Shown: one piece after another, positions 1 to 64,000 of the stretch | Layout of the letters: every line of letters begins with the position of its first letter | Numbering within the stretch: position 1 is the first letter of the stretch | Notes under the pieces: generated by a model | The model's database searches: none | What the model saw: only the letters and a program-made list of their open reading frames with translations | Told to the model about the DNA's origin: nothing | Translations under genes and position numbers: made by a program | NCBI RefSeq assembly: GCF_029893825.1 | Contig: NZ_JARXXV010000001.1 | Location: 1,302,001 to 1,366,000 of the forward strand | Direction: 5' to 3' | DNA from: Aurantimicrobium minutum | GTDB taxonomy: Bacteria > Actinomycetota > Actinomycetes > Actinomycetales > Microbacteriaceae | DNA: 64,000 bases

Positions 1-546
1 CCCTCAGCTGACGACATGATTCAGCCCTCGAGCGTTGACGTTCGCATCGACCGGTACTTCCGTCTCTTCGACAACCACAAGTACCCCTACATCGACCCTG
101 CTGAAGACCAGCCTGACCTCACTCGCTTGATCGAGGTCGACCCTAACGAGCCTTTCATCCTGCACCCTGGCGAGTTTGTTCTTGGTGCAACCTACGAGCA
201 GGTAACTCTGCCTGACGATATTGCAGCTCGCCTCGAAGGTAAGAGCTCTCTTGGCCGTTTGGGTCTGGTGACCCACTCCACCGCGGGCTTTATTGACCCA
301 GGTTTCTCCGGTCACATCACTCTCGAGCTTTCCAACATGGCAACCCTGCCCATCAAGCTGTGGCCAGGCATGAAGATTGGCCAGCTCTGCTTCTTCAAGC
401 TCACCTCTCCTGCAGAGAAGCCTTATGGTTCGGCAGAGTACAAGTCCCGCTACCACGGTCAGCGTGGTCCCACGGCTTCACGCTCGTTCCTCAACTTCCA
501 CCGCACTGATGTCAGTGCAACGGATGCCGGAGCTATCGGCGGCTAA
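1..546 (+). CDS. dcd: dCTP deaminase, 5'-truncated by the window edge
   Basis: Deaminates dCTP on the way to dUMP. The reading frame is open from base 1 (PSADD precedes the first in-frame Met at 16), and the family normally has about 20-25 more N-terminal residues, so the true start lies upstream of the window. The signature [13 protein letters not shown] is followed by [20 protein letters not shown], which carries the catalytic Glu. This STAGF form, rather than the E. coli-like one, is what I know from the bifunctional dCTP deaminase/dUTPase of mycobacteria, so direct dCTP-to-dUMP conversion is likely (inference). The C-terminal segment QGQRGP with SRS matches the nucleotide-closing tail. 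The downstream TetR gene starts inside or just after its 3' end. Confidence 0.95.
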
Positions 547-1234
547 TTTGGGGAAACCCGTCACCTCAAAGTCCGAAAACACTCGTAACCGCATTCTTGA
601 TGCGGCTATTGAGGCGTTTGCAGGAAACGAAGTGGATTCTGTCTCCATCGTGGATATTGCCTCACGAGCTGGAATCACGAGCCAGGGAATTTATCGCTAC
701 TTCCCGAACAAATATGAGCTATTTCTTGCCGCGGTTGAAAAGGACTACAGCGAGTTATTCGATTCCGTAATCACAAGGTTGACTCTCCACCCAGCACCTT
801 TTCTTTCCGGAGAAATTTGGCGACAAATTCTTCTGGAGGCACCTGAGCATCCCCTAGCTGTAAAGGAAGTGGCAGGACGTGACCCGCAGGTTCTTGATCG
901 GGTGAACAACAGTGAGCATGCCTTGACGCTTATTGAAGCTCTGAAATGCGAAATAGCTCACGCAATTTCTGAAAAATTTCTTCGCCAAGATTTAGACCCC
1001 ATCATTCAAGCCGAAGCAACGGGTTTCATCATGCTCAACATATCCATTCCCATGGCCTTTGCTGGGAAATTTAATTCCCCCGAATGGTTTGCCATGGCAG
1101 GAACCCAACTTGCAGCCTGGTTTTATCCTCTTCCAAATTTTCAAGACCCATCAGTCGCGAAAGTATTTGAGGAGAAAATCATTTCTCTGGGCCCTAATGC
1201 CGTATTAAAAAATTACAAAAACAGAAATATGTAA
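524..1234 (+). CDS. TetR/AcrR-family transcriptional regulator
   Basis: N-terminal TetR DNA-binding domain: ILDAAIEAF begins helix 1, and [18 protein letters not shown] is the recognition helix plus the usual YxYFxxK turn. The rest is a variable ligand-binding domain with no ligand indicated. The frame is open far into dcd, but residues before the HTH are dcd antisense-of-frame noise. The real start is ATG 524, overlapping dcd by 23 nt, or TTG 548, just after the dcd stop; neither has a strong Shine-Dalgarno sequence. The product is 236 or 228 residues. Codon use becomes more A/T-rich than in dcd toward the 3' end. It sits before a LuxR-type gene and the carotenoid cluster, so control of either is possible but unproven. 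Confidence 0.85.
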
Positions 1235-1271
1235 CTAATATTGTGATGTACGCGTCGAAAACAAGGACATC

Positions 1272-1550
1272 ATGATTAACTCATCCTCCGTGAATATCGG
1301 TGCTGTTCCGACCCGTTACGGCTTTCCTCACACATCACCAGTTGAGCAGCTCACTCGTCGCCAATACCAAATACTTCGTGCCTTAGCGGTGGGTCAAAGC
1401 AATAAATCCATAGCCGCTGAATTAGGTATCACCGAGAACACAGTCAGCAATCATTTGCTTGTCATCTACAAAATCCTTCAGATATCTGAAGAAACAAATC
1501 AGCGAGTCATGGCGGCGCTGGTATTTCACCGGCTGGCAGGCAACGAGTAA
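1272..1550 (+). CDS. Stand-alone LuxR/GerE-type helix-turn-helix protein
   Basis: A 92-residue protein that is almost only a LuxR C-terminal DNA-binding domain: LTRRQYQILRALAVGQSNKS is helices 1-2, ELGITENTVSNHL the HTH, and the rest the dimerisation helix. There is no receiver or autoinducer domain, and the first 25 residues show no fold I recognise. AAGGA lies 6 nt before ATG 1272. Its stop (1548-1550) directly abuts the stop of convergent idi (1551-1553), so no terminator fits between them. Position beside idi/crtE suggests a role in carotenoid control (inference); it could equally act elsewhere as a single-domain LuxR regulator. Confidence 0.8.
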   Translation: MINSSSVNIGAVPTRYGFPHTSPVEQLTRRQYQILRALAVGQSNKSIAAELGITENTVSNHLLVIYKILQISEETNQRVMAALVFHRLAGNE

Positions 1551-2096
1551 TTAGCCCGCCGGGGAAAGATATCCAGCAACAGCCAATCGAGGCAGCTGCA
1601 GGGTGAGCCACGGGCTGAACGCAAAAGCTGATTTTTCGACAGCGGCTAGCAGTCCCGAAGGATCGGCCCAGGCATACTCGGCAACCTCTGAAGGGTTAGG
1701 AACTGGTTCCTCATCCACGATGGCGATATAGACGGGGCAAATTTCATTCTCGACAATTCCGGACGCATCTACTGCGCGATAACGGAAGTCCGGTAGCGCA
1801 CTCTTCACAGATGCCAGCTTGAGTCCGAGCTCTTGCTCTGCTCTGCGGTGGATGGCATCAACAAAGTCTTCCCCAGGGCCTGGGTGGCCACAGAAAGAGT
1901 TTGTCCACACACCAGGCCAGGTCTTTTTCTCCAGTGCACGTCGAGTGACAAGAATCTGTCCGTCACGGTTGAACACGTGACAGGAGAAGGCGAGGTGGAG
2001 GTGAGTGTCTTCGGTGTGGACGGTCGCCTTATCTGCAGTGCCGATTGGGGAGCCATCTTCAGACAAGAGCACAACCAGTTCACGGGAATCGCTCAT
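1551..2096 (-). CDS. idi: Isopentenyl-diphosphate delta-isomerase, type 1
   Basis: Interconverts IPP and DMAPP, supplying both C5 units for the carotenoid genes that diverge from it. The 181-residue Nudix-fold protein has the catalytic Cys in TNSFCGHP (about C69), the Nudix-like segment AIHRRAEQELG, and the metal-binding/catalytic acids in VENEICPVY (about E116/E118). It starts at ATG 2096, 34 nt from the crtE start, so the two genes share a very short divergent promoter region. The length agrees with bacterial type 1 enzymes. Confidence 0.95.
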   Translation of the reverse strand: MSDSRELVVLLSEDGSPIGTADKATVHTEDTHLHLAFSCHVFNRDGQILVTRRALEKKTWPGVWTNSFCGHPGPGEDFVDAIHRRAEQELGLKLASVKSALPDFRYRAVDASGIVENEICPVYIAIVDEEPVPNPSEVAEYAWADPSGLLAAVEKSAFAFSPWLTLQLPRLAVAGYLSPAG

Positions 2097-2118
2097 GTTT
2101 TGCTCCTGCCTTGTCAGT

Positions 2119-2124
2119 TAGTCT
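2119..2124 (+). promoter_or_regulatory. -10 element of crtE (leaderless)
   Basis: TAGTCT is followed by 6 nt (gggatg) and then GTG 2131. Transcription would begin on or next to the start codon. This favours GTG 2131 over ATG 2128 or ATG 2158 as the translation start. No consensus -35 is evident. Confidence 0.55.
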
Positions 2125-2130
2125 GGGATG

Positions 2131-3201
2131 GTGAGTGTTCCAAGTCAAGAAACCGAAATGACGCGCCATCTTGCGCTCGTAGAAGAGGTTCTTGAGCACT
2201 TCTTTAGCCTATCCACTGAACGTGCTGCTGTATTAGCGCCAGCCTATGAAGCGCTATGGAAGACCCTGCGCTCAAACACCGCCGGTGGGAAGCGTTTCCG
2301 CCCGCAGATGGTGATGACCGCCTACACCTCACTGGGTGGATCTGACCTTCGCTCTGCAGCTCATGTGGGGGCATCTTTCGAACTCCTCCACACCGCGCTC
2401 ATCGTTCATGACGATGTAGTGGACCGTGACTTTGTCCGCCGTGGAATCCCAAATGTCTCCGGAAGTTATCGTGATGTGGCACAAACTGCCGGGTTATCTC
2501 TTCCGACAGCTGAACATCGAGGAATGTCGGTAGCTGTCATTGCCGGCGACTTGGCACTGACCGGTTCCTTCCGTTTGATGGAGCGAGCCACAGCGAACCC
2601 AGCTATCCGTGATGCCCTGGTTGAACTGCTCGATCGTGCAGTGTTTGACTCTGCAGCCGGCGAACTCATTGATGTGGACTTCTCGCTCTATGCCGGAATG
2701 CCCAGCATCGAAGAAATCGTTCACATGGAGCGACTCAAAACCGCTGTCTATTCTTTTGAAGCACCCCTGCAAGCAGGAGCAATCCTTGCCGGTGCTAGTG
2801 ACGACGTCATAACTGCACTGGGCGAATTTGGTCGCAACATTGGTATTGCCTACCAAATCGTGGATGACCTGTTAGGTGTCTTCGGTAATGAAGCCTCCAC
2901 AGGAAAGACCACATTGGGCGACCTTCGTGAAGGAAAACGTACTGCCCTCATTGCCTTCGCATCTCAGACATTAGAGTGGAGCTCTATTGCTCACCTCGTC
3001 GGGGACAGCACCCTCTCGGATTCTGAGGCGGCCACCGTGCGAGAAGTGCTTGAACGCACTGGCGCGAAGAAGTACACCCAGCGACTCGCTTCGGACTACG
3101 CCGACGAAGCTGTCGCTGCTCTTCATGGGGCGGGAGTGCCTCAGCAACTCACCGACCAACTCACCCCACTTGTTTCTGCTGTCGTGGAGCGCGTGCGATG
3201 A
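2131..3201 (+). CDS. crtE: Geranylgeranyl diphosphate synthase
   Basis: Trans-isoprenyl diphosphate synthase that condenses IPP units to GGPP, the C20 precursor of phytoene. The first aspartate-rich motif HDDVVDRD is at about 93-100 and the second, DDLLG, at about 245-249, with GKTT and GKRTALI in the usual places after it. At 356 residues it has the normal family length. Start codons ATG 2128, GTG 2131 and ATG 2158 are all possible; I chose GTG 2131 because a TAnnnT hexamer lies exactly 6 nt before it. It is the first gene of the crt operon, and its stop overlaps the crtB start as ATGA. Confidence 0.92.
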   Translation: MSVPSQETEMTRHLALVEEVLEHFFSLSTERAAVLAPAYEALWKTLRSNTAGGKRFRPQMVMTAYTSLGGSDLRSAAHVGASFELLHTALIVHDDVVDRDFVRRGIPNVSGSYRDVAQTAGLSLPTAEHRGMSVAVIAGDLALTGSFRLMERATANPAIRDALVELLDRAVFDSAAGELIDVDFSLYAGMPSIEEIVHMERLKTAVYSFEAPLQAGAILAGASDDVITALGEFGRNIGIAYQIVDDLLGVFGNEASTGKTTLGDLREGKRTALIAFASQTLEWSSIAHLVGDSTLSDSEAATVREVLERTGAKKYTQRLASDYADEAVAALHGAGVPQQLTDQLTPLVSAVVERVR

Positions 3202-4112
3202 ATAATTCCAAGCTGACACAAGATGCCTCTGTGCCGGTCAGCGAACAGCCCACCAGACAGAGTGCGCTTTATGACAAAGTTGCTGAACAAACCGCGAGCA
3301 TGATCATTCGTGAGTACTCAACCTCCTTCGGCATGGCCGCGAAACTCCTGGGCTCTGGTGTTCGTCAAGACGTGGAGAACATTTATGGTCTCGTTCGCTT
3401 GGCAGATGAAATCGTTGATGGTGTTGCGGCATATGCCGGCGTTGACGAGAAAGAGATTCGTCGCCTGCTGGACGAATTAGAGCAGGAAACCGAAGCAGCG
3501 ATGAAGCGCGGATATAGCACCAACTTGGTGGTTCATGCTTTTGCCCTCACTGCGCGCAGGACCGGAATCACCCCTGAACTCACCAGGCCTTTCTTCACCT
3601 CCATGCGCGTGGACATCACCCGCGTCACCCACACCCAGAAAAGTTTTGAAGACTACGTCTATGGTTCTGCCGAGGTGGTGGGTCTGATGTGTTTGAAAGC
3701 ATTCTTGGTGGGCAAAGACCTCACCCCTGAAGAGAATGACACTTTTGTCACCGGCGCTAGAAAGCTCGGTGCTGCATTTCAAAAGGTGAATTTCTTGCGC
3801 GATCTTTCTGCTGATGTGGATGAACTAGGCCGTAGTTATTTCCCCGGCATCAACATCGCCACCTTCACTGAAGAACAGAAGATGGTTCTAGTTGCTGACA
3901 TCGATGCAGACCTCGCTGTTTCTGGTGCCATCGTTCCGCTGCTGCCCAGTTCTAGCCGCAAGGCTGTTGCTCTGGCACAGAATCTCTTTGCCGAGCTCAA
4001 CCGCCGAATTGAACGCACGCCAGCTGCTGAACTCAAGCACACACGGGTGAGTGTTCCAACCTTTGTGAAAGCACGTATTGCCCTGGCAGTACTGATGGGA
4101 AAAACCTCATGA
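3198..4112 (+). CDS. crtB: Phytoene synthase
   Basis: Head-to-head condensation of two GGPP to 15-cis-phytoene. The squalene/phytoene synthase family is shown by the early segment EYSTSFGMA, the first Asp-rich motif DEIVDG (about 70-75), and the second, DLSADVDELGRSYFP (about 201-215). The protein has 304 residues, which is typical. It begins in an ATGA overlap with crtE and ends in an ATGA overlap with crtI, indicating translational coupling in one operon. Confidence 0.95.
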   Translation: MNNSKLTQDASVPVSEQPTRQSALYDKVAEQTASMIIREYSTSFGMAAKLLGSGVRQDVENIYGLVRLADEIVDGVAAYAGVDEKEIRRLLDELEQETEAAMKRGYSTNLVVHAFALTARRTGITPELTRPFFTSMRVDITRVTHTQKSFEDYVYGSAEVVGLMCLKAFLVGKDLTPEENDTFVTGARKLGAAFQKVNFLRDLSADVDELGRSYFPGINIATFTEEQKMVLVADIDADLAVSGAIVPLLPSSSRKAVALAQNLFAELNRRIERTPAAELKHTRVSVPTFVKARIALAVLMGKTS

Positions 4113-5722
4113 CCAAATCTGTTGTCATCATCGGTGGCGGTATCGCCGGACTTGCTTCGGCAGCGCTCCTTGCTCGCGATGGGTATCAGGTCACCCTGCT
4201 GGAGAAGCACAAAGAAGTAGGTGGTCGTGCAGGAACGTGGGAGAAAGACGGCTTCCGTTTCGACACCGGCCCTTCCTGGTATCTCATGCCTGAAGTGTTT
4301 GACCACTTCTATAAGCTCATGGGCACCTCGAGTAAAGAGCAGCTTTCACTATCCAAACTGAACCCTGGATACCGTGTCCTCTTCGAAGAAGACGGTGTCT
4401 ATCCAGCACGCCCCGTGGATGTGTTGGACAACCGTGAAGACAACCTCGAACTCTTTGAGACACTCGAACCTGGCTCTCGCCCCGCGATGGAGCGCTATCT
4501 GGACTCTGCCAAAGACACCTATGAGATGGCCAAGAAGCGCTTCCTCTACACCAGCTTTGAAAAGTATGGGCCTCTCATGCGAGCTGATGTTCTGCGCAGA
4601 ACCCCCAAGCTGGCCAAGCTCCTGCAGGAGTCTCTGCATAAGTTCGCTTCACGTCACGTGAGCGATCCTCGCCTGCAGCAGATACTGGGATACCCCGCAG
4701 TGTTCTTAGGCTCGAGCCCCTTCATTACTCCGTCGATGTATCACTTAATGAGCTACCTCGACCTCGAAGATGGTGTGCTGTATGCGCAGGGCGGTTTCAA
4801 CCGCGTGATTGAAAGCATTCGCGATATTGCGCTAGCTGAAGGTGTGAAGATCATCACCGAAGCGAATGTGAGCAAGATTCTCACGGTGGTAAACCCTGCT
4901 GGCCACAAGACCAAGGCAAAGGCTGCCGGTGTTGAATACACCAAGGGCAAGTCGAAGTCGGTCACAACCTTGTCTGCAGACATCGTGGTCTCGGCTGCCG
5001 ACCTGCACTTCACCGAGACGCAGCTTCTTCCAGAACCCTTGCAAACCTATGGCGAAAGCTATTGGGAGAAGAAGGTCTCTGGCCCCAGTGCAGTTCTTGT
5101 GTATTTAGGCGTCAAGGGTGATATCCCCGAGCTTGAGCACCACACCCTCTTCTTCACGAACGACTGGGACGCGGACTTCAAGAAAATCTTTGGCGAGGAC
5201 ACCTCTGTGCCCACGCCAGCCAATATCTATGTCTGCAAGCCCAGTGCAACAGATGCTTCTGTCGCGCCACAGGGCGACACAAACCTGTTTATCTTGGTGC
5301 CCATCCCCGCAGATGTTTCCATCGGTAAGGGTGGAGTTGATGGCAAGGGAAGCAAGCAGGTTGAAGACATTGCCAACAGCGCAATTACTCAGATTGCGCA
5401 GTGGACTGGTGTGCCAGACCTTGCCCAGCGCATCACCGTTCGCCGCACTGTTGGGCCAGCTGACTTCGCTCACGATCTCAACTCGTGGAAGGGTGGAGCC
5501 CTGGGCCCCAGCCACATCCTCTCCCAGAGTGCGTTCTTCCGTTCGGGAAATATCTCCAAAAAGGTTTCAGATCTTTACTACACCGGTGGAACAACCATTC
5601 CCGGAATCGGTCTGCCGATGTGCTTGATCAGTGCCGAGATCTTGGTCAAGCGCTTGCGCGGTGACACCACAACTGAGCCACTTCCAGAACCTCTCTTCCC
5701 CACGGTCGACAAGACTGCCTAG
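4109..5722 (+). CDS. crtI: Phytoene desaturase (lycopene-forming type)
   Basis: FAD-dependent desaturase that converts phytoene to lycopene. The N-terminal dinucleotide-binding motif VVIIGGGIAGLASAALLA (about 4-21) is followed by the conserved VGGRAGTW and FDTGPSWYLMP. The C-terminal signature YTGGTTIPGIGLPMC corresponds to the bacterial phytoene dehydrogenase pattern. The length of 537 residues fits. It overlaps crtB by 4 nt and is followed after 5 nt by crtYe. The number of desaturation steps cannot be read from sequence; lycopene is inferred from the downstream elongase and cyclase genes. Confidence 0.94.
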   Translation: MTKSVVIIGGGIAGLASAALLARDGYQVTLLEKHKEVGGRAGTWEKDGFRFDTGPSWYLMPEVFDHFYKLMGTSSKEQLSLSKLNPGYRVLFEEDGVYPARPVDVLDNREDNLELFETLEPGSRPAMERYLDSAKDTYEMAKKRFLYTSFEKYGPLMRADVLRRTPKLAKLLQESLHKFASRHVSDPRLQQILGYPAVFLGSSPFITPSMYHLMSYLDLEDGVLYAQGGFNRVIESIRDIALAEGVKIITEANVSKILTVVNPAGHKTKAKAAGVEYTKGKSKSVTTLSADIVVSAADLHFTETQLLPEPLQTYGESYWEKKVSGPSAVLVYLGVKGDIPELEHHTLFFTNDWDADFKKIFGEDTSVPTPANIYVCKPSATDASVAPQGDTNLFILVPIPADVSIGKGGVDGKGSKQVEDIANSAITQIAQWTGVPDLAQRITVRRTVGPADFAHDLNSWKGGALGPSHILSQSAFFRSGNISKKVSDLYYTGGTTIPGIGLPMCLISAEILVKRLRGDTTTEPLPEPLFPTVDKTA

Positions 5723-5727
5723 AGCCG

Positions 5728-6060
5728 ATGAATTTTCTCTATCTTGCCGCGTTGCTGGTGTCTCTCACCGGCATGGTGATGCTGGATAGACGCTTCACTC
5801 TGTTCTTTTGGCACGACGCTCGCCGTGCAACAGTTGTGCTCACAACTGGAGTTGTGTTCTTCCTCATCTGGGATCTCACCGGCATCGATGCCGGAGTGTT
5901 CTTCCGAGGCGAAGGCCAGTGGATGACGGGCATTCAGCTGGCACCAGAGTTGCCACTTGAGGAAGTGTTCTTCCTCACTCTGCTGTGTTACATGACCATG
6001 AATGTGTTTGTGGCGGTTGGCAGAGCAGTCACCAAAGCTTCCTCCGAGGAGGTGAAGTAG
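5728..6060 (+). CDS. crtYe: C50 carotenoid epsilon-cyclase subunit CrtYe-like
   Basis: A 110-residue protein with three hydrophobic segments (about 3-20, 34-52, 76-98) and the lycopene-cyclase-type segment PELPLEEVFF, whose paired acidic residues are typical of the heterodimeric CrtYc/d and CrtYe/f family. Together with the next gene it should form the membrane heterodimer that closes the rings of the C50 acyclic carotenoid made by CrtEb. Which ring type is formed cannot be decided from sequence. ATG 5728 lies 5 nt after the crtI stop. An alternative name in related species is lbtB or crtYg. Confidence 0.85.
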   Translation: MNFLYLAALLVSLTGMVMLDRRFTLFFWHDARRATVVLTTGVVFFLIWDLTGIDAGVFFRGEGQWMTGIQLAPELPLEEVFFLTLLCYMTMNVFVAVGRAVTKASSEEVK

Positions 6061-6384
6061 GTGACCTATTCTCTTCTGAACACCATCTTCTTAGGGTTGG
6101 CAGTCTGGTTTGCGGTTATTGCGGCCGTGGTCAATAGCAAGCGTGGCGTGAAGGTGACTAGGTCACTGCTATGGACATTCGGGATCACGCTTGCTGTGAT
6201 GTTGCTCACTACCGCTGTCTTCGACAATGTGATTATTGGAGTCGGACTGGTCGCCTATGACCCCAGCACACTGATGGGTGCTTTCATCGGGCTTGCACCT
6301 CTGGAAGACTTTGATTACACCATCGCGGCAGTGATTATCTTGCCGGCTCTGTGGACATTGCTCGGTACAAGGAAGAAGAGATGA
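6061..6384 (+). CDS. crtYf: C50 carotenoid cyclase subunit CrtYf-like
   Basis: Second half of the heterodimeric carotenoid cyclase: 107 residues, three predicted membrane helices (about 4-22, 34-54, 82-101) and the acidic signature GLAPLEDFDY. It starts with GTG at 6061, immediately after the crtYe stop (6058-6060), and overlaps the crtEb start as ATGA. The pair YeYf or YgYh acting on flavuxanthin-type substrates is established for Corynebacterium and Micrococcus; assignment here rests on gene order plus the PLEDF motif. Confidence 0.83.
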   Translation: MTYSLLNTIFLGLAVWFAVIAAVVNSKRGVKVTRSLLWTFGITLAVMLLTTAVFDNVIIGVGLVAYDPSTLMGAFIGLAPLEDFDYTIAAVIILPALWTLLGTRKKR

Positions 6385-7262
6385 ACACACTCAAGCAGCT
6401 CTTTGTCTCGTCCAGGCCACTGTCGTGGATCAACACTGCTTTCCCTTTCGCGGCCGCGTATCTGATGACCACACGTCAGGTTGACCTCACCTTCATCCTG
6501 GGCACCATCTTCTTCCTCATTCCTTACAACCTGGCAATGTATGGAATCAACGATGTGTTCGACTACGAGTCAGACATGCGCAACCCGCGCAAAGGTGGTG
6601 TGGAGGGCGCGGTCTTAGACCGCAGTCTCCACAAGGTCACCCTGTGGGCAGTTGTCATCACGAACGTTCCGTTCCTGATTTATTTGGTAGCTATCGGTAA
6701 TGCCGGCGCCAACATCACCTTGGCTGTCAGCATGTTTGCTGTTGTTGCCTATTCGATGAAGGGCTTGCGCTTCAAAGAGATCCCTGTGTTGGACTCCCTC
6801 ACCAGCAGCACTCACTTCGTGAGCCCTGCTGTGTATGGCGTTATTCTTGCCGGTGCGACCTTCACCCCGGCACTGTGGTTGATTCTTAACGCATTCTTCT
6901 TGTGGGGAATGGCGTCGCATGCTTTTGGCGCTGTGCAAGACATTCAGGCAGACCGCGAAGGCGGGCTGAAATCCATCGCCACCGCTTTTGGAGCAGCATG
7001 GACCGCTCGCTTCGCTCTGGTTTGCTACGCGCTTGCTGGTGTTCTGATTCTGTGCGGTGCGTTCTTTGCTGAACCAACCTGGCCGTTCTGGGTAGCTTCC
7101 GTTACCGCCGTTCCTTACATCCTGATGGTCTGGCCGTTTAGGAATCTCAGTGACGCAGATTGTGAGCAAGCCAATCGGGGCTGGAAGAAATTCCTCGGGA
7201 TTAACTTCTTTGCTGGCTTCATTGTCACCATGTTGCTGATCTTCACCTGGTTACACGGCTAA
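6381..7262 (+). CDS. crtEb: Lycopene elongase, UbiA prenyltransferase family
   Basis: Adds two C5 units (from DMAPP) to the ends of lycopene, giving C50 carotenoids. The UbiA fold is visible as about eight hydrophobic helices in 293 residues, with the two Mg-diphosphate motifs NDVFDYESD (first loop) and DIQADREGG (second loop). The frame is open upstream to 6351, but ATG 6381 in the ATGA overlap with crtYf is the natural start. It is the last crt gene. Downstream (about 7282-7303) is only a weak imperfect hairpin without a T run. The whole set resembles the decaprenoxanthin/sarcinaxanthin clusters. Confidence 0.9.
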   Translation: MNTLKQLFVSSRPLSWINTAFPFAAAYLMTTRQVDLTFILGTIFFLIPYNLAMYGINDVFDYESDMRNPRKGGVEGAVLDRSLHKVTLWAVVITNVPFLIYLVAIGNAGANITLAVSMFAVVAYSMKGLRFKEIPVLDSLTSSTHFVSPAVYGVILAGATFTPALWLILNAFFLWGMASHAFGAVQDIQADREGGLKSIATAFGAAWTARFALVCYALAGVLILCGAFFAEPTWPFWVASVTAVPYILMVWPFRNLSDADCEQANRGWKKFLGINFFAGFIVTMLLIFTWLHG

Positions 7263-7419
7263 CCAAAGTTATTCTCAGAAACCCTCACCGGAATCCGGAG
7301 GGGTACAAGGGTCGCAATTTTCATACTTTTCGTATACAGTGGGTAGTTTAGACAGGTGTTTTTCCCTATGAATTAAGGTTAAAACTCCTTACTTTTTCTT
7401 CTCCAAGGGGTACAACATC

Positions 7420-10400
7420 ATGAGAAATGCATCAATGTTGTTCCTCTGGCGTGGAATCAAGAGACGTTTCAATCTCCGTCGTTCAGTAGCGAAGAAAGCA
7501 GTTGCAGTACTGCTCACCGCCGCGTTTCTTTCCACCACTGCGTTTGCAGATTCAGCATTTGCTGTAGCTGGTTACCCCAACCCCAATAACAACGGAAGCG
7601 GAACTCAGGCATTTGCTCAAGGTTCCTACATCATTGATGCAGGTGCGGTTACGGGCTCGGCAACCAAGCAAACAATCGCTCAAGGCATCAAGCCTTATGG
7701 TTTGATCTACGCCTTGGTGAAGGCGAAGATCCCAGTTGAGTGGGCAATCGATCCCAATAAAGCACCAATCAGTCAGACCACCGGTAACTCTGCAGCTGAT
7801 TTTACGTTTGACTGTGATGGCAGTGGCACTACGTATGCAAACAAGGCATACAAATCTGGTGCTTTCATCATTCCTGAGGCATTCGCGGCACAAGCTCAGA
7901 GCATTGTCGCAACCTGGCGAACAAAAGGTGTCACTGTTGACGGCCCATGTACTCAGGACCCTGTTACACCTTTCCCCATTTTCGCGACTATTTCAGGTTG
8001 GCCACGCGCTGTCCTTGATGCACAAAATGGCTCTGTCGCTGCGACGTATTTTGCCAACGCTGAAATTCCAGCACCTACTGCGACTCTTGATCCAGCAAAC
8101 CCACCTGCGTACCGAACTGCTGCTCCCAGCCAGCTCACCGCCTGTGATGACATCTACATCATGCCTCACGCGGATCCCACCTATGCCACTCACAACGCTC
8201 TGATTCCATTCATTAAAGCTGGTGGATCTTTCTACGCGAGCTGTCACGCAGTGAGCGAAATTGAGAACATGGTTTTCCCTGCGGCGGGTTCCCAGGTTGC
8301 TGGTGCGACCGGAACAGCAGGTGCTTTTGCTATGAACCTGCTGGGTACTAGCGGACTGGTCAACTACGGTAGCCACCAAGCACAGGGTTCTGTTCCTTAC
8401 GCTTTCTACAAGTCACCCACCGACACTGCAGCACCCACGACCGATGCAGGCACTGCGATTGAATCAGTTCGCGCAGGCGACCCTATTGCACAATTCCTCG
8501 GTGTGACAGATGCTTCAACTCAAAACGGGTCTGAGCAGATTTACATTCCTAAGGCTGGATCAAAGTGGCGTTCCACCACTCAGATCATTTCTTACGACCC
8601 CACCCAGCCAGATGCAACGGCAACTAACAACGTAGGAACCGCGGCATCATTGCTCTACGGACCTGCCTATGGAAACACCAACTACGGCTGGGTCATGTAC
8701 CAGGGCGGCCACAGCGTCAACAAGGGTACTGTCGATGACGTCGCATCTCAGCGTGCCTTCTTCAACTTCTTGCTCCTCACCGCTGTTGACCGTCGTCTGA
8801 ACGGCAACGCCAGCACTTCACGTTCACCAATTGTTTCTGTTACCGAGCCTGCGGCGGGAACCGCAATCGCTGGAGGTAACACCGTTCCCGTTGCTGGTGC
8901 CGCAACGGGTGGATCAGGAAGCTACAACTACAAGTGGACTGCTGCGTGTTATGACACCAATGGCAATGCAGTAACAGGTGGCACGTTCTTTGACGCGACC
9001 AAGGCAAAAACAACCTTTACTGCTCCGGACGTAACAGGAAACGTCAACTGCAACATGACACTCACTGTCATCGACACCTGTGGTCGATTCAGTTTCGGCT
9101 ACTCCAGCGTGATCTACTCGCCTGAAGCAGATGTCACCGTTACCAAAACCGCTTCTCCCACCACAGCAAGTGTCAACGGAGACATTACCTACACGCTTGA
9201 AGTCAAGAACAACGGTAAAACCGCAGGAACTACAGCTGGCGATGGCAACGTTGCGACAAAGGTCACGCTTACTGACCCACTCCCCAGCGGTGTCACATTT
9301 GATTCAGTATCAGCTCCTGTCTATTCAGGAACAGCACCTTCTGGTGCGACGTGTACAGAACTCAATGGCACCGTAACCTGTGATCTTAAGTCGATGCAAG
9401 ACGAGCAAACAGCTACGGTGACGATTGTTGCCAAGGTTGCCTTGAGTGCTCGGGGCCAGACGCTCGACAACACTGCGAAAGTTACATCTTCCTCGGCAGA
9501 TTCGACCACAGGTAATAACAGTGCGACTGTTTCCACCGTAATTCGTAACTCTGGTATCGCAATTGACGTCACCACCAGCCCTGGTTATGCAGATCCCTCG
9601 GGAAGCAGCGTTACGTATACCTACACGGTGACAAATCCTGGCACGAGCGCGATCTCCAGCGTGGTGGTTAAAGATCAAAATGGAACACCCGCTAATACGG
9701 GTGACGACATCACGCTCACCACACACACTGGTGATACGGATGCTGATAACCAGCTCGATGTGAACGAAACCTGGGTTTACACCTCGACCCGTTCTGTTTC
9801 TTCGTCTACGAATGACGACAACACTGATTCATCCGCTACGACAAAGCAAACTAGCGGTGTTGCTTCAGGTAGTGACGGCTCAGCGACTGTTTCTAGCTCC
9901 GATGACGTTGTTGTCACCCTCGTCACGCCCCACATCACATTGAGCAAGACTCCTTCAAACCAGGTTGTTCAAGCTGGCAGCGATGCAAGCTTCACAATCA
10001 AGGTCACCAACGACAGTGATGGTCCTGCAACGATTACTAACATTGTTGTTTCTGACACTTTCACAACTGGTGGAACTCTGAACTGTCAGGCAGGGGCAAT
10101 GCCTTTCACTATTGCCTCACTCCAGAAGGATGAAGTGTGGCAGACGACGTGTAAAGTCGTGGCAATCACCGGAGGCGGAACAAACACCCTTTCTGCAACT
10201 GCCAATAACCCTTACAAGGGAACAGCAATGACGATTACGTCATCGGCCGTAAACATCACTTTGGGTACCCCAGCACTTCTTCTCTCCAAGCTTGTTTCAC
10301 CGGGTGGAGCTGTTTCGCCTGGCGACATCATCAACTACAAGCTCAGTGTCACAAACACTTCAGCGACCACTCAGACGGGTGTAGTTCTCACGGACCAGCT

Positions 10401-13400
10401 TGGTGCTGGTATGACTGCCGGAACAGCAACCATTACGCGTACTGACACCTCAAGTGCCAGCGGCAAGTCTTATGGAACTGTCGCGTGGGATAAGTTCAAT
10501 TACACCCAGGGCAGCACCACGATGAGTAACTGGAACATCAGCACTCAAGGCTGGAGTGCAACAACTGCGAACTGGGTTACTGATGGAACGTCTACTGCGA
10601 CGAACAAGGGGATCAAAATCTCCACTAAAAACTCCAACGGTAACACTCTCCAGAAGATCGAAGATCAGTCGGTCCTGATCGCCACCCAAAGCGGTAAAAC
10701 TTCGATTCTCAAGAGAAGCGTTCCCCTCTCTTCTGGCAATGAAGCTGTATCCGTTCTGTTTGAGTGCGCTGTTGACACCTCTACAGCGGCGACCAACCAA
10801 GCTGGATTCTCGTTTGTCGTCAAATTAGGTTCTTATACTTCTGGCGAACAAGTGTGTACAAGTGCACGGAAGTCGTTCAAGGTTGATGTCCCGGCATCTT
10901 TCTACACCGAAGCAACTGCTACGGCGAAGGAACTGAGCTTCACTGCGCAAGGAACTGGAACCACGGCTGGAAGCAACGGTTCAACCATTTATCTTGATGA
11001 CGTATTTGTTGTTACGGGCGCTGTGATCACCGATTCGTTCACTGGCGCTAACAACTCGTCTTCACCATACGTTTCTAATGGCTTTGGCTGGAGTGGGGCG
11101 AACTGGACAGAGACAGATAGCTCTTCAAAGATGAGTCTTTCAACTACGTCTTCGAGCCGTCTAGGTACCGCTGTTTATTGGAGTGGCTCAAGTGGTAACA
11201 GCGGTTACATCACCCGCACGTATTCACTTAACCCTGCTGATTATGCTGGCGCCAAAATTGGTTTCAACTGTTATGGCAGCCTCAGTGGAACGTCGAACTA
11301 TCTCAAGATTGAGGTCGGCAGTGCAGGAACATACACAACAAAGTTCACGACTGCGACTGATGCAAATCCTTGTAACACCAGCACAAGTACAGACTCGTCT
11401 ACCAGCCGTGGTGTAGTAGACCTTGGCACCTTAACCGCCGGTGAAAAAACTTTGCGCATCACCATGGCAGGTGCCAACAAGATCATGTTCGATGACTTGG
11501 TTGTCAGTGGACAAAGCAAGGGTGGAACTGCGACATCAATATCAAGCTCCGCATTTGCTGCAGCGCTTGCGGGCCCCTACAGCTTGGCGCCAAACGAAAA
11601 GCTTGAAATCAACTTCCCGGTAACGATCAGTGCACCCTTCCCCGTGCTCGGTGCCACAACAATTACCAACGGCGCAACCGTAGTTAGTACCCAGCAAACA
11701 ACTCCTTCATCTGCTTCGGTAGTCAGCGACCTTGCTGTGACCGACTATAAGGTCACCAAATCCGTCAGTGCTGCACACATTCTCAAGAACCAGACGGGCA
11801 ATTTTGTTCGTAGTGGTGAAGCAGTTACCTACACTTACACCGCGGTTAACAATGGAACTGTTCCCATTAAATCCGTCGTCATCAGTGACCCAGCATGTGC
11901 TGTAGTTCCTTCACTTGTTTCATCTTCAGCAACCTCGAACAACTTCCTGGATCCAGGTGAAACGTGGGTTTACAACTGCACAGCTAAGACCCTCACGACT
12001 ACCGATTCAGGGACTGTAACCCTCGATGGTGTTATTGATGACCCAGATAATGCTGGAGCATTCCTGGACATCCCTTCGGTAACAGATGCATTGACAGTCA
12101 ATGTCTTCAGCCCAACAATGTCGGTTGTTCCAACACCAACATCAAAGACCATTTACTCTGGCCGAACTGTTACTTACAGCTACAGCGTCACTGCTTCTGG
12201 TGGAGCTATTGCAAACCCCATTGTTACTGCTCAGAACTGTTTGAACATGCGTTACTCAGCAGGTGACACAAACAGCGACCGTATTCTCCAGACCACTGAA
12301 ACCTGGACCTTCACCTGTACTACAGGTGCGATTACCTCGAACCTTGTCTCTCAGTCTGTGGTCGCTTCGGGTACCGATGTTTATGTTGGTCTTCCTGTCA
12401 CTTCCGCTAACGTCCCCGTTGCGGTTACCGTAGTTCTCCCTGCAGCACTGACTATTACCTCAACAGTTTCTAACCCTGCAACGAGTGCGGGCCCAGCATC
12501 GACAATCTCTGTTGGCGAAACAAACGCTGTGACCTATCGGTACACCGTTACAAACACCGGCCACTCTGATGTAGCAGCTCCAAAGGTTTCGGATGACCAC
12601 TGTGCTCCTGTAACTTACTCCAGTGGTGACACCAACAGTGATGGAATTATCCAGACCACTGAAACCTGGATCTACACCTGTTCGCCCTCTACTGCTTTGA
12701 CACAGACCACCATCAGTGAAGCAACCGCGTCAGGTACTGACGGAGTTGGCAACACCGTAACAAGTGATTCATCCACCAACACGGTCAACGTACTTGCACC
12801 TGGACTGCTGCTGTCCATCATTGCTGGAACTGAATACACCAAGGTGGGCAACTCTGTTTCTTACATCTACACCGTTGAAAACTATGGTGCGACAGTAGTC
12901 AACTCGTTCACGCCAGTTGACGATAACTGTTCACCACTCACGCGTGTAACTCCTGACCTAGTCGGAGATAGTGATGGCCTTCTTGAGCCAGGTGAAAGCT
13001 GGAGCTACCTGTGTACGTCAGGTCCTCGCAACGCAGACACCCTCAGCACCTTTACTTTGCAAAACGTTGTTGACGCTACGGTTGGAACGGCATACACCCC
13101 CACACCTGTCAACACCAAGGTCTTTGTCATCGACCCAACTTTGACTGTTGCACAAACCGCAACCTCTTACGTTGGCTCAACAGCTGTTGTTCGTGATGGA
13201 CCAGACCTCGCAGTTGATGCCTATATCGGCGATAAGGTCATCTTCAACTACAGCGTGCATGCCGACAAGGGTGTTAACGCCTCAAATATTGCCGGCCTGA
13301 ACTCAATGCTGATTGAGCAGATTGTTGACCCTGCGTGTTCACCACTGTCACCTGTATTAGGTGTCAACGGATTCAACGCTGGAGACCAGAACAACCCTGG

Positions 13401-15837
13401 AATCCTCGATCCAGGCGAAACGTGGACATTTTCATGTGAATCCACAACTTTGACGAACACCATTGGTTTGAAGACTGCTCAAGCGCTCATTGAAGCAAAC
13501 TCCACGTTGGATGACCCCAACGCATTGAACAACACCAAGCTTGCGTACTTTAGCCTCCAAGCAACAGCCAACACCGTCGATGTCTTTGCGGCACCGACCG
13601 TAACGACTAATGCTGCAACTTCTGTACTCAGCACCACGGCAACCATCAATGGTTCGCTTGAATGGGGTGGCCTCATTACGGCAGCAACCCTGTGTTACTC
13701 GAGCGTCCAAGCAGACTTGGCTGGTTGTGCGGCAGGAACAAGTGGCACCAGCGTTCAGCCAACTCCGCACTCCATCGTTGCGAGCGGATCAACTCCAGTT
13801 TCCTACAACCTCACAGGTTTGACTCCTGGAGTGACCTACTATTTCAAGGCCCTAGGTCGTAACAGTGTGGGCACTGCCGAGGGCATCGTGCGCTCATTCA
13901 CCACTGTTGCAATTGCTCCTACTGCTACCACTCAGGCAGCTACTAGTGTCTCGCGAACAGCCGCAACGCTAAATGGTGCCATCGGCTGGGGCGGGTCTAC
14001 AACCGCGATTTCGTTCTGCTACGGAACCAACAGCAATCTCACTGGTTGCACAACCGGAACACCGACACCTGGTTCTGCCACGTCTGATGGTTCGGTTGCA
14101 ACGGCACTGAGCCTGACTGGTCTTACCCCAGGAACTACCTATTACTTCCGAGTAAGTGGTACTAACAACACGGGCACCACTGATGGTTCAATCCTGAGCT
14201 TTACAACTCCAGCAGGAGTGCTCCCACGTAGTGTTGTTCCTCGAATTCAAGGAAACAACTCCTCAACTCCAACCGTTACTCAGGGTTCTACCGGAACAAT
14301 GATCCCTGTCTTTAGTGCAGGAACTGGTGTTCCTACATTCTCAACTTCGACCTCGTCGATTTGTACGGTTGATCCTTCGACTGGTGCTGTCTCCTTCATT
14401 GGTGTGGGCGAGTGCGTCATTGATGTCACTTCTCCAGCAACTTCTGACTACGAATTAGCAACCCACACTCCAATTCACATCACTGTTGTGGCAACTCCCC
14501 AGACCATTTCTCTTGCTAACCCAGGAACTCAGAACTGGACTGGAACCAGCACAACTTTGCCCCTCAACCCCACTTCCTCTTCTGGCCTGCCGGTCTCCAT
14601 GACCAGCATGACTCCAGCTGTCTGTGAGGTTCGCGGCTCGGACGTTGTTGTCTTGGGACCTGGTTTGTGCCAGATCTTCGGATATCGCGCATCTGGTGCA
14701 TTGAACGGAATCAACTACTCTGCTGCAACTTCTGTGATCATGTCCTTCACCATCAACGCACCTACACCAGTGCCCGTTGCGCCTGTTCGACGTATCACCT
14801 CGATTCCTTCGCTGACGCCAAACCTGCCTGCGCCAAGTTCTGCTCCAGTTCAGCGCACGCAGCCAACTGCCGCACCGGTCATCCCCATCACGTCTTCAGC
14901 TACAAAGAGCCTTGCTGCTGCGGCTACGGAAAAGATTTCAGGATTTACCCCTGGTGAGTCACTCACTGTTCAGGTCACGGGTTCTCGTATCTCGGGACAG
15001 TTCGTTGTCTCGCCTGGCAGCGTCGGTGATGTTGTGGGCATCGCGAAGGCGCTTGAAGAGTCCACCCAGCGCACCCAGTCTGACTTCGCGAAGGTCACCG
15101 CGGTTTCTCCTGTTGAGGGTAAGCCACAAGCTGATGATCTCTATGACGTGCCTGTAACACCTGCAGTTCAAAAGGTGTTTGCTGCTTCCGGACTTCAAGC
15201 ACCACGCTTAGTCAGTGACGTCTACTCCTCTAAGTCTGCAAACTGGCTCTCGGTTGAGTCAGCAGTTTCTAGCTATGTTCCTGGCAGCAAGGTTTACCTC
15301 GTTGTGACAACCCAGCCCATCATTTTGGGTGCTGCCACGGTTGATAAAAACGGTGAAGCAGTCATTGACGGGCTTCTGCCTCTGGACGCACTCGAGCAGG
15401 GTGGCCACAACATTCGCTTGGTTGGAACACGTCAAATTGAAGGTGTGTCCGCTGATGCTGATGGAAACATCAAGCTCACCGACAAGGCGATGAAGGCTAT
15501 CAAGGCATTCGACCAGGGCACTAAAGCCACCGTAGAAATGCAGGGAACCAAAGTTTCTGCAATTCGAGAGATTCCTCTAGAGAAGGAAGTCGCGTGGTGG
15601 ACTGTTTGGCTTGCTCTCGCGGCGTCTCTTCTTGCACTCTTACTGCGTTTCGTTCGTAAACCTGTCAGATTCCGTCGTCGTGTGATTGCCGGAGTCCTTG
15701 CGGTAGCTGCTGGGGTCCCAGCCTTGGCTTACGGATGGTTCACTGCTTCATACGAGTTGTGGATTGGAACTCTCGTCGCTCTGGGAACAGGAATCTTTGT
15801 TCTGGTGTGGGGAAGAAAGAATCGCAAGAAGAACTAG
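7420..15837 (+). CDS. Giant exported repeat protein (DUF11-type, fibronectin-III-like and Ig-like modules)
   Basis: A protein of 2805 residues. A long signal peptide (KKAVAVLLTAAFLSTTAFA) ends near residue 44. Residues about 50-460 form a globular domain with GGSFYASCHAVSEIE and, later, YQGGHS, reminiscent of amidotransferase/ThuA-like flavodoxin folds (inference). A PKD-like module follows (about 468-565). From about 570 to 2050 come many DUF11-type repeats, recognisable by VTYTYTVTN and by the recurring D-x-N-x-D calcium-like loops before ETW. Two fibronectin-III-like modules lie at about 2058-2165 and 2166-2262, then two Cys-containing Ig-like modules and a Pro-rich linker. Three hydrophobic helices with basic loops end the protein (about 2726-2745, 2756-2776, 2780-2798); there is no LPxTG-like motif. 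AAGGGG lies 9 nt before ATG 7420. Probably a cell-surface adhesin or surface-layer component. Confidence 0.88.
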   Translation: MRNASMLFLWRGIKRRFNLRRSVAKKAVAVLLTAAFLSTTAFADSAFAVAGYPNPNNNGSGTQAFAQGSYIIDAGAVTGSATKQTIAQGIKPYGLIYALVKAKIPVEWAIDPNKAPISQTTGNSAADFTFDCDGSGTTYANKAYKSGAFIIPEAFAAQAQSIVATWRTKGVTVDGPCTQDPVTPFPIFATISGWPRAVLDAQNGSVAATYFANAEIPAPTATLDPANPPAYRTAAPSQLTACDDIYIMPHADPTYATHNALIPFIKAGGSFYASCHAVSEIENMVFPAAGSQVAGATGTAGAFAMNLLGTSGLVNYGSHQAQGSVPYAFYKSPTDTAAPTTDAGTAIESVRAGDPIAQFLGVTDASTQNGSEQIYIPKAGSKWRSTTQIISYDPTQPDATATNNVGTAASLLYGPAYGNTNYGWVMYQGGHSVNKGTVDDVASQRAFFNFLLLTAVDRRLNGNASTSRSPIVSVTEPAAGTAIAGGNTVPVAGAATGGSGSYNYKWTAACYDTNGNAVTGGTFFDATKAKTTFTAPDVTGNVNCNMTLTVIDTCGRFSFGYSSVIYSPEADVTVTKTASPTTASVNGDITYTLEVKNNGKTAGTTAGDGNVATKVTLTDPLPSGVTFDSVSAPVYSGTAPSGATCTELNGTVTCDLKSMQDEQTATVTIVAKVALSARGQTLDNTAKVTSSSADSTTGNNSATVSTVIRNSGIAIDVTTSPGYADPSGSSVTYTYTVTNPGTSAISSVVVKDQNGTPANTGDDITLTTHTGDTDADNQLDVNETWVYTSTRSVSSSTNDDNTDSSATTKQTSGVASGSDGSATVSSSDDVVVTLVTPHITLSKTPSNQVVQAGSDASFTIKVTNDSDGPATITNIVVSDTFTTGGTLNCQAGAMPFTIASLQKDEVWQTTCKVVAITGGGTNTLSATANNPYKGTAMTITSSAVNITLGTPALLLSKLVSPGGAVSPGDIINYKLSVTNTSATTQTGVVLTDQLGAGMTAGTATITRTDTSSASGKSYGTVAWDKFNYTQGSTTMSNWNISTQGWSATTANWVTDGTSTATNKGIKISTKNSNGNTLQKIEDQSVLIATQSGKTSILKRSVPLSSGNEAVSVLFECAVDTSTAATNQAGFSFVVKLGSYTSGEQVCTSARKSFKVDVPASFYTEATATAKELSFTAQGTGTTAGSNGSTIYLDDVFVVTGAVITDSFTGANNSSSPYVSNGFGWSGANWTETDSSSKMSLSTTSSSRLGTAVYWSGSSGNSGYITRTYSLNPADYAGAKIGFNCYGSLSGTSNYLKIEVGSAGTYTTKFTTATDANPCNTSTSTDSSTSRGVVDLGTLTAGEKTLRITMAGANKIMFDDLVVSGQSKGGTATSISSSAFAAALAGPYSLAPNEKLEINFPVTISAPFPVLGATTITNGATVVSTQQTTPSSASVVSDLAVTDYKVTKSVSAAHILKNQTGNFVRSGEAVTYTYTAVNNGTVPIKSVVISDPACAVVPSLVSSSATSNNFLDPGETWVYNCTAKTLTTTDSGTVTLDGVIDDPDNAGAFLDIPSVTDALTVNVFSPTMSVVPTPTSKTIYSGRTVTYSYSVTASGGAIANPIVTAQNCLNMRYSAGDTNSDRILQTTETWTFTCTTGAITSNLVSQSVVASGTDVYVGLPVTSANVPVAVTVVLPAALTITSTVSNPATSAGPASTISVGETNAVTYRYTVTNTGHSDVAAPKVSDDHCAPVTYSSGDTNSDGIIQTTETWIYTCSPSTALTQTTISEATASGTDGVGNTVTSDSSTNTVNVLAPGLLLSIIAGTEYTKVGNSVSYIYTVENYGATVVNSFTPVDDNCSPLTRVTPDLVGDSDGLLEPGESWSYLCTSGPRNADTLSTFTLQNVVDATVGTAYTPTPVNTKVFVIDPTLTVAQTATSYVGSTAVVRDGPDLAVDAYIGDKVIFNYSVHADKGVNASNIAGLNSMLIEQIVDPACSPLSPVLGVNGFNAGDQNNPGILDPGETWTFSCESTTLTNTIGLKTAQALIEANSTLDDPNALNNTKLAYFSLQATANTVDVFAAPTVTTNAATSVLSTTATINGSLEWGGLITAATLCYSSVQADLAGCAAGTSGTSVQPTPHSIVASGSTPVSYNLTGLTPGVTYYFKALGRNSVGTAEGIVRSFTTVAIAPTATTQAATSVSRTAATLNGAIGWGGSTTAISFCYGTNSNLTGCTTGTPTPGSATSDGSVATALSLTGLTPGTTYYFRVSGTNNTGTTDGSILSFTTPAGVLPRSVVPRIQGNNSSTPTVTQGSTGTMIPVFSAGTGVPTFSTSTSSICTVDPSTGAVSFIGVGECVIDVTSPATSDYELATHTPIHITVVATPQTISLANPGTQNWTGTSTTLPLNPTSSSGLPVSMTSMTPAVCEVRGSDVVVLGPGLCQIFGYRASGALNGINYSAATSVIMSFTINAPTPVPVAPVRRITSIPSLTPNLPAPSSAPVQRTQPTAAPVIPITSSATKSLAAAATEKISGFTPGESLTVQVTGSRISGQFVVSPGSVGDVVGIAKALEESTQRTQSDFAKVTAVSPVEGKPQADDLYDVPVTPAVQKVFAASGLQAPRLVSDVYSSKSANWLSVESAVSSYVPGSKVYLVVTTQPIILGAATVDKNGEAVIDGLLPLDALEQGGHNIRLVGTRQIEGVSADADGNIKLTDKAMKAIKAFDQGTKATVEMQGTKVSAIREIPLEKEVAWWTVWLALAASLLALLLRFVRKPVRFRRRVIAGVLAVAAGVPALAYGWFTASYELWIGTLVALGTGIFVLVWGRKNRKKN

Positions 15838-15859
15838 CTCGGTCTTGAATTTTCAGGAC

Positions 15860-15865
15860 TAGCTT
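15860..15865 (+). promoter_or_regulatory. -10 element of the OYE-family reductase gene (leaderless)
   Basis: TAGCTT, then agaaac (6 nt), then ATG 15872. It lies 23 nt after the stop of the giant surface protein, so the reductase gene is probably transcribed separately. Confidence 0.55.
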
Positions 15866-15871
15866 AGAAAC

Positions 15872-16963
15872 ATGCCTCAGCCTGCACTCTTTACTCCTTT
15901 CACCGTTCGCAACCTCACGATCCGAAATCGGGTGTGGGTGCCACCCATGTGTATGTATAGCGCGCTGGGTAAGGACGGAGTACCCACTGCTTTCCACACC
16001 GCGCATTACGGCGCGATGGCTCTCGGTGGAGCTGGCTTGATCATCGTTGAGGCAACTGCCGTCAACCCTGAGGGCCGCATCTCTTTCCATGACCTTGGAA
16101 TCTGGAACGACGAGCAAGTTGCTGCGTTCAGACCCATCACTGCTTTCATTTCAGAGCAGGGTGCAGTTCCAGGAATACAGCTAGCTCATGCAGGCCGCAA
16201 AGCATCGACCTATCCGGGTTGGGGTTATGACGGCATCGATGGGACCGTGCCAGTGGAAGAAGGTGGCTGGCAGACGCTGGGACCTTCGGCCAATTCGTTC
16301 ACGGGCTATGCCCCAGCGCATGCCATGAGTGAAGAACAGATAATCCAAGTCGTTGCTGACTTTGCTTCTGCAGCACGTCGCGCTGTTGAAGCAGGGTTCA
16401 AGGTTCTAGAAATCCATGCAGCTCACGGCTACCTTATCCACGAATTCCTCTCACCTCTCACCAATGAACGCACCGATGACTTCGGTGGCCCGTTGAAGAA
16501 TCGTGCGCGACTGCTGCTCGATATTGTTCGAGCAGTGCGCAAGGAGGTGGGCGAAGAGATTGTTCTCTTTGTTCGCTTCTCTGCCACGGACTGGATTGAG
16601 GGTGGTTGGAATGAAGAAGAAACCAGCATCGTTACTGACTGGGTAAAGGACCTGGGCGTGGACGTCGCGGACATTTCAACTGGTGGTCTGGTTGCTGAGG
16701 CGCATATCCCCACGGGACCGGGATACCAGGTTCCGATGGCTCACTATGTCAAAGAACATGCACATTTGCCCGTGGCGGCGGTGGGCATGATTACCACTGC
16801 TCAGCAAGCGAATGAGATTGTGGAGTCAGGCCGTGCTGATGCAGTGTTGATCGGCAAAGAAACGCTCCGCGACCCACACTTCGCACTGCGTGCTGCAGCG
16901 ACGCTTGGTGCCCAGATTGACTACGGCATCCCCCAGTATCAGTGGGCTCCCTACGGTCGATAG
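15872..16963 (+). CDS. NADH:flavin oxidoreductase, old yellow enzyme family (YqjM-like)
   Basis: FMN-dependent ene-reductase: reduces activated C=C bonds of enones or nitro compounds with NAD(P)H. A TIM-barrel protein of 363 residues with PMCMYSA (redox-tuning Cys of the YqjM class), the substrate-binding pair in QLAHAGRKAS, and AAHGYLIHEFLSPLTNERTD, typical of the family. The C-terminal ADAVLIGKETLRDPHF binds FMN phosphate. The thermophilic-like/YqjM subclass is inferred from the N-terminal Cys and HAGRK. The natural substrate is unknown and no pathway neighbour is present. Confidence 0.92.
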   Translation: MPQPALFTPFTVRNLTIRNRVWVPPMCMYSALGKDGVPTAFHTAHYGAMALGGAGLIIVEATAVNPEGRISFHDLGIWNDEQVAAFRPITAFISEQGAVPGIQLAHAGRKASTYPGWGYDGIDGTVPVEEGGWQTLGPSANSFTGYAPAHAMSEEQIIQVVADFASAARRAVEAGFKVLEIHAAHGYLIHEFLSPLTNERTDDFGGPLKNRARLLLDIVRAVRKEVGEEIVLFVRFSATDWIEGGWNEEETSIVTDWVKDLGVDVADISTGGLVAEAHIPTGPGYQVPMAHYVKEHAHLPVAAVGMITTAQQANEIVESGRADAVLIGKETLRDPHFALRAAATLGAQIDYGIPQYQWAPYGR

Positions 16964-17002
16964 CAAGCGAGTTCCTCAGTATTGTCACGCTCTGATATCC
17001 TA

Positions 17003-17022
17003 TTTAATCTAATTAGATTAAA
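17003..17022. promoter_or_regulatory. Perfect 20-bp palindrome, probable operator
   Basis: TTTAATCTAATTAGATTAAA is its own reverse complement. It lies 12 nt before ATG 17035 of the LAxTG protein gene, exactly where a promoter or initiation region should be. Too A/T-rich for a good terminator and lacking a T run, it looks like a binding site for a dimeric regulator. Which regulator is unknown. Confidence 0.55.
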
Positions 17023-17034
17023 TTTGGAGTCTTG

Positions 17035-17973
17035 ATGTTCAATCGAGTGCGCAACGCATTGATTGTTGCTGCTGTAGTAGCTGCAACTGCCTTTTCTGCT
17101 CAGGCAGCGAGTGCTTTTCCTGCAGGGGACACCTTGTATGCAATCGCATACGACACCCCTCGCGAAGGAACTCTCAAGATCGTCAACCCTTCAACTGCGG
17201 CAACAACAATAGTAGGTACTGCGGGAACGGGTGCCGGCCAAAACCCGGGTCTATCAGTAGGAGATACTGCGCAGGGCGCCTACAACCCCAATGAGCCATC
17301 AAAGGGATATTGGATCTTCTTTGACGGCACTACCAAGCTTGCTTCTGTAAACCTTGCTACAGGTACAAGCACAGTAATCGGTCCTTTCGGAGCGCCTTCT
17401 GACATGGTTTCTATTGCCATTGGTGCCGATGGAAGTGCGTACGGTTTGGATTCTGCAGGAAGCCTGTTTAGCGTGAATTTGCTGACAGGTGCCGCAACTC
17501 TTATCAATACAGCTCCGCCTGCTGCAGTTTCAGCTTTTGCCTTCAACCCGGCAGACTCAACTTTCTATGCTGTGACTGCTTCTAAGCTCTGGAGCGTAAA
17601 TACAACAACCGGAGTCTTCACGCAGGTTCAGACCGGTTATCCTGCAGATGTTCGCTCTATATCTTTTGATGCTGATGGAGTTTTGTGGGGAACAGAATCA
17701 ACTTCTTACCGCTTATTTACCACGACGGTTGTTTCAAACACTGTTGCATCGATTAGTACCGTGAGTAGCACGGGCATCAACTCGCAGAGCTTGTTCATCA
17801 AGTACGTGCCTGTGACTCCGCCTGCACCTACTCCAGTAGTTCCTTCAACACCAACGCTTGCAAACACAGGGATCAACTCACAGGCTGCTTGGGCAATCGG
17901 GGCACTTGGGGCAGTCATTGTGACAAGTGGGTCAGTATTGATTTTCATCGCTCGTCGAAAAAAGCAAAGCTAG
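17035..17973 (+). CDS. Secreted LAxTG-anchored surface protein, beta-propeller-like
   Basis: A 312-residue exported protein. The signal peptide (VAAVVAATAFSAQAASAFP) ends near residue 30. The body (about 30-250) has repeated units such as LYAIAYDTP, GYWIFFDGT, AYGLDSAG and FYAVTASKLWSV, spaced like blades of a propeller in DUF6923/quinoprotein-type folds. A Pro/Thr linker leads to LANTG (about 280-284), a hydrophobic helix and the basic tail RRKKQS, a classical sorting signal of the LAxTG class used by actinobacterial class E sortases. No sortase gene is in the window. ATG 17035 is preceded by TTTGGAG at 5 nt; TTG 17032 is a less likely start. Confidence 0.82.
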   Translation: MFNRVRNALIVAAVVAATAFSAQAASAFPAGDTLYAIAYDTPREGTLKIVNPSTAATTIVGTAGTGAGQNPGLSVGDTAQGAYNPNEPSKGYWIFFDGTTKLASVNLATGTSTVIGPFGAPSDMVSIAIGADGSAYGLDSAGSLFSVNLLTGAATLINTAPPAAVSAFAFNPADSTFYAVTASKLWSVNTTTGVFTQVQTGYPADVRSISFDADGVLWGTESTSYRLFTTTVVSNTVASISTVSSTGINSQSLFIKYVPVTPPAPTPVVPSTPTLANTGINSQAAWAIGALGAVIVTSGSVLIFIARRKKQS

Positions 17974-17987
17974 GAACCTTCAGATAC

Positions 17988-18021
17988 AGCACTGGCTCAT
18001 ACTGGGGTATGAGCCAGTGCT
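17988..18021 (+). terminator. Terminator hairpin after the LAxTG protein gene
   Basis: 15-bp perfect stem (AGCACTGGCTCATAC and its complement) with a 4-nt loop, followed by ttattt. It lies between convergent genes ending at 17973 and 18040, so it may serve both strands. Confidence 0.8.
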
Positions 18022-18039
18022 TATTTAAGCTCTTTAGAC

Positions 18040-19416
18040 CTATCGAATGAATTTTGCGCGGAGGGGAATCATCAAGAGAAGACCTGCGAGCAAGACCACA
18101 ACGATGCCGAGGATGCCGAAGTAGGTGGCACCACCAAGCACAACGAAGAGCGCAAACAAGGATGGCGCCAAGAAACTAATGGCACGTCCTGTGGTGGCAT
18201 AGAGACCGAAGAGCTCCCCTTCCTGACCTTCAGGTGCAAGGTGTCCAAGGTAGGCGCGAGCAGAAGCTTGAGCTGGACCTACGAAGAAGGTCAGCATCAA
18301 GCCACCGATCCAGAAGGCGGTTGCGCCACCATCGTGGAAGATGAACAAGCCGATGCCTGTGAGCACAAGACCAGCCAGCGCAATGACGATGACGCGCTTG
18401 GAACCGATCTTGTCGTCGATCCAACCCGAAAACAGAACGCCAATACCCGCGACAAGGTTGCCGCCGATGGCAAAGAGGATGACTTCGGTGAAACTCAAAC
18501 CGAAAACGGTTCCAGCCAAGATGCCACCAAAGGCAAAGACTGCTGCCAGGCCGTCACGGAAGACCGCACTGGCGAGGAGGAAGTAGAAGGTGGGGCGAGA
18601 GTTCTTATACAGGTCAGCAATCTTGCGGAACAAGATCTTGTAAGACTCGATAATTCCTACATTCTTGCCCTTGGAAGTCGCCACATTCTCGGGGACATTA
18701 AGCAAGATGGGGATGGAAAATATGAGAGACCAGATAGCACCGAATACTGCGACAACACGAATGTTCATTCCTGCCTCGGTGGTGACGCCAAACCAATAGG
18801 GAGGGTCACCGAGGACAAAGCCAACCAGGGCGATGAGAAGAACAACAATTCCGCCGAAGTAGCCCATGCCCCAGCCAAAGCCGGAGATGCGTCCCATGTT
18901 CTTGGGCGTCGAGACCTGGAGCAACATGGCGTTGTAGTTGACGTTTGCCATCTCATAGAACACGTTGCCGATGGTGAGCAGCACAATGCCCAAGACAAAG
19001 AACTGTGGTGAACCCTCCACAAAGAACATGGCGGCTGTGGCCAGAATCACGATACCTGTGTTGATGCCCAGCCACAGCTTGCGCTTACCGCCAGCATCGG
19101 TGCGCTGGCCCACAATGGGGGCAAACAGTGCCACAGTGACACCACCGATGGCCAAAGCCCAACCAACCCAACTAGTGAGGTTGGCCTCGGCGGCTTGGAA
19201 GTTGGCTAAAGCAGGGCCGGTGGCAACACCTTCGCCACCAGCTGCTTCGTAAGCAGCAACAATCTTGGGATCAATGAAATAGCTCGAGACGATGTAGCGA
19301 GCAAAGACGAATGTGGTGATGAGCACACTGAAGGCGGAAGTTCCCCAGTCCCAGAGTGCCCAGGAGATGACCTGTTTGCGGGGGACGGAAACTATTACAG
19401 CGCCGGTGCTAGACAT
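18040..19416 (-). CDS. MFS transporter, UMF1/Atg22-like family
   Basis: A 458-residue integral membrane protein with about 12 hydrophobic helices. The N-terminal SWALWDWGTSAFSVLITTFV is the hallmark of the Atg22/UMF1 branch of the major facilitator superfamily; the central loop between helices carries R-T-D-A-G-G-K-R-K. Family members in yeast export amino acids from the vacuole; bacterial substrates are not known. Start ATG 19416 is supported by TAGCCT exactly 6 nt upstream. It diverges from a TetR gene (19491) across a 74-bp gap, a common layout for a regulator and its transporter target, so control by that TetR protein is a reasonable inference. Confidence 0.88.
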   Translation of the reverse strand: MSSTGAVIVSVPRKQVISWALWDWGTSAFSVLITTFVFARYIVSSYFIDPKIVAAYEAAGGEGVATGPALANFQAAEANLTSWVGWALAIGGVTVALFAPIVGQRTDAGGKRKLWLGINTGIVILATAAMFFVEGSPQFFVLGIVLLTIGNVFYEMANVNYNAMLLQVSTPKNMGRISGFGWGMGYFGGIVVLLIALVGFVLGDPPYWFGVTTEAGMNIRVVAVFGAIWSLIFSIPILLNVPENVATSKGKNVGIIESYKILFRKIADLYKNSRPTFYFLLASAVFRDGLAAVFAFGGILAGTVFGLSFTEVILFAIGGNLVAGIGVLFSGWIDDKIGSKRVIVIALAGLVLTGIGLFIFHDGGATAFWIGGLMLTFFVGPAQASARAYLGHLAPEGQEGELFGLYATTGRAISFLAPSLFALFVVLGGATYFGILGIVVVLLAGLLLMIPLRAKFIR

Positions 19417-19422
19417 GTCTTC

Positions 19423-19428
19423 AGGCTA
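19423..19428 (-). promoter_or_regulatory. -10 element of the UMF1-type transporter gene (leaderless)
   Basis: On the minus strand TAGCCT, then gaagac (6 nt), then ATG 19416. It is back to back with the tetR -10 at 19479-19484, with about 50 bp between them for regulator binding. Confidence 0.55.
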
Positions 19429-19478
19429 CCGGGAGTTGGTCAAACTCGGCACAACATATTCATGAACTTCTGGCTTGG

Positions 19479-19484
19479 TATTCT
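19479..19484 (+). promoter_or_regulatory. -10 element of the divergent tetR gene (leaderless)
   Basis: TATTCT, then tggtga (6 nt), then ATG 19491. There is no room for a Shine-Dalgarno sequence if transcription starts 6-7 nt after the hexamer. Confidence 0.55.
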
Positions 19485-19490
19485 TGGTGA

Positions 19491-20252
19491 ATGGCGGGTA
19501 AAAAGAGACTTTCAGCGGGGCAACCCCCAAAGCTCGATGCGTCATTTTGGGCGAGATACACAGCCGACCCAAACCCAAGCCCTCGGGACAGGTTGTTGTA
19601 TGTGACGATGTCCGAAATATCTCGTCGGGGCATCCTTGACGTCAATGCAGGCGCAATTTGTGAACTGCTTGACGTGAAGCCCCCTATGGTGAACTACTAC
19701 TTTGAATCTTTTGATGCGCTTCTGGCTGAAGCGGCAGCTCAATGTTACGAAAATTGGCTTGAATGGACGCAGCGAGCAATCGAGAAAAAGGCATCGACGC
19801 CATCTCAACGTCTTCGCAACTTTTTTGACAGTGAGGTAGAACGGGCCATTTTTTATGGCCCAGTCATCGTGTTCTCGGCTTATCCAACATTGTCTGAGCA
19901 AGTGAGAAATGTCCTTATCAACAAGTTCAAAAAGCGCATGGAAGCAATTTTTGAGTACCACATTTGTGTTCTCGCCTCGATATTCCACGACATGAAGCTA
20001 GGTCAAGTAACACCAATCGAATTCGATGTTGACTCCAGACCTTTCAAGTCTTATCAACTCACCAGAACTAAAGAAATGCTCGCTGCCGGAAGCGCGATGT
20101 GGTCGATTAGTGGTTTGAATTTGTGGGCAACCGATTCCCATGTAGGTACCGGTAGCCTGCTAAAAACCGGCGGAAAAATAGCCAGGAATGCCGCAATCGA
20201 GATGCACATAAACCGTGTCATTTCCTCGTTTGAAGGCGATTTCGCCAAGTAG
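19491..20252 (+). CDS. TetR/AcrR-family transcriptional regulator
   Basis: 253 residues. After a 30-residue basic N-terminal arm, the HTH is seen in RDRLLYVTMSEISRRGI and ICELLDVKPPMVNYYFESFDALL, where the usual YxYF is NYYF. The C-terminal part, which includes an aromatic-rich stretch (SISGLNLWAT), gives no ligand clue. More A/T-rich than its neighbours. It is divergent from the UMF1-type transporter gene and followed by the HspR-controlled region. Probably autoregulates and controls the transporter (inference from layout only). Confidence 0.85.
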   Translation: MAGKKRLSAGQPPKLDASFWARYTADPNPSPRDRLLYVTMSEISRRGILDVNAGAICELLDVKPPMVNYYFESFDALLAEAAAQCYENWLEWTQRAIEKKASTPSQRLRNFFDSEVERAIFYGPVIVFSAYPTLSEQVRNVLINKFKKRMEAIFEYHICVLASIFHDMKLGQVTPIEFDVDSRPFKSYQLTRTKEMLAAGSAMWSISGLNLWATDSHVGTGSLLKTGGKIARNAAIEMHINRVISSFEGDFAK

Positions 20253-20339
20253 CTCCTGCATGTCACCGGCAAAAAATCTGTTTGATCCCGAGGTCCTTGA
20301 GTCTCCGGTGATCCAGCATGTTTCCGGTTTTTGACCAAA

Positions 20340-20360
20340 GTTGAGTCGAGAAAGCTCAAG
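20340..20360. promoter_or_regulatory. HAIR-like operator 1 (HspR binding site)
   Basis: GTTGAGT-N7-GCTCAAG matches the HspR-associated inverted repeat CTTGAGT-N7-ACTCAAG at 12 of 14 positions with the exact 7-nt spacer. It is 144 bp upstream of the dnaK start, and hspR is encoded in the same operon. Confidence 0.72.
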
Positions 20361-20402
20361 ATTTGCTGTGAACACTTGACCTTTCTTCATTCCCTTGGCA
20401 AA

Positions 20403-20423
20403 CTTGATATATCAAGACTCAAG
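20403..20423. promoter_or_regulatory. HAIR-like operator 2 (HspR binding site)
   Basis: CTTGATA-N7-ACTCAAG: 12 of 14 matches to the HAIR consensus, right half perfect, spacer 7 nt. It overlaps two further nested symmetries (CTTGATATATCAAG and CAAGACT-ca-AGTCTTG), so the protein-DNA contact may extend beyond one site. 80 bp upstream of dnaK. Confidence 0.72.
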
Positions 20424-20503
20424 TCTTGAACAAGCTTCGGTGAAAACCGCATCAAAACAAGGAATTTCCAGCTCACACTGGAATGAAGAAGGAGAAACAA
20501 CAT

Positions 20504-22363
20504 ATGTCACGTGCAGTAGGAATTGACCTCGGAACCACCAACTCGGTCGTTTCCGTACTCGAAGGTGGCGAGCCCACCGTTATCGCTAACGCTGAAGGTT
20601 TCCGCACTACCCCCTCGGTAGTCGCTTTCACCAAGGACGGCGAAGTACTCGTTGGCGAGCCCGCAAAGCGCCAGGCAGTAACCAACGTTGATCGCACCAT
20701 CGCGTCGGTCAAACGTCACATCGGTACCGACTGGACCGTCGCTATCGACGACAAGAAGTACACCCCACAAGAAATTTCTGCTCGTATCCTGGGCAAGCTC
20801 AAGCGCGACGCAGAAACCTACCTCGGTGACACCGTCACCGATGCCGTCATCACCGTCCCTGCATACTTCAACGATGCAGAGCGTCAGGCAACCAAGGATG
20901 CTGGTGAAATTGCAGGTCTCAACGTTCTGCGTATCATCAACGAGCCCACCGCTGCGGCGCTGGCATACGGTCTGGACAAGGGTAAGGAAGACGAGCTCAT
21001 CCTCGTATTCGACCTCGGTGGTGGAACCTTCGACGTTTCCCTGCTCGAAGTTGGCAAGGACGATGATTTCTCCACCATCCAGGTTCGTGCAACCTCCGGT
21101 GACAACCGCCTCGGTGGTGACGACTGGGATCAGCGCATCGTGGAGCACTTGATCAAGAAGTTCAAGGAGACCACTGGTGTTGACGTGTCCAAGGACAAGA
21201 TTGCGCTGCAGCGTCTGAAGGAAGCAGCAGAGCAGGCAAAGAAGGAGCTCAGCTCCTCCATGAGCACCAGCATTCAGTTGCCATACCTCTCCCTCACCGA
21301 GAACGGCCCAGCCAACCTCGATGAGACCCTCACCCGTGCACAGTTCGAGTCGATGACCGAAGACCTCATCGCTCGCACCAAGAAGCCATTCGAGGATGTC
21401 ATCAAGGAAGCAGGCGTCAAGGTCAGCGACATTGCACACGTCGTGCTCGTTGGTGGATCCACTCGTATGCCCGCAGTTGCTGAACTGGTGAAGACTCTCA
21501 CCGGCGGCAAGGAGCCCAACAAGACAGTGAACCCAGATGAGGTTGTTGCTGTTGGTGCTGCACTGCAGGCAGGTGTTCTTCGTGGAGAGCGCAAGGATGT
21601 TTTGCTCATCGATGTCACCCCACTGAGCCTCGGTATCGAGACCAAGGGTGGAATGATGACCAAGCTCATCGAGCGCAACACCGCGATCCCCACCAAGCGA
21701 TCCGAAACATTCACCACAGCTGATGACAACCAGCCCTCGGTATCCATTCAGGTATTCCAGGGTGAGCGTGAATTCACTCGTGACAACAAGTCACTGGGTA
21801 ACTTCGAGCTCAGCGGTATTGCACCAGCGCCTCGTGGAGTTCCACAGATCGAGGTCACCTTCGACATTGACGCTAACGGTATCGTGCACGTGTCCGCTAA
21901 GGACAAGGGCACCGGTAAGGAACAGTCGATGACCATCACCGGTGGATCATCACTTCCCAAGGAAGATATTGAGCGCATGGTTCGCGAAGCAGAAGAGCAC
22001 GCAGCCGAAGACAAGGCACGTCGTGAGTCTGCAGAGATCCGCAACGGTGCTGAGCAGCTGGCTTACTCCATCGAGAAGCTCATCAAGGAGAACGAAGACA
22101 AGCTTCCTGAAGACGTCAAGAACGATGTCCAGGCAGATGTCGACGCACTCAAGACTGCTCTAGCAGGTGAGGATGACGCAGCAGTGAAGACTGCTTACGA
22201 CAAGCTCATGGAAAGCCAAGGCAAGCTCGGTGAAGCAATCTATGCAGCCGGTCAAGCTGAAGGTGGTGCCGAAGGTGCTGCTGAAGGCGAAGCAGCATCT
22301 GATGACGACGTCGTCGACGCTGAAGTTGTCGAAGATGACGAGGCTGACAAGGACAACAAGTAA
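20504..22363 (+). CDS. dnaK: Molecular chaperone DnaK (Hsp70)
   Basis: ATP-driven chaperone for nascent and damaged proteins. The 619-residue protein begins [12 protein letters not shown] (phosphate 1 loop), has [13 protein letters not shown] (phosphate 2), [10 protein letters not shown] (adenosine loop) and the linker-proximal [11 protein letters not shown], then the substrate-binding domain and an acidic tail rich in Asp/Glu. The frame opens at ATG 20483, but ATG 20504 begins the canonical protein and has AAGGAG 10 nt upstream; the upstream ATG overlaps that ribosome-binding site. First gene of dnaK-grpE-dnaJ-hspR, with two HAIR-like sites in front. Confidence 0.98.
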
Positions 22364-22365
22364 GC

Positions 22366-22986
22366 ATGTCCGACCAGAACAACAACCCAGTAGAGGAGCC
22401 CCTGAATGGGGGCTCCTCCGCCGGGGAGGCCAACGAAGCTGGCGAGAACGCCGGTTTTGTTGAAGACCCTGGTTATGACAACGCCGAAGCTGTTTCTGTA
22501 GAAGACGCTGATGTAGAGACCTCTCTGTCAGATGCCGACCTTTCTTTCCTCGAAGAGGCAGAAAATGATCTGGCCGCAGAGCGTCTGGCAGACCTTCAGC
22601 GGGTAACTGCTGAATACGCCAACTACCGCAAGCGCACCGAAGCGAACCGTGAAATCGAACGCGAACGAATCATCGGCGACACTGTGAAGATTCTTCTTCC
22701 AGTACTCGATGACATCGACCGTGCCGAGAAGCACGGCGACCTGGCTGAGGGCTCCGCCCTGGCAGCCATCGCCGGCAAGCTTCGCGGAGTGACCGAGCGT
22801 TTAGGTTTGGTTGCCTATGGCGCAGCAGGCGATGTTTTTGATCCCAACCAGCACGAAGCAATCTTGCAGCAGCCATCTCCAGATGTCACTGTGGAGACAG
22901 TGCTGGATGTTGTCGAGACCGGTTACACCCTCGGCAGCACACAGGTTCGCGCGGCCAAGGTGGTCGTGGCAGTTCCTGCAGAATAA
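22366..22986 (+). CDS. grpE: Nucleotide exchange factor GrpE
   Basis: Homodimeric exchange factor that releases ADP from DnaK. 206 residues: an acidic, low-complexity N-terminus (about 1-65), then the long coiled coil LADLQRVTAEYANYRKRTEA, ILLPVLDDIDRAEKH, and the C-terminal beta domain with FDPNQHEAI and ending VVVAVPAE. ATG 22366 lies 2 nt after the dnaK stop, so translation is coupled. The family signature around YxNYRKR is clear. Confidence 0.96.
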   Translation: MSDQNNNPVEEPLNGGSSAGEANEAGENAGFVEDPGYDNAEAVSVEDADVETSLSDADLSFLEEAENDLAAERLADLQRVTAEYANYRKRTEANREIERERIIGDTVKILLPVLDDIDRAEKHGDLAEGSALAAIAGKLRGVTERLGLVAYGAAGDVFDPNQHEAILQQPSPDVTVETVLDVVETGYTLGSTQVRAAKVVVAVPAE

Positions 22987-23019
22987 TTTTCGAAACGACT
23001 AGACAGAAAGGGGGCGCAT

Positions 23020-23994
23020 ATGGCCAGTCAAGATTGGTTCGATAAAGACTTTTATAAAGTCCTCGGCGTCTCCAAGGACGTCTCGGAAGCGGAACTGAAG
23101 AAGGTATACCGCAAGCTTGCTCGCGAGTATCACCCCGACTCCAACCAGGGCAATGCCAAGGCTGAAGCAAAGTTCAAAGAAATCTCGGAAGCATACTCTG
23201 TTCTCTCCGACAAGGAGCAGCGAGCTGAGTATGACCAGATTCGCGCCATGGGTTCTGGTGCACGATTTAGTGCCGGTGGACCCAGCGGTGGCTTCGATGA
23301 CGCCTTTAGCGGCTTTGGTCGCGGAGGCCAGCAGTTCAACTTCCAGCAAGGCGGCGGGTTCGAAGACATCCTCGGTGGAATGTTTGGCGGAGGCGGCCGA
23401 TTCGGCCAGTCCTCCGGCGGCTTCCGTGGATTTGGTGGACCGCAGAAGGGGCAAGACATTGTCTCCTCGGTCACGATTGACTTCTTTGAAGCTTTCCACG
23501 GCGAAACTATGAGCTTGCAGACCAGCGAGGGTCGCACCGTTAAGGTGAAGATTCCTGCTGGCGTTGCCGATGCGCAAAAGATCCGCTTGCGTGGCAAGGG
23601 TTACCCCAGCCCCGACGGTGGTGAAGCAGGCGACATCGTCCTCACCGTCAAGGTGAAGAAGCACCCTGTCTTTGACCGGGATGGATTGAACGTCAAGGTC
23701 AATGTTCCGGTCACCTTCGTGGAAGCTGCACTTGGTGCAACTATTGAAGTTCCCACCCCCGACGGGGAAACAGTGAAGCTCAAGGTTGCCCCTGGCACAC
23801 CCAGTGGACGTTCTTTGCGCGTGAAGGGTCGCGGAATTAAGACCGCGAAGGGCACCGGTGATCTGCTCGCCGTTGTTCAGATTGCTGTCCCCTCTCACCT
23901 AGACGACAAGGCACGTGAGGCACTCGAGCAATTCTCTGCAGTTGCGCCAACCGAGAACCCTCGCGCAGACTTAATCCACGACGCCAAGCGTTAG
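23020..23994 (+). CDS. dnaJ: J-domain co-chaperone DnaJ without zinc finger
   Basis: Stimulates DnaK ATPase and delivers substrates. The J domain (about 8-75) has the invariant HPD in EYHPDSN. A long Gly/Phe-rich region follows (about 82-145). The C-terminal beta domains carry VKVKIPAGVADAQKIRLRGKGYP and the final client-binding segment. The CxxCxGxG zinc-finger repeats of type A DnaJ are absent, making it a 324-residue type B (CbpA/DnaJ2-like) protein even though it sits in the dnaK operon. AAAGGGGG lies 6-9 nt before ATG 23020. Confidence 0.95.
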   Translation: MASQDWFDKDFYKVLGVSKDVSEAELKKVYRKLAREYHPDSNQGNAKAEAKFKEISEAYSVLSDKEQRAEYDQIRAMGSGARFSAGGPSGGFDDAFSGFGRGGQQFNFQQGGGFEDILGGMFGGGGRFGQSSGGFRGFGGPQKGQDIVSSVTIDFFEAFHGETMSLQTSEGRTVKVKIPAGVADAQKIRLRGKGYPSPDGGEAGDIVLTVKVKKHPVFDRDGLNVKVNVPVTFVEAALGATIEVPTPDGETVKLKVAPGTPSGRSLRVKGRGIKTAKGTGDLLAVVQIAVPSHLDDKAREALEQFSAVAPTENPRADLIHDAKR

Positions 23995-24019
23995 ACCCCC
24001 ACTCGAGAGAAGGAAAAGC

Positions 24020-24436
24020 ATGGACGAAAACCAGCCCATCTTCACTATCTCGATGGCGTCTGAGCTAGCGGGAATGCATCCGCAAACCCTGCGTCAATAT
24101 GACCGCATCGGCCTGGTTCAGCCAGGCCGAACAGCGGGTCAATCCCGCCGCTATTCCATGCGTAATGTGGCACAGCTGCGTGAGGTCGCCAGGCTCAGCG
24201 CCGAGGGACTTTCCCTTGAAGGCATCCGCCGCGTGCTTGAACTGGAAAACCAGAACGACGCACTGCGTGCTCGAGTGCGCGAGTTAGAGGCAGCGCTCGC
24301 CGATGCTTTGCTGAACCAGCCTGGCCGTCGCGTCTTTGCCGCCGGCTCTGCCGGTGAAGTGGAGAGCCTGCGTTCTGGAACACGTTCCCGCCGCCGCACA
24401 GATGTCGTTATTTGGCGCCCCTTCGGGCGTGACTAA
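24020..24436 (+). CDS. hspR: Heat-shock repressor HspR, MerR family
   Basis: Repressor that binds HAIR sites and, with DnaK as co-repressor, shuts off its own operon (established in Streptomyces and mycobacteria). 138 residues: the MerR HTH ISMASELAGMHPQTLRQYDRIGLVQP, the wing RRYSMRNVAQL, then a coiled coil (about 75-100) and a basic C-terminus ending with VVIWRP. AAGGA is 6 nt before ATG 24020. The two HAIR-like sites upstream of dnaK are its obvious targets. Confidence 0.95.
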   Translation: MDENQPIFTISMASELAGMHPQTLRQYDRIGLVQPGRTAGQSRRYSMRNVAQLREVARLSAEGLSLEGIRRVLELENQNDALRARVRELEAALADALLNQPGRRVFAAGSAGEVESLRSGTRSRRRTDVVIWRPFGRD

Positions 24437-24460
24437 ACACGAGAGAGTGAATCCACCATC

Positions 24461-24637
24461 ATGAAGAGACTCAGCCCAGCACTTTCTGCCCTATACCTTG
24501 TGCTGATGATTGCAGTAGTGATCAGTGTCGATGTGGCATTCTTCCAACACCATCCAGAGATCCGCTTGATTGGAAACATTGTTGTGGTGGCACTTTTTGC
24601 TGGCGGATACTTCCTGCTTGCTCGCCTCAAGAAGTAG
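24461..24637 (+). CDS. 58-residue two-helix membrane protein downstream of hspR
   Basis: A short gene: ATG 24461 to TAG 24635-24637. Two hydrophobic segments (about residues 9-28 and 36-54) are separated by a short polar loop with FQHHPE; the ends are basic (MKRL, RLKK). GAGAGAG about 14 nt upstream of the ATG is a poor ribosome-binding site. It starts 24 nt after hspR and is followed by a gap before the helicase promoter, so it is probably the last gene of the heat-shock operon. I do not recognise the family; its size and topology fit a small membrane protein or holin-like peptide. Support is from frame, hydrophobicity and position only. Confidence 0.6.
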   Translation: MKRLSPALSALYLVLMIAVVISVDVAFFQHHPEIRLIGNIVVVALFAGGYFLLARLKK

Positions 24638-24666
24638 TTCCCACCAGGGCAACCTTAAACTTTTTC

Positions 24667-24695
24667 TTGAACCTTTCGGGCATCTCCCGTATAGT
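24667..24695 (+). promoter_or_regulatory. Housekeeping promoter of the DEAD-box helicase gene
   Basis: TTGAAC (-35) and TATAGT (-10) separated by exactly 17 bp: the best sigma-70-type promoter in the window. The predicted transcription start near 24702 gives an untranslated leader of about 180 nt. Confidence 0.78.
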
Positions 24696-24701
24696 CGAAA
24701 G

Positions 24702-24881
24702 GTCGGCTCTTGACACTGCACAGTGGTGCAGATGGGTTTGTAAGTCAGGTGGGCCGGTTCCCCAACAATTCTGTTGGAGATAGTCACTCGAAGTGAATCG
24801 GTCCCGGCCAAAGACTGCCCGGGTTCTTATCAGCACGTATTGTGTGCTGTTTTGCCTTGAATCCAACCCAGAAATAACGTC
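24702..24881 (+). ncRNA. Structured 5' leader of the DEAD-box helicase mRNA, possible attenuator
   Basis: Three nested or consecutive folds are visible by eye. Hairpin 1 is CTGCAC-agtg-GTGCAG (24716-24731). A closed three-way junction follows: outer stem GGCCGG (24752-24757) with CCGGCC (24804-24809), enclosing CCAACA-attc-TGTTGG (24762-24777) and TCACT-cga-AGTGA (24784-24796). Last is CAGCAC-N7-GTGCTG (24831-24849) followed by TTTT, terminator-like, 32 nt before the start codon. A cis-acting regulatory RNA is inferred. I do not recognise a named Rfam family. Confidence 0.5.
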
Positions 24882-26903
24882 ATGCCTAAGAACAAGAAAC
24901 CTGCCGGCGGTCGCCCGGCTAAGAACTTTGAACCTCGCTACGGCGCAAAGAAGTCCGGTGGGCCTTCCGCTGGTTCTCGTAGCCCAGGTCACCGCGGTTA
25001 CCGCCCCGAGTCCACTGAGGCTCCACGTAAGAACCGTTGGACTAATGAAGACCGCGACGCACGTCGCGGCGCACCTGCTGGCGAGCGTCCCTCATACGGT
25101 GACCGCGCTCCACGCGGTGACCGTAACGAGCGTCCCGCATACAACCGTGGTGAGCGTTTTGAGCGCCCAGCATATGGTGAGCGCAACGATCGTCCCCGTT
25201 ACGAGCGTTCTGAACGCCCCGCATACGGTGACCGTGCACCTCGCGGAGATCGTCCTTCTTACGGTGAGCGTTCTGAGCGTCCCCGTTTTGACCGCAATGA
25301 GCGTCCCGCATACAACCGTGGTGAGCGTTCTGAGCGTCCCGCATACGGTGACCGTAAAGAACGCCCTCGCTTTGACCGTGATGCTCCTCGTGGAGAACGT
25401 CGATTCGAAGAGCGTTCTGAGCGTCCCCGTTACGACCGTGCAGATCGCCCCGAGCGTGCTTCCTATGGTGAGCGTTCAGAGCGCCCTCGTTATGAGCGTT
25501 CTGATCGTCCTTCGTATGGAGATCGCGCACCTCGCTCTGACCGTTTCGACCGTTCAGACCGAGGACCTCGTAACTTCGGTGGCGATCGTCCACGCTGGAA
25601 CAAGGACGAGGCTCCTCGTAGTTCCGCCTCTGATTTCTACCCATCCAAGGAAGAGAAGCCACGCTTCAACCCTGAAGATGATGTCGTACTCGAGCGTCTT
25701 GAAGCACAGTCAACCACAGCAGCTGATGTTGATGGTGTGAGCTTCGCCGACCTCGGTCTTGGCGGAAACATCTGCCGTCAGCTCGCAGAGATGGGTGCAG
25801 TCGCACCATTTCCCATCCAGGCAGCAACCATCCCTGACGTTCTTGCTGGCAAGGATGTTTTGGGTCGTGGAAAGACTGGATCGGGCAAGACCATTGCATT
25901 CGGTTCTCCAGTTGTTGAACGCCTGATGGAAAACAACGGTGGTAAGGACCGTAAGCAGGGACGTCCAGCACGTGCACTGATTATGGCTCCTACCCGCGAA
26001 CTGGCCATGCAGATTGATCGCACCGTGCAGCCCATTGCGCGCTCGGTGGGACTGTTCACCACCACCATCTTCGGTGGTGTTCCTCAGCACAAGCAGGTGA
26101 TGAGCCTGCGTCGTGGTGTGGACATCATCATCGCGACCCCTGGCCGCTTGGAAGACCTCGTTGAGCAGGGTCACATCGACCTCTCCAACATCGTGGTGAC
26201 CGTTCTTGATGAAGCAGACCACATGTGTGACCTCGGCTTCCTTGAGCCAGTCCAGCGCATTATGCGTGCCACCAAGGCAGACGGTCAGCGCCTGCTGTTC
26301 TCGGCAACCTTGGATAAGGGTGTTGCCGCAATCGTGAACGAGTTCCTCAAGGATCCTGCTGTGCACGAGGTTGCTGGTGAAGACCAGGCTTCGTCAACTA
26401 TTGACCACCGCGTCTTGGTTGTTGAGCACCGTGACAAGCCTTTCGTCATCGAGCAGCTTGCTTCTCGCGAAGGAAAGACTCTCATCTTTGCTCGCACCCG
26501 CGCATATGCTGAGCAGCTTGCTGACCAGCTCGAGGATGCAGGTATTCCTGCAACCAGCTTGCACGGTGACCTGAACCAGAACCGTCGTACCCGCAACCTT
26601 CAGTTGCTTACCAGCGGTCGCGTAAACGTGCTGGTAGCAACAGACGTTGCTGCTCGTGGTATTCACGTTGATGACATTGACCTGGTGATCCAGGCTGATG
26701 CTCCTGATGAGTACAAGACCTACATGCACCGCTCTGGCCGCACCGGCCGTGCGGGCAAGCAGGGAACGGTGGTCACCATCATTCCTCGCACCCGCCAGCG
26801 TCGTATGAACGACCTGTTGGGCCGTGCTGAGATTGAAGCAGAGATGGTTCCTGCACAGCCCGGTGACGAACTGCTCGATCAGCTCGCTTCATCAAACGCG
26901 TAG
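24882..26903 (+). CDS. DEAD-box RNA helicase with long repetitive disordered N-terminus
   Basis: ATP-dependent RNA helicase of 673 residues. Residues 1-250 are low-complexity, built from short repeats of R, E, D, P, Y and G (GERSERP, YGDRAPRGDR). The helicase core begins near FADLGLGGNI (Q-motif region, FPIQAATIP). Motif I is GKTGSGKT, Ia PTRELAMQ, II VLDEADHMCDLGF, III SAT, IV-VI include TDVAARGIHV and HRSGRTGRAG. It is close to the RhlE/DeaD type that assists ribosome assembly and cold growth (inference). No good Shine-Dalgarno precedes ATG 24882, which fits control by the structured leader. Confidence 0.93.
   Translation: MPKNKKPAGGRPAKNFEPRYGAKKSGGPSAGSRSPGHRGYRPESTEAPRKNRWTNEDRDARRGAPAGERPSYGDRAPRGDRNERPAYNRGERFERPAYGERNDRPRYERSERPAYGDRAPRGDRPSYGERSERPRFDRNERPAYNRGERSERPAYGDRKERPRFDRDAPRGERRFEERSERPRYDRADRPERASYGERSERPRYERSDRPSYGDRAPRSDRFDRSDRGPRNFGGDRPRWNKDEAPRSSASDFYPSKEEKPRFNPEDDVVLERLEAQSTTAADVDGVSFADLGLGGNICRQLAEMGAVAPFPIQAATIPDVLAGKDVLGRGKTGSGKTIAFGSPVVERLMENNGGKDRKQGRPARALIMAPTRELAMQIDRTVQPIARSVGLFTTTIFGGVPQHKQVMSLRRGVDIIIATPGRLEDLVEQGHIDLSNIVVTVLDEADHMCDLGFLEPVQRIMRATKADGQRLLFSATLDKGVAAIVNEFLKDPAVHEVAGEDQASSTIDHRVLVVEHRDKPFVIEQLASREGKTLIFARTRAYAEQLADQLEDAGIPATSLHGDLNQNRRTRNLQLLTSGRVNVLVATDVAARGIHVDDIDLVIQADAPDEYKTYMHRSGRTGRAGKQGTVVTIIPRTRQRRMNDLLGRAEIEAEMVPAQPGDELLDQLASSNA
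25065..25575 (+). repeat. In-frame short tandem repeats coding the helicase N-terminus
   Basis: Degenerate repeats built around gagcgttctgagcgtccc and gcatacggtgaccg units keep one reading frame and give GERSERP/AYGDR peptides. Copies vary at third codon positions, showing selection on the peptide rather than recent DNA duplication. Confidence 0.75.
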
Positions 26904-26911
26904 TAACTATA

Positions 26912-26947
26912 AAGAAGAGCCGCACCTAAAAAGGTGCGGCTCTTCTT
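26912..26947. terminator. Bidirectional terminator between helicase and EamA genes
   Basis: 16-bp perfect stem (AAGAAGAGCCGCACCT and its complement) with an aaaa loop. It lies between convergent stops at 26903 and 26961 and has A-rich/T-rich flanks on both sides, so it can end both transcripts. Confidence 0.88.
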
Positions 26948-26960
26948 CGTTAAGTCCTGT

Positions 26961-27875
26961 TTAGCTCAACGCCAACATTCCGGCAGCGGCCAAAGCTAGC
27001 ACCATGCCCACAAGCTGAAGCTTCGTGATCTTCTCTCGAAGCACAACAGCAGCCAAGATGATGGTGCCTGCTGGATACATCGCGGTGAGTACCGACATCA
27101 CACTCAGGTTTCCGAGCTGAATACCAATCAGCAGGAGGGCATTTCCGGTTGCATCGAGCAGACCGCAACCAATGGCGAGCAGAATACCCTTCTTGTAGTC
27201 CAGTGCACCCCCGTCACCCACAACCAAATCAGCACGAGGCTTGCCATCTTTACCGAATAAACCGCGACGGTGAGCCCAGCGAATAAGTGCCATCACCGCG
27301 ACGGAACCGAACATGATGGTTACGTTGACCACACGGTTGAACACGAGGGGATAGAGGCCAGCGGAAGAGGGTGCCTGGTCGAGCACGATGAGGAACAACC
27401 CGATCAAGATACCGGCGAGCACAGCGAAGATGATTCCGCGAGCTCGTGGCTTCACTGCCTCTTTTTCAGGGGTGAATGCCACAAGAACAATGGCTATTGC
27501 GCCAATGCCGAGCGCAAGATAACCAAACCAAGCAAGGCTTTCGTGAGAGACGAAGATTGCCCACATCACCGGGAAGATGGCCGAGACTAACGCGCCCAGC
27601 GGTGAAAGGATACTCATCGGGCCAATAGCTAAAGACGCATACAGCAACAGAATGGCAAGAGCCCCGCACACACCAGAAAGAAGACCATAGATTACGGTCT
27701 CGGGGGTGATTGTTCCTGGGATGAACAGCGTGAAACCGGCGAGAAGGAATAAGCCCACCAGTCCTGCGGTGCCGGTGGCAAGGAAAGCACCCATGCGCTT
27801 GGATGCCATACCGCCGAGGAAGTCACCGCTACCAAAAACGAGTGCGCCTGAGAGGCCAAAAATTACGGTGAGCAT
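26961..27875 (-). CDS. EamA/DMT-family transporter
   Basis: A 304-residue membrane protein with ten hydrophobic helices arranged as two EamA halves. The first half starts GALVFGSGDFLGGMASKR, and each half ends with the SILSPLGALVSAIFPVMWA or SVMSVLTAMYPAGTIILA type segment. Drug/metabolite transporters of this group export amino acids or other metabolites; the substrate cannot be told. A monocistronic gene with a strong terminator downstream. Start ATG 27875 is supported by TAGGCT exactly 6 nt upstream. Confidence 0.88.
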   Translation of the reverse strand: MLTVIFGLSGALVFGSGDFLGGMASKRMGAFLATGTAGLVGLFLLAGFTLFIPGTITPETVIYGLLSGVCGALAILLLYASLAIGPMSILSPLGALVSAIFPVMWAIFVSHESLAWFGYLALGIGAIAIVLVAFTPEKEAVKPRARGIIFAVLAGILIGLFLIVLDQAPSSAGLYPLVFNRVVNVTIMFGSVAVMALIRWAHRRGLFGKDGKPRADLVVGDGGALDYKKGILLAIGCGLLDATGNALLLIGIQLGNLSVMSVLTAMYPAGTIILAAVVLREKITKLQLVGMVLALAAAGMLALS

Positions 27876-27881
27876 TCCTCC

Positions 27882-27887
27882 AGCCTA
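27882..27887 (-). promoter_or_regulatory. -10 element of the EamA-type transporter gene (leaderless)
   Basis: Minus-strand TAGGCT, then ggagga (6 nt), then ATG 27875. The ggagga touches the start codon, so it is too close to work as a Shine-Dalgarno sequence. Confidence 0.55.
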
Positions 27888-28041
27888 AGTGTTTCCTGAG
27901 AGTGTCGGTGCGGAAACAACAAACAAATAGCCTCGTTTTTCTGCTGGATTGTAGAAGCCCCACACACGTGTTGCTCAACTTTCCCGTGCAGGGTGAAATA
28001 GTTCTGCAGTTGTAGCTATTCACCGTGAAAGGGCTGAGGTC

Positions 28042-30063
28042 ATGTCAGTCATCGACAAAATCGACACTGAAAACGAGTCAGCAACCGTTGACCGTGCTTT
28101 TCTGCAGCGCTACTTACTAGGCAAATGGGCAGATATTCGTCTGGCATCTCGCGAATTAGCAGGACGCACAGAAATGCAGGGCATTCCCGGACTCTCGAAA
28201 GATGAACACCGTGCCCGGGTTTTAGGCCAACTCAAACTTTTGGTTGAAAACGGCCAGGTTAATCTCTCTTTCCCCAGGGAGTTTGGTGGCCTGGAAGACC
28301 ACGGCGGCAACCTTGCTGCCTTCCAAGAGCTTGTTGTTGCTGACCCTTCGATGCAGATCAAGTCCGGTGTGCAATGGGGTTTGTTTGCTGCCGCTATTTT
28401 GCACCTGGGCACTGCCGAGCACCACAAGCTGTGGCTTCCAGATGCAATGTCCTTGAAGACTCCCGGCGTCTATGCCATGACCGAAACCGGTCACGGTTCT
28501 GATGTGTCATCGATTGCCACCACTGCAACCTACGATGAACAAACCCAGGACTGGGTGATCAATACTCCGTTCCGCGGTGCATGGAAGGACTACTTGGGAA
28601 ACGCTGCACTTCACGGTCGTGCAGCGGTGGTCTTCGCACAGCTCATTACCCGTGGTGTGAATCACGGTGTGCACGCGTTCTATGTCCCTATTCGCGACCA
28701 CGACGGGAACTTCTTCCCTGGCGTAGGCGGGGAAGACGATGGGCTCAAGGGTGGGCTCAACGGTATTGATAATGGCCGCCTGCACTTTGACCATGTTCGT
28801 GTTCCACGCACCAACCTATTGAACCGTTATGGTGACGTTGCCGAAGATGGCACCTACACATCACCTATTGCCAGCCCAGGTCGACGATTCTTCACCATGC
28901 TGGGAACACTGGTGCAAGGTCGTGTTTCCTTGGATGGCGCTGCCGTCAATGCTTCCAAGCTTGCCTTGCAGATTGCGGTGACCTACGGCAACGAACGTCG
29001 CCAGTTTGGACAGCCAGGTCACAGCGAAACAGTTCTGCTCGACTACCAGCGCCACCAGCGTCGACTCATTCCGCTGATTGCCACCACCTATGCGCAAGCC
29101 TTCTCACAAGAGGTGTTGCTGGAAAAGTTCGACTCGGTTTTCAGCGGAGCAGATGACACCGATGACAACCGTCAAGACTTGGAAACACTGGCAGCCGCGC
29201 TGAAGCCCCTGTCCACGTGGCATGCACTTCACACACTTCAAGAAGCACGTGAAGCATGCGGTGGCCAAGGCTTCTTGGCAGAGAACAGACTGACTGCACT
29301 GCGCGCAGATATGGACATCTATGTCACCTTCGAAGGCGATAACAATGTGCTCTTGCAGTTGGTGGCCAAGCGTTTGCTCACCGACTACAGCCGCAAGTTC
29401 AAGGATGCTGACACCGGAACTCTTGCCCGTCTGGTGATGGAACAGGTCACCGAGCGCGCAGTGACCGGGTCTGGTCTTCGCCGCCTGGGACAAAACGTTC
29501 ATGACCGTGGCTCAACAGCTCGTGCAGTGAAAGAACTGCGTGATCCTGAGATGCAGCGTGATCTGCTCACCGATCGGGTCGAGACGATGATTGCCGAAAT
29601 TGCTCTGGAACTTCGCGATGCTAAAAAGACGGGCACCGAAGCCGAGGTGTTCAACCAGAAGCAAAGCCAGCTGATTGAAGCAGCCTCTGCTCACGGGCAG
29701 CTCCTGCAGTGGGAAGCATTCACCGATGCGCTGGAGCACATCGAAGATGAGGGAACCCACCAGGTTCTCACCTGGGTGAGAGATCTCTTTGGGCTACACC
29801 TCATCGAGAACAACCTTGCCTGGTATTTGATGAAGGGTCGACTCTCAGCACAACGAGCTGAAGCAGTGACGGCCTATGTTGATCGCCTCATCACTCGGCT
29901 TCGCTCACACGCTCAAGACCTGGTCGATGCCTTTGGCTATGGACCAGAACACTTACGTGCTGAGATTGCCACCGGTATCGAAGGCATTCGTCAAGAAGAA
30001 GCTCGTCACTACTTCGAAAAGCTTGCCGCGAGTGGGCAAGCACCTGTTCCAGAAAAGCATTAG
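28042..30063 (+). CDS. Acyl-CoA oxidase / acyl-CoA dehydrogenase family
   Basis: FAD enzyme introducing the 2,3-double bond in acyl-CoA, here of the larger ACOX type (673 residues, against about 380 for dehydrogenases). Visible: the FAD-binding YAMTETGHGSDVS, the FDHVRVPRTNLLNRY segment, NERRQFG, and the C-terminal half with EACGGQGFLAENR and the catalytic Glu in TFEGDNNVLLQLVAKRLL. Whether electrons go to oxygen or to ETF cannot be read. GAGG lies 3 nt before ATG 28042. A single gene in fatty-acid degradation; no other beta-oxidation gene is nearby. Confidence 0.9.
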   Translation: MSVIDKIDTENESATVDRAFLQRYLLGKWADIRLASRELAGRTEMQGIPGLSKDEHRARVLGQLKLLVENGQVNLSFPREFGGLEDHGGNLAAFQELVVADPSMQIKSGVQWGLFAAAILHLGTAEHHKLWLPDAMSLKTPGVYAMTETGHGSDVSSIATTATYDEQTQDWVINTPFRGAWKDYLGNAALHGRAAVVFAQLITRGVNHGVHAFYVPIRDHDGNFFPGVGGEDDGLKGGLNGIDNGRLHFDHVRVPRTNLLNRYGDVAEDGTYTSPIASPGRRFFTMLGTLVQGRVSLDGAAVNASKLALQIAVTYGNERRQFGQPGHSETVLLDYQRHQRRLIPLIATTYAQAFSQEVLLEKFDSVFSGADDTDDNRQDLETLAAALKPLSTWHALHTLQEAREACGGQGFLAENRLTALRADMDIYVTFEGDNNVLLQLVAKRLLTDYSRKFKDADTGTLARLVMEQVTERAVTGSGLRRLGQNVHDRGSTARAVKELRDPEMQRDLLTDRVETMIAEIALELRDAKKTGTEAEVFNQKQSQLIEAASAHGQLLQWEAFTDALEHIEDEGTHQVLTWVRDLFGLHLIENNLAWYLMKGRLSAQRAEAVTAYVDRLITRLRSHAQDLVDAFGYGPEHLRAEIATGIEGIRQEEARHYFEKLAASGQAPVPEKH

Positions 30064-30083
30064 ACACACAACGCCTCCAAGCA

Positions 30084-30121
30084 CGAGAGAGCCGGCCCCC
30101 AGATGGGAGCCGGCTCTCTCG
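30084..30121. terminator. Bidirectional terminator between acyl-CoA oxidase and DHA2 transporter genes
   Basis: 13-bp stem CGAGAGAGCCGGC and its complement, 12-nt loop, followed by atttgtgtg. Located between convergent stops at 30063 and 30135. Confidence 0.8.
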
Positions 30122-30134
30122 ATTTGTGTGCGTG

Positions 30135-31748
30135 TTAGATCACGTGGGCGTCGGGGCCATCGTGAATCTGCTCAACCTCTTCCTTACGGGTTGACCCGAG
30201 GGAGAGGGTGGCCAGGAAGCCCAGGGCGAGGAATCCTGCTGCAGCAAAAGCGCCATAGCGGGTTCCATCAGAGATGGACTGCTTAGCGAAGGTCGCGATG
30301 GGTTGAGTCTGAGGGTTCTTCTCAAGACCCACAATGGCGCCACCGGCACTATCTACTACTGCGCTGACCACCTTGGTGACCTCAGCCTGAGGAAGCTTCT
30401 CATTGGTGAGGTCGTTGGTGAGCTGGACCTGAACCGAGGTGAACAAGATGGTTCCCAAGATCGCGATACCCAGTGCTGAACCGAGCTGGCGAGCAGTGCT
30501 TTGTGTTCCAGAAGCCTGACCGGATTCCTGAACGGGAACGTCCTTGAGGATCACGTTGGTGAGCTGTGCTGTTGCCAGACCGACACCCATTCCATAGACA
30601 AAGAGCCAAGGAACGACGTTGATCCAGGTGGAGGTGGGGCTAATGCCGAAACCAACACCGGCAACACCGACGATTTCCAGGACAATACCCAGGCGAACCA
30701 TGGAGACAGGGGAGACCTTGCCCGAGAGCCCACCAGCAAGACCAGAGGCAACGAAGGCACCACCGGCGAGACCGAGGAGAACAAAACCTGTTTGGAGGGC
30801 GTCATAGCCAATGACGAATTGCAACCACAGTGGCAGGGACAAGATGATGCCGAACTCACCGAGTGCGATGACCATCGCAGCGATGTTTCCGTTACGGAAG
30901 GAAGAAATACCGAAGAGCTTGAATGCAATCAGCGCTTGCTTGCCTGCCTTGAGGCGGGCAGCACCGTGAGCGATGAAGAGTGTGGTAGCCAGCACGAAGA
31001 TCAAGAACATGACTGGGATGATCGAAACCTTGCCAGGCCAAGTCCAGTCGCCGACGGTGAAGGGCTTGTTTACTTCCCACCAGCCATAGGTGCGACCTTC
31101 GATCAGGCCAAAGACCAGAGTGGACATCGCGATGATGGAGTAGACGGCACCGAGCCAGTCGATTCCGCTCTGAGACTTCTCTTCCTTAGATTCAGGAACG
31201 GTAAGAAGTGCGCCGATGATGATGATCAGACCAATGGGGATGTTGATTCCGAACGCCCAACGCCACGAGTAGTCAGTAGTCAGCCAGCCGCCGAGCAGTG
31301 GACCAACGGCAACCATTCCACCAATGGTGGAACCCCAAATGGCGAACGCGATACCGCGTTCCTTGCCTTGGAAGTTGGCGTTCACCAGAGAGAGAGTGGT
31401 GGGCAGCACCATGGCACCACCAAATCCTTGCAGCACACGTGCAGCAATCAGAAGGTCACCGTCTTGTGAGAATCCTGCAATCACCGAAGAGATCACGAAG
31501 ATCGCCATACCGATCACCATCAGTCGTCGTCGACCGAAACGGTCAGAGAGAGATCCGAAGACCAGAATCAGGGCAGCAAAGACCAGAGTGTAAGACTCCT
31601 GAACCCACTGCACCTGGGTGCTGGTGATTCCGAGGTCTTCAATAATCGACGGAATGGAGACGTTGATAATGGTGGAGTCAACGATGATGAGCGAAACAGC
31701 AAGGCTAATAAAGAGCAAGCCAAACCAGCGTGTACGTGGGGAAGTCAT
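30135..31748 (-). CDS. MFS drug exporter, DHA2 (EmrB/QacA) family
   Basis: 537 residues with about 14 hydrophobic helices. Helix 1 carries VDSTIINVSIPSI, corresponding to family motif LDxTIVNVALP; the 2-3 loop has GSLSDRFGRRRLM (motif A) and helix 5 has GWLTTDYSWRWAFGINIPIG (motif C/D region). A proton-driven multidrug exporter is likely; substrates are unknown. It diverges from the Nramp-like gene across 55 bp, and TAGATT lies exactly 6 nt before ATG 31748. No dedicated regulator is adjacent. Confidence 0.9.
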   Translation of the reverse strand: MTSPRTRWFGLLFISLAVSLIIVDSTIINVSIPSIIEDLGITSTQVQWVQESYTLVFAALILVFGSLSDRFGRRRLMVIGMAIFVISSVIAGFSQDGDLLIAARVLQGFGGAMVLPTTLSLVNANFQGKERGIAFAIWGSTIGGMVAVGPLLGGWLTTDYSWRWAFGINIPIGLIIIIGALLTVPESKEEKSQSGIDWLGAVYSIIAMSTLVFGLIEGRTYGWWEVNKPFTVGDWTWPGKVSIIPVMFLIFVLATTLFIAHGAARLKAGKQALIAFKLFGISSFRNGNIAAMVIALGEFGIILSLPLWLQFVIGYDALQTGFVLLGLAGGAFVASGLAGGLSGKVSPVSMVRLGIVLEIVGVAGVGFGISPTSTWINVVPWLFVYGMGVGLATAQLTNVILKDVPVQESGQASGTQSTARQLGSALGIAILGTILFTSVQVQLTNDLTNEKLPQAEVTKVVSAVVDSAGGAIVGLEKNPQTQPIATFAKQSISDGTRYGAFAAAGFLALGFLATLSLGSTRKEEVEQIHDGPDAHVI

Positions 31749-31754
31749 TGTTTC

Positions 31755-31760
31755 AATCTA
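31755..31760 (-). promoter_or_regulatory. -10 element of the DHA2 transporter gene (leaderless)
   Basis: Minus-strand TAGATT, then gaaaca (6 nt), then ATG 31748. In the same 55-bp gap a TAGGCT (plus strand, 31777-31782) probably serves the divergent Nramp-like gene, but that gene has a normal leader with AAGGGAG. Confidence 0.55.
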
Positions 31761-31803
31761 CTCTCGTTCACCCGCGTAGGCTGGGCTTAGAAGGGAGTTC
31801 TTC

Positions 31804-33105
31804 ATGAGTATTCACGACGTTGAATTAGTTGATCCTGAAGACTCCACGGCTAAACACCACCCCACGAGAGACACCGTCCGTGGGCGAGGGTACTTCCGCA
31901 GGCTCGGTCCGGGTATCGTCACCGGTGCTGCCGATGACGATCCTTCGGGCATTGGCACCTACAGTCAGGTTGGAGCTGCCACTGGTTATCGCCTGCTGTG
32001 GAGTGCACCACTACTTCTTCCGCTAGCTTTTGCCGTTCAGGAAGCGTGTGCACGTATTGCTTTAGTCACCGGTCACGGCCTTGCCGGTGTGATCAAGGCA
32101 CGTATGCCGCGCCCCATTCTCTATATCTGCCTTGCCCTGGTTGTCATTGCGAACACCGTCAACATTGCTGCCGACCTTGGCTCTATGTCTGCAGCTCTCC
32201 AGCTGCTGATACCTATTCCGCAGTTCTTGGGTGTAATTCTCTTTGCTGCGGTCATCGTGGTGGCTGAAGTTTTTGTTCCGTATCACCGCTATGCCAAGTT
32301 CCTGCGCTGGTTGTGCTTGTCTCTTCTTGCCTACTTCGCTGTGATGTTTGTAGCAAAGGTCGACTGGGCCCAGGTTGGTCGAGATCTTGTTGTTCCCCAG
32401 TTCGAGTGGACCAAGGGGGACATCGCGTTGCTCATTGCGATTGCGGGAACAACCATCTCTCCCTACTTGTTCTTCTGGCAGTCTGCCGAGGAAGTGGAGG
32501 AGCGACGCTCCACCAAGCACTACCGCGTGACAAAGACACACATCCAAGCCATGCGTGGGGACGTGTTTGCCGGTATGGCTACCGGTGTCTTCGCAATGGC
32601 CGCCATCATGATTACTGCTGCTGCCACGCTGCATAAGAACGGTGTGACCAATATCCAAACTGCAGAAGAAGCAGCACAAGCACTGGTTCCTATTGCAGGT
32701 GATTATGCCGGTGTGCTGTTCCTGCTGGGCATTCTGGGAACTGGTCTGCTCAGTGTTCCTGTGCTTGCCGGAGCAAGCTCCTATGCCATGGCAGAAACTT
32801 TTGGTTGGCGAGAAAGCTTGGAGCGCAGACCCAGTCAGGCACGCGCGTTCTATGCCGTGATTTTTCTCTCTATCTTGGTGGGGCTCACGCTCAACCTCGT
32901 TGGCCTCAACCCCATGCAGTTCCTCATCATCGCTGCCATCACCAACGGCTTAGCAGCACCTGTGTTGATGGCTGTGATCTGGTGGATTGCCTCGGATGAG
33001 AAATTGCTTGGCAAGTGGAAGTGCCCGCTATGGTCGAGGCTGCTCTTGGGTATCGCAACGATGGCAATGGCACTACTGCCATTGCTGTGGGTGTTGGCTC
33101 CCTAG
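31804..33105 (+). CDS. Nramp-family divalent metal transporter, variant metal site
   Basis: A 433-residue protein with about 11 helices. Helix 1 is GPGIVTGAADDDPSGIGTYSQVGA, so the canonical DPGN is changed to DPSG. The helix 6 motif that usually reads A-x-x-M-P-H-N is here GTTISPYLFFWQSAEE, without the metal-binding methionine. Loss of Met is known in Nramp-related transporters that prefer harder ions such as Mg2+ or Al3+, so the ion may not be Mn/Fe (inference). AAGGGAG sits 7 nt before ATG 31804. The stop overlaps the convergent 33102 gene in a shared CTAG. Confidence 0.85.
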   Translation: MSIHDVELVDPEDSTAKHHPTRDTVRGRGYFRRLGPGIVTGAADDDPSGIGTYSQVGAATGYRLLWSAPLLLPLAFAVQEACARIALVTGHGLAGVIKARMPRPILYICLALVVIANTVNIAADLGSMSAALQLLIPIPQFLGVILFAAVIVVAEVFVPYHRYAKFLRWLCLSLLAYFAVMFVAKVDWAQVGRDLVVPQFEWTKGDIALLIAIAGTTISPYLFFWQSAEEVEERRSTKHYRVTKTHIQAMRGDVFAGMATGVFAMAAIMITAAATLHKNGVTNIQTAEEAAQALVPIAGDYAGVLFLLGILGTGLLSVPVLAGASSYAMAETFGWRESLERRPSQARAFYAVIFLSILVGLTLNLVGLNPMQFLIIAAITNGLAAPVLMAVIWWIASDEKLLGKWKCPLWSRLLLGIATMAMALLPLLWVLAP

Positions 33106-33332
33106 GAAGCTACCTCTTCGTGCTTCTTACGCTTGCTGAAAACGAAGAGGTAAAGGATCTCGAGGATGCCCGCGGTGTTCAAAATGAACAACACCACAAA
33201 CCAGGGCACCGACTTAAGTGAACCAGCGCGGTAAAGGGCAAAGCCCTTCCAGACCGCGCTCCACAGTGCCAGCACCAAGATGAGAGCAAAGATGCCGGGC
33301 TGTTCGGTGAGGAGACCTTGATCAGTATTCAT
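33102..33332 (-). CDS. Small DUF5652-like membrane protein
   Basis: 76 residues, two hydrophobic helices (about 13-33 and 42-64) and a basic, charged C-terminus FSKRKKHEEVAS. The short core WKGFALYRAGSLKSVPWFVVLFILNTAGILEILYLF is widespread in small actinobacterial membrane proteins and resembles DUF5652; its function is unknown. TAAGAT lies exactly 6 nt before ATG 33332. Its stop codon shares the palindromic CTAG at 33102-33105 with the convergent Nramp-like gene. Confidence 0.75.
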   Translation of the reverse strand: MNTDQGLLTEQPGIFALILVLALWSAVWKGFALYRAGSLKSVPWFVVLFILNTAGILEILYLFVFSKRKKHEEVAS

Positions 33333-33338
33333 AGTTCA

Positions 33339-33344
33339 ATCTTA
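33339..33344 (-). promoter_or_regulatory. -10 element of the DUF5652-like gene (leaderless)
   Basis: Minus-strand TAAGAT, then tgaact (6 nt), then ATG 33332. Divergent from the Pr6Pr-like gene; the two hexamers are about 35 bp apart. Confidence 0.55.
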
Positions 33345-33378
33345 CAAATTGACCCTGTTAGTTGACTGGGCATGGTGC

Positions 33379-33384
33379 TAGCGT
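33379..33384 (+). promoter_or_regulatory. -10 element of the Pr6Pr-like gene (leaderless)
   Basis: TAGCGT, then 7 nt, then GTG 33392. The one-base longer spacing is a mild exception to the usual 6. Confidence 0.45.
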
Positions 33385-33391
33385 CGAGCTC

Positions 33392-34042
33392 GTGAGCACA
33401 ACGTCGCGCAAAGTCACTGCCGTTATTCGCTGGGGTATTTCTGCCTGGGTTTTAGCTGCCATCGTGACCCAGATCTGGTCTGAGGTTGCCAACAATGCGT
33501 TCTACCCAGAGAAGTACTTCAGTTACTTCACCATCCAATCCAGTCTGATAAACATCGTGGCATTTGCGGCCGGTGGCTATCTCGCGTGGACGACCGTTCG
33601 CGACACCAGACTGTTCACCATTGTTCGTTTTTCTGTCTTTTCCTATGCCATCGTCACGGGGGTTGTTTATAACGCCCTGCTGCGCAACATTCCTTCGGAA
33701 GGCTATGAACCTCCCGCGTGGTGTAACGAGAGCACCCATGTCTGGGTTCCAATTGTCATCGTGCTGGAATGGCTGTTTGCTTCCGGTCGTATAGCCCTGC
33801 GTATTCGTGCAATGTGGTGGGCGTTGCTGTATCCACTGGCGTGGGTTGGTTTCACCGTGGTTCGAGGAATGATCACTGGCTGGTGGCCTTACCCCTTCCT
33901 CGAACCTGATGGCCCCAATGGTGTCGGTGGCGTTGTTGCCTACGTTCTGGGTATTGCCGCATTTATGTCATTCAACGCCTTCATTGCACTGGTGATTGCA
34001 AGGGTGTGGGCGAAGCTACGACACCAACCCCTGCACCCATAA
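33392..34042 (+). CDS. Pr6Pr-type six-helix membrane protein
   Basis: 216 residues with about six hydrophobic segments and the conserved features NAFYPEKYFSYFTIQSSLIN, VYNALLRN, the CNESTHVWVPI loop and YPFLEP near the end, which match the Pr6Pr (FAR-17a/AIG1-related) family of bacterial membrane proteins. Function unknown. The frame is open from 33362, but GTG 33392 gives a normal N-terminus (basic residues then the first helix) and has a TAnnnT hexamer 7 nt upstream; no Shine-Dalgarno supports any earlier start. Confidence 0.8.
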   Translation: MSTTSRKVTAVIRWGISAWVLAAIVTQIWSEVANNAFYPEKYFSYFTIQSSLINIVAFAAGGYLAWTTVRDTRLFTIVRFSVFSYAIVTGVVYNALLRNIPSEGYEPPAWCNESTHVWVPIVIVLEWLFASGRIALRIRAMWWALLYPLAWVGFTVVRGMITGWWPYPFLEPDGPNGVGGVVAYVLGIAAFMSFNAFIALVIARVWAKLRHQPLHP

Positions 34043-34071
34043 GTATTAACTCAGCGTTAACCATCGAGTCC

Positions 34072-34077
34072 TAGGCT
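34072..34077 (+). promoter_or_regulatory. -10 element of ppk2 (leaderless)
   Basis: TAGGCT, then aggaag (6 nt), then ATG 34084. The purine-rich spacer abuts the ATG and cannot act as a spaced ribosome-binding site. Confidence 0.55.
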
Positions 34078-34083
34078 AGGAAG

Positions 34084-35016
34084 ATGAGCCCCACCAGCGA
34101 CGGCAACTTCGACACTGCAGAGATCCTCAAGGCAACATTTACTGCCGAGGATCTGCTCGATGACGATGCCCCCAAGACGCTTGCCGAGGATGACGCCTGG
34201 CGCCAGGGCTTCCCCTATGACACCAAGCTCACACGCAAAGAGTATGACCACCGCAAGCACGTGCTACAGGTAGAGCTGCTGAAGCTCCAGGTGTGGATCA
34301 AGGAAACCGGTCAACGTGTTGTGATTGTGTTCGAAGGTCGAGATGCTGCCGGTAAGGGTGGAACGATCAAGCGCTTCATGGAACACCTCAACCCTCGTGG
34401 TGCGAGGGTGGTGGCGCTGGAGAAGCCCACCGAGCGTGAACGTAGTCAGTGGTATTTTCAGCGCTACGTGGAGCACCTTCCTGCTGCGGGTGAGATCGTG
34501 ATGTTTGACCGCTCCTGGTACAACCGTGCAGGTGTGGAGCGCGTCATGGGTTATTGCACCGACCAGCAGTATCAAGAATTCATGCGCTCTACTCCTGAGT
34601 TTGAACGCATGCTGGCGCAGTCAGGTATCAAGATTTTCAAGTTCTGGTTCTCGGTTGGCGAAGCTGAACAGCGCCGCAGGTTCTTAGAGCGTCGCACAGA
34701 TCCTGTGAAGCGCTGGAAACTCTCACCCACAGACCTAGCCTCGTTGGATAAGTGGGATGCTTACACCGAAGCGAAGGAAGCCATGTTCTTGGCAACCGAT
34801 ACGGACGTTGCACCCTGGACTGTGGTGAAGTCGAACGATAAAAAACGTGCTCGTCTCGAGGCCATGAAATGGGTCCTCAACGCCTTCGATTACGACGGCA
34901 AGGATTCTGCTGCAATCGGCCCCAATGATTCACTCGTGATTGGGAGTCCCTCAGAGGTCTATGACCAGGGAGAGAATCCCACCACCGCCATTCCTATTGT
35001 GAAGAAACTGCGCTAG
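34084..35016 (+). CDS. ppk2: Polyphosphate kinase 2
   Basis: Transfers phosphate between polyphosphate and nucleotides, usually making NTP or NDP from polyphosphate. A 310-residue P-loop protein: Walker A in FEGRDAAGKGGTIKRF (about 81-96), the LNPRG lid region, ERSQWYFQRY, and Walker B in VMFDRSWYNRAGVERVMG. The first 60 residues are a charged extension. Class I (ADP-phosphorylating) is likely from the single-domain length, but I cannot separate the classes by eye. It is followed after 2 nt by the dienelactone hydrolase gene, so the two are one operon. Confidence 0.93.
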   Translation: MSPTSDGNFDTAEILKATFTAEDLLDDDAPKTLAEDDAWRQGFPYDTKLTRKEYDHRKHVLQVELLKLQVWIKETGQRVVIVFEGRDAAGKGGTIKRFMEHLNPRGARVVALEKPTERERSQWYFQRYVEHLPAAGEIVMFDRSWYNRAGVERVMGYCTDQQYQEFMRSTPEFERMLAQSGIKIFKFWFSVGEAEQRRRFLERRTDPVKRWKLSPTDLASLDKWDAYTEAKEAMFLATDTDVAPWTVVKSNDKKRARLEAMKWVLNAFDYDGKDSAAIGPNDSLVIGSPSEVYDQGENPTTAIPIVKKLR

Positions 35017-35018
35017 CG

Positions 35019-35747
35019 ATGACTCTTGCCGTCACACTCACGGACATCTCTATCCCCCTTGAGGGAGATGACCAACTTCACGGAGTGCTGGCAGTTCCAG
35101 CAGGGAAAGGACCTTTCCCTGCAGTTGTGATGGTGCATGAAGTCTTCGGCATCGATGAGTCGATGCGCTCGCAGATTACTCGGATGGCCAGTGCAGGATA
35201 TCTCGTGCTGATGCCAGACCTCTTTAGCCGAGGCGGAATGAGGAAGTGCCTCAAGGCAACGTTTAGGGCTTTGGTTGATGGAACGGGCCAGGCCTATGTC
35301 GACGTGGAAGCTGCCAAGCAATTGCTCCTTGCTCGCCCCGATTGCACCGGCAAAGTTGGCGTGGTCGGATTCTGTATGGGTGGAGGCTTTGCGTTGCAAC
35401 TGGTCAGTAAGGGGTATGACGCTGCCGCGGTGAACTACGGTCAAGCGGCCAAAGACCTTGATGCCCAGTTAGTGGGCTCGTGTCCTATCGTTGCCAGTTT
35501 TGGAGGGAAAGATCTCTCACTCAAGGGTGCTGGCCCCAAGTTGGAAGCAGCATTGACCAAAGCAGGTATTCCGCACGACGTGAAGGTCTATCCAGATGCG
35601 TCACACGCATTTATGAATCCCACTCAAGCAGGACCCAAGGCTCTGCGCCCTTTCATGCACACTGTTGTGGGATTTAAGCCTCGGCCAGATGATGCGGCCG
35701 ATGCGTGGTCACGCATCGAGGCGTTCTTTGGCGAACATCTGGCCTAG
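35019..35747 (+). CDS. Dienelactone hydrolase family protein
   Basis: Alpha/beta hydrolase of 242 residues. VMVHEVFGIDESMRS is the oxyanion region, GVVGFCMGGG carries the nucleophile Cys (C119) typical of carboxymethylenebutenolidase-like enzymes, and the Asp/His partners are in the GGKDLSL and YPDASHAFMN segments. The true substrate is unknown; many such proteins act outside chlorocatechol degradation. ATG 35019 is 2 nt after the ppk2 stop. Confidence 0.88.
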   Translation: MTLAVTLTDISIPLEGDDQLHGVLAVPAGKGPFPAVVMVHEVFGIDESMRSQITRMASAGYLVLMPDLFSRGGMRKCLKATFRALVDGTGQAYVDVEAAKQLLLARPDCTGKVGVVGFCMGGGFALQLVSKGYDAAAVNYGQAAKDLDAQLVGSCPIVASFGGKDLSLKGAGPKLEAALTKAGIPHDVKVYPDASHAFMNPTQAGPKALRPFMHTVVGFKPRPDDAADAWSRIEAFFGEHLA

Positions 35748-35758
35748 TCCAGCCACGT

Positions 35759-35764
35759 TAAGCT
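35759..35764 (+). promoter_or_regulatory. -10 element of metH (leaderless)
   Basis: TAAGCT, then tgaagg (6 nt), then GTG 35771. No cobalamin riboswitch fits in the 23-bp gap, and none would be possible on a leaderless mRNA. Confidence 0.55.
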
Positions 35765-35770
35765 TGAAGG

Positions 35771-38700
35771 GTGTCTACACCCGCCATTCCCGCACGCTCA
35801 CAAGCATTACTTGATGCGCTCACGACGCGCGTGGTTATTGCGGATGGTGCGATGGGCACCATGCTTCAAGATCACAACCCCAGCTTGGATGACTTCCAGC
35901 AGCTCGAGGGATGTAATGAGATTCTCAACGTCTCCCGGCCTGACATCATCACTGCTGTTCACGATGCCTACTTCGAAACCGGTATCGACTGTGTTGAGAC
36001 CAACACCTTTGGCGCTAACTGGTCCAACCTGGGTGACTATGGCATCGAAGATCGCATCACCGAGCTAGCCCAAGCCGGTGCCGAAATTGCACGCGCCAGC
36101 GCAGAAAAGTTTGAAGCAGCTGATGGCCGCATGCGTTGGGTTCTGGGCTCGATGGGCCCTGGCACCAAACTTCCCAGTCTTGGCCACACAACCTATGCCA
36201 ATCTCAAGGCCACCTTCGCGGAACAAGCTGTTGGCTTGATTCGTGGTGGGGCAGATGCGTTCCTGATTGAAACTTCTCAGGATCTGTTGCAGACCAAGTC
36301 TGCTGTTAATGGCTGCAAGCAGGCCATTGAAGAAGAGGGCATCAAGCTTCCCATTTTCGTTGAGGTGACGGTGGAGACCACCGGAACGATGTTGATGGGT
36401 TCTGAAATTGGTGCAGCGCTGACCGCACTCGAGCCGCTAGGCATCGACATGATCGGGTTGAACTGTGCAACTGGCCCTGCCGAGATGAGCGAGCACCTTC
36501 GCCAGCTCTCCAAGTATTCAACCGTTCCCATCATGGTGATGCCCAACGCAGGTTTGCCGGAACTCACTGCCGATGGCGCCCGCTACCCTCTCGGCCCAGA
36601 AGAGTTGGCCACAGCACACGAACAGTTTGTGAAAGAGTTTGGTCTTGCCCTGGTAGGTGGGTGCTGTGGCACGACACCTGCGCACCTCAAGGCGGTCGTC
36701 GACCGTGTCGGCGGCATGGCGCTCACTCCTCGCAACCCTGTCCACGATGCCGGTGTTGCTTCTCTGTATCAGCACGTTCCCTTTACACAGGACAACGCCT
36801 TCCTCGCAATTGGTGAACGCACCAATGCCAATGGCTCGAAGGCGTTCCGCGAAGCAATGCTCGAAGGTCGCTGGGATGACTGTGTGGATATTGCTCGTCA
36901 GCAGGTTCGTGACGGTGCTCACTTGCTGGATGTATGTGTGGACTATGTCGGCCGAGATGGCACCGATGACGCCCGCGAAATCGTGTCACGATTTGCCAGT
37001 GCATCCACGCTGCCTTTGGTGATGGATTCCACCGAACCTGCAGTGTTGCAGGCAGGCATGGAACTGATCGGTGGCCGCCCCGTCATCAACTCCGTGAACT
37101 TCGAAGACGGCGATGGCCCCACCTCTCGCTTTGGTCGAATCATGCCTTTGGTCAAGGAGCACGGTGCTGCCGTGATTGCCCTCACCATCGACGAAGAGGG
37201 CCAAGCTCGCACCACCGAAGACAAGGTGCGTATTGCCTCTCGCTTGGTAGACACCCTGGTCAATGACTGGGGCATGCGCGTGGATGACATCATCGTCGAC
37301 GCCCTCACTTTCCCCATTGCCACCGGTCAAGAAGAAACTCGCCGGGACGCGATTGAGACCATCGAAGCCATTCGTCAGATCAACGCCAAATATCCCGGAA
37401 TCCATACCACTCTCGGTGTTTCCAACGTGTCCTTTGGTTTGAACCCTGCCTCTCGTGCCGTGCTCAACTCGGTCTTCATTCACGAAGCAGTCGAGGCAGG
37501 CCTCGACTCTGCCATCGTGGATGCAGCCAAGATTGTTCCCCTGGCATCAATTCCAGAAGACCAGCGCAAAGTTGCGCTGGATCTGGTCTGGGACCGCCGT
37601 GAATACGATGCCGATGGCGCCGTCACCTATGACCCGCTGGCCACCATGCTTGACCTGTTTGATGGCGTGGACTCGGCAAGCCTCAAGGATGCTCGCGCTG
37701 CAGAACTTGCAGCACTTCCTGTTGGGGAACGTTTAGAGTGCCGCATCATTGATGGCGAAGCGAAGGGTCTGGAAGAAGACCTCGACCTTGCCAGGGCTAA
37801 TGGCACCAGCCCCCTTGAAATCATCAACGATCACTTGCTGGCAGGTATGAAGATTGTGGGTGAACGCTTTGGTAGTGGCGAGATGCAACTGCCTTTCGTG
37901 CTGCAGTCGGCAGAAGTGATGAAGGCAGCAGTTGCTCTGCTCGAACCTCACATGGAGAAGAGTGACGAAGCAGGCAAGGGAACCATTGTTCTTGCCACTG
38001 TCCGTGGTGATGTGCACGACATCGGTAAAAACCTAGTTGACATCATCTTGACCAACAACGGTTATGACGTCGTCAACATTGGTATCAAGAAGACCATTAA
38101 CGAGATCATCCAAGCGGCTGAAGAAAACGATGCCGACGTCATCGGTATGAGTGGACTGCTCGTGAAGAGCACCGTGGTGATGAAAGAGAACCTCGAGGAA
38201 CTCCAGAGCCGCGGCTTAGGCACGAAGTGGCCAGTGATTCTTGGTGGTGCTGCCCTGACCCGCACCTTCGTAGAAGATGACCTCGCCTCAATGTTCAATG
38301 GCACCGTTCGTTATGCGCGTGATGCCTTTGAAGGTCTCGCACTGATGGAACCTCTGGTTGCCATTGCTCGTGGTGCCGATCCAGACTCTGTGGGACTTCC
38401 TGCGCTCAAGAAGCGCATCCACAAGAAGAGCTTGCTCGAGGTCACCGAACCCGAGAACATGCCTGCTCGTTCCGATGTTGCCCTGGATAATCCCGTGCCA
38501 ACGCCTCCATTCTGGGGAACCCGCATCGTCAAGGGTGTTGCGCTGGCAGATTACGCTGCTTTCTTAGATGAACGTGCCACGTTCATGGGCCAGTGGGGCC
38601 TCAAGCCCAGCCGCGCCGATGACGGTGCGAGTTATGAAGAACTCGTGGAGACCGAAGGACGCCCACGTCTGCGTTACTGGCTGGACCGTATCCTTGCCGA

Positions 38701-39370
38701 GGGCATCATGGATGCCTCTGTTGTCTATGGCTACTTCCCTGCTGTGTCAGAAGGTGATGACCTCGTCATCCTCAACCATGGTGATGACCCAACAGGTATT
38801 CTGGGCCAACCAGGACTTTTAGCACCGGATGGTGGTTCTGCGTCGCTTCCAGGCGGGGGAGCCCTCGGCTCCGACCGCCTGCGTTTCACCTTCCCTCGTC
38901 AACGTAGAGATCGTCACTTGTGCCTCTCAGACTTCGTGAAGTCACGCGAAAGTGGCCAGATTGACGTCGTGGGCTTCCAATTGGTTACCGTGGGTGCCAC
39001 CGTGGACACCTTCACCGCCAAGATGTTTGCTGAGAGCTCCTACCGCGACTATATGGAGCTCAACGGCCTGGCCATGCAGCTGACCGAGGCCCTAGCGGAG
39101 TTCTGGCACTCCAGAATGCGTGAAGAACTGGGTTACAGTTCAGAAGATCCCGCGGATCTTGCTGGAATGTTCAAGCTTGACTACCGGGGTGCCCGTTTCT
39201 CTCTGGGATACCCTGCATGCCCAGATATGGAAGACCGTAAGAAGGTTGTCGAACTGCTACGCCCTGAGCGCGTGGGTGTTGAGCTGTCTGAAGAGCTTCA
39301 GCTTCACCCCGAGCAGTCCACCGACGCCCTGGTGTTCCACCACCCCGAGGCTAAATACTTCTCTGTTTAG
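35771..39370 (+). CDS. metH: Cobalamin-dependent methionine synthase
   Basis: Methylates homocysteine with 5-methyl-THF through methylcobalamin. All modules of the 1199-residue enzyme are present: the homocysteine domain with zinc Cys residues in LNCATGP and GGCCGTTP (about 297-298); the pterin-binding domain (about 345-630, GERTNANGSKAF); the four-helix cap; the cobalamin domain with DVHDIGKN (about 747-754, His is the lower axial ligand); and the C-terminal AdoMet reactivation domain with RPRLRYWLD and GYPACPD. GTG 35771 is the start: a TAnnnT hexamer lies 6 nt upstream. The enzyme implies a cobalamin supply, relevant to the nearby ECF operon. Confidence 0.97.
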   Translation: MSTPAIPARSQALLDALTTRVVIADGAMGTMLQDHNPSLDDFQQLEGCNEILNVSRPDIITAVHDAYFETGIDCVETNTFGANWSNLGDYGIEDRITELAQAGAEIARASAEKFEAADGRMRWVLGSMGPGTKLPSLGHTTYANLKATFAEQAVGLIRGGADAFLIETSQDLLQTKSAVNGCKQAIEEEGIKLPIFVEVTVETTGTMLMGSEIGAALTALEPLGIDMIGLNCATGPAEMSEHLRQLSKYSTVPIMVMPNAGLPELTADGARYPLGPEELATAHEQFVKEFGLALVGGCCGTTPAHLKAVVDRVGGMALTPRNPVHDAGVASLYQHVPFTQDNAFLAIGERTNANGSKAFREAMLEGRWDDCVDIARQQVRDGAHLLDVCVDYVGRDGTDDAREIVSRFASASTLPLVMDSTEPAVLQAGMELIGGRPVINSVNFEDGDGPTSRFGRIMPLVKEHGAAVIALTIDEEGQARTTEDKVRIASRLVDTLVNDWGMRVDDIIVDALTFPIATGQEETRRDAIETIEAIRQINAKYPGIHTTLGVSNVSFGLNPASRAVLNSVFIHEAVEAGLDSAIVDAAKIVPLASIPEDQRKVALDLVWDRREYDADGAVTYDPLATMLDLFDGVDSASLKDARAAELAALPVGERLECRIIDGEAKGLEEDLDLARANGTSPLEIINDHLLAGMKIVGERFGSGEMQLPFVLQSAEVMKAAVALLEPHMEKSDEAGKGTIVLATVRGDVHDIGKNLVDIILTNNGYDVVNIGIKKTINEIIQAAEENDADVIGMSGLLVKSTVVMKENLEELQSRGLGTKWPVILGGAALTRTFVEDDLASMFNGTVRYARDAFEGLALMEPLVAIARGADPDSVGLPALKKRIHKKSLLEVTEPENMPARSDVALDNPVPTPPFWGTRIVKGVALADYAAFLDERATFMGQWGLKPSRADDGASYEELVETEGRPRLRYWLDRILAEGIMDASVVYGYFPAVSEGDDLVILNHGDDPTGILGQPGLLAPDGGSASLPGGGALGSDRLRFTFPRQRRDRHLCLSDFVKSRESGQIDVVGFQLVTVGATVDTFTAKMFAESSYRDYMELNGLAMQLTEALAEFWHSRMREELGYSSEDPADLAGMFKLDYRGARFSLGYPACPDMEDRKKVVELLRPERVGVELSEELQLHPEQSTDALVFHHPEAKYFSV

Positions 39371-39437
39371 TCAGCTCTAGCGGATTTTCGCTGAGATAGC
39401 CCGCAAGGGATAGTTCGCATGCGCAAAATCACTATTT

Positions 39438-39480
39438 CAAATTTGTACATAAAAAATACACAAAATTATGTACAAATTTG
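39438..39480. promoter_or_regulatory. 15-bp inverted-repeat operator of the Phd-type fusion gene
   Basis: CAAATTTGTACATAA (39438-39452) and its exact reverse complement (39466-39480), with a 13-nt A/T-rich spacer, end 1 nt before the -10 at 39482. It is the longest perfect gapped palindrome I see in the window and is well placed for autorepression by the Phd/YefM-like domain encoded next. Confidence 0.65.
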
Positions 39481-39481
39481 A

Positions 39482-39487
39482 TAAAGT
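39482..39487 (+). promoter_or_regulatory. -10 element of the Phd/nucleotidyltransferase-like gene (leaderless)
   Basis: TAAAGT, then tgcacc (6 nt), then GTG 39494. The right arm of the inverted repeat abuts it, so a bound regulator would block RNA polymerase. Confidence 0.55.
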
Positions 39488-39493
39488 TGCACC

Positions 39494-39979
39494 GTGTGGT
39501 ACTCAAACCCGGATGTCATCGTCAGCGTCGCCGATGCACGAGAGAACTTTTCTAAGATTCTGAAGACCTTCCGAGCAGATCCGAATGCTCTTCCCGTGGT
39601 ACTGGGTGCACACCGCAAACCTGAGGCGGTCATTGTTCCCTATAAGGAATACATGGCCGGCCGCAGGGTGCTCTTAGGTGGTGCAGGAAACGTGAGCATG
39701 GATACGCTTGGTGAGATGAGCGATGTGCTTCACAAACTCGCAGCCATGAACAACATTGATGAACTTGCCATCTTTGGCCCTGCACTGACCGATTCACTCG
39801 GCGAAGACGATGCCCTCGACATGCTCGTCGGGCCAAACCCCAGTGCCACCTACTTTGACCTGGTGCAGTTTGCTACCGAAATGGAACTTGTTCTGCGAAG
39901 ATTCGTCAATGTGGTCAATCGCGACGGACTCCACCCCATCGCAGATGCGCAGACCCTCGAAGAAGCTGTCTATATCTAG
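39494..39979 (+). CDS. Phd/YefM-type antitoxin domain fused to a degenerate MNT-type nucleotidyltransferase domain
   Basis: 161 residues. Residues 1-60 resemble Phd/YefM antitoxins: VIVSVADARENFSKIL, then PVVLGAHRKPEAVIVPYKEY. Residues 78-161 resemble minimal nucleotidyltransferases of HEPN-MNT pairs: LAIFGPALTDSLGEDDALDM aligns with the GSxAxG...DxD core, followed by FDLVQFATEMELVLRR and the typical ending LEEAVYI. The GS is GP and the first catalytic Asp appears to be Ala, so catalysis is doubtful. Start GTG 39494; the stop shares CTAG (39976-39979) with the convergent ECF gene. No toxin or HEPN gene is adjacent. A stand-alone DNA-binding regulator or orphan antitoxin is likely; the fold assignments are by eye. 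Confidence 0.65.
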   Translation: MWYSNPDVIVSVADARENFSKILKTFRADPNALPVVLGAHRKPEAVIVPYKEYMAGRRVLLGGAGNVSMDTLGEMSDVLHKLAAMNNIDELAIFGPALTDSLGEDDALDMLVGPNPSATYFDLVQFATEMELVLRRFVNVVNRDGLHPIADAQTLEEAVYI

Positions 39980-40743
39980 AGTTTTGCTCTCCTGAGCGCT
40001 TTGAGCGCGGGAACCCCGCTCAAAGCCAGACCAATACCGGTGGTCACTGCTCTCACGGTGTCCCAGGTCAGTGTCGAGGTGACAAGGGTGTAAATCCCAA
40101 AGCGGCCCAGATTCTCAGGAAGTGAACCGGCAGGCAAGTAACTGATTGAGGTTTCAGGCCCAGCACCAAAAGGCCAGAACCAGAGATTCATCAAAGCTCC
40201 GAATAAATACGAGGCAAAAACCCCATAGCCAATGAGCCACAGGATTTCTTTGCGCCTAGCAGCTTTATCTGCTGTGCCCGTGATCTTGCCGGGGAGTAAT
40301 CCGGCCCCGGCACCAACCCAGCCAGCTGCAAACATTTGAAACGCTGTCCACGGGCCGAACCCGCCCCACAGAATCGAAGACAGGGCAATCGTCAACATGC
40401 CAAGCAGGAATCCAAAACGAGCACCGTAGGCTCGTCCACCCAAGATCAAGATGATGAAGACTGCTTCAAAGCCACCCACTCCGGTGCTGGCAATGCGCAC
40501 GGCTGCGCCTACCGCAGCAAGGAGCCCCAACAAAGCAAGCGTTTTGGAACTCGACACGGCGCCATCAAGAAGAAGAGAGATGACGACCAGTAGAGCAGGA
40601 ACGAGAGCAAAGACAACCACGGGCACGGCAGCTTGAGCTTGCTGAGGAAGTGCAGTTGCAAACAGGGGCCACGCAAAAGCACACGCGGCCAACGCTGTCG
40701 CGAGAAAGACGAAAGAGTTCTTGAGGTTCAATTGTGCAATCAT
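39976..40743 (-). CDS. ECF transporter S component
   Basis: Substrate-binding membrane subunit of an energy-coupling-factor importer: 255 residues, about six hydrophobic helices, and the conserved segment SILWGGFGPWTAFQMFAAGWVGAGAG found in S proteins of the cobalamin/precursor-type group (inference). The frame extends to 40797, but ATG 40743 in the ATGA overlap with the T-A-A' gene is the likely start. It is the last gene of the three-gene operon lipoprotein - T-A-A' - S. Cobalamin is my preferred substrate because metH is close by and because of the DUF4430-like lipoprotein; thiamin or other vitamins are not excluded. Confidence 0.82.
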   Translation of the reverse strand: MIAQLNLKNSFVFLATALAACAFAWPLFATALPQQAQAAVPVVVFALVPALLVVISLLLDGAVSSSKTLALLGLLAAVGAAVRIASTGVGGFEAVFIILILGGRAYGARFGFLLGMLTIALSSILWGGFGPWTAFQMFAAGWVGAGAGLLPGKITGTADKAARRKEILWLIGYGVFASYLFGALMNLWFWPFGAGPETSISYLPAGSLPENLGRFGIYTLVTSTLTWDTVRAVTTGIGLALSGVPALKALRRAKL

Positions 40744-42533
40744 GCACTCACCTCCTCGGAAACAAGTTCCCCTTCTCGAATAGCGAAGACTGGGCAACCC
40801 ACGTCAGAAACGAACTGCTCATCGTGGGATGCAAAGAGAACGGCAGTTCCGGTCTCCACAACACAGCGCAACACTTCAGCCATTGCTGTGCGCGCAACGG
40901 AGTCCAGGCCTCTGGTTGGTTCATCAATGAGTACAACCTGTGGTTTCCACGACAGCTGGAGAGCAATGGCCAGAGCGACCTGTGTTCCTGCAGAGAGGTC
41001 GCGGGGGTGTGTTCTAAGCAGTTCAGGATTTTCTTCACTGGCCAAGATTGACCAGAAGGTCAAAGCGCTGAGGCCGCTGTGAGCATGGCCTGCGAGTTGA
41101 TCTGCACGAGTGAGTTCCTCATCAAGTGTTTCGCAGATAAAGAGTGAACTCAGATTCTCTGGCACCAGACGAACCACAGCGTGTGACTGCGGTGCTGAAG
41201 CCAGTGCACTCAACAGACTCGACTTCCCCACACCGTTAGGACCGGTGACAGCACACATCTGGCCTACGTGAAGTGAAAGTGTGGCATCAGTAATGAGTTG
41301 TCGTTCTCCGCGTGAGACGGACAAGTTCTCAACTGAGAAGATCTCATCTGTGCCAACCAAGGGAAGCGAGCGGGCTGGGACAACCTGAGAGCTGCTGCTC
41401 CACAAACCCTCATTAAGTTCCCCTGAACTGAGGGAAAGCCAGTGAGGTGACAGGCCTTCAAGTTCAGCGGTGTGATGCTCTGCCATCACGATTGTGAGAT
41501 GTTCTGAACGCTGAAGAGTGCCCAAGAGAGACACCAGTTCAACTCGTGACTGACGATCTAGATCGGCCAGTGGTTCATCTAGAAGCAGGATGCGTGGCCG
41601 AAGCGCTAGGGCAGCGGCTATTGCCACACGAGTTGCTTCACCTGCCGAGAGAAGTTCAATCGGCTGGCCCGCAATGTGGTCCAAAGAGAACTGTGAAATA
41701 AGTACCTGTGCTCTGGTTGAGGACTCGGCTTTGGTGTATCCACTGACCCTAAGACCGAACTCCAGCTCTTCTCGGGCTGTAGCAGCGGCAAATCCCATGC
41801 GTACATCTTGTGGAACGTAACCAATGAGACCAGCGGTGTGACGTGGTGCTGTGGCATTGCGATCAACACCGCCAATGGTGAGAGATCCCGTCACTTTGCC
41901 GTTGTGGAAGTGTTGACTCAGTCCTGCGATGCTCTCCAGGACAGCCGTCTTTCCTGAACCGGTATGACCGGTGAGGACAGTGAGCTGTCCAGCTGGGAAG
42001 TCGAATGTGATGTTGCTGAGAACGGGAGTAGTTCCATAGGACAGAGAGAAATTCTGGAAGGAGATATTCGCGTGGTCTTCACACTCTGCTGTTCTTGTTG
42101 CCCCGAAACCCCGAACATCCATAGCGGCTGCTAAAGCAACAGCTCGTTCAATGGTGTGCTCCAGCAAGGGAACAAGAAAAGCTGAACGAGAGTGCATCCC
42201 ACGCAGTATGCGCGCAGTGTTCAACTGCCTCACCTGGTGAATCAAGGTGGGATAACTGGAGAGAGCAATAGCTAACGCAGTACCAATGGAACGTCCGTAA
42301 CGAAGTGCAGACATTGCCGGCAACAGCTTTCGCACATCAACTAATGCACTGAGGAAACCACAGACCACAATTACTGCTGCAAAAGGAAGAGCCAGTAATG
42401 CTGCTTGCGAAAGTGCAGCCCAGCTGAAACTGCCGAAGACCAGTCGGTAAGCAATGCGCAGCAGGATGAAAACAGCAGCAAACGTGAGGCTCACCCAGAA
42501 GGGAGCCCACCGTCCGCGGCTGTGAGAGATCAT
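40740..42533 (-). CDS. ECF transporter T-A-A' fusion (membrane coupling subunit plus two ATPases)
   Basis: A single 597-residue protein combining three normally separate ECF subunits. Residues 1-145 are a T-type membrane part (helices about 12-30, 44-66, 84-98, with the coupling motif AMDVRGFG at 137-144). ATPase 1 is at about 155-370: Walker A GHTGSGKT (189-196), signature LSAGE (295-299), Walker B ILLLDEP (315-321). ATPase 2 is at about 398-597: GPNGVGKS (431-438), LSAGTQ (513-518), VVLIDEP (533-539). Both ATPases look intact. It overlaps the lipoprotein gene and the S gene by ATGA on each side, so the complex is made from one mRNA. A similar fused arrangement is known to me in mycobacteria. 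Confidence 0.88.
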   Translation of the reverse strand: MISHSRGRWAPFWVSLTFAAVFILLRIAYRLVFGSFSWAALSQAALLALPFAAVIVVCGFLSALVDVRKLLPAMSALRYGRSIGTALAIALSSYPTLIHQVRQLNTARILRGMHSRSAFLVPLLEHTIERAVALAAAMDVRGFGATRTAECEDHANISFQNFSLSYGTTPVLSNITFDFPAGQLTVLTGHTGSGKTAVLESIAGLSQHFHNGKVTGSLTIGGVDRNATAPRHTAGLIGYVPQDVRMGFAAATAREELEFGLRVSGYTKAESSTRAQVLISQFSLDHIAGQPIELLSAGEATRVAIAAALALRPRILLLDEPLADLDRQSRVELVSLLGTLQRSEHLTIVMAEHHTAELEGLSPHWLSLSSGELNEGLWSSSSQVVPARSLPLVGTDEIFSVENLSVSRGERQLITDATLSLHVGQMCAVTGPNGVGKSSLLSALASAPQSHAVVRLVPENLSSLFICETLDEELTRADQLAGHAHSGLSALTFWSILASEENPELLRTHPRDLSAGTQVALAIALQLSWKPQVVLIDEPTRGLDSVARTAMAEVLRCVVETGTAVLFASHDEQFVSDVGCPVFAIREGELVSEEVSA

Positions 42534-43057
42534 TCGACTACGGGTGTGGGTGTGCTGTCACCGGTAGTGAAGACGAAACCGAGAGACTCACCCTTCTTCA
42601 CCGTGAGGTCACCAAGTCCGGCCTGAGCGTAATCCCACGAAGCTGTGTCAGAACTCTTTTGCCACAGTGCCCAATAGGCGTTTGCGGGAGGCATGCCGGC
42701 ACAGGTTTCAGTGAACTCAGCTTGTCCGGGAACAACCACGGGTTCGGTGGGCGAAGGAAGACCGTTTACTCGACACACAATCGCGTCACCGTAGGTGGCG
42801 GTTCCCTCGGTTGAAAAACCAGCGTCGTGAACTACATCTATAGCTTTGGCAGAGTCGCCCGGTATCTCAATGCACTGAGAACTATTGGTGCCATCTAGAA
42901 CTCCGAAGTTCACCACAACCTCAACTCCATTGCATGCTGAGGTTTCAGGTGCTGTGGAGCTCTCTGTTGTTGGAGCTGTTGAAGCACAGCCAACGAGAAG
43001 CGCTGAGCAAGCTACAACCACGGTTGCAGTGAGAGAAGCCCGAGACAAGGTATACAT
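42530..43057 (-). CDS. DUF4430-like lipoprotein of the ECF operon
   Basis: 175 residues from ATG 43057 (the frame opens at GTG 43078, but CTGGAG lies 6 nt before the second Met). A lipoprotein signal peptide ends in LLVGCAS, then a Ser/Thr/Pro linker. The body has VEVVVNFG, SAKAIDVVHDAGF, YGDAIVCRVNGLP and YWALWQKSSDTASWDYAQAG, the pattern of DUF4430 domains, which resemble the C-terminal domain of transcobalamin. It would sit on the outer face of the membrane as a ligand-capturing partner of the S component (inference). First gene of the operon; it overlaps the T-A-A' gene by 4 nt. No cobalamin riboswitch is visible upstream. Confidence 0.8.
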   Translation of the reverse strand: MYTLSRASLTATVVVACSALLVGCASTAPTTESSTAPETSACNGVEVVVNFGVLDGTNSSQCIEIPGDSAKAIDVVHDAGFSTEGTATYGDAIVCRVNGLPSPTEPVVVPGQAEFTETCAGMPPANAYWALWQKSSDTASWDYAQAGLGDLTVKKGESLGFVFTTGDSTPTPVVE

Positions 43058-43153
43058 ATTTCTCCAGAGTGGTGACACGAATAACGCAGCTGGAGGCTTC
43101 CGGGATGTGCGCGGTAGTGCAAGTTTATCCCGGGAGCTGCCTCGAGACAGACA

Positions 43154-43159
43154 TAGGAT
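43154..43159 (+). promoter_or_regulatory. -10 element of the 43166 gene (leaderless)
   Basis: TAGGAT, then gagctc (6 nt), then ATG 43166. Divergent from the ECF operon; the gap of about 108 bp also holds GC-rich inverted segments but no clear operator. Confidence 0.55.
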
Positions 43160-43165
43160 GAGCTC

Positions 43166-43540
43166 ATGACTGAACGTGAACTTCTCGAACTCTGGAACAA
43201 GAACCGACAGCAGATAGTGGTGTCTCAGATGGCACCGACTTTCCTGCTAATTGTGACCGTGGGGCTGATCACTTTAGGTCTCGCAGGCGGCCCGCTGTTC
43301 TTGAGTCTGGCAACCCTAGGCATTCTTCTTGCCTCGGGAATCCTGGGCGCGCTCGTTCAGTATGCAAGTGCTACTGAAGCGATGGCTGTGGCAGCAGATC
43401 TAGCCCAGGTGAAGTCTCCCTCAGCGGCAAGCCGTCAAGTGATCAAGTTCGCTCCGTGGTTGAACGTGGTGCGATTTGTCACTCCCGCCATCTTCACGTT
43501 GATCTTCCTGTTCCTGGCTTCAATCCTGTTGGTGGGCTAG
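43166..43540 (+). CDS. Small integral membrane protein, unknown function
   Basis: 124 residues: a charged N-terminus (MTERELLELWNKNRQQ), three hydrophobic helices (about 24-42, 44-66, 104-123), and a central cytoplasmic loop with ASATEAMAVAADLAQVKSPS. No family recognised. It diverges from the ECF operon and converges with the 43537 gene, sharing the palindromic CTAG stop. A start at ATG 43166 is supported by a TAnnnT hexamer 6 nt upstream. Confidence 0.75.
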   Translation: MTERELLELWNKNRQQIVVSQMAPTFLLIVTVGLITLGLAGGPLFLSLATLGILLASGILGALVQYASATEAMAVAADLAQVKSPSAASRQVIKFAPWLNVVRFVTPAIFTLIFLFLASILLVG

Positions 43541-44148
43541 AAGCCAAAGTCTCCAAAATCACCAAAACCAGCATCACCAAAACCAACGTCACCAAATCCG
43601 CCGCCATCGGCAGAGATTGTCTCGGCCCCGCTAAAATCTGAGCCGGCGTCGGTTCCAGTGTCAGCGCCGGTATCTGCTGCCATGTCCCCGCCCATATCCA
43701 TGGGCATGAAAGCGCTCATTAGTGTTGAAGCAATGACGTAACCTGCCACGCTTCCGAGCAATGAACTGGCAAACATGGATCCAAATCCGGGACCGGTCTG
43801 ACCTGCTTGGCCGAGTGTGCGCTCCATAGTTCCTGGCTGGCGCATCTCAGAACGAGTTGCCGAAACAGCAAGAGCGCGGGGCTCGTCACTGACCGGCCCT
43901 TCGCCGGCAGGCGCGTTGGCGCTGAGCTGAGTAAAGAGCATCTTGCGCTGCTCAGGGGTGAGCTTGGCAAACGCCTCTTCGTGGACCTGCTCGATAGCTT
44001 CCGGTGATGCGGTGCGCAGGAGATAGCGGTAACGCTCAACGGCAATCTCATCCTGGTTGCGTGCGGCTGAGGCCTGACGAACATGGTTGGTTGTGCGACG
44101 GCACTCCTCTTCGGAGTTTGTTCCAAAGAGTTGATCTAGAAATCCCAT
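43537..44148 (-). CDS. Conserved actinobacterial protein with Gly/Asp/Phe-rich tail
   Basis: 203 residues. The N-terminal half is helical and charged, with TPEAIEQVHEEAFAKLTPEQR-like spacing (about 50-75) reminiscent of small actinobacterial cation-binding or stress proteins. One hydrophobic segment follows (about 128-143, LLGSVAGYVIASTLMSAF). The tail is acidic and repetitive (DTGTDAGSDF, then FGDVGFGDAGFGDFGDFGF). No catalytic motif is visible and I cannot assign a function. It ends in the CTAG shared with the convergent membrane-protein gene. ATG 44148 lacks a clear Shine-Dalgarno. Confidence 0.7.
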   Translation of the reverse strand: MGFLDQLFGTNSEEECRRTTNHVRQASAARNQDEIAVERYRYLLRTASPEAIEQVHEEAFAKLTPEQRKMLFTQLSANAPAGEGPVSDEPRALAVSATRSEMRQPGTMERTLGQAGQTGPGFGSMFASSLLGSVAGYVIASTLMSAFMPMDMGGDMAADTGADTGTDAGSDFSGAETISADGGGFGDVGFGDAGFGDFGDFGF

Positions 44149-44275
44149 GGGTTCAGGTAAAGGAACTTCTCTGTGAGTGAGCTGAGGCTTGACTGAATTT
44201 CGAAGCTCCTGAAATATGAACTGAACCCTGAAACCAGCAGTTTGAATAGGGAGTCACTTCTTAGTCAATTAGGAA

Positions 44276-45466
44276 TTAATAATGACGTTCAACGCTTCGA
44301 AGATTTCGGCGATGGTAGCCCTTAGCTCGAAGTTTGAGTGATATTCCTAAAACAGTAATTAGTAAAGCGCTACTACTCACCCAGAATGCAACAGGAAGGG
44401 GAGCACCAGTCGATGCTAGTTGGGGGGAAGATCCACTGGAACTGTTGATTGGTGGTGATGAAGAAGATGGGGTCACATCAGCTACAAAATCAATAAGTGA
44501 GACTGAGTTATCCCACAGGTTTGCAGTCAGGAGCTGCCCACCTGTTGAAGAAACGCTGACACCGTAAGTGGATACTCCAATTTCAACCGGTGCTGTCAAA
44601 GTCATTGTTGTCATATCGATAACGCTGAGGTGTGTTTCATATTGACGAGAGATATAAGCAAACCTGCCATCTGTGGACAAGGCAATTGAACTGAGGCTTC
44701 CGGAAGCTCCCTCGTTCAAACCCGAAACAGTACTTACTACTGTGTTCGTCATAGTGTCTATGACAGAGATGGAATCGCTACCCCAGTTGAGAACTAGTGC
44801 TTTCTCTCCGTCTGGTGTGATTGCAACCCAAGAGGGTTGAGTCCCTACAGGAATCGTCGCTATGACAGTGTTGGTCTGAAGATTAATTACGCTGACGTTG
44901 TTGCTTCCGAAATTAGCGACGTATGCGAATGCGCCGTTCGGTGTGACACCAATGTATTCAGGTGATACGCCTACAGTAATTTCAACAGGATTAGCTGTGC
45001 CTAATGCTGCGTTAACCAATGCAACAGCATTATTTCCAGAGTCTGCGACTAGCGCTGTTGTATTTCCGGGCACGAATGCAGTTCCACGAACGATATACCA
45101 ATTAGGGTCTGTAATTGTGTGAGTCACTGAGTTCGTCGCAACATCAATTACAGAAACCGAAGAGTCCCACGTGTTTGACACAAGTGCGAATGTCCCGTTT
45201 GAATTCACACTCACAAAATTAGGCCGACTTCCCACTGGGATAGTCGTGCCGAGGGAAGTGCGAGAAGAGGTATTGACGACCGAAACTGTTCCCGCATTTG
45301 AATTAGTTGAGTAAGCCTTGGACTGGCCGGGTACAAAAGCAACAGCAAACGTGTTACCTGCCGAGGTAGGAATTCTTGAAATTAAGTACGTAGTTGCGAA
45401 TGAGACTGCAGGAAATGCAAATACTGCCAGATAGGCTAGGGACGCAATCCAAGGCAGTTTTTTCAT
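44276..45466 (-). CDS. LAxTG-anchored beta-propeller surface protein (YncE-like)
   Basis: 396 residues. Signal peptide (LPWIASLAYLAVFAFPAVSFA, about 4-24), then seven or so repeats of about 42 residues with the core VSVVNTSS/VSVIDVATNSV/VSVINLQTNTVI and GxxPxxVxVxxNGxxAxVxN, a YVTN/YncE-type propeller. A Ser-rich linker leads to LASTG (about 348-352), a hydrophobic helix (about 355-375) and a basic tail, the sorting signal of the LAxTG class. Its role is likely adhesion or ligand binding at the cell wall. ATG 45466 has TAGAAT exactly 6 nt upstream. More A/T-rich than its neighbours. Confidence 0.85.
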   Translation of the reverse strand: MKKLPWIASLAYLAVFAFPAVSFATTYLISRIPTSAGNTFAVAFVPGQSKAYSTNSNAGTVSVVNTSSRTSLGTTIPVGSRPNFVSVNSNGTFALVSNTWDSSVSVIDVATNSVTHTITDPNWYIVRGTAFVPGNTTALVADSGNNAVALVNAALGTANPVEITVGVSPEYIGVTPNGAFAYVANFGSNNVSVINLQTNTVIATIPVGTQPSWVAITPDGEKALVLNWGSDSISVIDTMTNTVVSTVSGLNEGASGSLSSIALSTDGRFAYISRQYETHLSVIDMTTMTLTAPVEIGVSTYGVSVSSTGGQLLTANLWDNSVSLIDFVADVTPSSSSPPINSSSGSSPQLASTGAPLPVAFWVSSSALLITVLGISLKLRAKGYHRRNLRSVERHY

Positions 45467-45472
45467 ATTGAA

Positions 45473-45478
45473 ATTCTA
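45473..45478 (-). promoter_or_regulatory. -10 element of the LAxTG propeller gene (leaderless)
   Basis: Minus-strand TAGAAT, then ttcaat (6 nt), then ATG 45466. An inverted repeat (45489-45521) covers the expected -35 position. Confidence 0.55.
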
Positions 45479-45488
45479 GGCACTTTTT

Positions 45489-45521
45489 CACGGTGACTCA
45501 CTGATGCTAGGAGTCACCGTG
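45489..45521. promoter_or_regulatory. Gapped 11-bp inverted repeat, operator or terminator
   Basis: CACGGTGACTC and its exact complement with an 11-nt loop. It covers the -35 region of the propeller gene, which favours an operator. It lacks a T run on the minus-strand side; on the plus strand no gene ends here. Confidence 0.45.
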
Positions 45522-45570
45522 GTTGGGGATCCTTGTAAACCTAGAACAAGTGATGACTACGACTGGGGTT

Positions 45571-45603
45571 GATTCCGTGACTTCACGATTTTCAGTCGTG
45601 CGC
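45571..45603 (-). pseudogene. tRNA-Phe remnant (anticodon arm and variable/T-arm part)
   Basis: 33 bases match 57045-57077 of the intact tRNA-Phe gene with only two differences, including an uninterrupted 20-base identity over the GAA anticodon arm. Neither the acceptor stem nor the D arm is present. Same orientation as the real gene. It may be a decayed attachment site or a duplication scar. Confidence 0.6.
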
Positions 45604-45736
45604 GGATTGATAACGCTGGATGAGTTGCGGTCACAAACCCTTTTATTACACAGGTGATTTGTAAAGCTCGACTATTGCCGTTTGGTCGGTTTGAAGCTGT
45701 TGCGGGCTAAACGATTCAATATCAAAACACGAGTTG

Positions 45737-46297
45737 TTAGAGCGCTGCTTCAATTCCAGCAATGACAAACTTCTCTAAAGCGGCAGCTTCAGTGACGAAA
45801 GGTTTGCCTGAATCAATTCGTTCTGCCGCAGAGGTAATCGCGGCAAAAATGAGACTGACTTGGGAAGAAGGATCTTCGAGACCTAGTTCTTTCAGCGGTG
45901 AAATGAGGCTGGTTAGAAAATATCCATGCATGGCCATGAGCTCGCCACGTTGTTCTTCGCGAAGATTCTTGACAGAAATTTCTCTGACCACACGATGTTC
46001 TTTGCTTGCCATGTGCGCGAGGGAGTAATGAATCCACAAACGCACTTGTTCCATCGGTTCTGGTTCAGCAGAAACAATGCGATCAATCTCATTACTGAGA
46101 TCTGCCATGTCGTTAATGAGCAACTCGCCAAGAATGTATTCCCGGGAAGAGAAATACTGATAAATCGCTGGGCGTGACAATCCAGTTACCTGAGCGATAC
46201 GAGCCATGGAAACACCCTCAATTCCTGAGGCATCTAGCAACTCGAGGGAAGCCGTCAAGATTGCTTCTCTGCGGGTATCTGCAATCGGTGAAACCAT
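45737..46297 (-). CDS. TetR/AcrR-family transcriptional regulator
   Basis: 186 residues. HTH: REAILTASLELLDASGIEGVSMARIAQVTGLSRPAIYQYFSSREYILGELL (first 60 residues), with the standard AIYQYF turn. The C-terminal domain has no ligand hint. It follows hemL on the same strand after 47 nt, but its own TAGGAT hexamer 8 nt before ATG 46297 suggests separate transcription. A haem-related role is only guilt by position. Confidence 0.85.
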   Translation of the reverse strand: MVSPIADTRREAILTASLELLDASGIEGVSMARIAQVTGLSRPAIYQYFSSREYILGELLINDMADLSNEIDRIVSAEPEPMEQVRLWIHYSLAHMASKEHRVVREISVKNLREEQRGELMAMHGYFLTSLISPLKELGLEDPSSQVSLIFAAITSAAERIDSGKPFVTEAAALEKFVIAGIEAAL

Positions 46298-46344
46298 GAT
46301 GGTTAATCCTATAAGCGTGCGGAAATGACTCTCACAGTCAGTTC

Positions 46345-47655
46345 TCAGCTTGAGCGCAATTTCGCTTGTTGAGCCGCAACCTTCGCTGCTTTGGCGATCT
46401 TTTCCACGTCTTCATCTGTCAAAGCCCCAGAAACAAACCATGCCTCAAAAGCAGACGGAGGTACAGAAATTCCCTGTTCAAGCAATGAATGGAAGAACAC
46501 CGCGAAAGCCGAAGTGTCCTGTTCTTTGGCGTCATCGAAGTTATTGACGTGATTTGGTGTGAAGAAGAAGGAAAAGAGGTTTCCCGCTTGCTGAAAACTG
46601 TGTTCGACTTCTGCAGCGGTTAAGGCTTCGGAGATAGCAGAACCCACCTCACGAGCTCTGGAATCAAGCGCCGAATACAACTCAGCGTCACACAGTTCTA
46701 GCGTTGCGAGACCGGCGGTGGTGGCGACAGGGTTTCCACTCAGTGTTCCTGCTTGATACACAGTTCCGCTGGGGGCGAGAAGTTCCATGACGGCAGCTGA
46801 GCCGCCCACAGCAGCTAACGGCATTCCGCCGCCAATAACCTTGCCGAAGGTGAACAAGTCTGGAGTCCAGTCCTCTTCAAGACCAAACTTTCCCCACCAT
46901 CCGCCTTGAGAAATGCGGAAACCCGTCATCACCTCATCCAGGATGAACAGCGAATGGTGTTTCTTTGTGATGTCCGAGAGGAATTTGTTGAAACCTGGCA
47001 CAGGTGGAACGACACCCATGTTCGCCGGGGTTGCTTCCGTGATCACAGCGGCAATCTCAGAACCACGCTCATCGAAGAGCTGCGTCAGGGCATTAAGGTC
47101 ATTAAAGGGAACAACGATGGTGTCTTGGGTCTGACCAGGAGTAACACCTGGAGAGTTGGGCAATCCGAGGGTCGCAATTCCAGAGCCTGACTGCACCAGC
47201 AAAGAATCGCTGTGTCCGTGGTAGCAACCGGCAAACTTCACTATGAGGTTGCGGCTGGTTGCAGCACGAGCAAGGCGAACTGCCGTCATCACGGCTTCTG
47301 TTCCGGAGGAAACAAATCTCACGCGTTCACATGCAGGTACCCGAGCTGAAATTTCTTCAGCGAGCAAGACTTCTCCTGGTCCAGGTGCGCCAAAGGAGAA
47401 TGACTTCTCCATCGCTGACTTCACGCGGCTGAGAACATGAGGATGTGCATGACCCACAATCATGGGACCCCATGAACCCACAAGGTCAACGTATTCATTG
47501 CCGTCAACATCCCAAACCTTTGAACCCTCACCTTTAACGAAGTAGCGAGGAGTGCCGCCTACCGACTGAAACGCCCGGACGGGTGAACTCACTCCACCAG
47601 GAATGATGCGCTTGGCTCGGTTGTGCCATTGGAGAGATGTCTCAAAAGTGGTCAT
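46345..47655 (-). CDS. hemL: Glutamate-1-semialdehyde 2,1-aminomutase
   Basis: PLP enzyme converting glutamate-1-semialdehyde to 5-aminolevulinate. The 436-residue protein has [47 protein letters not shown] and the PLP-binding lysine in [11 protein letters not shown] (about K272). It is the last gene of hemA-C-D-B-L and overlaps hemB by ATGA. With hemA it forms the C5 route to ALA. Confidence 0.97.
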
Positions 47656-48626
47656 GATTGCTCCTTCAGTTTTTGGGCAAATTCAAGAGCCCAGTAGGTG
47701 CAGATAATGTTTGCTCCAGCTCGTTTGAGGGCATAGAGCAGTTCGAAAATGGTTGCCTCGCGTGGGATTACACCTTGGGCAGCTGCTGTTTCAACCATGG
47801 AATACTCGCCCGAAACTACATAGGCAGCCACAGGCTTGGAAGACAGTTGCGCTGCTTGGCTGAGCACGTCCATATAGGCGAGGGCAGGTTTCACCATCAC
47901 CATGTCCGCGCCCTCTTCCAGGTCCAAGAGAATCTCTTCGGCGCCTTCTTTTGTCCGACGGAAATCTTGTTGATAGGTTTTGCGATCGCCCGAAAGTTGT
48001 GATTCAACGGCATTGCGGAAGGGGCCATAAAAGTTCGAGGCATACTTCGCGGCGTAGGCAAGGATCCCAGTGTTTACAAACCCGCGAACATCCAAGCCAG
48101 CACGAATAGCTGCTACCTGTCCGTCCATCATTCCGCTGGTACCCAGAAGATCAGCTCCTGCGTCTGCGAGAACTGTTGCCATCGCTACGTAGTGTTCAAG
48201 TGTCGCATCGTTATCAACTTCGCCACTTGAGTCCAACACTCCACAATGGCCGTGATCGGTGAACTCATCCAGGCACAGATCCGCCACGAGAACTAGCGCA
48301 TCCCCTACATGCTCACGTGCTGCTCTGATAACTCGAGACAAGATTCCCTCAGACAGGCATGCCTGACTTCCTGTCCCATCTCTGTGTTCTGGAACCGCAA
48401 AGAACATGACAGAAACGATTCCGGAAGCTATCGCGTCATCGAGGACGTGAAGGAAGGATTCCTCTGTATGTTGAAGCACTCCAGGCATTCCAGAGATTAC
48501 GCGAGGTTCAGTAATCCCCTCCTTGACGAATACGGGAAGCATGAGATTCTTGGGGCTTAGTGTGACATCTGCAACGAGCTCGCGCATCGCGGGGGTGGTT
48601 CGAAGCCGTCGTGGACGATTAATCAT
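47652..48626 (-). CDS. hemB: Porphobilinogen synthase (ALA dehydratase)
   Basis: Condenses two ALA to porphobilinogen. A TIM barrel of 324 residues: PVFVKEG, the metal-site region [19 protein letters not shown] with its Cys/His residues, the first Schiff-base Lys in [12 protein letters not shown], and the second in [12 protein letters not shown]. It overlaps hemD and hemL by ATGA on both sides. The Asp/Cys pattern suggests a zinc-type metal site, but I did not resolve the metal class. Confidence 0.96.
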
Positions 48627-49375
48627 GAGCTGTGTGCTTTCAGATATTCGGAGATGGTCAGGGCAACAGTTTCAGGGCTGGGGTCGGCGGATACTGCGGA
48701 AACAGTGAGACCCAGTACCCCTGCTTGGGTAGCAGTTGTACGTCCAGCACAAAAGACAGGAAGATCAACAATTCCGTTGAAACCTACGAACGCTCGCGCA
48801 GCGCTAGGGGAGCGGAGCAGCACACCGGAGATCTGATTCGCAGCAATCTGTTTCACAGAAGCAGGGATATGTGTGACCGATTCTGTCGCATAAATAACTT
48901 CTTCAATGAGTTCAAATCCCCGTGAATTTAAGGTCTGGGAAAGAGATTTCATGGCTATAGAGCTGGAAGGAATGACGACCGGACAAGGTTCAGTCTCAGC
49001 AATCACCTTGGCTAAAGATTGCGAATCAGCCTCCGACGAACGAAGCACCTTTTCCGCCCCCACCTCACGTAATTGCTTTTCGGTTTCAGCGCCGATGGCT
49101 GCGAACCTCAGGTCGCGCTGCGTCTGAATAATCTTTTGAAGCTCACCTGTTTTGAGTTCTGCCTGAAAAAATGACAGCGCATTAGTTGACGTTGCTACAA
49201 GCCACTTGTTTCCCGGAGCAATCAACGCTTCGCGCAGTCGTGCGATGCCCACTGGGTTATGCACCTTGGCAATGCTCAGATAGGGGTCGACAATACAGTC
49301 GACCCCGTAAGACTCAAGTGCTGATTGATCTACTTCATTTCTGTTTGCCCGGATGAGGAGAATGCTCATTTCCAT
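48623..49375 (-). CDS. hemD: Uroporphyrinogen-III synthase
   Basis: Closes hydroxymethylbilane with inversion of ring D. 250 residues from ATG 49375 (MEMSILLIRA); ATG 49369, in an ATGA overlap with hemC, is also possible. The frame is open for 68 codons further into hemC, which is noise. The two-domain HemD pattern shows VVIPSSSIAMKSLSQTLNSRGFEL, GVLLRSPSAARAF and a C-terminal ADPSPETVALTISEYL. Family conservation is low, so the assignment leans on its place between hemC and hemB. Confidence 0.88.
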   Translation of the reverse strand: MEMSILLIRANRNEVDQSALESYGVDCIVDPYLSIAKVHNPVGIARLREALIAPGNKWLVATSTNALSFFQAELKTGELQKIIQTQRDLRFAAIGAETEKQLREVGAEKVLRSSEADSQSLAKVIAETEPCPVVIPSSSIAMKSLSQTLNSRGFELIEEVIYATESVTHIPASVKQIAANQISGVLLRSPSAARAFVGFNGIVDLPVFCAGRTTATQAGVLGLTVSAVSADPSPETVALTISEYLKAHSS

Positions 49376-50298
49376 GCCACCCTCTCCGAGATAGGGCTTG
49401 CCTTCAAACGCGATGCAATTTCGAGACCTAACTGACTCGCCTGTGCCCAATCTTCTATTTCCAGAAAAGCACTGAGTTCGGCTCGCTGGGCCTCCCCCGA
49501 GCTTTCGACGGATAACTCTGCACAAAGAGTGAGGATTCCCTGATCCCACGTTGCCCATGCTCCAATTGCTGTGGCACAACCCGCATCCAGTCCGACTAAT
49601 ACGTGGCGTTCTGCCGCGACAAGTAGTCGGGTCTTCTTATCATCCAGAACAGCGAGGAGCTCTCTGATCTCCGAATCTTCCGATCGGCATTCAATAGACA
49701 ATGCGCCCTGTCCCGCTGCAGGGATGAAGTCGTTGTTGTCGAAGATTTCACATGCTTCTTCCGCCCGCCCGATACGGTTTAACCCCGCCATTGCTAGCAG
49801 TGTGGCATCGAACTCTCCCTGTTTAACTTTGGCAATTCTGGTGTCGATATTTCCGCGGATGGAATCTACTGTGAGATCGGGGCGCAGCTGCCGAATACGT
49901 GCCGCTCTCCGAGGTGAAGACGTTCCAACGACTGCCCCTGCATGCAACTGCATCAGGGGGATATTTCCTCTACTGACGAACCCATCACGCGAATCTTCAC
50001 GGACGGGAATGCATGCAGTGTCGATTCCAGGGAAGGGCTGGGCAGGGAGATCTTTCATTGAGTGCACAATGAAGTCGACCTCATGTGAGAGCAGAGCGTC
50101 GCGCAAAGCAGAGACGAAAAGACCCGGGGTCTTTGATTGATTGAGCGGTTCGGTGCTGATGTCGCCCTGTGTCTGGATCAACACTTCTTCGACCGCTAGA
50201 TCAGGATGCTTCTCGCAAAGCTGAGAGATAAAAAGTCGAGTTTGGGTGAGTGCAAGCAGACTGCCTCTGGTTCCTACGCGTAATTTAGCCACGATCAT
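49366..50298 (-). CDS. hemC: Hydroxymethylbilane synthase (porphobilinogen deaminase)
   Basis: Polymerises four porphobilinogens. 310 residues: LRVGTRGSLLALTQT (start of domain 1), HSMKDLPAQ, GTSSPRRAARIRQLRP, NIDTRIAKVKQGEFDATLLAMAGLNRIG, and the dipyrromethane cofactor Cys in VGLDAGCATAIGAWA. The frame continues upstream to 50364 inside hemA; ATG 50298 with GAGG 3 nt upstream gives the normal N-terminus (GTG 50292 is an alternative). It overlaps hemA by 14 nt. Confidence 0.96.
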   Translation of the reverse strand: MIVAKLRVGTRGSLLALTQTRLFISQLCEKHPDLAVEEVLIQTQGDISTEPLNQSKTPGLFVSALRDALLSHEVDFIVHSMKDLPAQPFPGIDTACIPVREDSRDGFVSRGNIPLMQLHAGAVVGTSSPRRAARIRQLRPDLTVDSIRGNIDTRIAKVKQGEFDATLLAMAGLNRIGRAEEACEIFDNNDFIPAAGQGALSIECRSEDSEIRELLAVLDDKKTRLLVAAERHVLVGLDAGCATAIGAWATWDQGILTLCAELSVESSGEAQRAELSAFLEIEDWAQASQLGLEIASRLKASPISERVAWK

Positions 50299-51538
50299 TG
50301 ACCTCAATGTTGAAGAGGAGTCGAACAGCATTGATGTAGTCTTCGTGGTTGCCGTCAACTGCAAGCTCTTTTGCCTTCACTGATGGCGCGTGCAAAATCG
50401 CATTAGTCACTTTGCGCAGCGACTTTTGTACTTCTTCGGCAGCAGAATTACCTGACTTTCGTCTCACGCTTTCAATCTCTTCATCAACCCAGAGTCCGAT
50501 GTGTGAACGAAGTGCGGCAACGACAGGATCGATACTCCGAGACGCCATGCTGTTTTCAAAATTAGTCACAGCGGTGTGAATGATTTCTCGCGCGGTGAGG
50601 ACTGAATCAATGTGTTCTTGAGGTGCACGATGTCTTATTTGATCTAGATCAATCACACTCATTCGATTGAGTTGTGACACCGCGGGTGCAACATCCTTCG
50701 ATAGAGATACATCGATAAGGACTAAATCTGACTTACCTGATCTGTGAGCAAGTACTTCCTGAGCCAGGGTTTCATCGATGGCGTAGCCCTTTGCCCCGCT
50801 TGCACTGATGACGAGATCCACTTCTGCCATAACTTGGACAAGCTGATCTTTGTTCACGGGAGTTGTGTCATGGTTTTCTGAGAACTTTTCTGCTCGTCCC
50901 GCACGTGAGTAAACAAAGATGTTGTCCACTCCGGCCCGCTGGATTGCCGCAGTGACAACTCGGGAATATGCTCCAGTGCCAATGAGAAGAACCGACTTTC
51001 CGGTAATCCCACCCAGCTCTTCAGAAGCGACATCTAATGCGGTTGTGATGACTGAGCGCCCTGATGCACCCAGACCAGTTTCTGTCGTCACGGCCTTCGC
51101 GACAGAGGCTGCGTTTTGGAACAAGTGGTTCAAGTTTTTGGAAACAAAGCCACGTTGATGAGCTTGTGTAAGTGAGCGTTTGACTTGACCAGAAATTTCT
51201 TCTTCGCCCACGATCATGGACTCAAGCCCAGAAGCAACAGAAAATAGATGCTGAGGAACACTATCTCCGTAGAGGACCTTTAACATCGAGGCCACTTCAT
51301 CAGATGGAACACCTAAGGAACTTGCGACAACCGAGGTGACGTAGTCCATGGAGTCATGAAAAGACTCTGCTTCGAAGTAGATCTCAAAACGGTTGCAGGT
51401 CGCCAACACGACGACCCCTTCAAGAACAGAATCATTCGGATTCAAGGCGTTTAAAACCTCTGCCGAGGCTGATTCAAACTTCTCAAGTTCAGATAATGGG
51501 GTGTCGTGGAAATCGGTTCCTAAATAAACGAGTGCCAC
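50285..51538 (-). CDS. hemA: Glutamyl-tRNA reductase
   Basis: Reduces glutamyl-tRNA to glutamate-1-semialdehyde with NADPH, the first step of the C5 pathway. 417 residues from GTG 51538, which gives VALVYLGTDFHDTPL, the family N-terminus; TTG 51547 is less likely. The catalytic Cys is in VVLATCNRFEIY, followed by VGEEEISGQVKRS, the NADPH-binding VLLIGTGAYSRV, and the C-terminal dimerisation helices. It leads the minus-strand haem operon, back to back with hemE. A tRNA-Glu gene lies in the same window (57255-57330). Confidence 0.96.
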   Translation of the reverse strand: MALVYLGTDFHDTPLSELEKFESASAEVLNALNPNDSVLEGVVVLATCNRFEIYFEAESFHDSMDYVTSVVASSLGVPSDEVASMLKVLYGDSVPQHLFSVASGLESMIVGEEEISGQVKRSLTQAHQRGFVSKNLNHLFQNAASVAKAVTTETGLGASGRSVITTALDVASEELGGITGKSVLLIGTGAYSRVVTAAIQRAGVDNIFVYSRAGRAEKFSENHDTTPVNKDQLVQVMAEVDLVISASGAKGYAIDETLAQEVLAHRSGKSDLVLIDVSLSKDVAPAVSQLNRMSVIDLDQIRHRAPQEHIDSVLTAREIIHTAVTNFENSMASRSIDPVVAALRSHIGLWVDEEIESVRRKSGNSAAEEVQKSLRKVTNAILHAPSVKAKELAVDGNHEDYINAVRLLFNIEVNDRG

Positions 51539-51545
51539 AAAGCTC

Positions 51546-51551
51546 AAGATA
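51546..51551 (-). promoter_or_regulatory. -10 element of hemA (near-leaderless)
   Basis: Minus-strand TATCTT, then 7 nt, then GTG 51538. On the other strand TAGAGA (51599-51604), 8 nt before GTG 51613, may serve hemE. The 74-bp gap thus probably holds both haem promoters. Confidence 0.45.
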
Positions 51552-51612
51552 ACAACAGGCCTTCTGACACTGTGTCAGCTTCTCTCAACACACTGCTCTA
51601 GAGAATAAGCCT

Positions 51613-52692
51613 GTGAAACTACCTGCGGATCATCCACTGAACACCGGCATGACCAGTGCGTCTCTCTTGGTGCTGAACATGCGCGGTCAACGGACTTCTC
51701 CACTGCCAGTGTGGTTTATGCGGCAAGCAGGTCGGTCTCTTCCTGAATATCGCAAGCTACGCGAAGGCATTGCGATGCTCGATAGCTGCTTGACTCCAGA
51801 ACTTGTTGTTGAGATCACCTTGCAGCCTGTTCGCCGCCATAGCGTGGATGCGGCCATCTTCTTCTCAGATATTGTGATCCCGCTCAAACTTGCAGGCCTC
51901 GATGTTGATATCAAGCCAGGAGTTGGGCCTGTGCTGGAATCTCCAGTGCGCACCCAAGCAGCTGCCAATAAGTTGCGCCTCATTGATGCAGATGCTTTTG
52001 CTCCCATCACCACAGCTGTAGACATGCTTGTGAAGGAACTGGGTTCAACTCCACTGATTGGGTTTGGTGGCGCCCCCTTCACTCTTGCCTCTTACCTCAT
52101 CGAAGGTGGTCCATCGAAAGAACTTCCACATTCCAGAGAGATGATGCGAAACCAACCTCAGTTGTGGGCACAGATTTTGAACTGGTGCGCAGATATCACG
52201 GCACAGTTCATCTCTGCCCAGGTTGTTGCTGGTGCGAGCGCACTCCAGGTATTTGATAGCTGGGCAGGTCGTTTGAGTCCAGAAGAATATGACACATATG
52301 CCAAGCCCTATTCAGAACGTTTGTTTGCACAGCTATCCCACTTGGTTGATAGCGACGGAGTTACCGTTCCACGGGTTCATTTTGGCGTAGGGACAGAGCC
52401 TCTTCTGGAATCGATGTACGAAGCAGGTGCAACCGTGATGGGTATTGACTCAAACACTGATCTGGAACGAGCTTCAGCACTTTTCAATAACAAGGTTCCT
52501 CTTCAAGGCAACATTTCCACAGATGTGTTGTCGGCAAGTTGGGAGGAGCTGGCGAACCATATTGATGCGGTTATTACCTCGGGAGCGAATGCTCCAGGCC
52601 ATGTGGTGAATCTGGGACATGGCGTTCCCCCCGAAACAGACCCTGACGTGCTCACTCGAATCGCTGAATACGTTCACCGCACAACAGCATGA
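51613..52692 (+). CDS. hemE: Uroporphyrinogen decarboxylase
   Basis: Removes four acetate carboxyls from uroporphyrinogen III to give coproporphyrinogen III. 359 residues: PVWFMRQAGRSLPEYR is the family signature near the N-terminus, FFSDIVIPLKLAGLDVDI carries the essential Asp, and GFGGAPFTLASYLIEGG and DSWAGRLSP follow. GTG 51613 is the start; ATG at codon 13 is possible. First gene of hemE-Y-Q-H, overlapping hemY by ATGA. Confidence 0.96.
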   Translation: MKLPADHPLNTGMTSASLLVLNMRGQRTSPLPVWFMRQAGRSLPEYRKLREGIAMLDSCLTPELVVEITLQPVRRHSVDAAIFFSDIVIPLKLAGLDVDIKPGVGPVLESPVRTQAAANKLRLIDADAFAPITTAVDMLVKELGSTPLIGFGGAPFTLASYLIEGGPSKELPHSREMMRNQPQLWAQILNWCADITAQFISAQVVAGASALQVFDSWAGRLSPEEYDTYAKPYSERLFAQLSHLVDSDGVTVPRVHFGVGTEPLLESMYEAGATVMGIDSNTDLERASALFNNKVPLQGNISTDVLSASWEELANHIDAVITSGANAPGHVVNLGHGVPPETDPDVLTRIAEYVHRTTA

Positions 52693-54044
52693 TTCAGGTG
52701 GATCGGGTCGTCGTTGGTGCCGGTATTTCCGGCTTACTGGCGGCGCTTCGGGCAACTTCTCGTGGTGAAACGGTTGTCGTTCTTGAGAAAGAATCACGTG
52801 CTGGTGGCCTGATCGCCCCCATCACAATTGGTGGAATTGATATTGATGCTGGCGCAGAGGCGTTTTCAAATACTGGTGAGAGTTTCCTACAACTATTGAA
52901 TGAATTGGGATTGAACGATCACATCGTTTCCCCCCAACGATCCGATGCGCGAATCGTTGCCTCGCCCACGCTTCGCTATCCCATTCCTCACGGGGTATTA
53001 GGAATACCGAGTTCACTTGATGATCCCGAGCTGGCTTCGATCATTTCTACGCAGGGACTTGAAGCTGCTCGCCATTTAGATGCCCAACCAGTCGGTGATC
53101 TCGAGGGAATGACCGTGGCGGAACTGGTCGAATCACGTCTGGGTTCTGAGTTTGTCGACAAATTAGTTGATCCGTTGTTGAGTGGTGTTCACGGTTCGTC
53201 AGCGCACACTCTGTCTGCCGAATCCACTATTCCAGCCCTACTGCGAGCGATGAGAGAAACAGGTTCTCTGTGTTCTGCAGCACAACAGATTCGTGCCGCC
53301 CAGCCACGACCTGGAGCAGCCGTGGCAAGTCTTGCCGGCGGCATGTTTACTCTCGTCGCCGAGCTCTATCGCTATTTGGAGAGCAAGCAGGTCTTGTTCT
53401 CCTTCAACAACGAAGTTGCCAGTGCCCAGCAGGAGAATGATCAGTGGCGCTTAGTAACAAATGATGGATCCTTCTTCAGCACCCACTTGACGATTGCGAC
53501 AGGAATCAGCACTGCTGCTCACCTTTTATCCCGTCTTGACAGTTCAGATGGAGATCCTCAGCTCGAATCATTGGAGTCACATTCAGTAGATGTTGCTTTG
53601 GTGCTTCTGTTGGTTGAATCTACGCAATTGGATTCCTTTCCCCTCGGTAGTGGCGCACTCATTACTCAACACAGCGGCGTGACCGCCAAAGCATCAACGC
53701 ATGTGAACGCCAAGTGGGCATGGGTGAATAGTGTGTTGCCGGAGCATCACCATCTCATTCGCCTAAGTTACGGCCGCGACGGTGCTCTTCCTGAGGGTGA
53801 TCTCATTGCATTAGCGCACAAAGACTTACCCCGGCTCTATCAAATTGAAGACGTGGCTATTCACAGCGCGGTTGTTCAGCATTGGCCAGGTTCGCTCTAT
53901 CAAGCAAGTACTGCCGCCACAGAACAGCAAGCACAACTCCTTCATATTGCACAGAAACTCGGTATCGAACTGTGCGGTTCCTACATTTCCGGAAACGGAC
54001 TTCTTGGAATTACTCGTGATCACTACCAAAGGATGACCCCGTGA
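52689..54044 (+). CDS. hemY: Coproporphyrinogen III oxidase, HemY/CgoX type
   Basis: FAD enzyme; in actinobacteria it oxidises coproporphyrinogen III to coproporphyrin III (CgoX). 451 residues: the dinucleotide-binding VVVGAGISGLLAALRA (about 7-22), then VVLEKESRAGGL, GGIDIDAGAEAFS, DPLLSGVHGSSAHTLSAES and the C-terminal YISGNGLLGITRDHY that contacts FAD. Although homologous to protoporphyrinogen oxidase, the next gene (hemQ) makes the coproporphyrin-dependent assignment likely. It overlaps hemE (ATGA) and hemQ (GTGA). Confidence 0.93.
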   Translation: MIQVDRVVVGAGISGLLAALRATSRGETVVVLEKESRAGGLIAPITIGGIDIDAGAEAFSNTGESFLQLLNELGLNDHIVSPQRSDARIVASPTLRYPIPHGVLGIPSSLDDPELASIISTQGLEAARHLDAQPVGDLEGMTVAELVESRLGSEFVDKLVDPLLSGVHGSSAHTLSAESTIPALLRAMRETGSLCSAAQQIRAAQPRPGAAVASLAGGMFTLVAELYRYLESKQVLFSFNNEVASAQQENDQWRLVTNDGSFFSTHLTIATGISTAAHLLSRLDSSDGDPQLESLESHSVDVALVLLLVESTQLDSFPLGSGALITQHSGVTAKASTHVNAKWAWVNSVLPEHHHLIRLSYGRDGALPEGDLIALAHKDLPRLYQIEDVAIHSAVVQHWPGSLYQASTAATEQQAQLLHIAQKLGIELCGSYISGNGLLGITRDHYQRMTP

Positions 54045-54727
54045 CTGAAACAAAATTCGACACCATCAACGACACCATTCGCTACACGAATTGGACCGCA
54101 TATCGTATGACGAGTCCCGTCACTCTGCCGGAGACTGCACAAGCAGAGTTCGAAGCATGGTCTGCGAGCTTGACTGACCGAGACATCACCCTGCGTGGAA
54201 CATACGACATTCGAGGGTTTCGTGGCGATACAGCCTTGCTGTTGTGGATTCATGCCAGCACTGCAGAAGAAGTTCAGGATGCTCTCAAAGAGTTCTCCCG
54301 CCTGGCATTCGGCAAACACTTTGAATCCACCTGGTCTGGAATGGGACTTCACCGCCCGGCAGAGTTCAATCGGACTCACGTGCCCGGCTTCATGCTGGGT
54401 AAGGAAGCAAAGAAATGGTTATGCATGTATCCCTTCGTACGCTCTTACGACTGGTATCTCATTCCCGAAGAAGAACGTCGCGAGATGCTCGTCGAACACG
54501 GTGTTGCGGGTCACAAATACGAAGGCATCACGTCCAGCACGGTAGCCTCCTTCGCTCTGGGGGATTACGAGTGGCTGTTGGCTCTTGAATCTGAAGAGCT
54601 CCACGAAATTGTTGACATGATGCGTGACCTTCGATACACCAAAGCCCGAATGCACGTCCGGGAGGAAGTCCCTTTCTTCACCGGCCGAAACATTGACCTC
54701 TCACAGATTGCAGAGAACTTCTCATGA
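54041..54727 (+). CDS. hemQ: Coproheme decarboxylase (HemQ/ChdC)
   Basis: Chlorite-dismutase-like protein that decarboxylates coproheme to haem b, the last step of the coproporphyrin route. 228 residues: CMYPFVRSYDWYLIPEEERREML holds the catalytic Tyr region, EHGVAGHKYEGI the proximal His, and DYEWLLALESEELHEIVDMMRDLRYTKARMHV ends the fold. It starts with GTG 54041 overlapping hemY, and overlaps hemH by ATGA. No chlorite dismutase function is expected. Confidence 0.95.
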   Translation: MTETKFDTINDTIRYTNWTAYRMTSPVTLPETAQAEFEAWSASLTDRDITLRGTYDIRGFRGDTALLLWIHASTAEEVQDALKEFSRLAFGKHFESTWSGMGLHRPAEFNRTHVPGFMLGKEAKKWLCMYPFVRSYDWYLIPEEERREMLVEHGVAGHKYEGITSSTVASFALGDYEWLLALESEELHEIVDMMRDLRYTKARMHVREEVPFFTGRNIDLSQIAENFS

Positions 54728-55821
54728 CCTATGACGCGATTCTCCTCACCTCATTTGGCGGACCTGAAGCACCAGATGAAGTGATGCCTTATCTCGAGCG
54801 CGTCACTGCAGGTCGCGGTGTTCCGCGCGAAAGGCTGGAAGAGGTATCTCACCATTACCTCGCTCTAGGAGGTGTGAGCCCAATTAATGAACAAAACCGC
54901 GCACTCCTAGCTGCGATGAAAGAAAGATTCCCTGAACGCGGTATCGATATTCCGATTTATTGGGGAAACCGCAACAGCGCTCCCTTCTTCGCTGACGTTG
55001 TCAAGGAAATGTATGACAGTGGTCACCGTCGTGTTCTTGCGTGGGTGACGAGCGCATATTCTTCCTACTCCGGGTGTAGGCAATACCGAGAAAACCTCTA
55101 CCAAGCGCTTGCTGAAAATGATCTGGTCGGCAAAATGGTGATCGACAAAGTTCGCCACTACTTTGACCACCCAGGTTTTCTCCAGCCTGTCATTGAGGAT
55201 CTTGAAAGCAAGATGAAGGCAATGCTTAGCAGCGGACTAGATTCCTCGGAAATCGAAGTCATGTTTGCCACGCACTCGATACCTAATGCCATGGGTGAAA
55301 CTAGTGGGCCGCCCTCATTGCGAGAAACGTTTCAACAGCCCGGGGGGGCCTACGCGGCTCAACACCTTGCTGCAGCAGAAATTGTGATGGATAAGGTTCA
55401 CGCGGATTTAGCTATTTCTCCTCTTTGCTGGCAGCTCGTCTATCAGTCACGAAGTGGTTCTCCGCAGGTTCCGTGGCTCGAGCCTGACGTTAACGACGCA
55501 ATTCGTGATGCCCATGAGGTGGGTAAGAAAGGCGTCATCGTTGTCCCCATTGGCTTCGTCAGCGACCATGTTGAAGTCATATGGGATCTTGATAATGAAG
55601 CACAGGAAACTGCCTCAGGGTTGGGGTTATATTTTGCCCGTGTCACTACACCTGGGCGCAGTCCTGCTTTTGTTGACTGCATAGCAGATCTCATTTTGGA
55701 GCGAATGAACGGCGACTCCCCTCAGGCGCTGTCGCCATTAGGGCCATGGCCGAGTTTCTGCGCTGTTGGGTGTTGTCCCAATTTGCGCAAGGAACTCAAC
55801 GTGATTGCAGAAGCAAAATAA
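54724..55821 (+). CDS. hemH: Coproporphyrin III ferrochelatase with probable [2Fe-2S] site
   Basis: Inserts Fe2+ into coproporphyrin III (CpfC). 365 residues: LLTSFGGPEAPDEVMPYL at the start, the proposed metal-binding His in FATHSIPNAM, and the acidic partner in GFVSDHVEVIWDLDNEA. C118 in SSYSGCRQY, with C346, C350 and C351 in CAVGCCPNL near the C-terminus, matches the pattern of ferrochelatases with a [2Fe-2S] cluster (known in Mycobacterium and Caulobacter). It starts in an ATGA overlap with hemQ and is followed by a strong terminator. Last gene of the plus-strand haem operon. Confidence 0.94.
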   Translation: MTYDAILLTSFGGPEAPDEVMPYLERVTAGRGVPRERLEEVSHHYLALGGVSPINEQNRALLAAMKERFPERGIDIPIYWGNRNSAPFFADVVKEMYDSGHRRVLAWVTSAYSSYSGCRQYRENLYQALAENDLVGKMVIDKVRHYFDHPGFLQPVIEDLESKMKAMLSSGLDSSEIEVMFATHSIPNAMGETSGPPSLRETFQQPGGAYAAQHLAAAEIVMDKVHADLAISPLCWQLVYQSRSGSPQVPWLEPDVNDAIRDAHEVGKKGVIVVPIGFVSDHVEVIWDLDNEAQETASGLGLYFARVTTPGRSPAFVDCIADLILERMNGDSPQALSPLGPWPSFCAVGCCPNLRKELNVIAEAK

Positions 55822-55826
55822 AGCAA

Positions 55827-55853
55827 CAGGACCCCTGTTTGACAGGGGTCCTG
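55827..55853. terminator. Terminator of the hemE-Y-Q-H operon
   Basis: 12-bp perfect stem CAGGACCCCTGT and complement, 3-nt loop, between the convergent ends of hemH and the Gly-rich gene. No strong T run on the plus strand, but the stem is very stable. Confidence 0.78.
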
Positions 55854-55873
55854 TGAGGAATGTGCCTGTGAAA

Positions 55874-56713
55874 CTAACGATTGCTTTGCCCGCGGCGAAG
55901 TAGAGCCCAGCCCGCTAGTAGTGAAACCGCTGCACAAATAACTGTTCGAAGCAATGAATCCTGTTCAATTCCAGTTACAGCAAGGGCATCTGATTCGTCG
56001 TTTGTAACTGGTGCTCCCGAAACGTTTGCTGAGGAAACCAGAGTGATTTCCGCATAGGGACTCTCTGCGGCGCTGGTTGACAATGTTCCACCAATTCCAT
56101 CAGTTCCTGAGGAACCATTGACGCCCGCTGCGCCAGGCATACCGTTCATAGGGAAACCACCAATACTAGTTCCAGCTGTGCCTGGACTTCCCCCCGTACC
56201 GCCAAGGCCACCTAAACCTGGACTGGTCTGTGAAACGGGGGTCAACCCCGCAAGAACTGCGGTTTCTGTGCCATCCCCGCCATTGCCCCCGTTTCCCCCA
56301 GGTGAAGCTATACCGCCAGTTACACCTGATGTTCCTGGCGAACCATCAACGCCGATATTAAATCTCAGGGTGATTGTCGATCCGGTTGAATTTGTGTAAG
56401 TGAAACTAGATTTTGCTCCCGAACCCCCAGACCCACCTGTTCCGCCAGCCCCTCCGATTCCGCCCATACCCCCGGCTGTAGAAGTGCCCATACCGCCCAT
56501 ACCGCCATCACCACCACGACCTCCGTTACCGGCCTTCATGACAAAGGTTATTGTCTGGCCAGCTGACAAAGAACAGTAATTAGAGCCACTTGTGTAGACA
56601 GTTGGTGCGCAAGCCGGTGCGGGAGCTGCGATTGCAGGCGTAGCTACACCTAGCAAACACAGAGCAGATATAGCACCCAGACCAGTTATTACCTTGGTGA
56701 GTCGCACATGCAT
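55874..56713 (-). CDS. Glycine-rich LAxTG-anchored surface protein
   Basis: 279 residues. Signal peptide (VITGLGAISALCLLGVATPAIA, about 8-29) then a short Cys-containing domain (ACAPTVYTSGSNYCSL). Two low-complexity Gly-rich stretches follow (GGRGGDGGMGGMGTSTAGGM at about 64-83; GGNGGNGGDG near 143), with GxxGxxG spacing but no collagen-like Pro pattern. The C-terminus has LAVTG (about 251-255), a hydrophobic helix and RRGQSNR, a wall-sorting signal. It resembles Gly-rich cell-wall proteins; the function is likely structural or adhesive. ATG 56713; GTG 56707 is an alternative. Confidence 0.78.
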   Translation of the reverse strand: MHVRLTKVITGLGAISALCLLGVATPAIAAPAPACAPTVYTSGSNYCSLSAGQTITFVMKAGNGGRGGDGGMGGMGTSTAGGMGGIGGAGGTGGSGGSGAKSSFTYTNSTGSTITLRFNIGVDGSPGTSGVTGGIASPGGNGGNGGDGTETAVLAGLTPVSQTSPGLGGLGGTGGSPGTAGTSIGGFPMNGMPGAAGVNGSSGTDGIGGTLSTSAAESPYAEITLVSSANVSGAPVTNDESDALAVTGIEQDSLLRTVICAAVSLLAGWALLRRGQSNR

Positions 56714-57024
56714 ATGTTCAGTACCAGATTCTCAAGAGGAGCAAGCAAAGTGATGGCTCCCCCAGCCCTCCCCAGAATGCTCAATGTAAACAGGGGTAAT
56801 TTCACAATAGTTCTCATCACTGTCTTTTGAGAACAAGTTTGACTTAAGTGAGAGTAACTCGACTTGCCACGCGGTATCCGAAAAGCAAATTGCAGGAAAA
56901 TACATCACTAATTCAGATTGTGTGTGCTGGTTCTCTGTGGGTAAATCTATGCAGTGTATGCACACAACGGTTTGTAAGCCCTGGGATAAAACAACAAAAC
57001 CCTTGTAATCACAAGGGTTTTTGA
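56714..57024. other. Intergenic region without a gene
   Basis: 311 bases between the Gly-rich gene and tRNA-Phe. It is A/T-rich and contains the terminator hairpin of tRNA-Phe at 56996-57021 and presumably the promoter of the Gly-rich gene. The open frame here runs into the tRNA on the antisense side and gives the familiar tRNA-derived peptide, so it is not a gene. I see nothing else. Confidence 0.6.
56996..57021 (-). terminator. Terminator of tRNA-Phe
   Basis: 11-bp stem AAAACCCTTGT and complement with a 4-nt loop, directly after the CCA end of tRNA-Phe on the minus strand, followed there by a T-rich stretch. Confidence 0.82.
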
Positions 57025-57100
57025 TGGTGGCTCCGACGGGCGTCGATCCCGTGACCTCACGATTTTCAGTCGTGCGCTCTACCAACTGAGCTACAGAGCC
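57025..57100 (-). tRNA. tRNA-Phe (GAA)
   Basis: 76 nt including an encoded CCA. The acceptor stem GGCTCTG pairs with CGGAGCC, the D arm has AGCTCAGTTGGTAGAGC, and the anticodon loop CTGAAAA gives GAA. The T arm reads CGGGATCGACGCCCG. An apparent partial copy lies at 45571-45603. Confidence 0.97.
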
Positions 57101-57124
57101 CTAAGCAAACTAGCCGCTTAGATG

Positions 57125-57145
57125 AAAAACCCTTCCGAAGAAGGG
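57125..57145 (-). terminator. UUCG-tetraloop terminator after tRNA-Asp
   Basis: On the minus strand CCCTTC-TTCG-GAAGGG-TTTTT, a textbook intrinsic terminator between tRNA-Asp and tRNA-Phe. It implies that tRNA-Phe has its own promoter in the 24 bp after it or depends on read-through. Confidence 0.85.
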
Positions 57146-57151
57146 CATCCG

Positions 57152-57225
57152 CGACCCTGACGGGACTTGAACCCGCGACCTCCGCCGTGACAGGGCGGCG
57201 CGCTAACCAACTGCGCTACAGGGCC
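57152..57225 (-). tRNA. tRNA-Asp (GTC)
   Basis: 74 nt without encoded CCA (GCGG follows the discriminator). Acceptor GGCCCTG pairs with CAGGGTC (one G-T), D arm AGCGCAGTTGGTTAGCGC, anticodon GTC in CCCTGTCACGG, T arm GCGGGTTCAAGTCCCGT. Confidence 0.97.
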
Positions 57226-57254
57226 TTACTTGGTAACTTTTTCAGTCTATATCC

Positions 57255-57330
57255 TGGTGACCCCAACGGGATTCGAACCCGTGTTGCCGCCGTGAAAGGG
57301 CGGAGTCCTAGGCCGCTAAACGATGGGGCC
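57255..57330 (-). tRNA. tRNA-Glu (TTC)
   Basis: 76 nt with encoded CCA. Acceptor GGCCCCA with TGGGGTC, D arm containing TTTAGCGGCCTAGGA, anticodon TTC in CCTTTCACGG, T arm ACGGGTTCGAATCCCGT. Besides translation it supplies the substrate of HemA. Confidence 0.97.
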
Positions 57331-57488
57331 GGGAAGCAGACTGAAGCAGCTACCGAGAGTCAAGCATAGACAATAAATCGGTGCTGCGCTAATCGAGGTA
57401 TCCACAGGTTCGGAGAGCCTTCCCAGCTTTCTCCAAGTTCGCTTGTTACTGTCGAAGAGACCGTGCCTACACGCAACAGGAGATTCGC

Positions 57489-58775
57489 ATGAAAAACACT
57501 GAGGAAACGCCTCTGGCGTCCGTGGTGAAGCTTCGCCGTTCGCGTGCATTTTTAGCTGTCGCAGCTATTGCCGTTGCCGGTTTAATTTCTGGCGTTGTTG
57601 TCTCGCAGTCCGCCTCGGCAACTGATTACCCCTCGTGGGCAGATGTTGAGAATGCTCGCGCAAATGAGTCGGCTAAGTCTGCACAGATTGCCAAGATTCA
57701 GGGTCTGATTGCTTCCCTCCAAGTTGAAGTTGATGCCGCCGTTGCAGAAGCAACGAAGAAGGGTGAAGAGTACGGCGTTGCCATGGAGAAATTCGGTGCT
57801 GCCGAACAAACCGCAGGCAATCTCGAAGCTCAAGCACAGAAGAGTCAAGAACAGGCAGACGCTGCTGCAGCACAGGCCGGCCGCCTTGCCGCACAGCTCT
57901 ATCGTTCAGGCGGTAGTGATCTCAGCATGAACTTGTTGATGGAGAAATCTTCCGACGGTGCTGACAAGCTGCTGAGCAAGCTTGGCAACATGAGCAAGCT
58001 CGCAGAGCGCTCCAATGCCATCTATGCCTCTGCACAAACAGCACAAAATGAAGCTGAGTCGTTGACCAAGCAGGCCAAGGTTGCCCTCAAGGCTCGTGAC
58101 GAACTTCGCGCCAAGGCGGAAGAAGCATTCAACGCTGCTACCGCTGCGCAGGAAGCTGCTCAAGCAAAGCTGGCCGAGAGCGAAAACCAGAACATGATCA
58201 TGCAGGCTCAACTTGCTGCGCTACAGGACACCACCTCTGCAACTGTTGCTGGTTACGAAGCTGGTGTTGCTGAGGCGGCACGTATTGCTGCCGAGCGTGC
58301 TGCAGCGGAAGCTGCTGCCCGCGGCATCTCAGTCTCTGGCGCTGGCTGGACCCACCCCGTTCCTAACGGATACATCTCAAGTACGTGGGGTCCTCGCGAT
58401 AACTTCTACATTCCAGGTGTGGGTTGGACTGGTTCCTTCCACAACGCAACCGACCTTGCGGCACCGTGTGGTTCACCCATCTATGCAGCATCCGGTGGTC
58501 GTGTGACTTATGCCGGTGCGATTGGTGGCGGTTATGGCTACATGGTTGAAATCAATCACGGTGGCGGTATCCGTACTCGTTACGGTCACGTGACACCAGA
58601 TGGTTTTGAAGTGGGCTACGGAGACACGGTTGCACCTGGTCAGATGATTGCTCGTGTGGGTGCCACTGGTCTTGCAACCGGCTGCCACGTTCACTTCGAA
58701 GTTCACGACAGCCCTGCCTTCAACGGTATTGACCCTGAGCCCTTCATGGCTGACCGTGGAGCACCACTGGGATAA
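57489..58775 (+). CDS. M23-family peptidase with coiled-coil domain
   Basis: 428 residues. N-terminal membrane/signal segment (about 20-44: AVAAIAVAGLISGVVVSQSASA). A long Ala/Glu/Lys-rich coiled coil spans about 45-275, resembling EnvC/RipA-like activators. The C-terminal LytM/M23 domain (about 285-425) starts GWTHPVPNGYISSTWGPR and carries the zinc ligands in FHNATDLAAPCG (H and D), GHVTPDG and GCHVHFEVH, so it looks catalytically complete. It should cleave peptidoglycan cross-links during cell division or growth. AGGAGA lies 6 nt before ATG 57489. A strong terminator follows. Confidence 0.92.
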   Translation: MKNTEETPLASVVKLRRSRAFLAVAAIAVAGLISGVVVSQSASATDYPSWADVENARANESAKSAQIAKIQGLIASLQVEVDAAVAEATKKGEEYGVAMEKFGAAEQTAGNLEAQAQKSQEQADAAAAQAGRLAAQLYRSGGSDLSMNLLMEKSSDGADKLLSKLGNMSKLAERSNAIYASAQTAQNEAESLTKQAKVALKARDELRAKAEEAFNAATAAQEAAQAKLAESENQNMIMQAQLAALQDTTSATVAGYEAGVAEAARIAAERAAAEAAARGISVSGAGWTHPVPNGYISSTWGPRDNFYIPGVGWTGSFHNATDLAAPCGSPIYAASGGRVTYAGAIGGGYGYMVEINHGGGIRTRYGHVTPDGFEVGYGDTVAPGQMIARVGATGLATGCHVHFEVHDSPAFNGIDPEPFMADRGAPLG

Positions 58776-58790
58776 TCCAGACTTAACAAA

Positions 58791-58820
58791 GGAACCCCCG
58801 CTCACGAGAGCGGGGGTTCC
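58791..58820. terminator. Bidirectional terminator between M23 peptidase and ppa genes
   Basis: 13-bp stem GGAACCCCCGCTC and complement with acga loop; convergent genes end at 58775 and 58840. Confidence 0.88.
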
Positions 58821-58839
58821 TTATCTGGTTTGTGAGGTC

Positions 58840-59331
58840 TTAGTGACCTTCTGCCTTGAGACGAGCGAAACCGTCAACAACAATCTGCTCAGCTTCTGCG
58901 GCATTGCCCCAACCTTCAACGTTGACAAACTTGCCAGGCTCGAGGTCCTTGTAACGTTTGAAGAAGTGGTCAATCTCGTTCTTGGTCTGCTCAGGAACAT
59001 CTGAGATGTCCTGGATGTGTGCCCAGCGAGGATCCTTAGCTGGAACACAGATGACCTTGGCATCTGATCCAGCTTCGTCGCTCATGTTGAGAACGCCGAC
59101 GGGGCGAACCTTCACACCAACGCCAGGGAACACGGGGTACTCAAGAAGTACTAGTGCGTCGACGGGGTCACCATCGAGGCCGAGAGTGTTCTCGAAGTAG
59201 CCGTAGTCGGTGGGGTAAACGAAAGTGGTGAACAGCACGCGGTCCAAGTAGACACGACCAGTTTCGTGGTCAACTTCATACTTGTTACGGCTTCCCTTGG
59301 GAATTTCAATGACGACGTCGTAAGCAGCCAC
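58840..59331 (-). CDS. ppa: Inorganic pyrophosphatase (family I)
   Basis: Hydrolyses pyrophosphate and so drives biosynthesis. 163 residues from GTG 59331, the start that gives [25 protein letters not shown] is 6 nt upstream, whereas the earlier GTG 59346 overlaps it. The active-site segments [20 protein letters not shown] and, later, [14 protein letters not shown] hold the metal-binding Asp cluster. The gene diverges from tilS. Confidence 0.96.
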
Positions 59332-59365
59332 GCGGCGCTCCTTCACGGTTGAGATGAATACCTCA

Positions 59366-59371
59366 TAAGGT
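59366..59371 (+). promoter_or_regulatory. -10 element of tilS (leaderless)
   Basis: TAAGGT, then tacttg (6 nt), then ATG 59378. This picks the first ATG of the ATGATG pair rather than TTG 59375. Confidence 0.55.
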
Positions 59372-59377
59372 TACTTG

Positions 59378-60403
59378 ATGATGACCGAACGTCCCCGACT
59401 CACGCCAGCTATGGCCGACGTTCGTCGTGCCGTGCGCGAGAACCTCGCCGACCTCTCCTCTGATGCGATTGTCTTGGTGGCGTTAAGCGGCGGCCCAGAT
59501 TCCCTTGCATTGGCTGCTGGTCTTGCCTTTGAAGCCCCTAAGGCGGGGCTTCTGGCCGGTGCAGTGATTGTGGATCATGGTCTGCAGGCAGGCTCGGATG
59601 CTGTTGCTCAGGCGGCCGCAGACCTGGCTCGCGAGTTAGGACTCGACCCAGTACTTATCCGCAGAGTGAAAGTTGAGGGGAGTTCCGGACCTGAGGCAGA
59701 TGCCCGCACCGCGCGGTATGCCGCACTTGAAGATGCAGCAACAGAGCTCGGTGCGGTTGCTGTTCTGCTGGGGCACACACTCGACGATCAAGCAGAGACA
59801 GTACTTCTAGGTCTGACCAGAGGCTCTGGCCCCACCAGCATGGCCGGGATGAGTGAAATCAACGGAATCTACCGCCGGCCGCTTCTAGGGATTCGACGCG
59901 CACAAACTGTGGCTGCCTGTGAAGACCAGGGACTATCTGCTTGGAATGATCCCCACAATGAGGACTCTCGATACACCCGTGTTCGAATCAGGCGAGACGT
60001 CATGCCGTTGCTGGAAGACCAGCTGGGCCCCGGCGTTGCCGAGGCGCTTGCCCGCACGGCGGAACAACTGAAGCAAGACACCGTCGTTCTGGATGCCTTG
60101 GCTTCCGAAGTGCTGCCCTCTATTTTCACTCCCATGCCAGGTGAAGGGACTGTGCCGGCGCGAGCAATGCTCGATGTTTCTGTGATGGATGGGCTGCCCC
60201 AGGCCATTCTTAATCGGGTCATTCGCAAGGTTGCCCTCGAGGTTTTTGACTCGTCGTTGAGCTCGATCCACACCAACTCGATTGCTCGCTTGATTACGAA
60301 CTGGCATGGACAGTCCGAACTCCACGTTCCCGGTATTAGAGTTGAGCGACAGGGTGCACAGATTGTCTTCACTGCATCCACGTCCACACCCACCGAGGCG
60401 TAG
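59378..60403 (+). CDS. tilS: tRNA(Ile)-lysidine synthetase
   Basis: Modifies C34 of tRNA-Ile(CAU) to lysidine so that it reads AUA. The N-terminal PP-loop ATPase begins VLVALSGGPDSLALAAG (about 32-48); VDHGLQAGS, GHTLDDQAETVLLGLTRGSG and RPLLGIRR are family-specific. 341 residues. The start is ATG 59378, chosen from the leaderless promoter. First gene of the block tilS-hpt-ftsH-folE-folP, divergent from ppa. Confidence 0.95.
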   Translation: MMTERPRLTPAMADVRRAVRENLADLSSDAIVLVALSGGPDSLALAAGLAFEAPKAGLLAGAVIVDHGLQAGSDAVAQAAADLARELGLDPVLIRRVKVEGSSGPEADARTARYAALEDAATELGAVAVLLGHTLDDQAETVLLGLTRGSGPTSMAGMSEINGIYRRPLLGIRRAQTVAACEDQGLSAWNDPHNEDSRYTRVRIRRDVMPLLEDQLGPGVAEALARTAEQLKQDTVVLDALASEVLPSIFTPMPGEGTVPARAMLDVSVMDGLPQAILNRVIRKVALEVFDSSLSSIHTNSIARLITNWHGQSELHVPGIRVERQGAQIVFTASTSTPTEA

Positions 60404-60430
60404 CCTCACCAGAACCAAAGGAACTCACGC

Positions 60431-61000
60431 ATGGAGTTGCGCGACGTCGAATCCGACATCACTGAAACCCTGTTCACCGAAGAGCAGATTCAGAACCGGC
60501 TAGCTGAGTTGGCTCGCGAAATCGAGCGTGATTACGAGGGCAAGGACGTTCTCATCATTGCCGTGCTCAAGGGCGCTGTGATGGTGCTCACTGATCTGGT
60601 TCGTGAACTGAAGTTCCATGCACACATCGACTTCATGGCGGTGTCTTCCTATGGCTCCAGCACCAAGTCATCCGGTGTTGTGCGCATCGTCAAAGACCTT
60701 GACGCTGAAATTGCAGGACGTCACGTGCTGATCGTGGAAGACATTATTGACTCTGGCCTCACCCTGAACTGGTTGATGGGAAACCTGGAGTCTCGTGGAC
60801 CAGCATCCATCGAGGTCGTGGCAATGTTCCGCAAGCCTGAAGCAATCAAAGAACCGGTTGATGTGAAGTATGTCGGCTTCGACATTCCTCCCGCATTCGT
60901 CATCGGCTATGGCCTGGACTACAACGAGGACTACCGCAACGTGCGCGGTCTGGCAGTACTTGCTCCCCACGTTTACGGCGGAGAAGACCCACACGCATAA
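60431..61000 (+). CDS. hpt: Hypoxanthine phosphoribosyltransferase
   Basis: Salvages hypoxanthine and guanine with PRPP. 189 residues: VLKGAVMVLTDLVREL and the PRPP-binding VLIVEDIIDSGLTL (about 99-112), with YVGFDIPPAFVIGYGLDYNEDYRNV near the end as the base-binding part. AAGGAA lies 7 nt before ATG 60431. Gene order tilS-hpt-ftsH is conserved in many Gram-positive bacteria. Confidence 0.96.
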   Translation: MELRDVESDITETLFTEEQIQNRLAELAREIERDYEGKDVLIIAVLKGAVMVLTDLVRELKFHAHIDFMAVSSYGSSTKSSGVVRIVKDLDAEIAGRHVLIVEDIIDSGLTLNWLMGNLESRGPASIEVVAMFRKPEAIKEPVDVKYVGFDIPPAFVIGYGLDYNEDYRNVRGLAVLAPHVYGGEDPHA

Positions 61001-61080
61001 CTCTGAGGCGGGGTTTACCCATTCCGCCCTCGGCAAACACCCAGCGGGCATAGTGCTCCGACCGATACCCTGAGAAGACC

Positions 61081-63099
61081 ATGAAAATGAAGAACCTTCT
61101 GCGCGGTCCCCTGCTCTACATCATCGTCGCGGTGATTGCTGTGTGGGTGGGCTCATCTCTCATCTCGATGACCGGCTTCCAAGCCGTCAGCACTGACGAT
61201 GGCCTCACCTTCCTCAAAGAGAACAAGGTTGCGAGCGCAACCATTGTTGACGTTGAGCAGCGCGTTGACCTCAAGCTCAAGAAGGCCGATGACAAGTACG
61301 GCACAGACGTGCAGTTCTTCTATGTCGCTCCTCGCGGTGTTCAGGTTGTGGATGCGGTTAACGACTCCAAACTCACCGATGGCTTCAACGATGAGGTGCC
61401 CAAGGAGAACTGGTTCCTCAGCATGCTGGGAGTCTTCCTGCCCGTTATTCTGATCGGTGCTTTCTTCTGGTTCATGCTCTCCTCCATGCAAGGTGGTGGC
61501 CGTGGCGTGATGCAGTTTGGTAAGTCCAAGGCCAAGCTCGTCACAAAGGAAACTCCCACGGTCACGTTTGTTGACGTTGCCGGAGCAAACGAAGCTGTTG
61601 AAGAGCTTTCTGAAATCGTGGACTTCCTCAAGGAGCCTGAGCGCTTCCTTGCTGTGGGCGCCCGCATCCCCAAGGGTGTTCTGCTCTATGGCCCTCCCGG
61701 AACCGGTAAGACGTTACTGGCACGTGCTGTCGCTGGCGAAGCAGGTGTCCCCTTCTACTCCATTTCTGGTTCTGACTTCGTAGAAATGTTTGTTGGTGTC
61801 GGTGCCAGCCGTGTTCGTGACCTGTTCGACCAGGCCAAGCAGAACTCTCCTGCAATCATCTTCATCGATGAAATCGATGCCGTTGGCCGTCACCGTGGTG
61901 CAGGTATGGGTGGTGGCCACGATGAGCGTGAGCAGACCCTCAACCAGATGCTGGTGGAGATGGATGGCTTCGACGTCAAGACCAACGTGATCTTGATTGC
62001 CGCCACTAACCGCCCAGACATCCTGGACCCTGCACTATTGCGCCCAGGTCGTTTTGACCGCCAGATTGGTGTTGACGCGCCAGATCTCGAAGGCCGTAAG
62101 AAGATTCTGGAAGTTCACGCCAAGGGCAAGCCCATGGCCTCGAACGTGGATCTTGAAGTTGTTGCACGCAAGACTCCCGGCTTTACCGGTGCTGATCTGG
62201 CAAACGTGCTCAACGAAGCTGCACTGTTGACCGCACGTTCTAACGCACAGCTCATAGACAACCGTGCTTTAGACGAAGCCATCGACCGCGTCATTGCCGG
62301 TCCTCAGCGTCGTAGTCGGGTCATGAAGGATCAGGAAAAGCTCATCACCGCGTATCACGAAGGTGGTCACGCACTTGCTGCAGCGGCAATGAACTTCTCT
62401 GACCCCGTGACTAAGGTCACCATTCTTCCTCGTGGCCGTGCCCTGGGTTACACCATGGTGCTCCCACTGGAAGATAAGTACTCGGTCACCCGCAACGAAC
62501 TTCTCGACCAGCTCACCTATGCAATGGGTGGCCGCGTTGCTGAAGAGATCGTGTTCCACGACCCCACTACTGGCGCATCGAATGACATTGAGAAGGCAAC
62601 CAACATTGCTCGCAAGATGGTCACCGAATACGGCATGAGCTCTACTGTGGGCTCGGTCAAGCTCGGTGGCGCTTCCGGTGAAATGTTCCTCGGTCGTGAC
62701 ATGGGTCACCAGCGCGATTACTCCGAGCAGATGGCCGAGCACGTGGATAAAGAAATCCGTGCACTCATCGAGAACGCTCACAACGAAGCGTGGAAGGTAC
62801 TCAACTCGAACCGCAAGGTTCTTGACCGCCTCGCCACTGAACTGTTGGAGAAGGAAACTCTCGACCACAACCAGCTGGAAGAAATCTTCAAGGACGTGAA
62901 GAAGCTTCCCTTACGTAAGCAGTGGCTCTCAAGTAACGAGCGCCCTGTCTCGAAGCTTCCTCCGGTCAAGGTTCCTGCCAAGAAGGCAGCAGCCCAACCT
63001 GATGAGAAGAAGCCCGTTGTCAAGAAGCCTGTAGCGAAGAAAGCACCTGCCAAGGCAGCTGCTAAGCCCGCTGCAAAGAAGCCAGCAACCAAGGCATAG
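61081..63099 (+). CDS. ftsH: ATP-dependent zinc metalloprotease FtsH
   Basis: Membrane AAA+ protease that degrades misfolded and regulatory proteins. 672 residues: two N-terminal membrane helices (about 10-29 and 117-137) around a small extracytoplasmic domain; Walker A GPPGTGKT (204-211), Walker [15 protein letters not shown] region with [17 protein letters not shown]; the zinc motif HEGGH (about 426-430) and the third ligand in [14 protein letters not shown]. The C-terminal tail (about 620-672) is rich in Lys, Ala and Pro. folE starts 2 nt after its stop. Confidence 0.98.
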
Positions 63100-63101
63100 T
63101 C

Positions 63102-63686
63102 ATGGCTGTGGACCGGGCTCGAATTGAGGCGGCCGTCGTCGAACTTCTTCACGCTATTGGTGAAGATCCGACGAAGGCTCAGTTCTCGACGACCTCGGAA
63201 CGCGTTGCGCAGGCCTACTCTGAATTCTTTGCAGGCGTGGGGGAGGACCCCCTCGAGCATCTGCGGGAGAGTGTTCCCATCGACCAACTCTCTGATGCGG
63301 TCGTCGTGACCGACCTCACCGTTCGGTCGATGTGTGAACACCACCTGCTGCCCTTCCTAGGTGTTGCTCACATTGCTTATCTCCCAGGTGACCGTGTGGT
63401 GGGCTTAGGCAAATTGCCTCGCGTGGTCAACACGCTTGCCGCCAGACCACAAATGCAGGAGAGCTTGACGGAGCAAATCGCAGACGCTTTGGTTGAAGGC
63501 CTTGACCCTCGCGGTGTGCTGGTCGTGATTGAAGCTCGACACCAGTGTGTGGCAGCTCGCGGCGTGGAGCAAACTAATGCCCGCACCATCACGATTGCCT
63601 CTCGCGGAGAACTCTCCCAGCCAGCTGCACGTGCTGAAATCATGATGCTCATTGGCGCTGCCTCAGGAGATGAGCGCCATGGCTGA
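63102..63686 (+). CDS. folE: GTP cyclohydrolase I
   Basis: Makes 7,8-dihydroneopterin triphosphate, the first step to folate. 194 residues: SMCEHHLLPFLGVAHIAYLP contains the zinc Cys and His, GLGKLPRVVNTLAARPQMQE the GTP site, and EARHQCVAARGV the second zinc Cys. ATG 63102 is 2 nt after the ftsH stop; its end overlaps folP by 8 nt. Translationally coupled fol genes. Confidence 0.97.
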   Translation: MAVDRARIEAAVVELLHAIGEDPTKAQFSTTSERVAQAYSEFFAGVGEDPLEHLRESVPIDQLSDAVVVTDLTVRSMCEHHLLPFLGVAHIAYLPGDRVVGLGKLPRVVNTLAARPQMQESLTEQIADALVEGLDPRGVLVVIEARHQCVAARGVEQTNARTITIASRGELSQPAARAEIMMLIGAASGDERHG

Positions 63687-64000
63687 GCACCGCACCAAGA
63701 TCATGGGCATCCTCAACGTCACTGAAGACTCCTTTAGTGACGGAGGTAAATACCTCAATACAGATGCTGCGGTTAAGCACGGCATGGCCATGGTTGAGCA
63801 GGGTGCTGACATCATCGACATCGGTGGTGAATCCACTCGCCCAGGTGCACAACGTGTTTCGGTCGAAGAAGAGCAGCTGCGTGTGCTTCCCGTCATCGGG
63901 TCGTTAGTGCGTGCCGGTGCAGTAGTGAGTATTGACACGATGAATGCGGCAACCGCAATCCTCGCCATTGAGCGTGGAGCTCAATACGTCAATGATGTCT
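63679..64000 (+). CDS. folP: Dihydropteroate synthase, 3'-truncated by the window edge
   Basis: Couples the pterin diphosphate to p-aminobenzoate; target of sulfonamides. The 107 visible residues start KIMGILNVTEDSFSDGGKY (the substrate-binding motif), then GADIIDIGGESTRPGA and VVSIDTMNAATA, all family signatures. ATG 63679 lies inside the folE 3' end. The frame remains open to base 64000 and the rest is outside. Confidence 0.95.
   Translation, partial: MAEHRTKIMGILNVTEDSFSDGGKYLNTDAAVKHGMAMVEQGADIIDIGGESTRPGAQRVSVEEEQLRVLPVIGSLVRAGAVVSIDTMNAATAILAIERGAQYVNDV

Follow-up and report, generated by a model that had tools for sequence, protein, structure and literature searches.

In the 64,000-nucleotide stretch of Aurantimicrobium minutum DNA analyzed here (the window), a DEAD-box helicase gene encoding 673 amino acids occupies positions 24882–26903 of the plus strand, which also carries all the leader features described below. 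The open reading frame contains the Pfam domains DEAD and Helicase_C, and its product scores under every NCBIfam equivalog cut-off shown. The arginine-rich N-terminal extension (window positions 24882–25700) is a long repeat with ERPAYGDR-like units, and its start, MPKNKKPAGGRPAKNF, is conserved in many relatives. Directly upstream, at 20483–24436, lie dnaK-like and grpE-like genes (recognized by eye from the sequence), a gene for a DnaJ-domain protein and a gene for an HspR-like repressor; the gene upstream of the helicase differs in some relatives. A small upstream open reading frame of 58 codons has no hit in Pfam or NCBIfam.

The preliminary description of this region placed a near-consensus promoter in front of a leader of about 180 nucleotides, and all the sequence elements that it named are present in the window. 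The promoter (24667–24695) consists of the −35-like hexamer TTGAAC (24667–24672) and the −10 hexamer TATAGT (24690–24695), separated by 17 nucleotides; it matches 9 of the 12 consensus positions, and one such promoter was found against a mean of 0.4 in shuffled sequences. The leader RNA spans exactly 180 nucleotides (24702–24881), from the G of GUCGGC to the base immediately 5′ of the ATG. A TANNNT hexamer ends 5–7 nucleotides 5′ of GTCGGC in all 99 leaders with upstream sequence, in 85 of them at exactly 6, compared with 0–4 of 99 leaders in control windows (L197 was re-registered by hand for this count, and L009 was omitted for lack of upstream sequence). Because the −10 hexamer stands at a fixed spacing from the first conserved base, transcription probably starts at 24702. 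Of all the evidence, this spacing speaks most strongly for the conserved block being the 5′ end of the transcript, and, at the level of sequence, it places the start away from the ATG, the proximity of which would have left the structures untranscribed. The folding energy of 24702–24920 by itself is unexceptional (z −1.70; 11 of 200 shuffles fold equally well), and it is the comparison among relatives, namely conservation, covariation and promoter spacing, that makes the leader more than a chance structure and strongly supports the earlier proposal of cis-regulation by a structured leader.

A DNA search (blastn) with a 261-base query around the leader found matches in 187 of the 398 sampled Microbacteriaceae genomes. 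In its own genome, the leader is present in one copy and is thus linked to one gene, as expected of an autoregulatory leader. R1, a covariance model derived from the 49 leaders of alignment A1, matched 139 of 169 Microbacterium genomes at E ≤ 0.05 and, with laxer filters, recovered the leader in 8 of 20 family genomes missed by blastn (E ≤ 2e-6). When genomes of the order and the class were sampled (31 of 396 and 19 of 394 with matches, respectively), every match fell within Microbacteriaceae, and no match at E ≤ 0.01 was obtained in other families of the order and class, with 8 first-look candidates scored per genome. A single outside-family match, in genome G399, covered 24 positions at E 0.6, the level expected by chance. 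Among 75 helicase loci, 58 match the leader model at E ≤ 1.9e-6 and 3 more match it weakly, many of the other 14 being truncated or incomplete; of 25 helicase loci outside the family, not one matches at E ≤ 10, and most of these look like another paralog. In the loci that were read, the leader occurs only in front of the helicase gene, with the helicase N-terminus following. One contig titled Aeromicrobium (L260) carries both the leader (105 bits) and the helicase, so that either this assembly is misnamed or the exception is real. By sequence comparison, the leader is thus strongly conserved across one family, Microbacteriaceae, as a predicted two-state RNA.

The preliminary description proposed a scan against Rfam, and this yielded no credible family: with Rfam 15, the window leader had no match at the gathering score and none at E ≤ 10, and among 14 leaders of relatives the one hit was to a miRNA and scored 27 bits, where the gathering score is 70. 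Membership in a known Rfam family was therefore dropped as an explanation, and the leader represents a structured RNA family that Rfam 15 does not contain. In the open-access literature searched, we found nothing recognizable as this leader. A second DEAD-box helicase paralog, found in the same genome (L315) and in L316, L317, L224 and L227, also has a long leader, with the recurring pieces CTGCGTCG ... CGGCGAAC, which were seen both in Microbacteriaceae and in a second family of the order. For these second-paralog leaders, Rfam gave nothing beyond one miRNA hit, low-complexity-like and located elsewhere in L224. To judge from these recurring pieces, the second-paralog leader may be a separate, wider leader RNA.

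Covariation among leaders of Microbacteriaceae relatives, the other comparison proposed at the outset, was assessed on three alignments: A1 (49 of 70 loci, 20 near-duplicates or sequences with large inserts having been excluded by hand and L064 also omitted), A2 (83 of 99 leaders, 77 of them distinct) and A3 (100 of about 199 leaders, picked for diversity). On A1, RNAalifold without guidance proposed the 5′ stem and P3. In A2, 98.1% of cells are paired and 14 of 26 pairs show double changes; in A3, the corresponding values are 97.2% and 18 of 26, and none of 500 shuffles reaches any of the measures, although the shuffles ignore relatedness and alignments fitted to a covariance model lean towards that model. 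Row L197 is off by one base in A3, so its P1x double changes are artefacts (the misregistration also spoils the rows of L197 in the energy comparison below); with this row dropped, double changes remain in 16 of 26 pairs, and the expected covariation was thus observed.

The 5′ part of the leader can form a long hairpin, UCGGCUC-UUGAC/GUCAG..GGGCCGG, which the preliminary description missed and which excludes the junction that it drew. At the base of this hairpin, the P1x 5′ strand UCGGCUC (24703–24709) pairs with 24751–24757, with 98.4% of A3 cells paired. The clearest helix is P1, in which UUGAC (24710–24714) pairs with GUCAG (24744–24748) and 4 of 5 pairs show double changes, the pair 24711–24747 being seen as UA, AU, GC, GU and CG. 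Within it lies the P1b hairpin (24716–24731; 24716–24721 with 24726–24731), with double changes in all 6 pairs. Further downstream follow P2a (24762–24777), a hairpin predicted by folding, CCAACA/TGTTGG in the window and variable in size among relatives; P2b (24784–24796), UCAC/GUGA, with double changes in all 3 modeled pairs; and the P2 3′ strand CGGUCC (24799–24804), CGGYCC in most relatives. The P3 hairpin (24803–24823), CCCGG (24803–24807) with CCGGG (24819–24823), has 98.8% of cells paired and double changes in 2 of 5 pairs, and shares two bases with the P2 3′ strand.

The central feature of the leader is the strand GGGCCG (24751–24756), which is complementary both to the 5′ CGGCUC of P1x (a pairing that we call state A) and to the 3′ CGGYCC of P2 at 24799–24804 (state B), so that the two pairings are mutually exclusive. 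P2 has 99.2% of cells paired on A3 and 100% on A2, and its covariation score is reached in 2 of 500 shuffles; for P1x, 0 of 500 shuffles reach the observed covariation with L197 included, but once L197 is dropped a single true double change (in L192) remains, so that the support for P1x is mostly consistency. The first pair of P2 is double-changed in L068, L194, L197 and L262. In L068, L194 and L262, where the shared strand is changed at its first base, P2 is kept and that P1x pair is lost, whereas L197, by hand reading, keeps P1x as well as P2. In L192 and L276 (CGGUUU/GGACCG/CGGUCC), both partners have changed along with the shared strand and both pairings survive. In a pattern count, P2 has all 6 of 6 pairs in 201 of 202 leaders and P1x in 189 of 202, counts that are partly built in because the pattern fixes part of the strands, and that include one wrong row (L190). 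By comparison among relatives, the complementarity of this strand to both partners has been preserved, which is what a switch would require. As in a riboswitch, conserved structure goes together with mutually exclusive helices, again with mostly consistency behind P1x. The closed junction of the preliminary description, GGCCGG (24752–24757) with CCGGCC (24804–24809), is indeed present and energetically favored in the window, but as an evolved helix it is no better than shuffles: 89.3% of cells are paired in this register, and 452 of 500 shuffles reach its score. We therefore rejected it as an evolved junction helix, the kept helix being GGGCCG/CGGYCC.

Between P1b and the 3′ strand of P1, the 5′ hairpin carries a near-invariant loop, GGGUUUGUAA (24734–24743), of which GGGUU (24734–24738) is complementary to AACCC (24865–24869) just before the helicase start. 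This loop is near-invariant in most leaders; it is lost in many Microbacterium leaders and in some divergent genera while P1 stays, and in those Microbacterium leaders P2 stays too. AACCC is followed by the Shine-Dalgarno-like AGAAA (24870–24874), which complements UUUCU in the anti-Shine-Dalgarno stretch of the 16S gene of the same genome; relatives have AGGAAA, GGAAAG or AGAAGGA at this position. Contrary to the preliminary description, a Shine-Dalgarno sequence before the ATG is therefore not wholly absent. With the better start calls, available for 184 of the 193 distinct leaders, ARCCC before the start accompanies the GGGUU loop in 113 of 115 leaders, compared with 23 of 69 without GGGUU (118 of 123 versus 23 of 70 with earlier start calls); the association is strong, with counts uncorrected for shared ancestry. 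One genus shows partial compensation, with UCGUU and AACGA in L047 and UUGUU and AACGA in L168, and in a third genome of that genus, L198, cut by a contig end, 4 of 5 pairs fit by hand reading. No replacement pairing was detectable among 70 divergent leaders without GGGUU (p = 0.42), and some leaders (L195, L283) retain AACCC despite loss of GGGUU. The pairing appears in the minimum-energy fold of the 180-nucleotide prefix and is absent from the folds of the 200-nucleotide prefix and of 24702–24920, and the extended helix P5 (CCGGGUU with AACCC[AG]G) has no visible covariation support. We regard the GGGUU/AACCC pairing as weak or undecided. A Microbacterium subgroup without AACCC (L160–L167, L179–L183, L291) has CTGTTCTCGTGTCAGAGACAG, a possible hairpin just 5′ of the Shine-Dalgarno position.

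In the energy model, the core states are nearly equal, with a median difference of 1.5 kcal/mol favoring P2, and lie within 3 kcal/mol of each other in 55 of 100 leaders. When the nascent RNA reaches only to nucleotide 97, P1x exceeds 0.5 in 93 of 98 leaders; when these leaders are complete, it does so in 2, and P2 in 57 and P3 in 5. Adopting state A carries a median cost of 8.1 kcal/mol for the complete leader in the model, and since state B is the more stable form there, state A would act as a kinetic trap. Openness of the stretch 16 to 7 nucleotides 5′ of the start is higher in state A by >0.1 in 61 of 99 leaders and lower in 1; L199 was without a start in this comparison, and a wrong start is evident in L030, L036, L038, L053, L074, L077, L098 and L181, the dropping of which leaves 59 of 91 more open in state A versus 1. 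Because forcing P3 removes its 3′ strand from competing pairings, this comparison is a consistency check rather than a test. In the window's own leader, the ribosome site is not more open in state A (0.45 versus 0.50), and in the congener L008 the openness in state A is 0.41 versus 0.50.

From the exclusive pairings and the modeled energies, we consider it plausible, though slightly short of an even chance, that this family-wide cis-regulatory leader of the helicase gene works as a two-state switch, of which we infer the sign and the trigger. During transcription, the 5′ hairpin (P1x, P1 and P1b) would form first, and in state A this hairpin together with P3 would leave the AACCC and Shine-Dalgarno region open, so that translation is on. 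Once the downstream strand is made, the leader could refold to state B, forming P2 and breaking P1x and P3, which would release the GGGUU copies for pairing with AACCC, next to the ribosome site, and turn translation off. State A would persist as a kinetic trap relative to the more stable state B, and a helicase that speeds refolding would repress its own mRNA; in the cold, traps would last longer and the helicase would be in short supply, so that the gene would stay on. The leader probably tunes the amount of the RNA-unwinding helicase that is made. Possible but on balance doubtful is the more specific model-based proposal that the leader is a direct sensor of helicase activity, in which the nascent-hairpin trap keeps translation on until the encoded helicase refolds it to the stable off state, with cold induction following from this. 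The one tie between the helicase protein and the leader RNA is linkage, with which autoregulation by the helicase, as suggested in the preliminary description, is compatible.

Several other readings of the same structures deserve consideration. That the leader is a site for another RNA-binding protein (a cold-shock protein, a ribosomal protein or an RNase), or an element stabilizing the 5′ end, appears rather unlikely: the first transcribed bases would lie within P1x in state A, with the predicted start one base 5′ of the conserved helix, which speaks for this reading, but no site for such a protein was recognized, and the longest match to the rRNA loci of the same genome is 10 nucleotides, antisense to 23S, which chance explains. 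Mimicry of rRNA was accordingly rejected, this sole match falling in the same genomic place in both overlapping rRNA loci. Control of the helicase gene by a small-molecule or ion riboswitch is likewise unlikely. The invariant unpaired GGGUUUGUAA between two covarying helices, combined with exclusive helices, does resemble an aptamer with an expression platform; however, riboswitches usually precede several genes of one pathway, whereas this leader is a single-copy feature of nearly all the genomes searched and, in the loci read, precedes the helicase gene alone, and many Microbacterium leaders have lost the loop yet kept P1 and P2. An RNA thermometer, in which cold or heat alone would shift the balance with no protein involved, seems improbable despite the cold-linked roles described for DEAD-box helicases (PMC3485376). 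In the model, cooling from 37 to 10 °C moves the median energy difference between the core states only from 1.5 to 1.05 kcal/mol, with state A the lower one in 32 of 100 leaders at the former temperature and in 41 at the latter; melting in the cold, raised in the preliminary description, is neither favored nor disfavored by this small shift.

Attenuation of transcription at P4 or P3, one of the mechanisms suggested in the preliminary description, is quite improbable. Its starting point is sound in the window, where the P4 hairpin CAGCAC...GTGCTG (24831–24849; −8.4 kcal/mol) is followed by TTTT (24850–24853), with 32 nucleotides between the stem end at 24849 and the ATG at 24882, and P3 is followed by TTCTT. 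Yet the tract has four U only, the terminator-like hairpin belongs to the genus of the window, other genera have a variable region here and do not preserve T-rich tails, and the terminator-like sites that a loose scan, run without a shuffle control, finds in 34 of 99 leaders are scattered in position. Relatives thus do not keep the GC-rich hairpin with a U-tract that marks an intrinsic terminator, and we rejected attenuation as a shared mechanism; of the earlier interpretation, cis-regulation stands and attenuation as a general mechanism does not, just as, of the earlier observations, the elements stand and the junction helix, the overlooked 5′ hairpin and the missing Shine-Dalgarno sequence had to be corrected. 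Very improbable is a three-codon upstream open reading frame in the loop (AUG GGU UUG stop) that would sense translation: [AG]TG GGT TTG TAA/TGA is intact in 93 of 193 distinct leaders, and 6 more have ATGGGTTTGTA, read as a TAG stop, but the other 94 are without it, the starts being lost in AAGGG, GAGGG, GCGGG and TCGGG loops and the stops in TTA, TCA and TAT variants in which the nucleotides are otherwise fixed. With the frame kept in only 99 of 193 leaders, start, frame and stop are not conserved as a leader-peptide attenuator would demand, and this candidate was rejected.

Beyond a few models, little is known about how bacteria adjust the supply of helicase to the demand from RNA folding, and this leader offers rich natural covariation, a defined, if predicted, 5′ end and two competing folds, and pins down which bases to mutate. 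Should the kinetic-trap reading be true, the RNA would report folding kinetics rather than a ligand, and the cell would set its helicase supply by how fast its own RNA refolds.

Among known systems, the leaders of deaD/csdA and of cold-shock genes in Escherichia coli likewise include a long structured 5′ UTR in front of a cold-linked helicase gene; the window leader shares this trait with deaD/csdA and is without an Rfam hit. Orphan riboswitch candidates from intergenic surveys (PMC11109978, PMC8632094, PMC6429828) are similar in being conserved structured leaders of one gene with unknown trigger, and the passages found in these surveys mention neither a DEAD-box helicase leader nor Microbacteriaceae. 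In the survey passage describing it, the uORFC-6-1 motif precedes hflX, called an RNA helicase there, in Bacillales, unlike the window leader. The Synechocystis DEAD-box helicase CrhR affects its own expression post-transcriptionally in a temperature-linked manner (abstract of PMC3485376). CrhR belongs to a different phylum, and that abstract describes no conserved two-state leader, but the theme of helicase autoregulation, putative in the window, is common to both. RNase E, in turn, is said to be feedback-regulated via the 5′ UTR of its own rne gene (in the passage found in PMC10989929); as far as that passage goes, rne differs in acting by endonuclease and is alike in that an enzyme of RNA metabolism is controlled through its own 5′ UTR.
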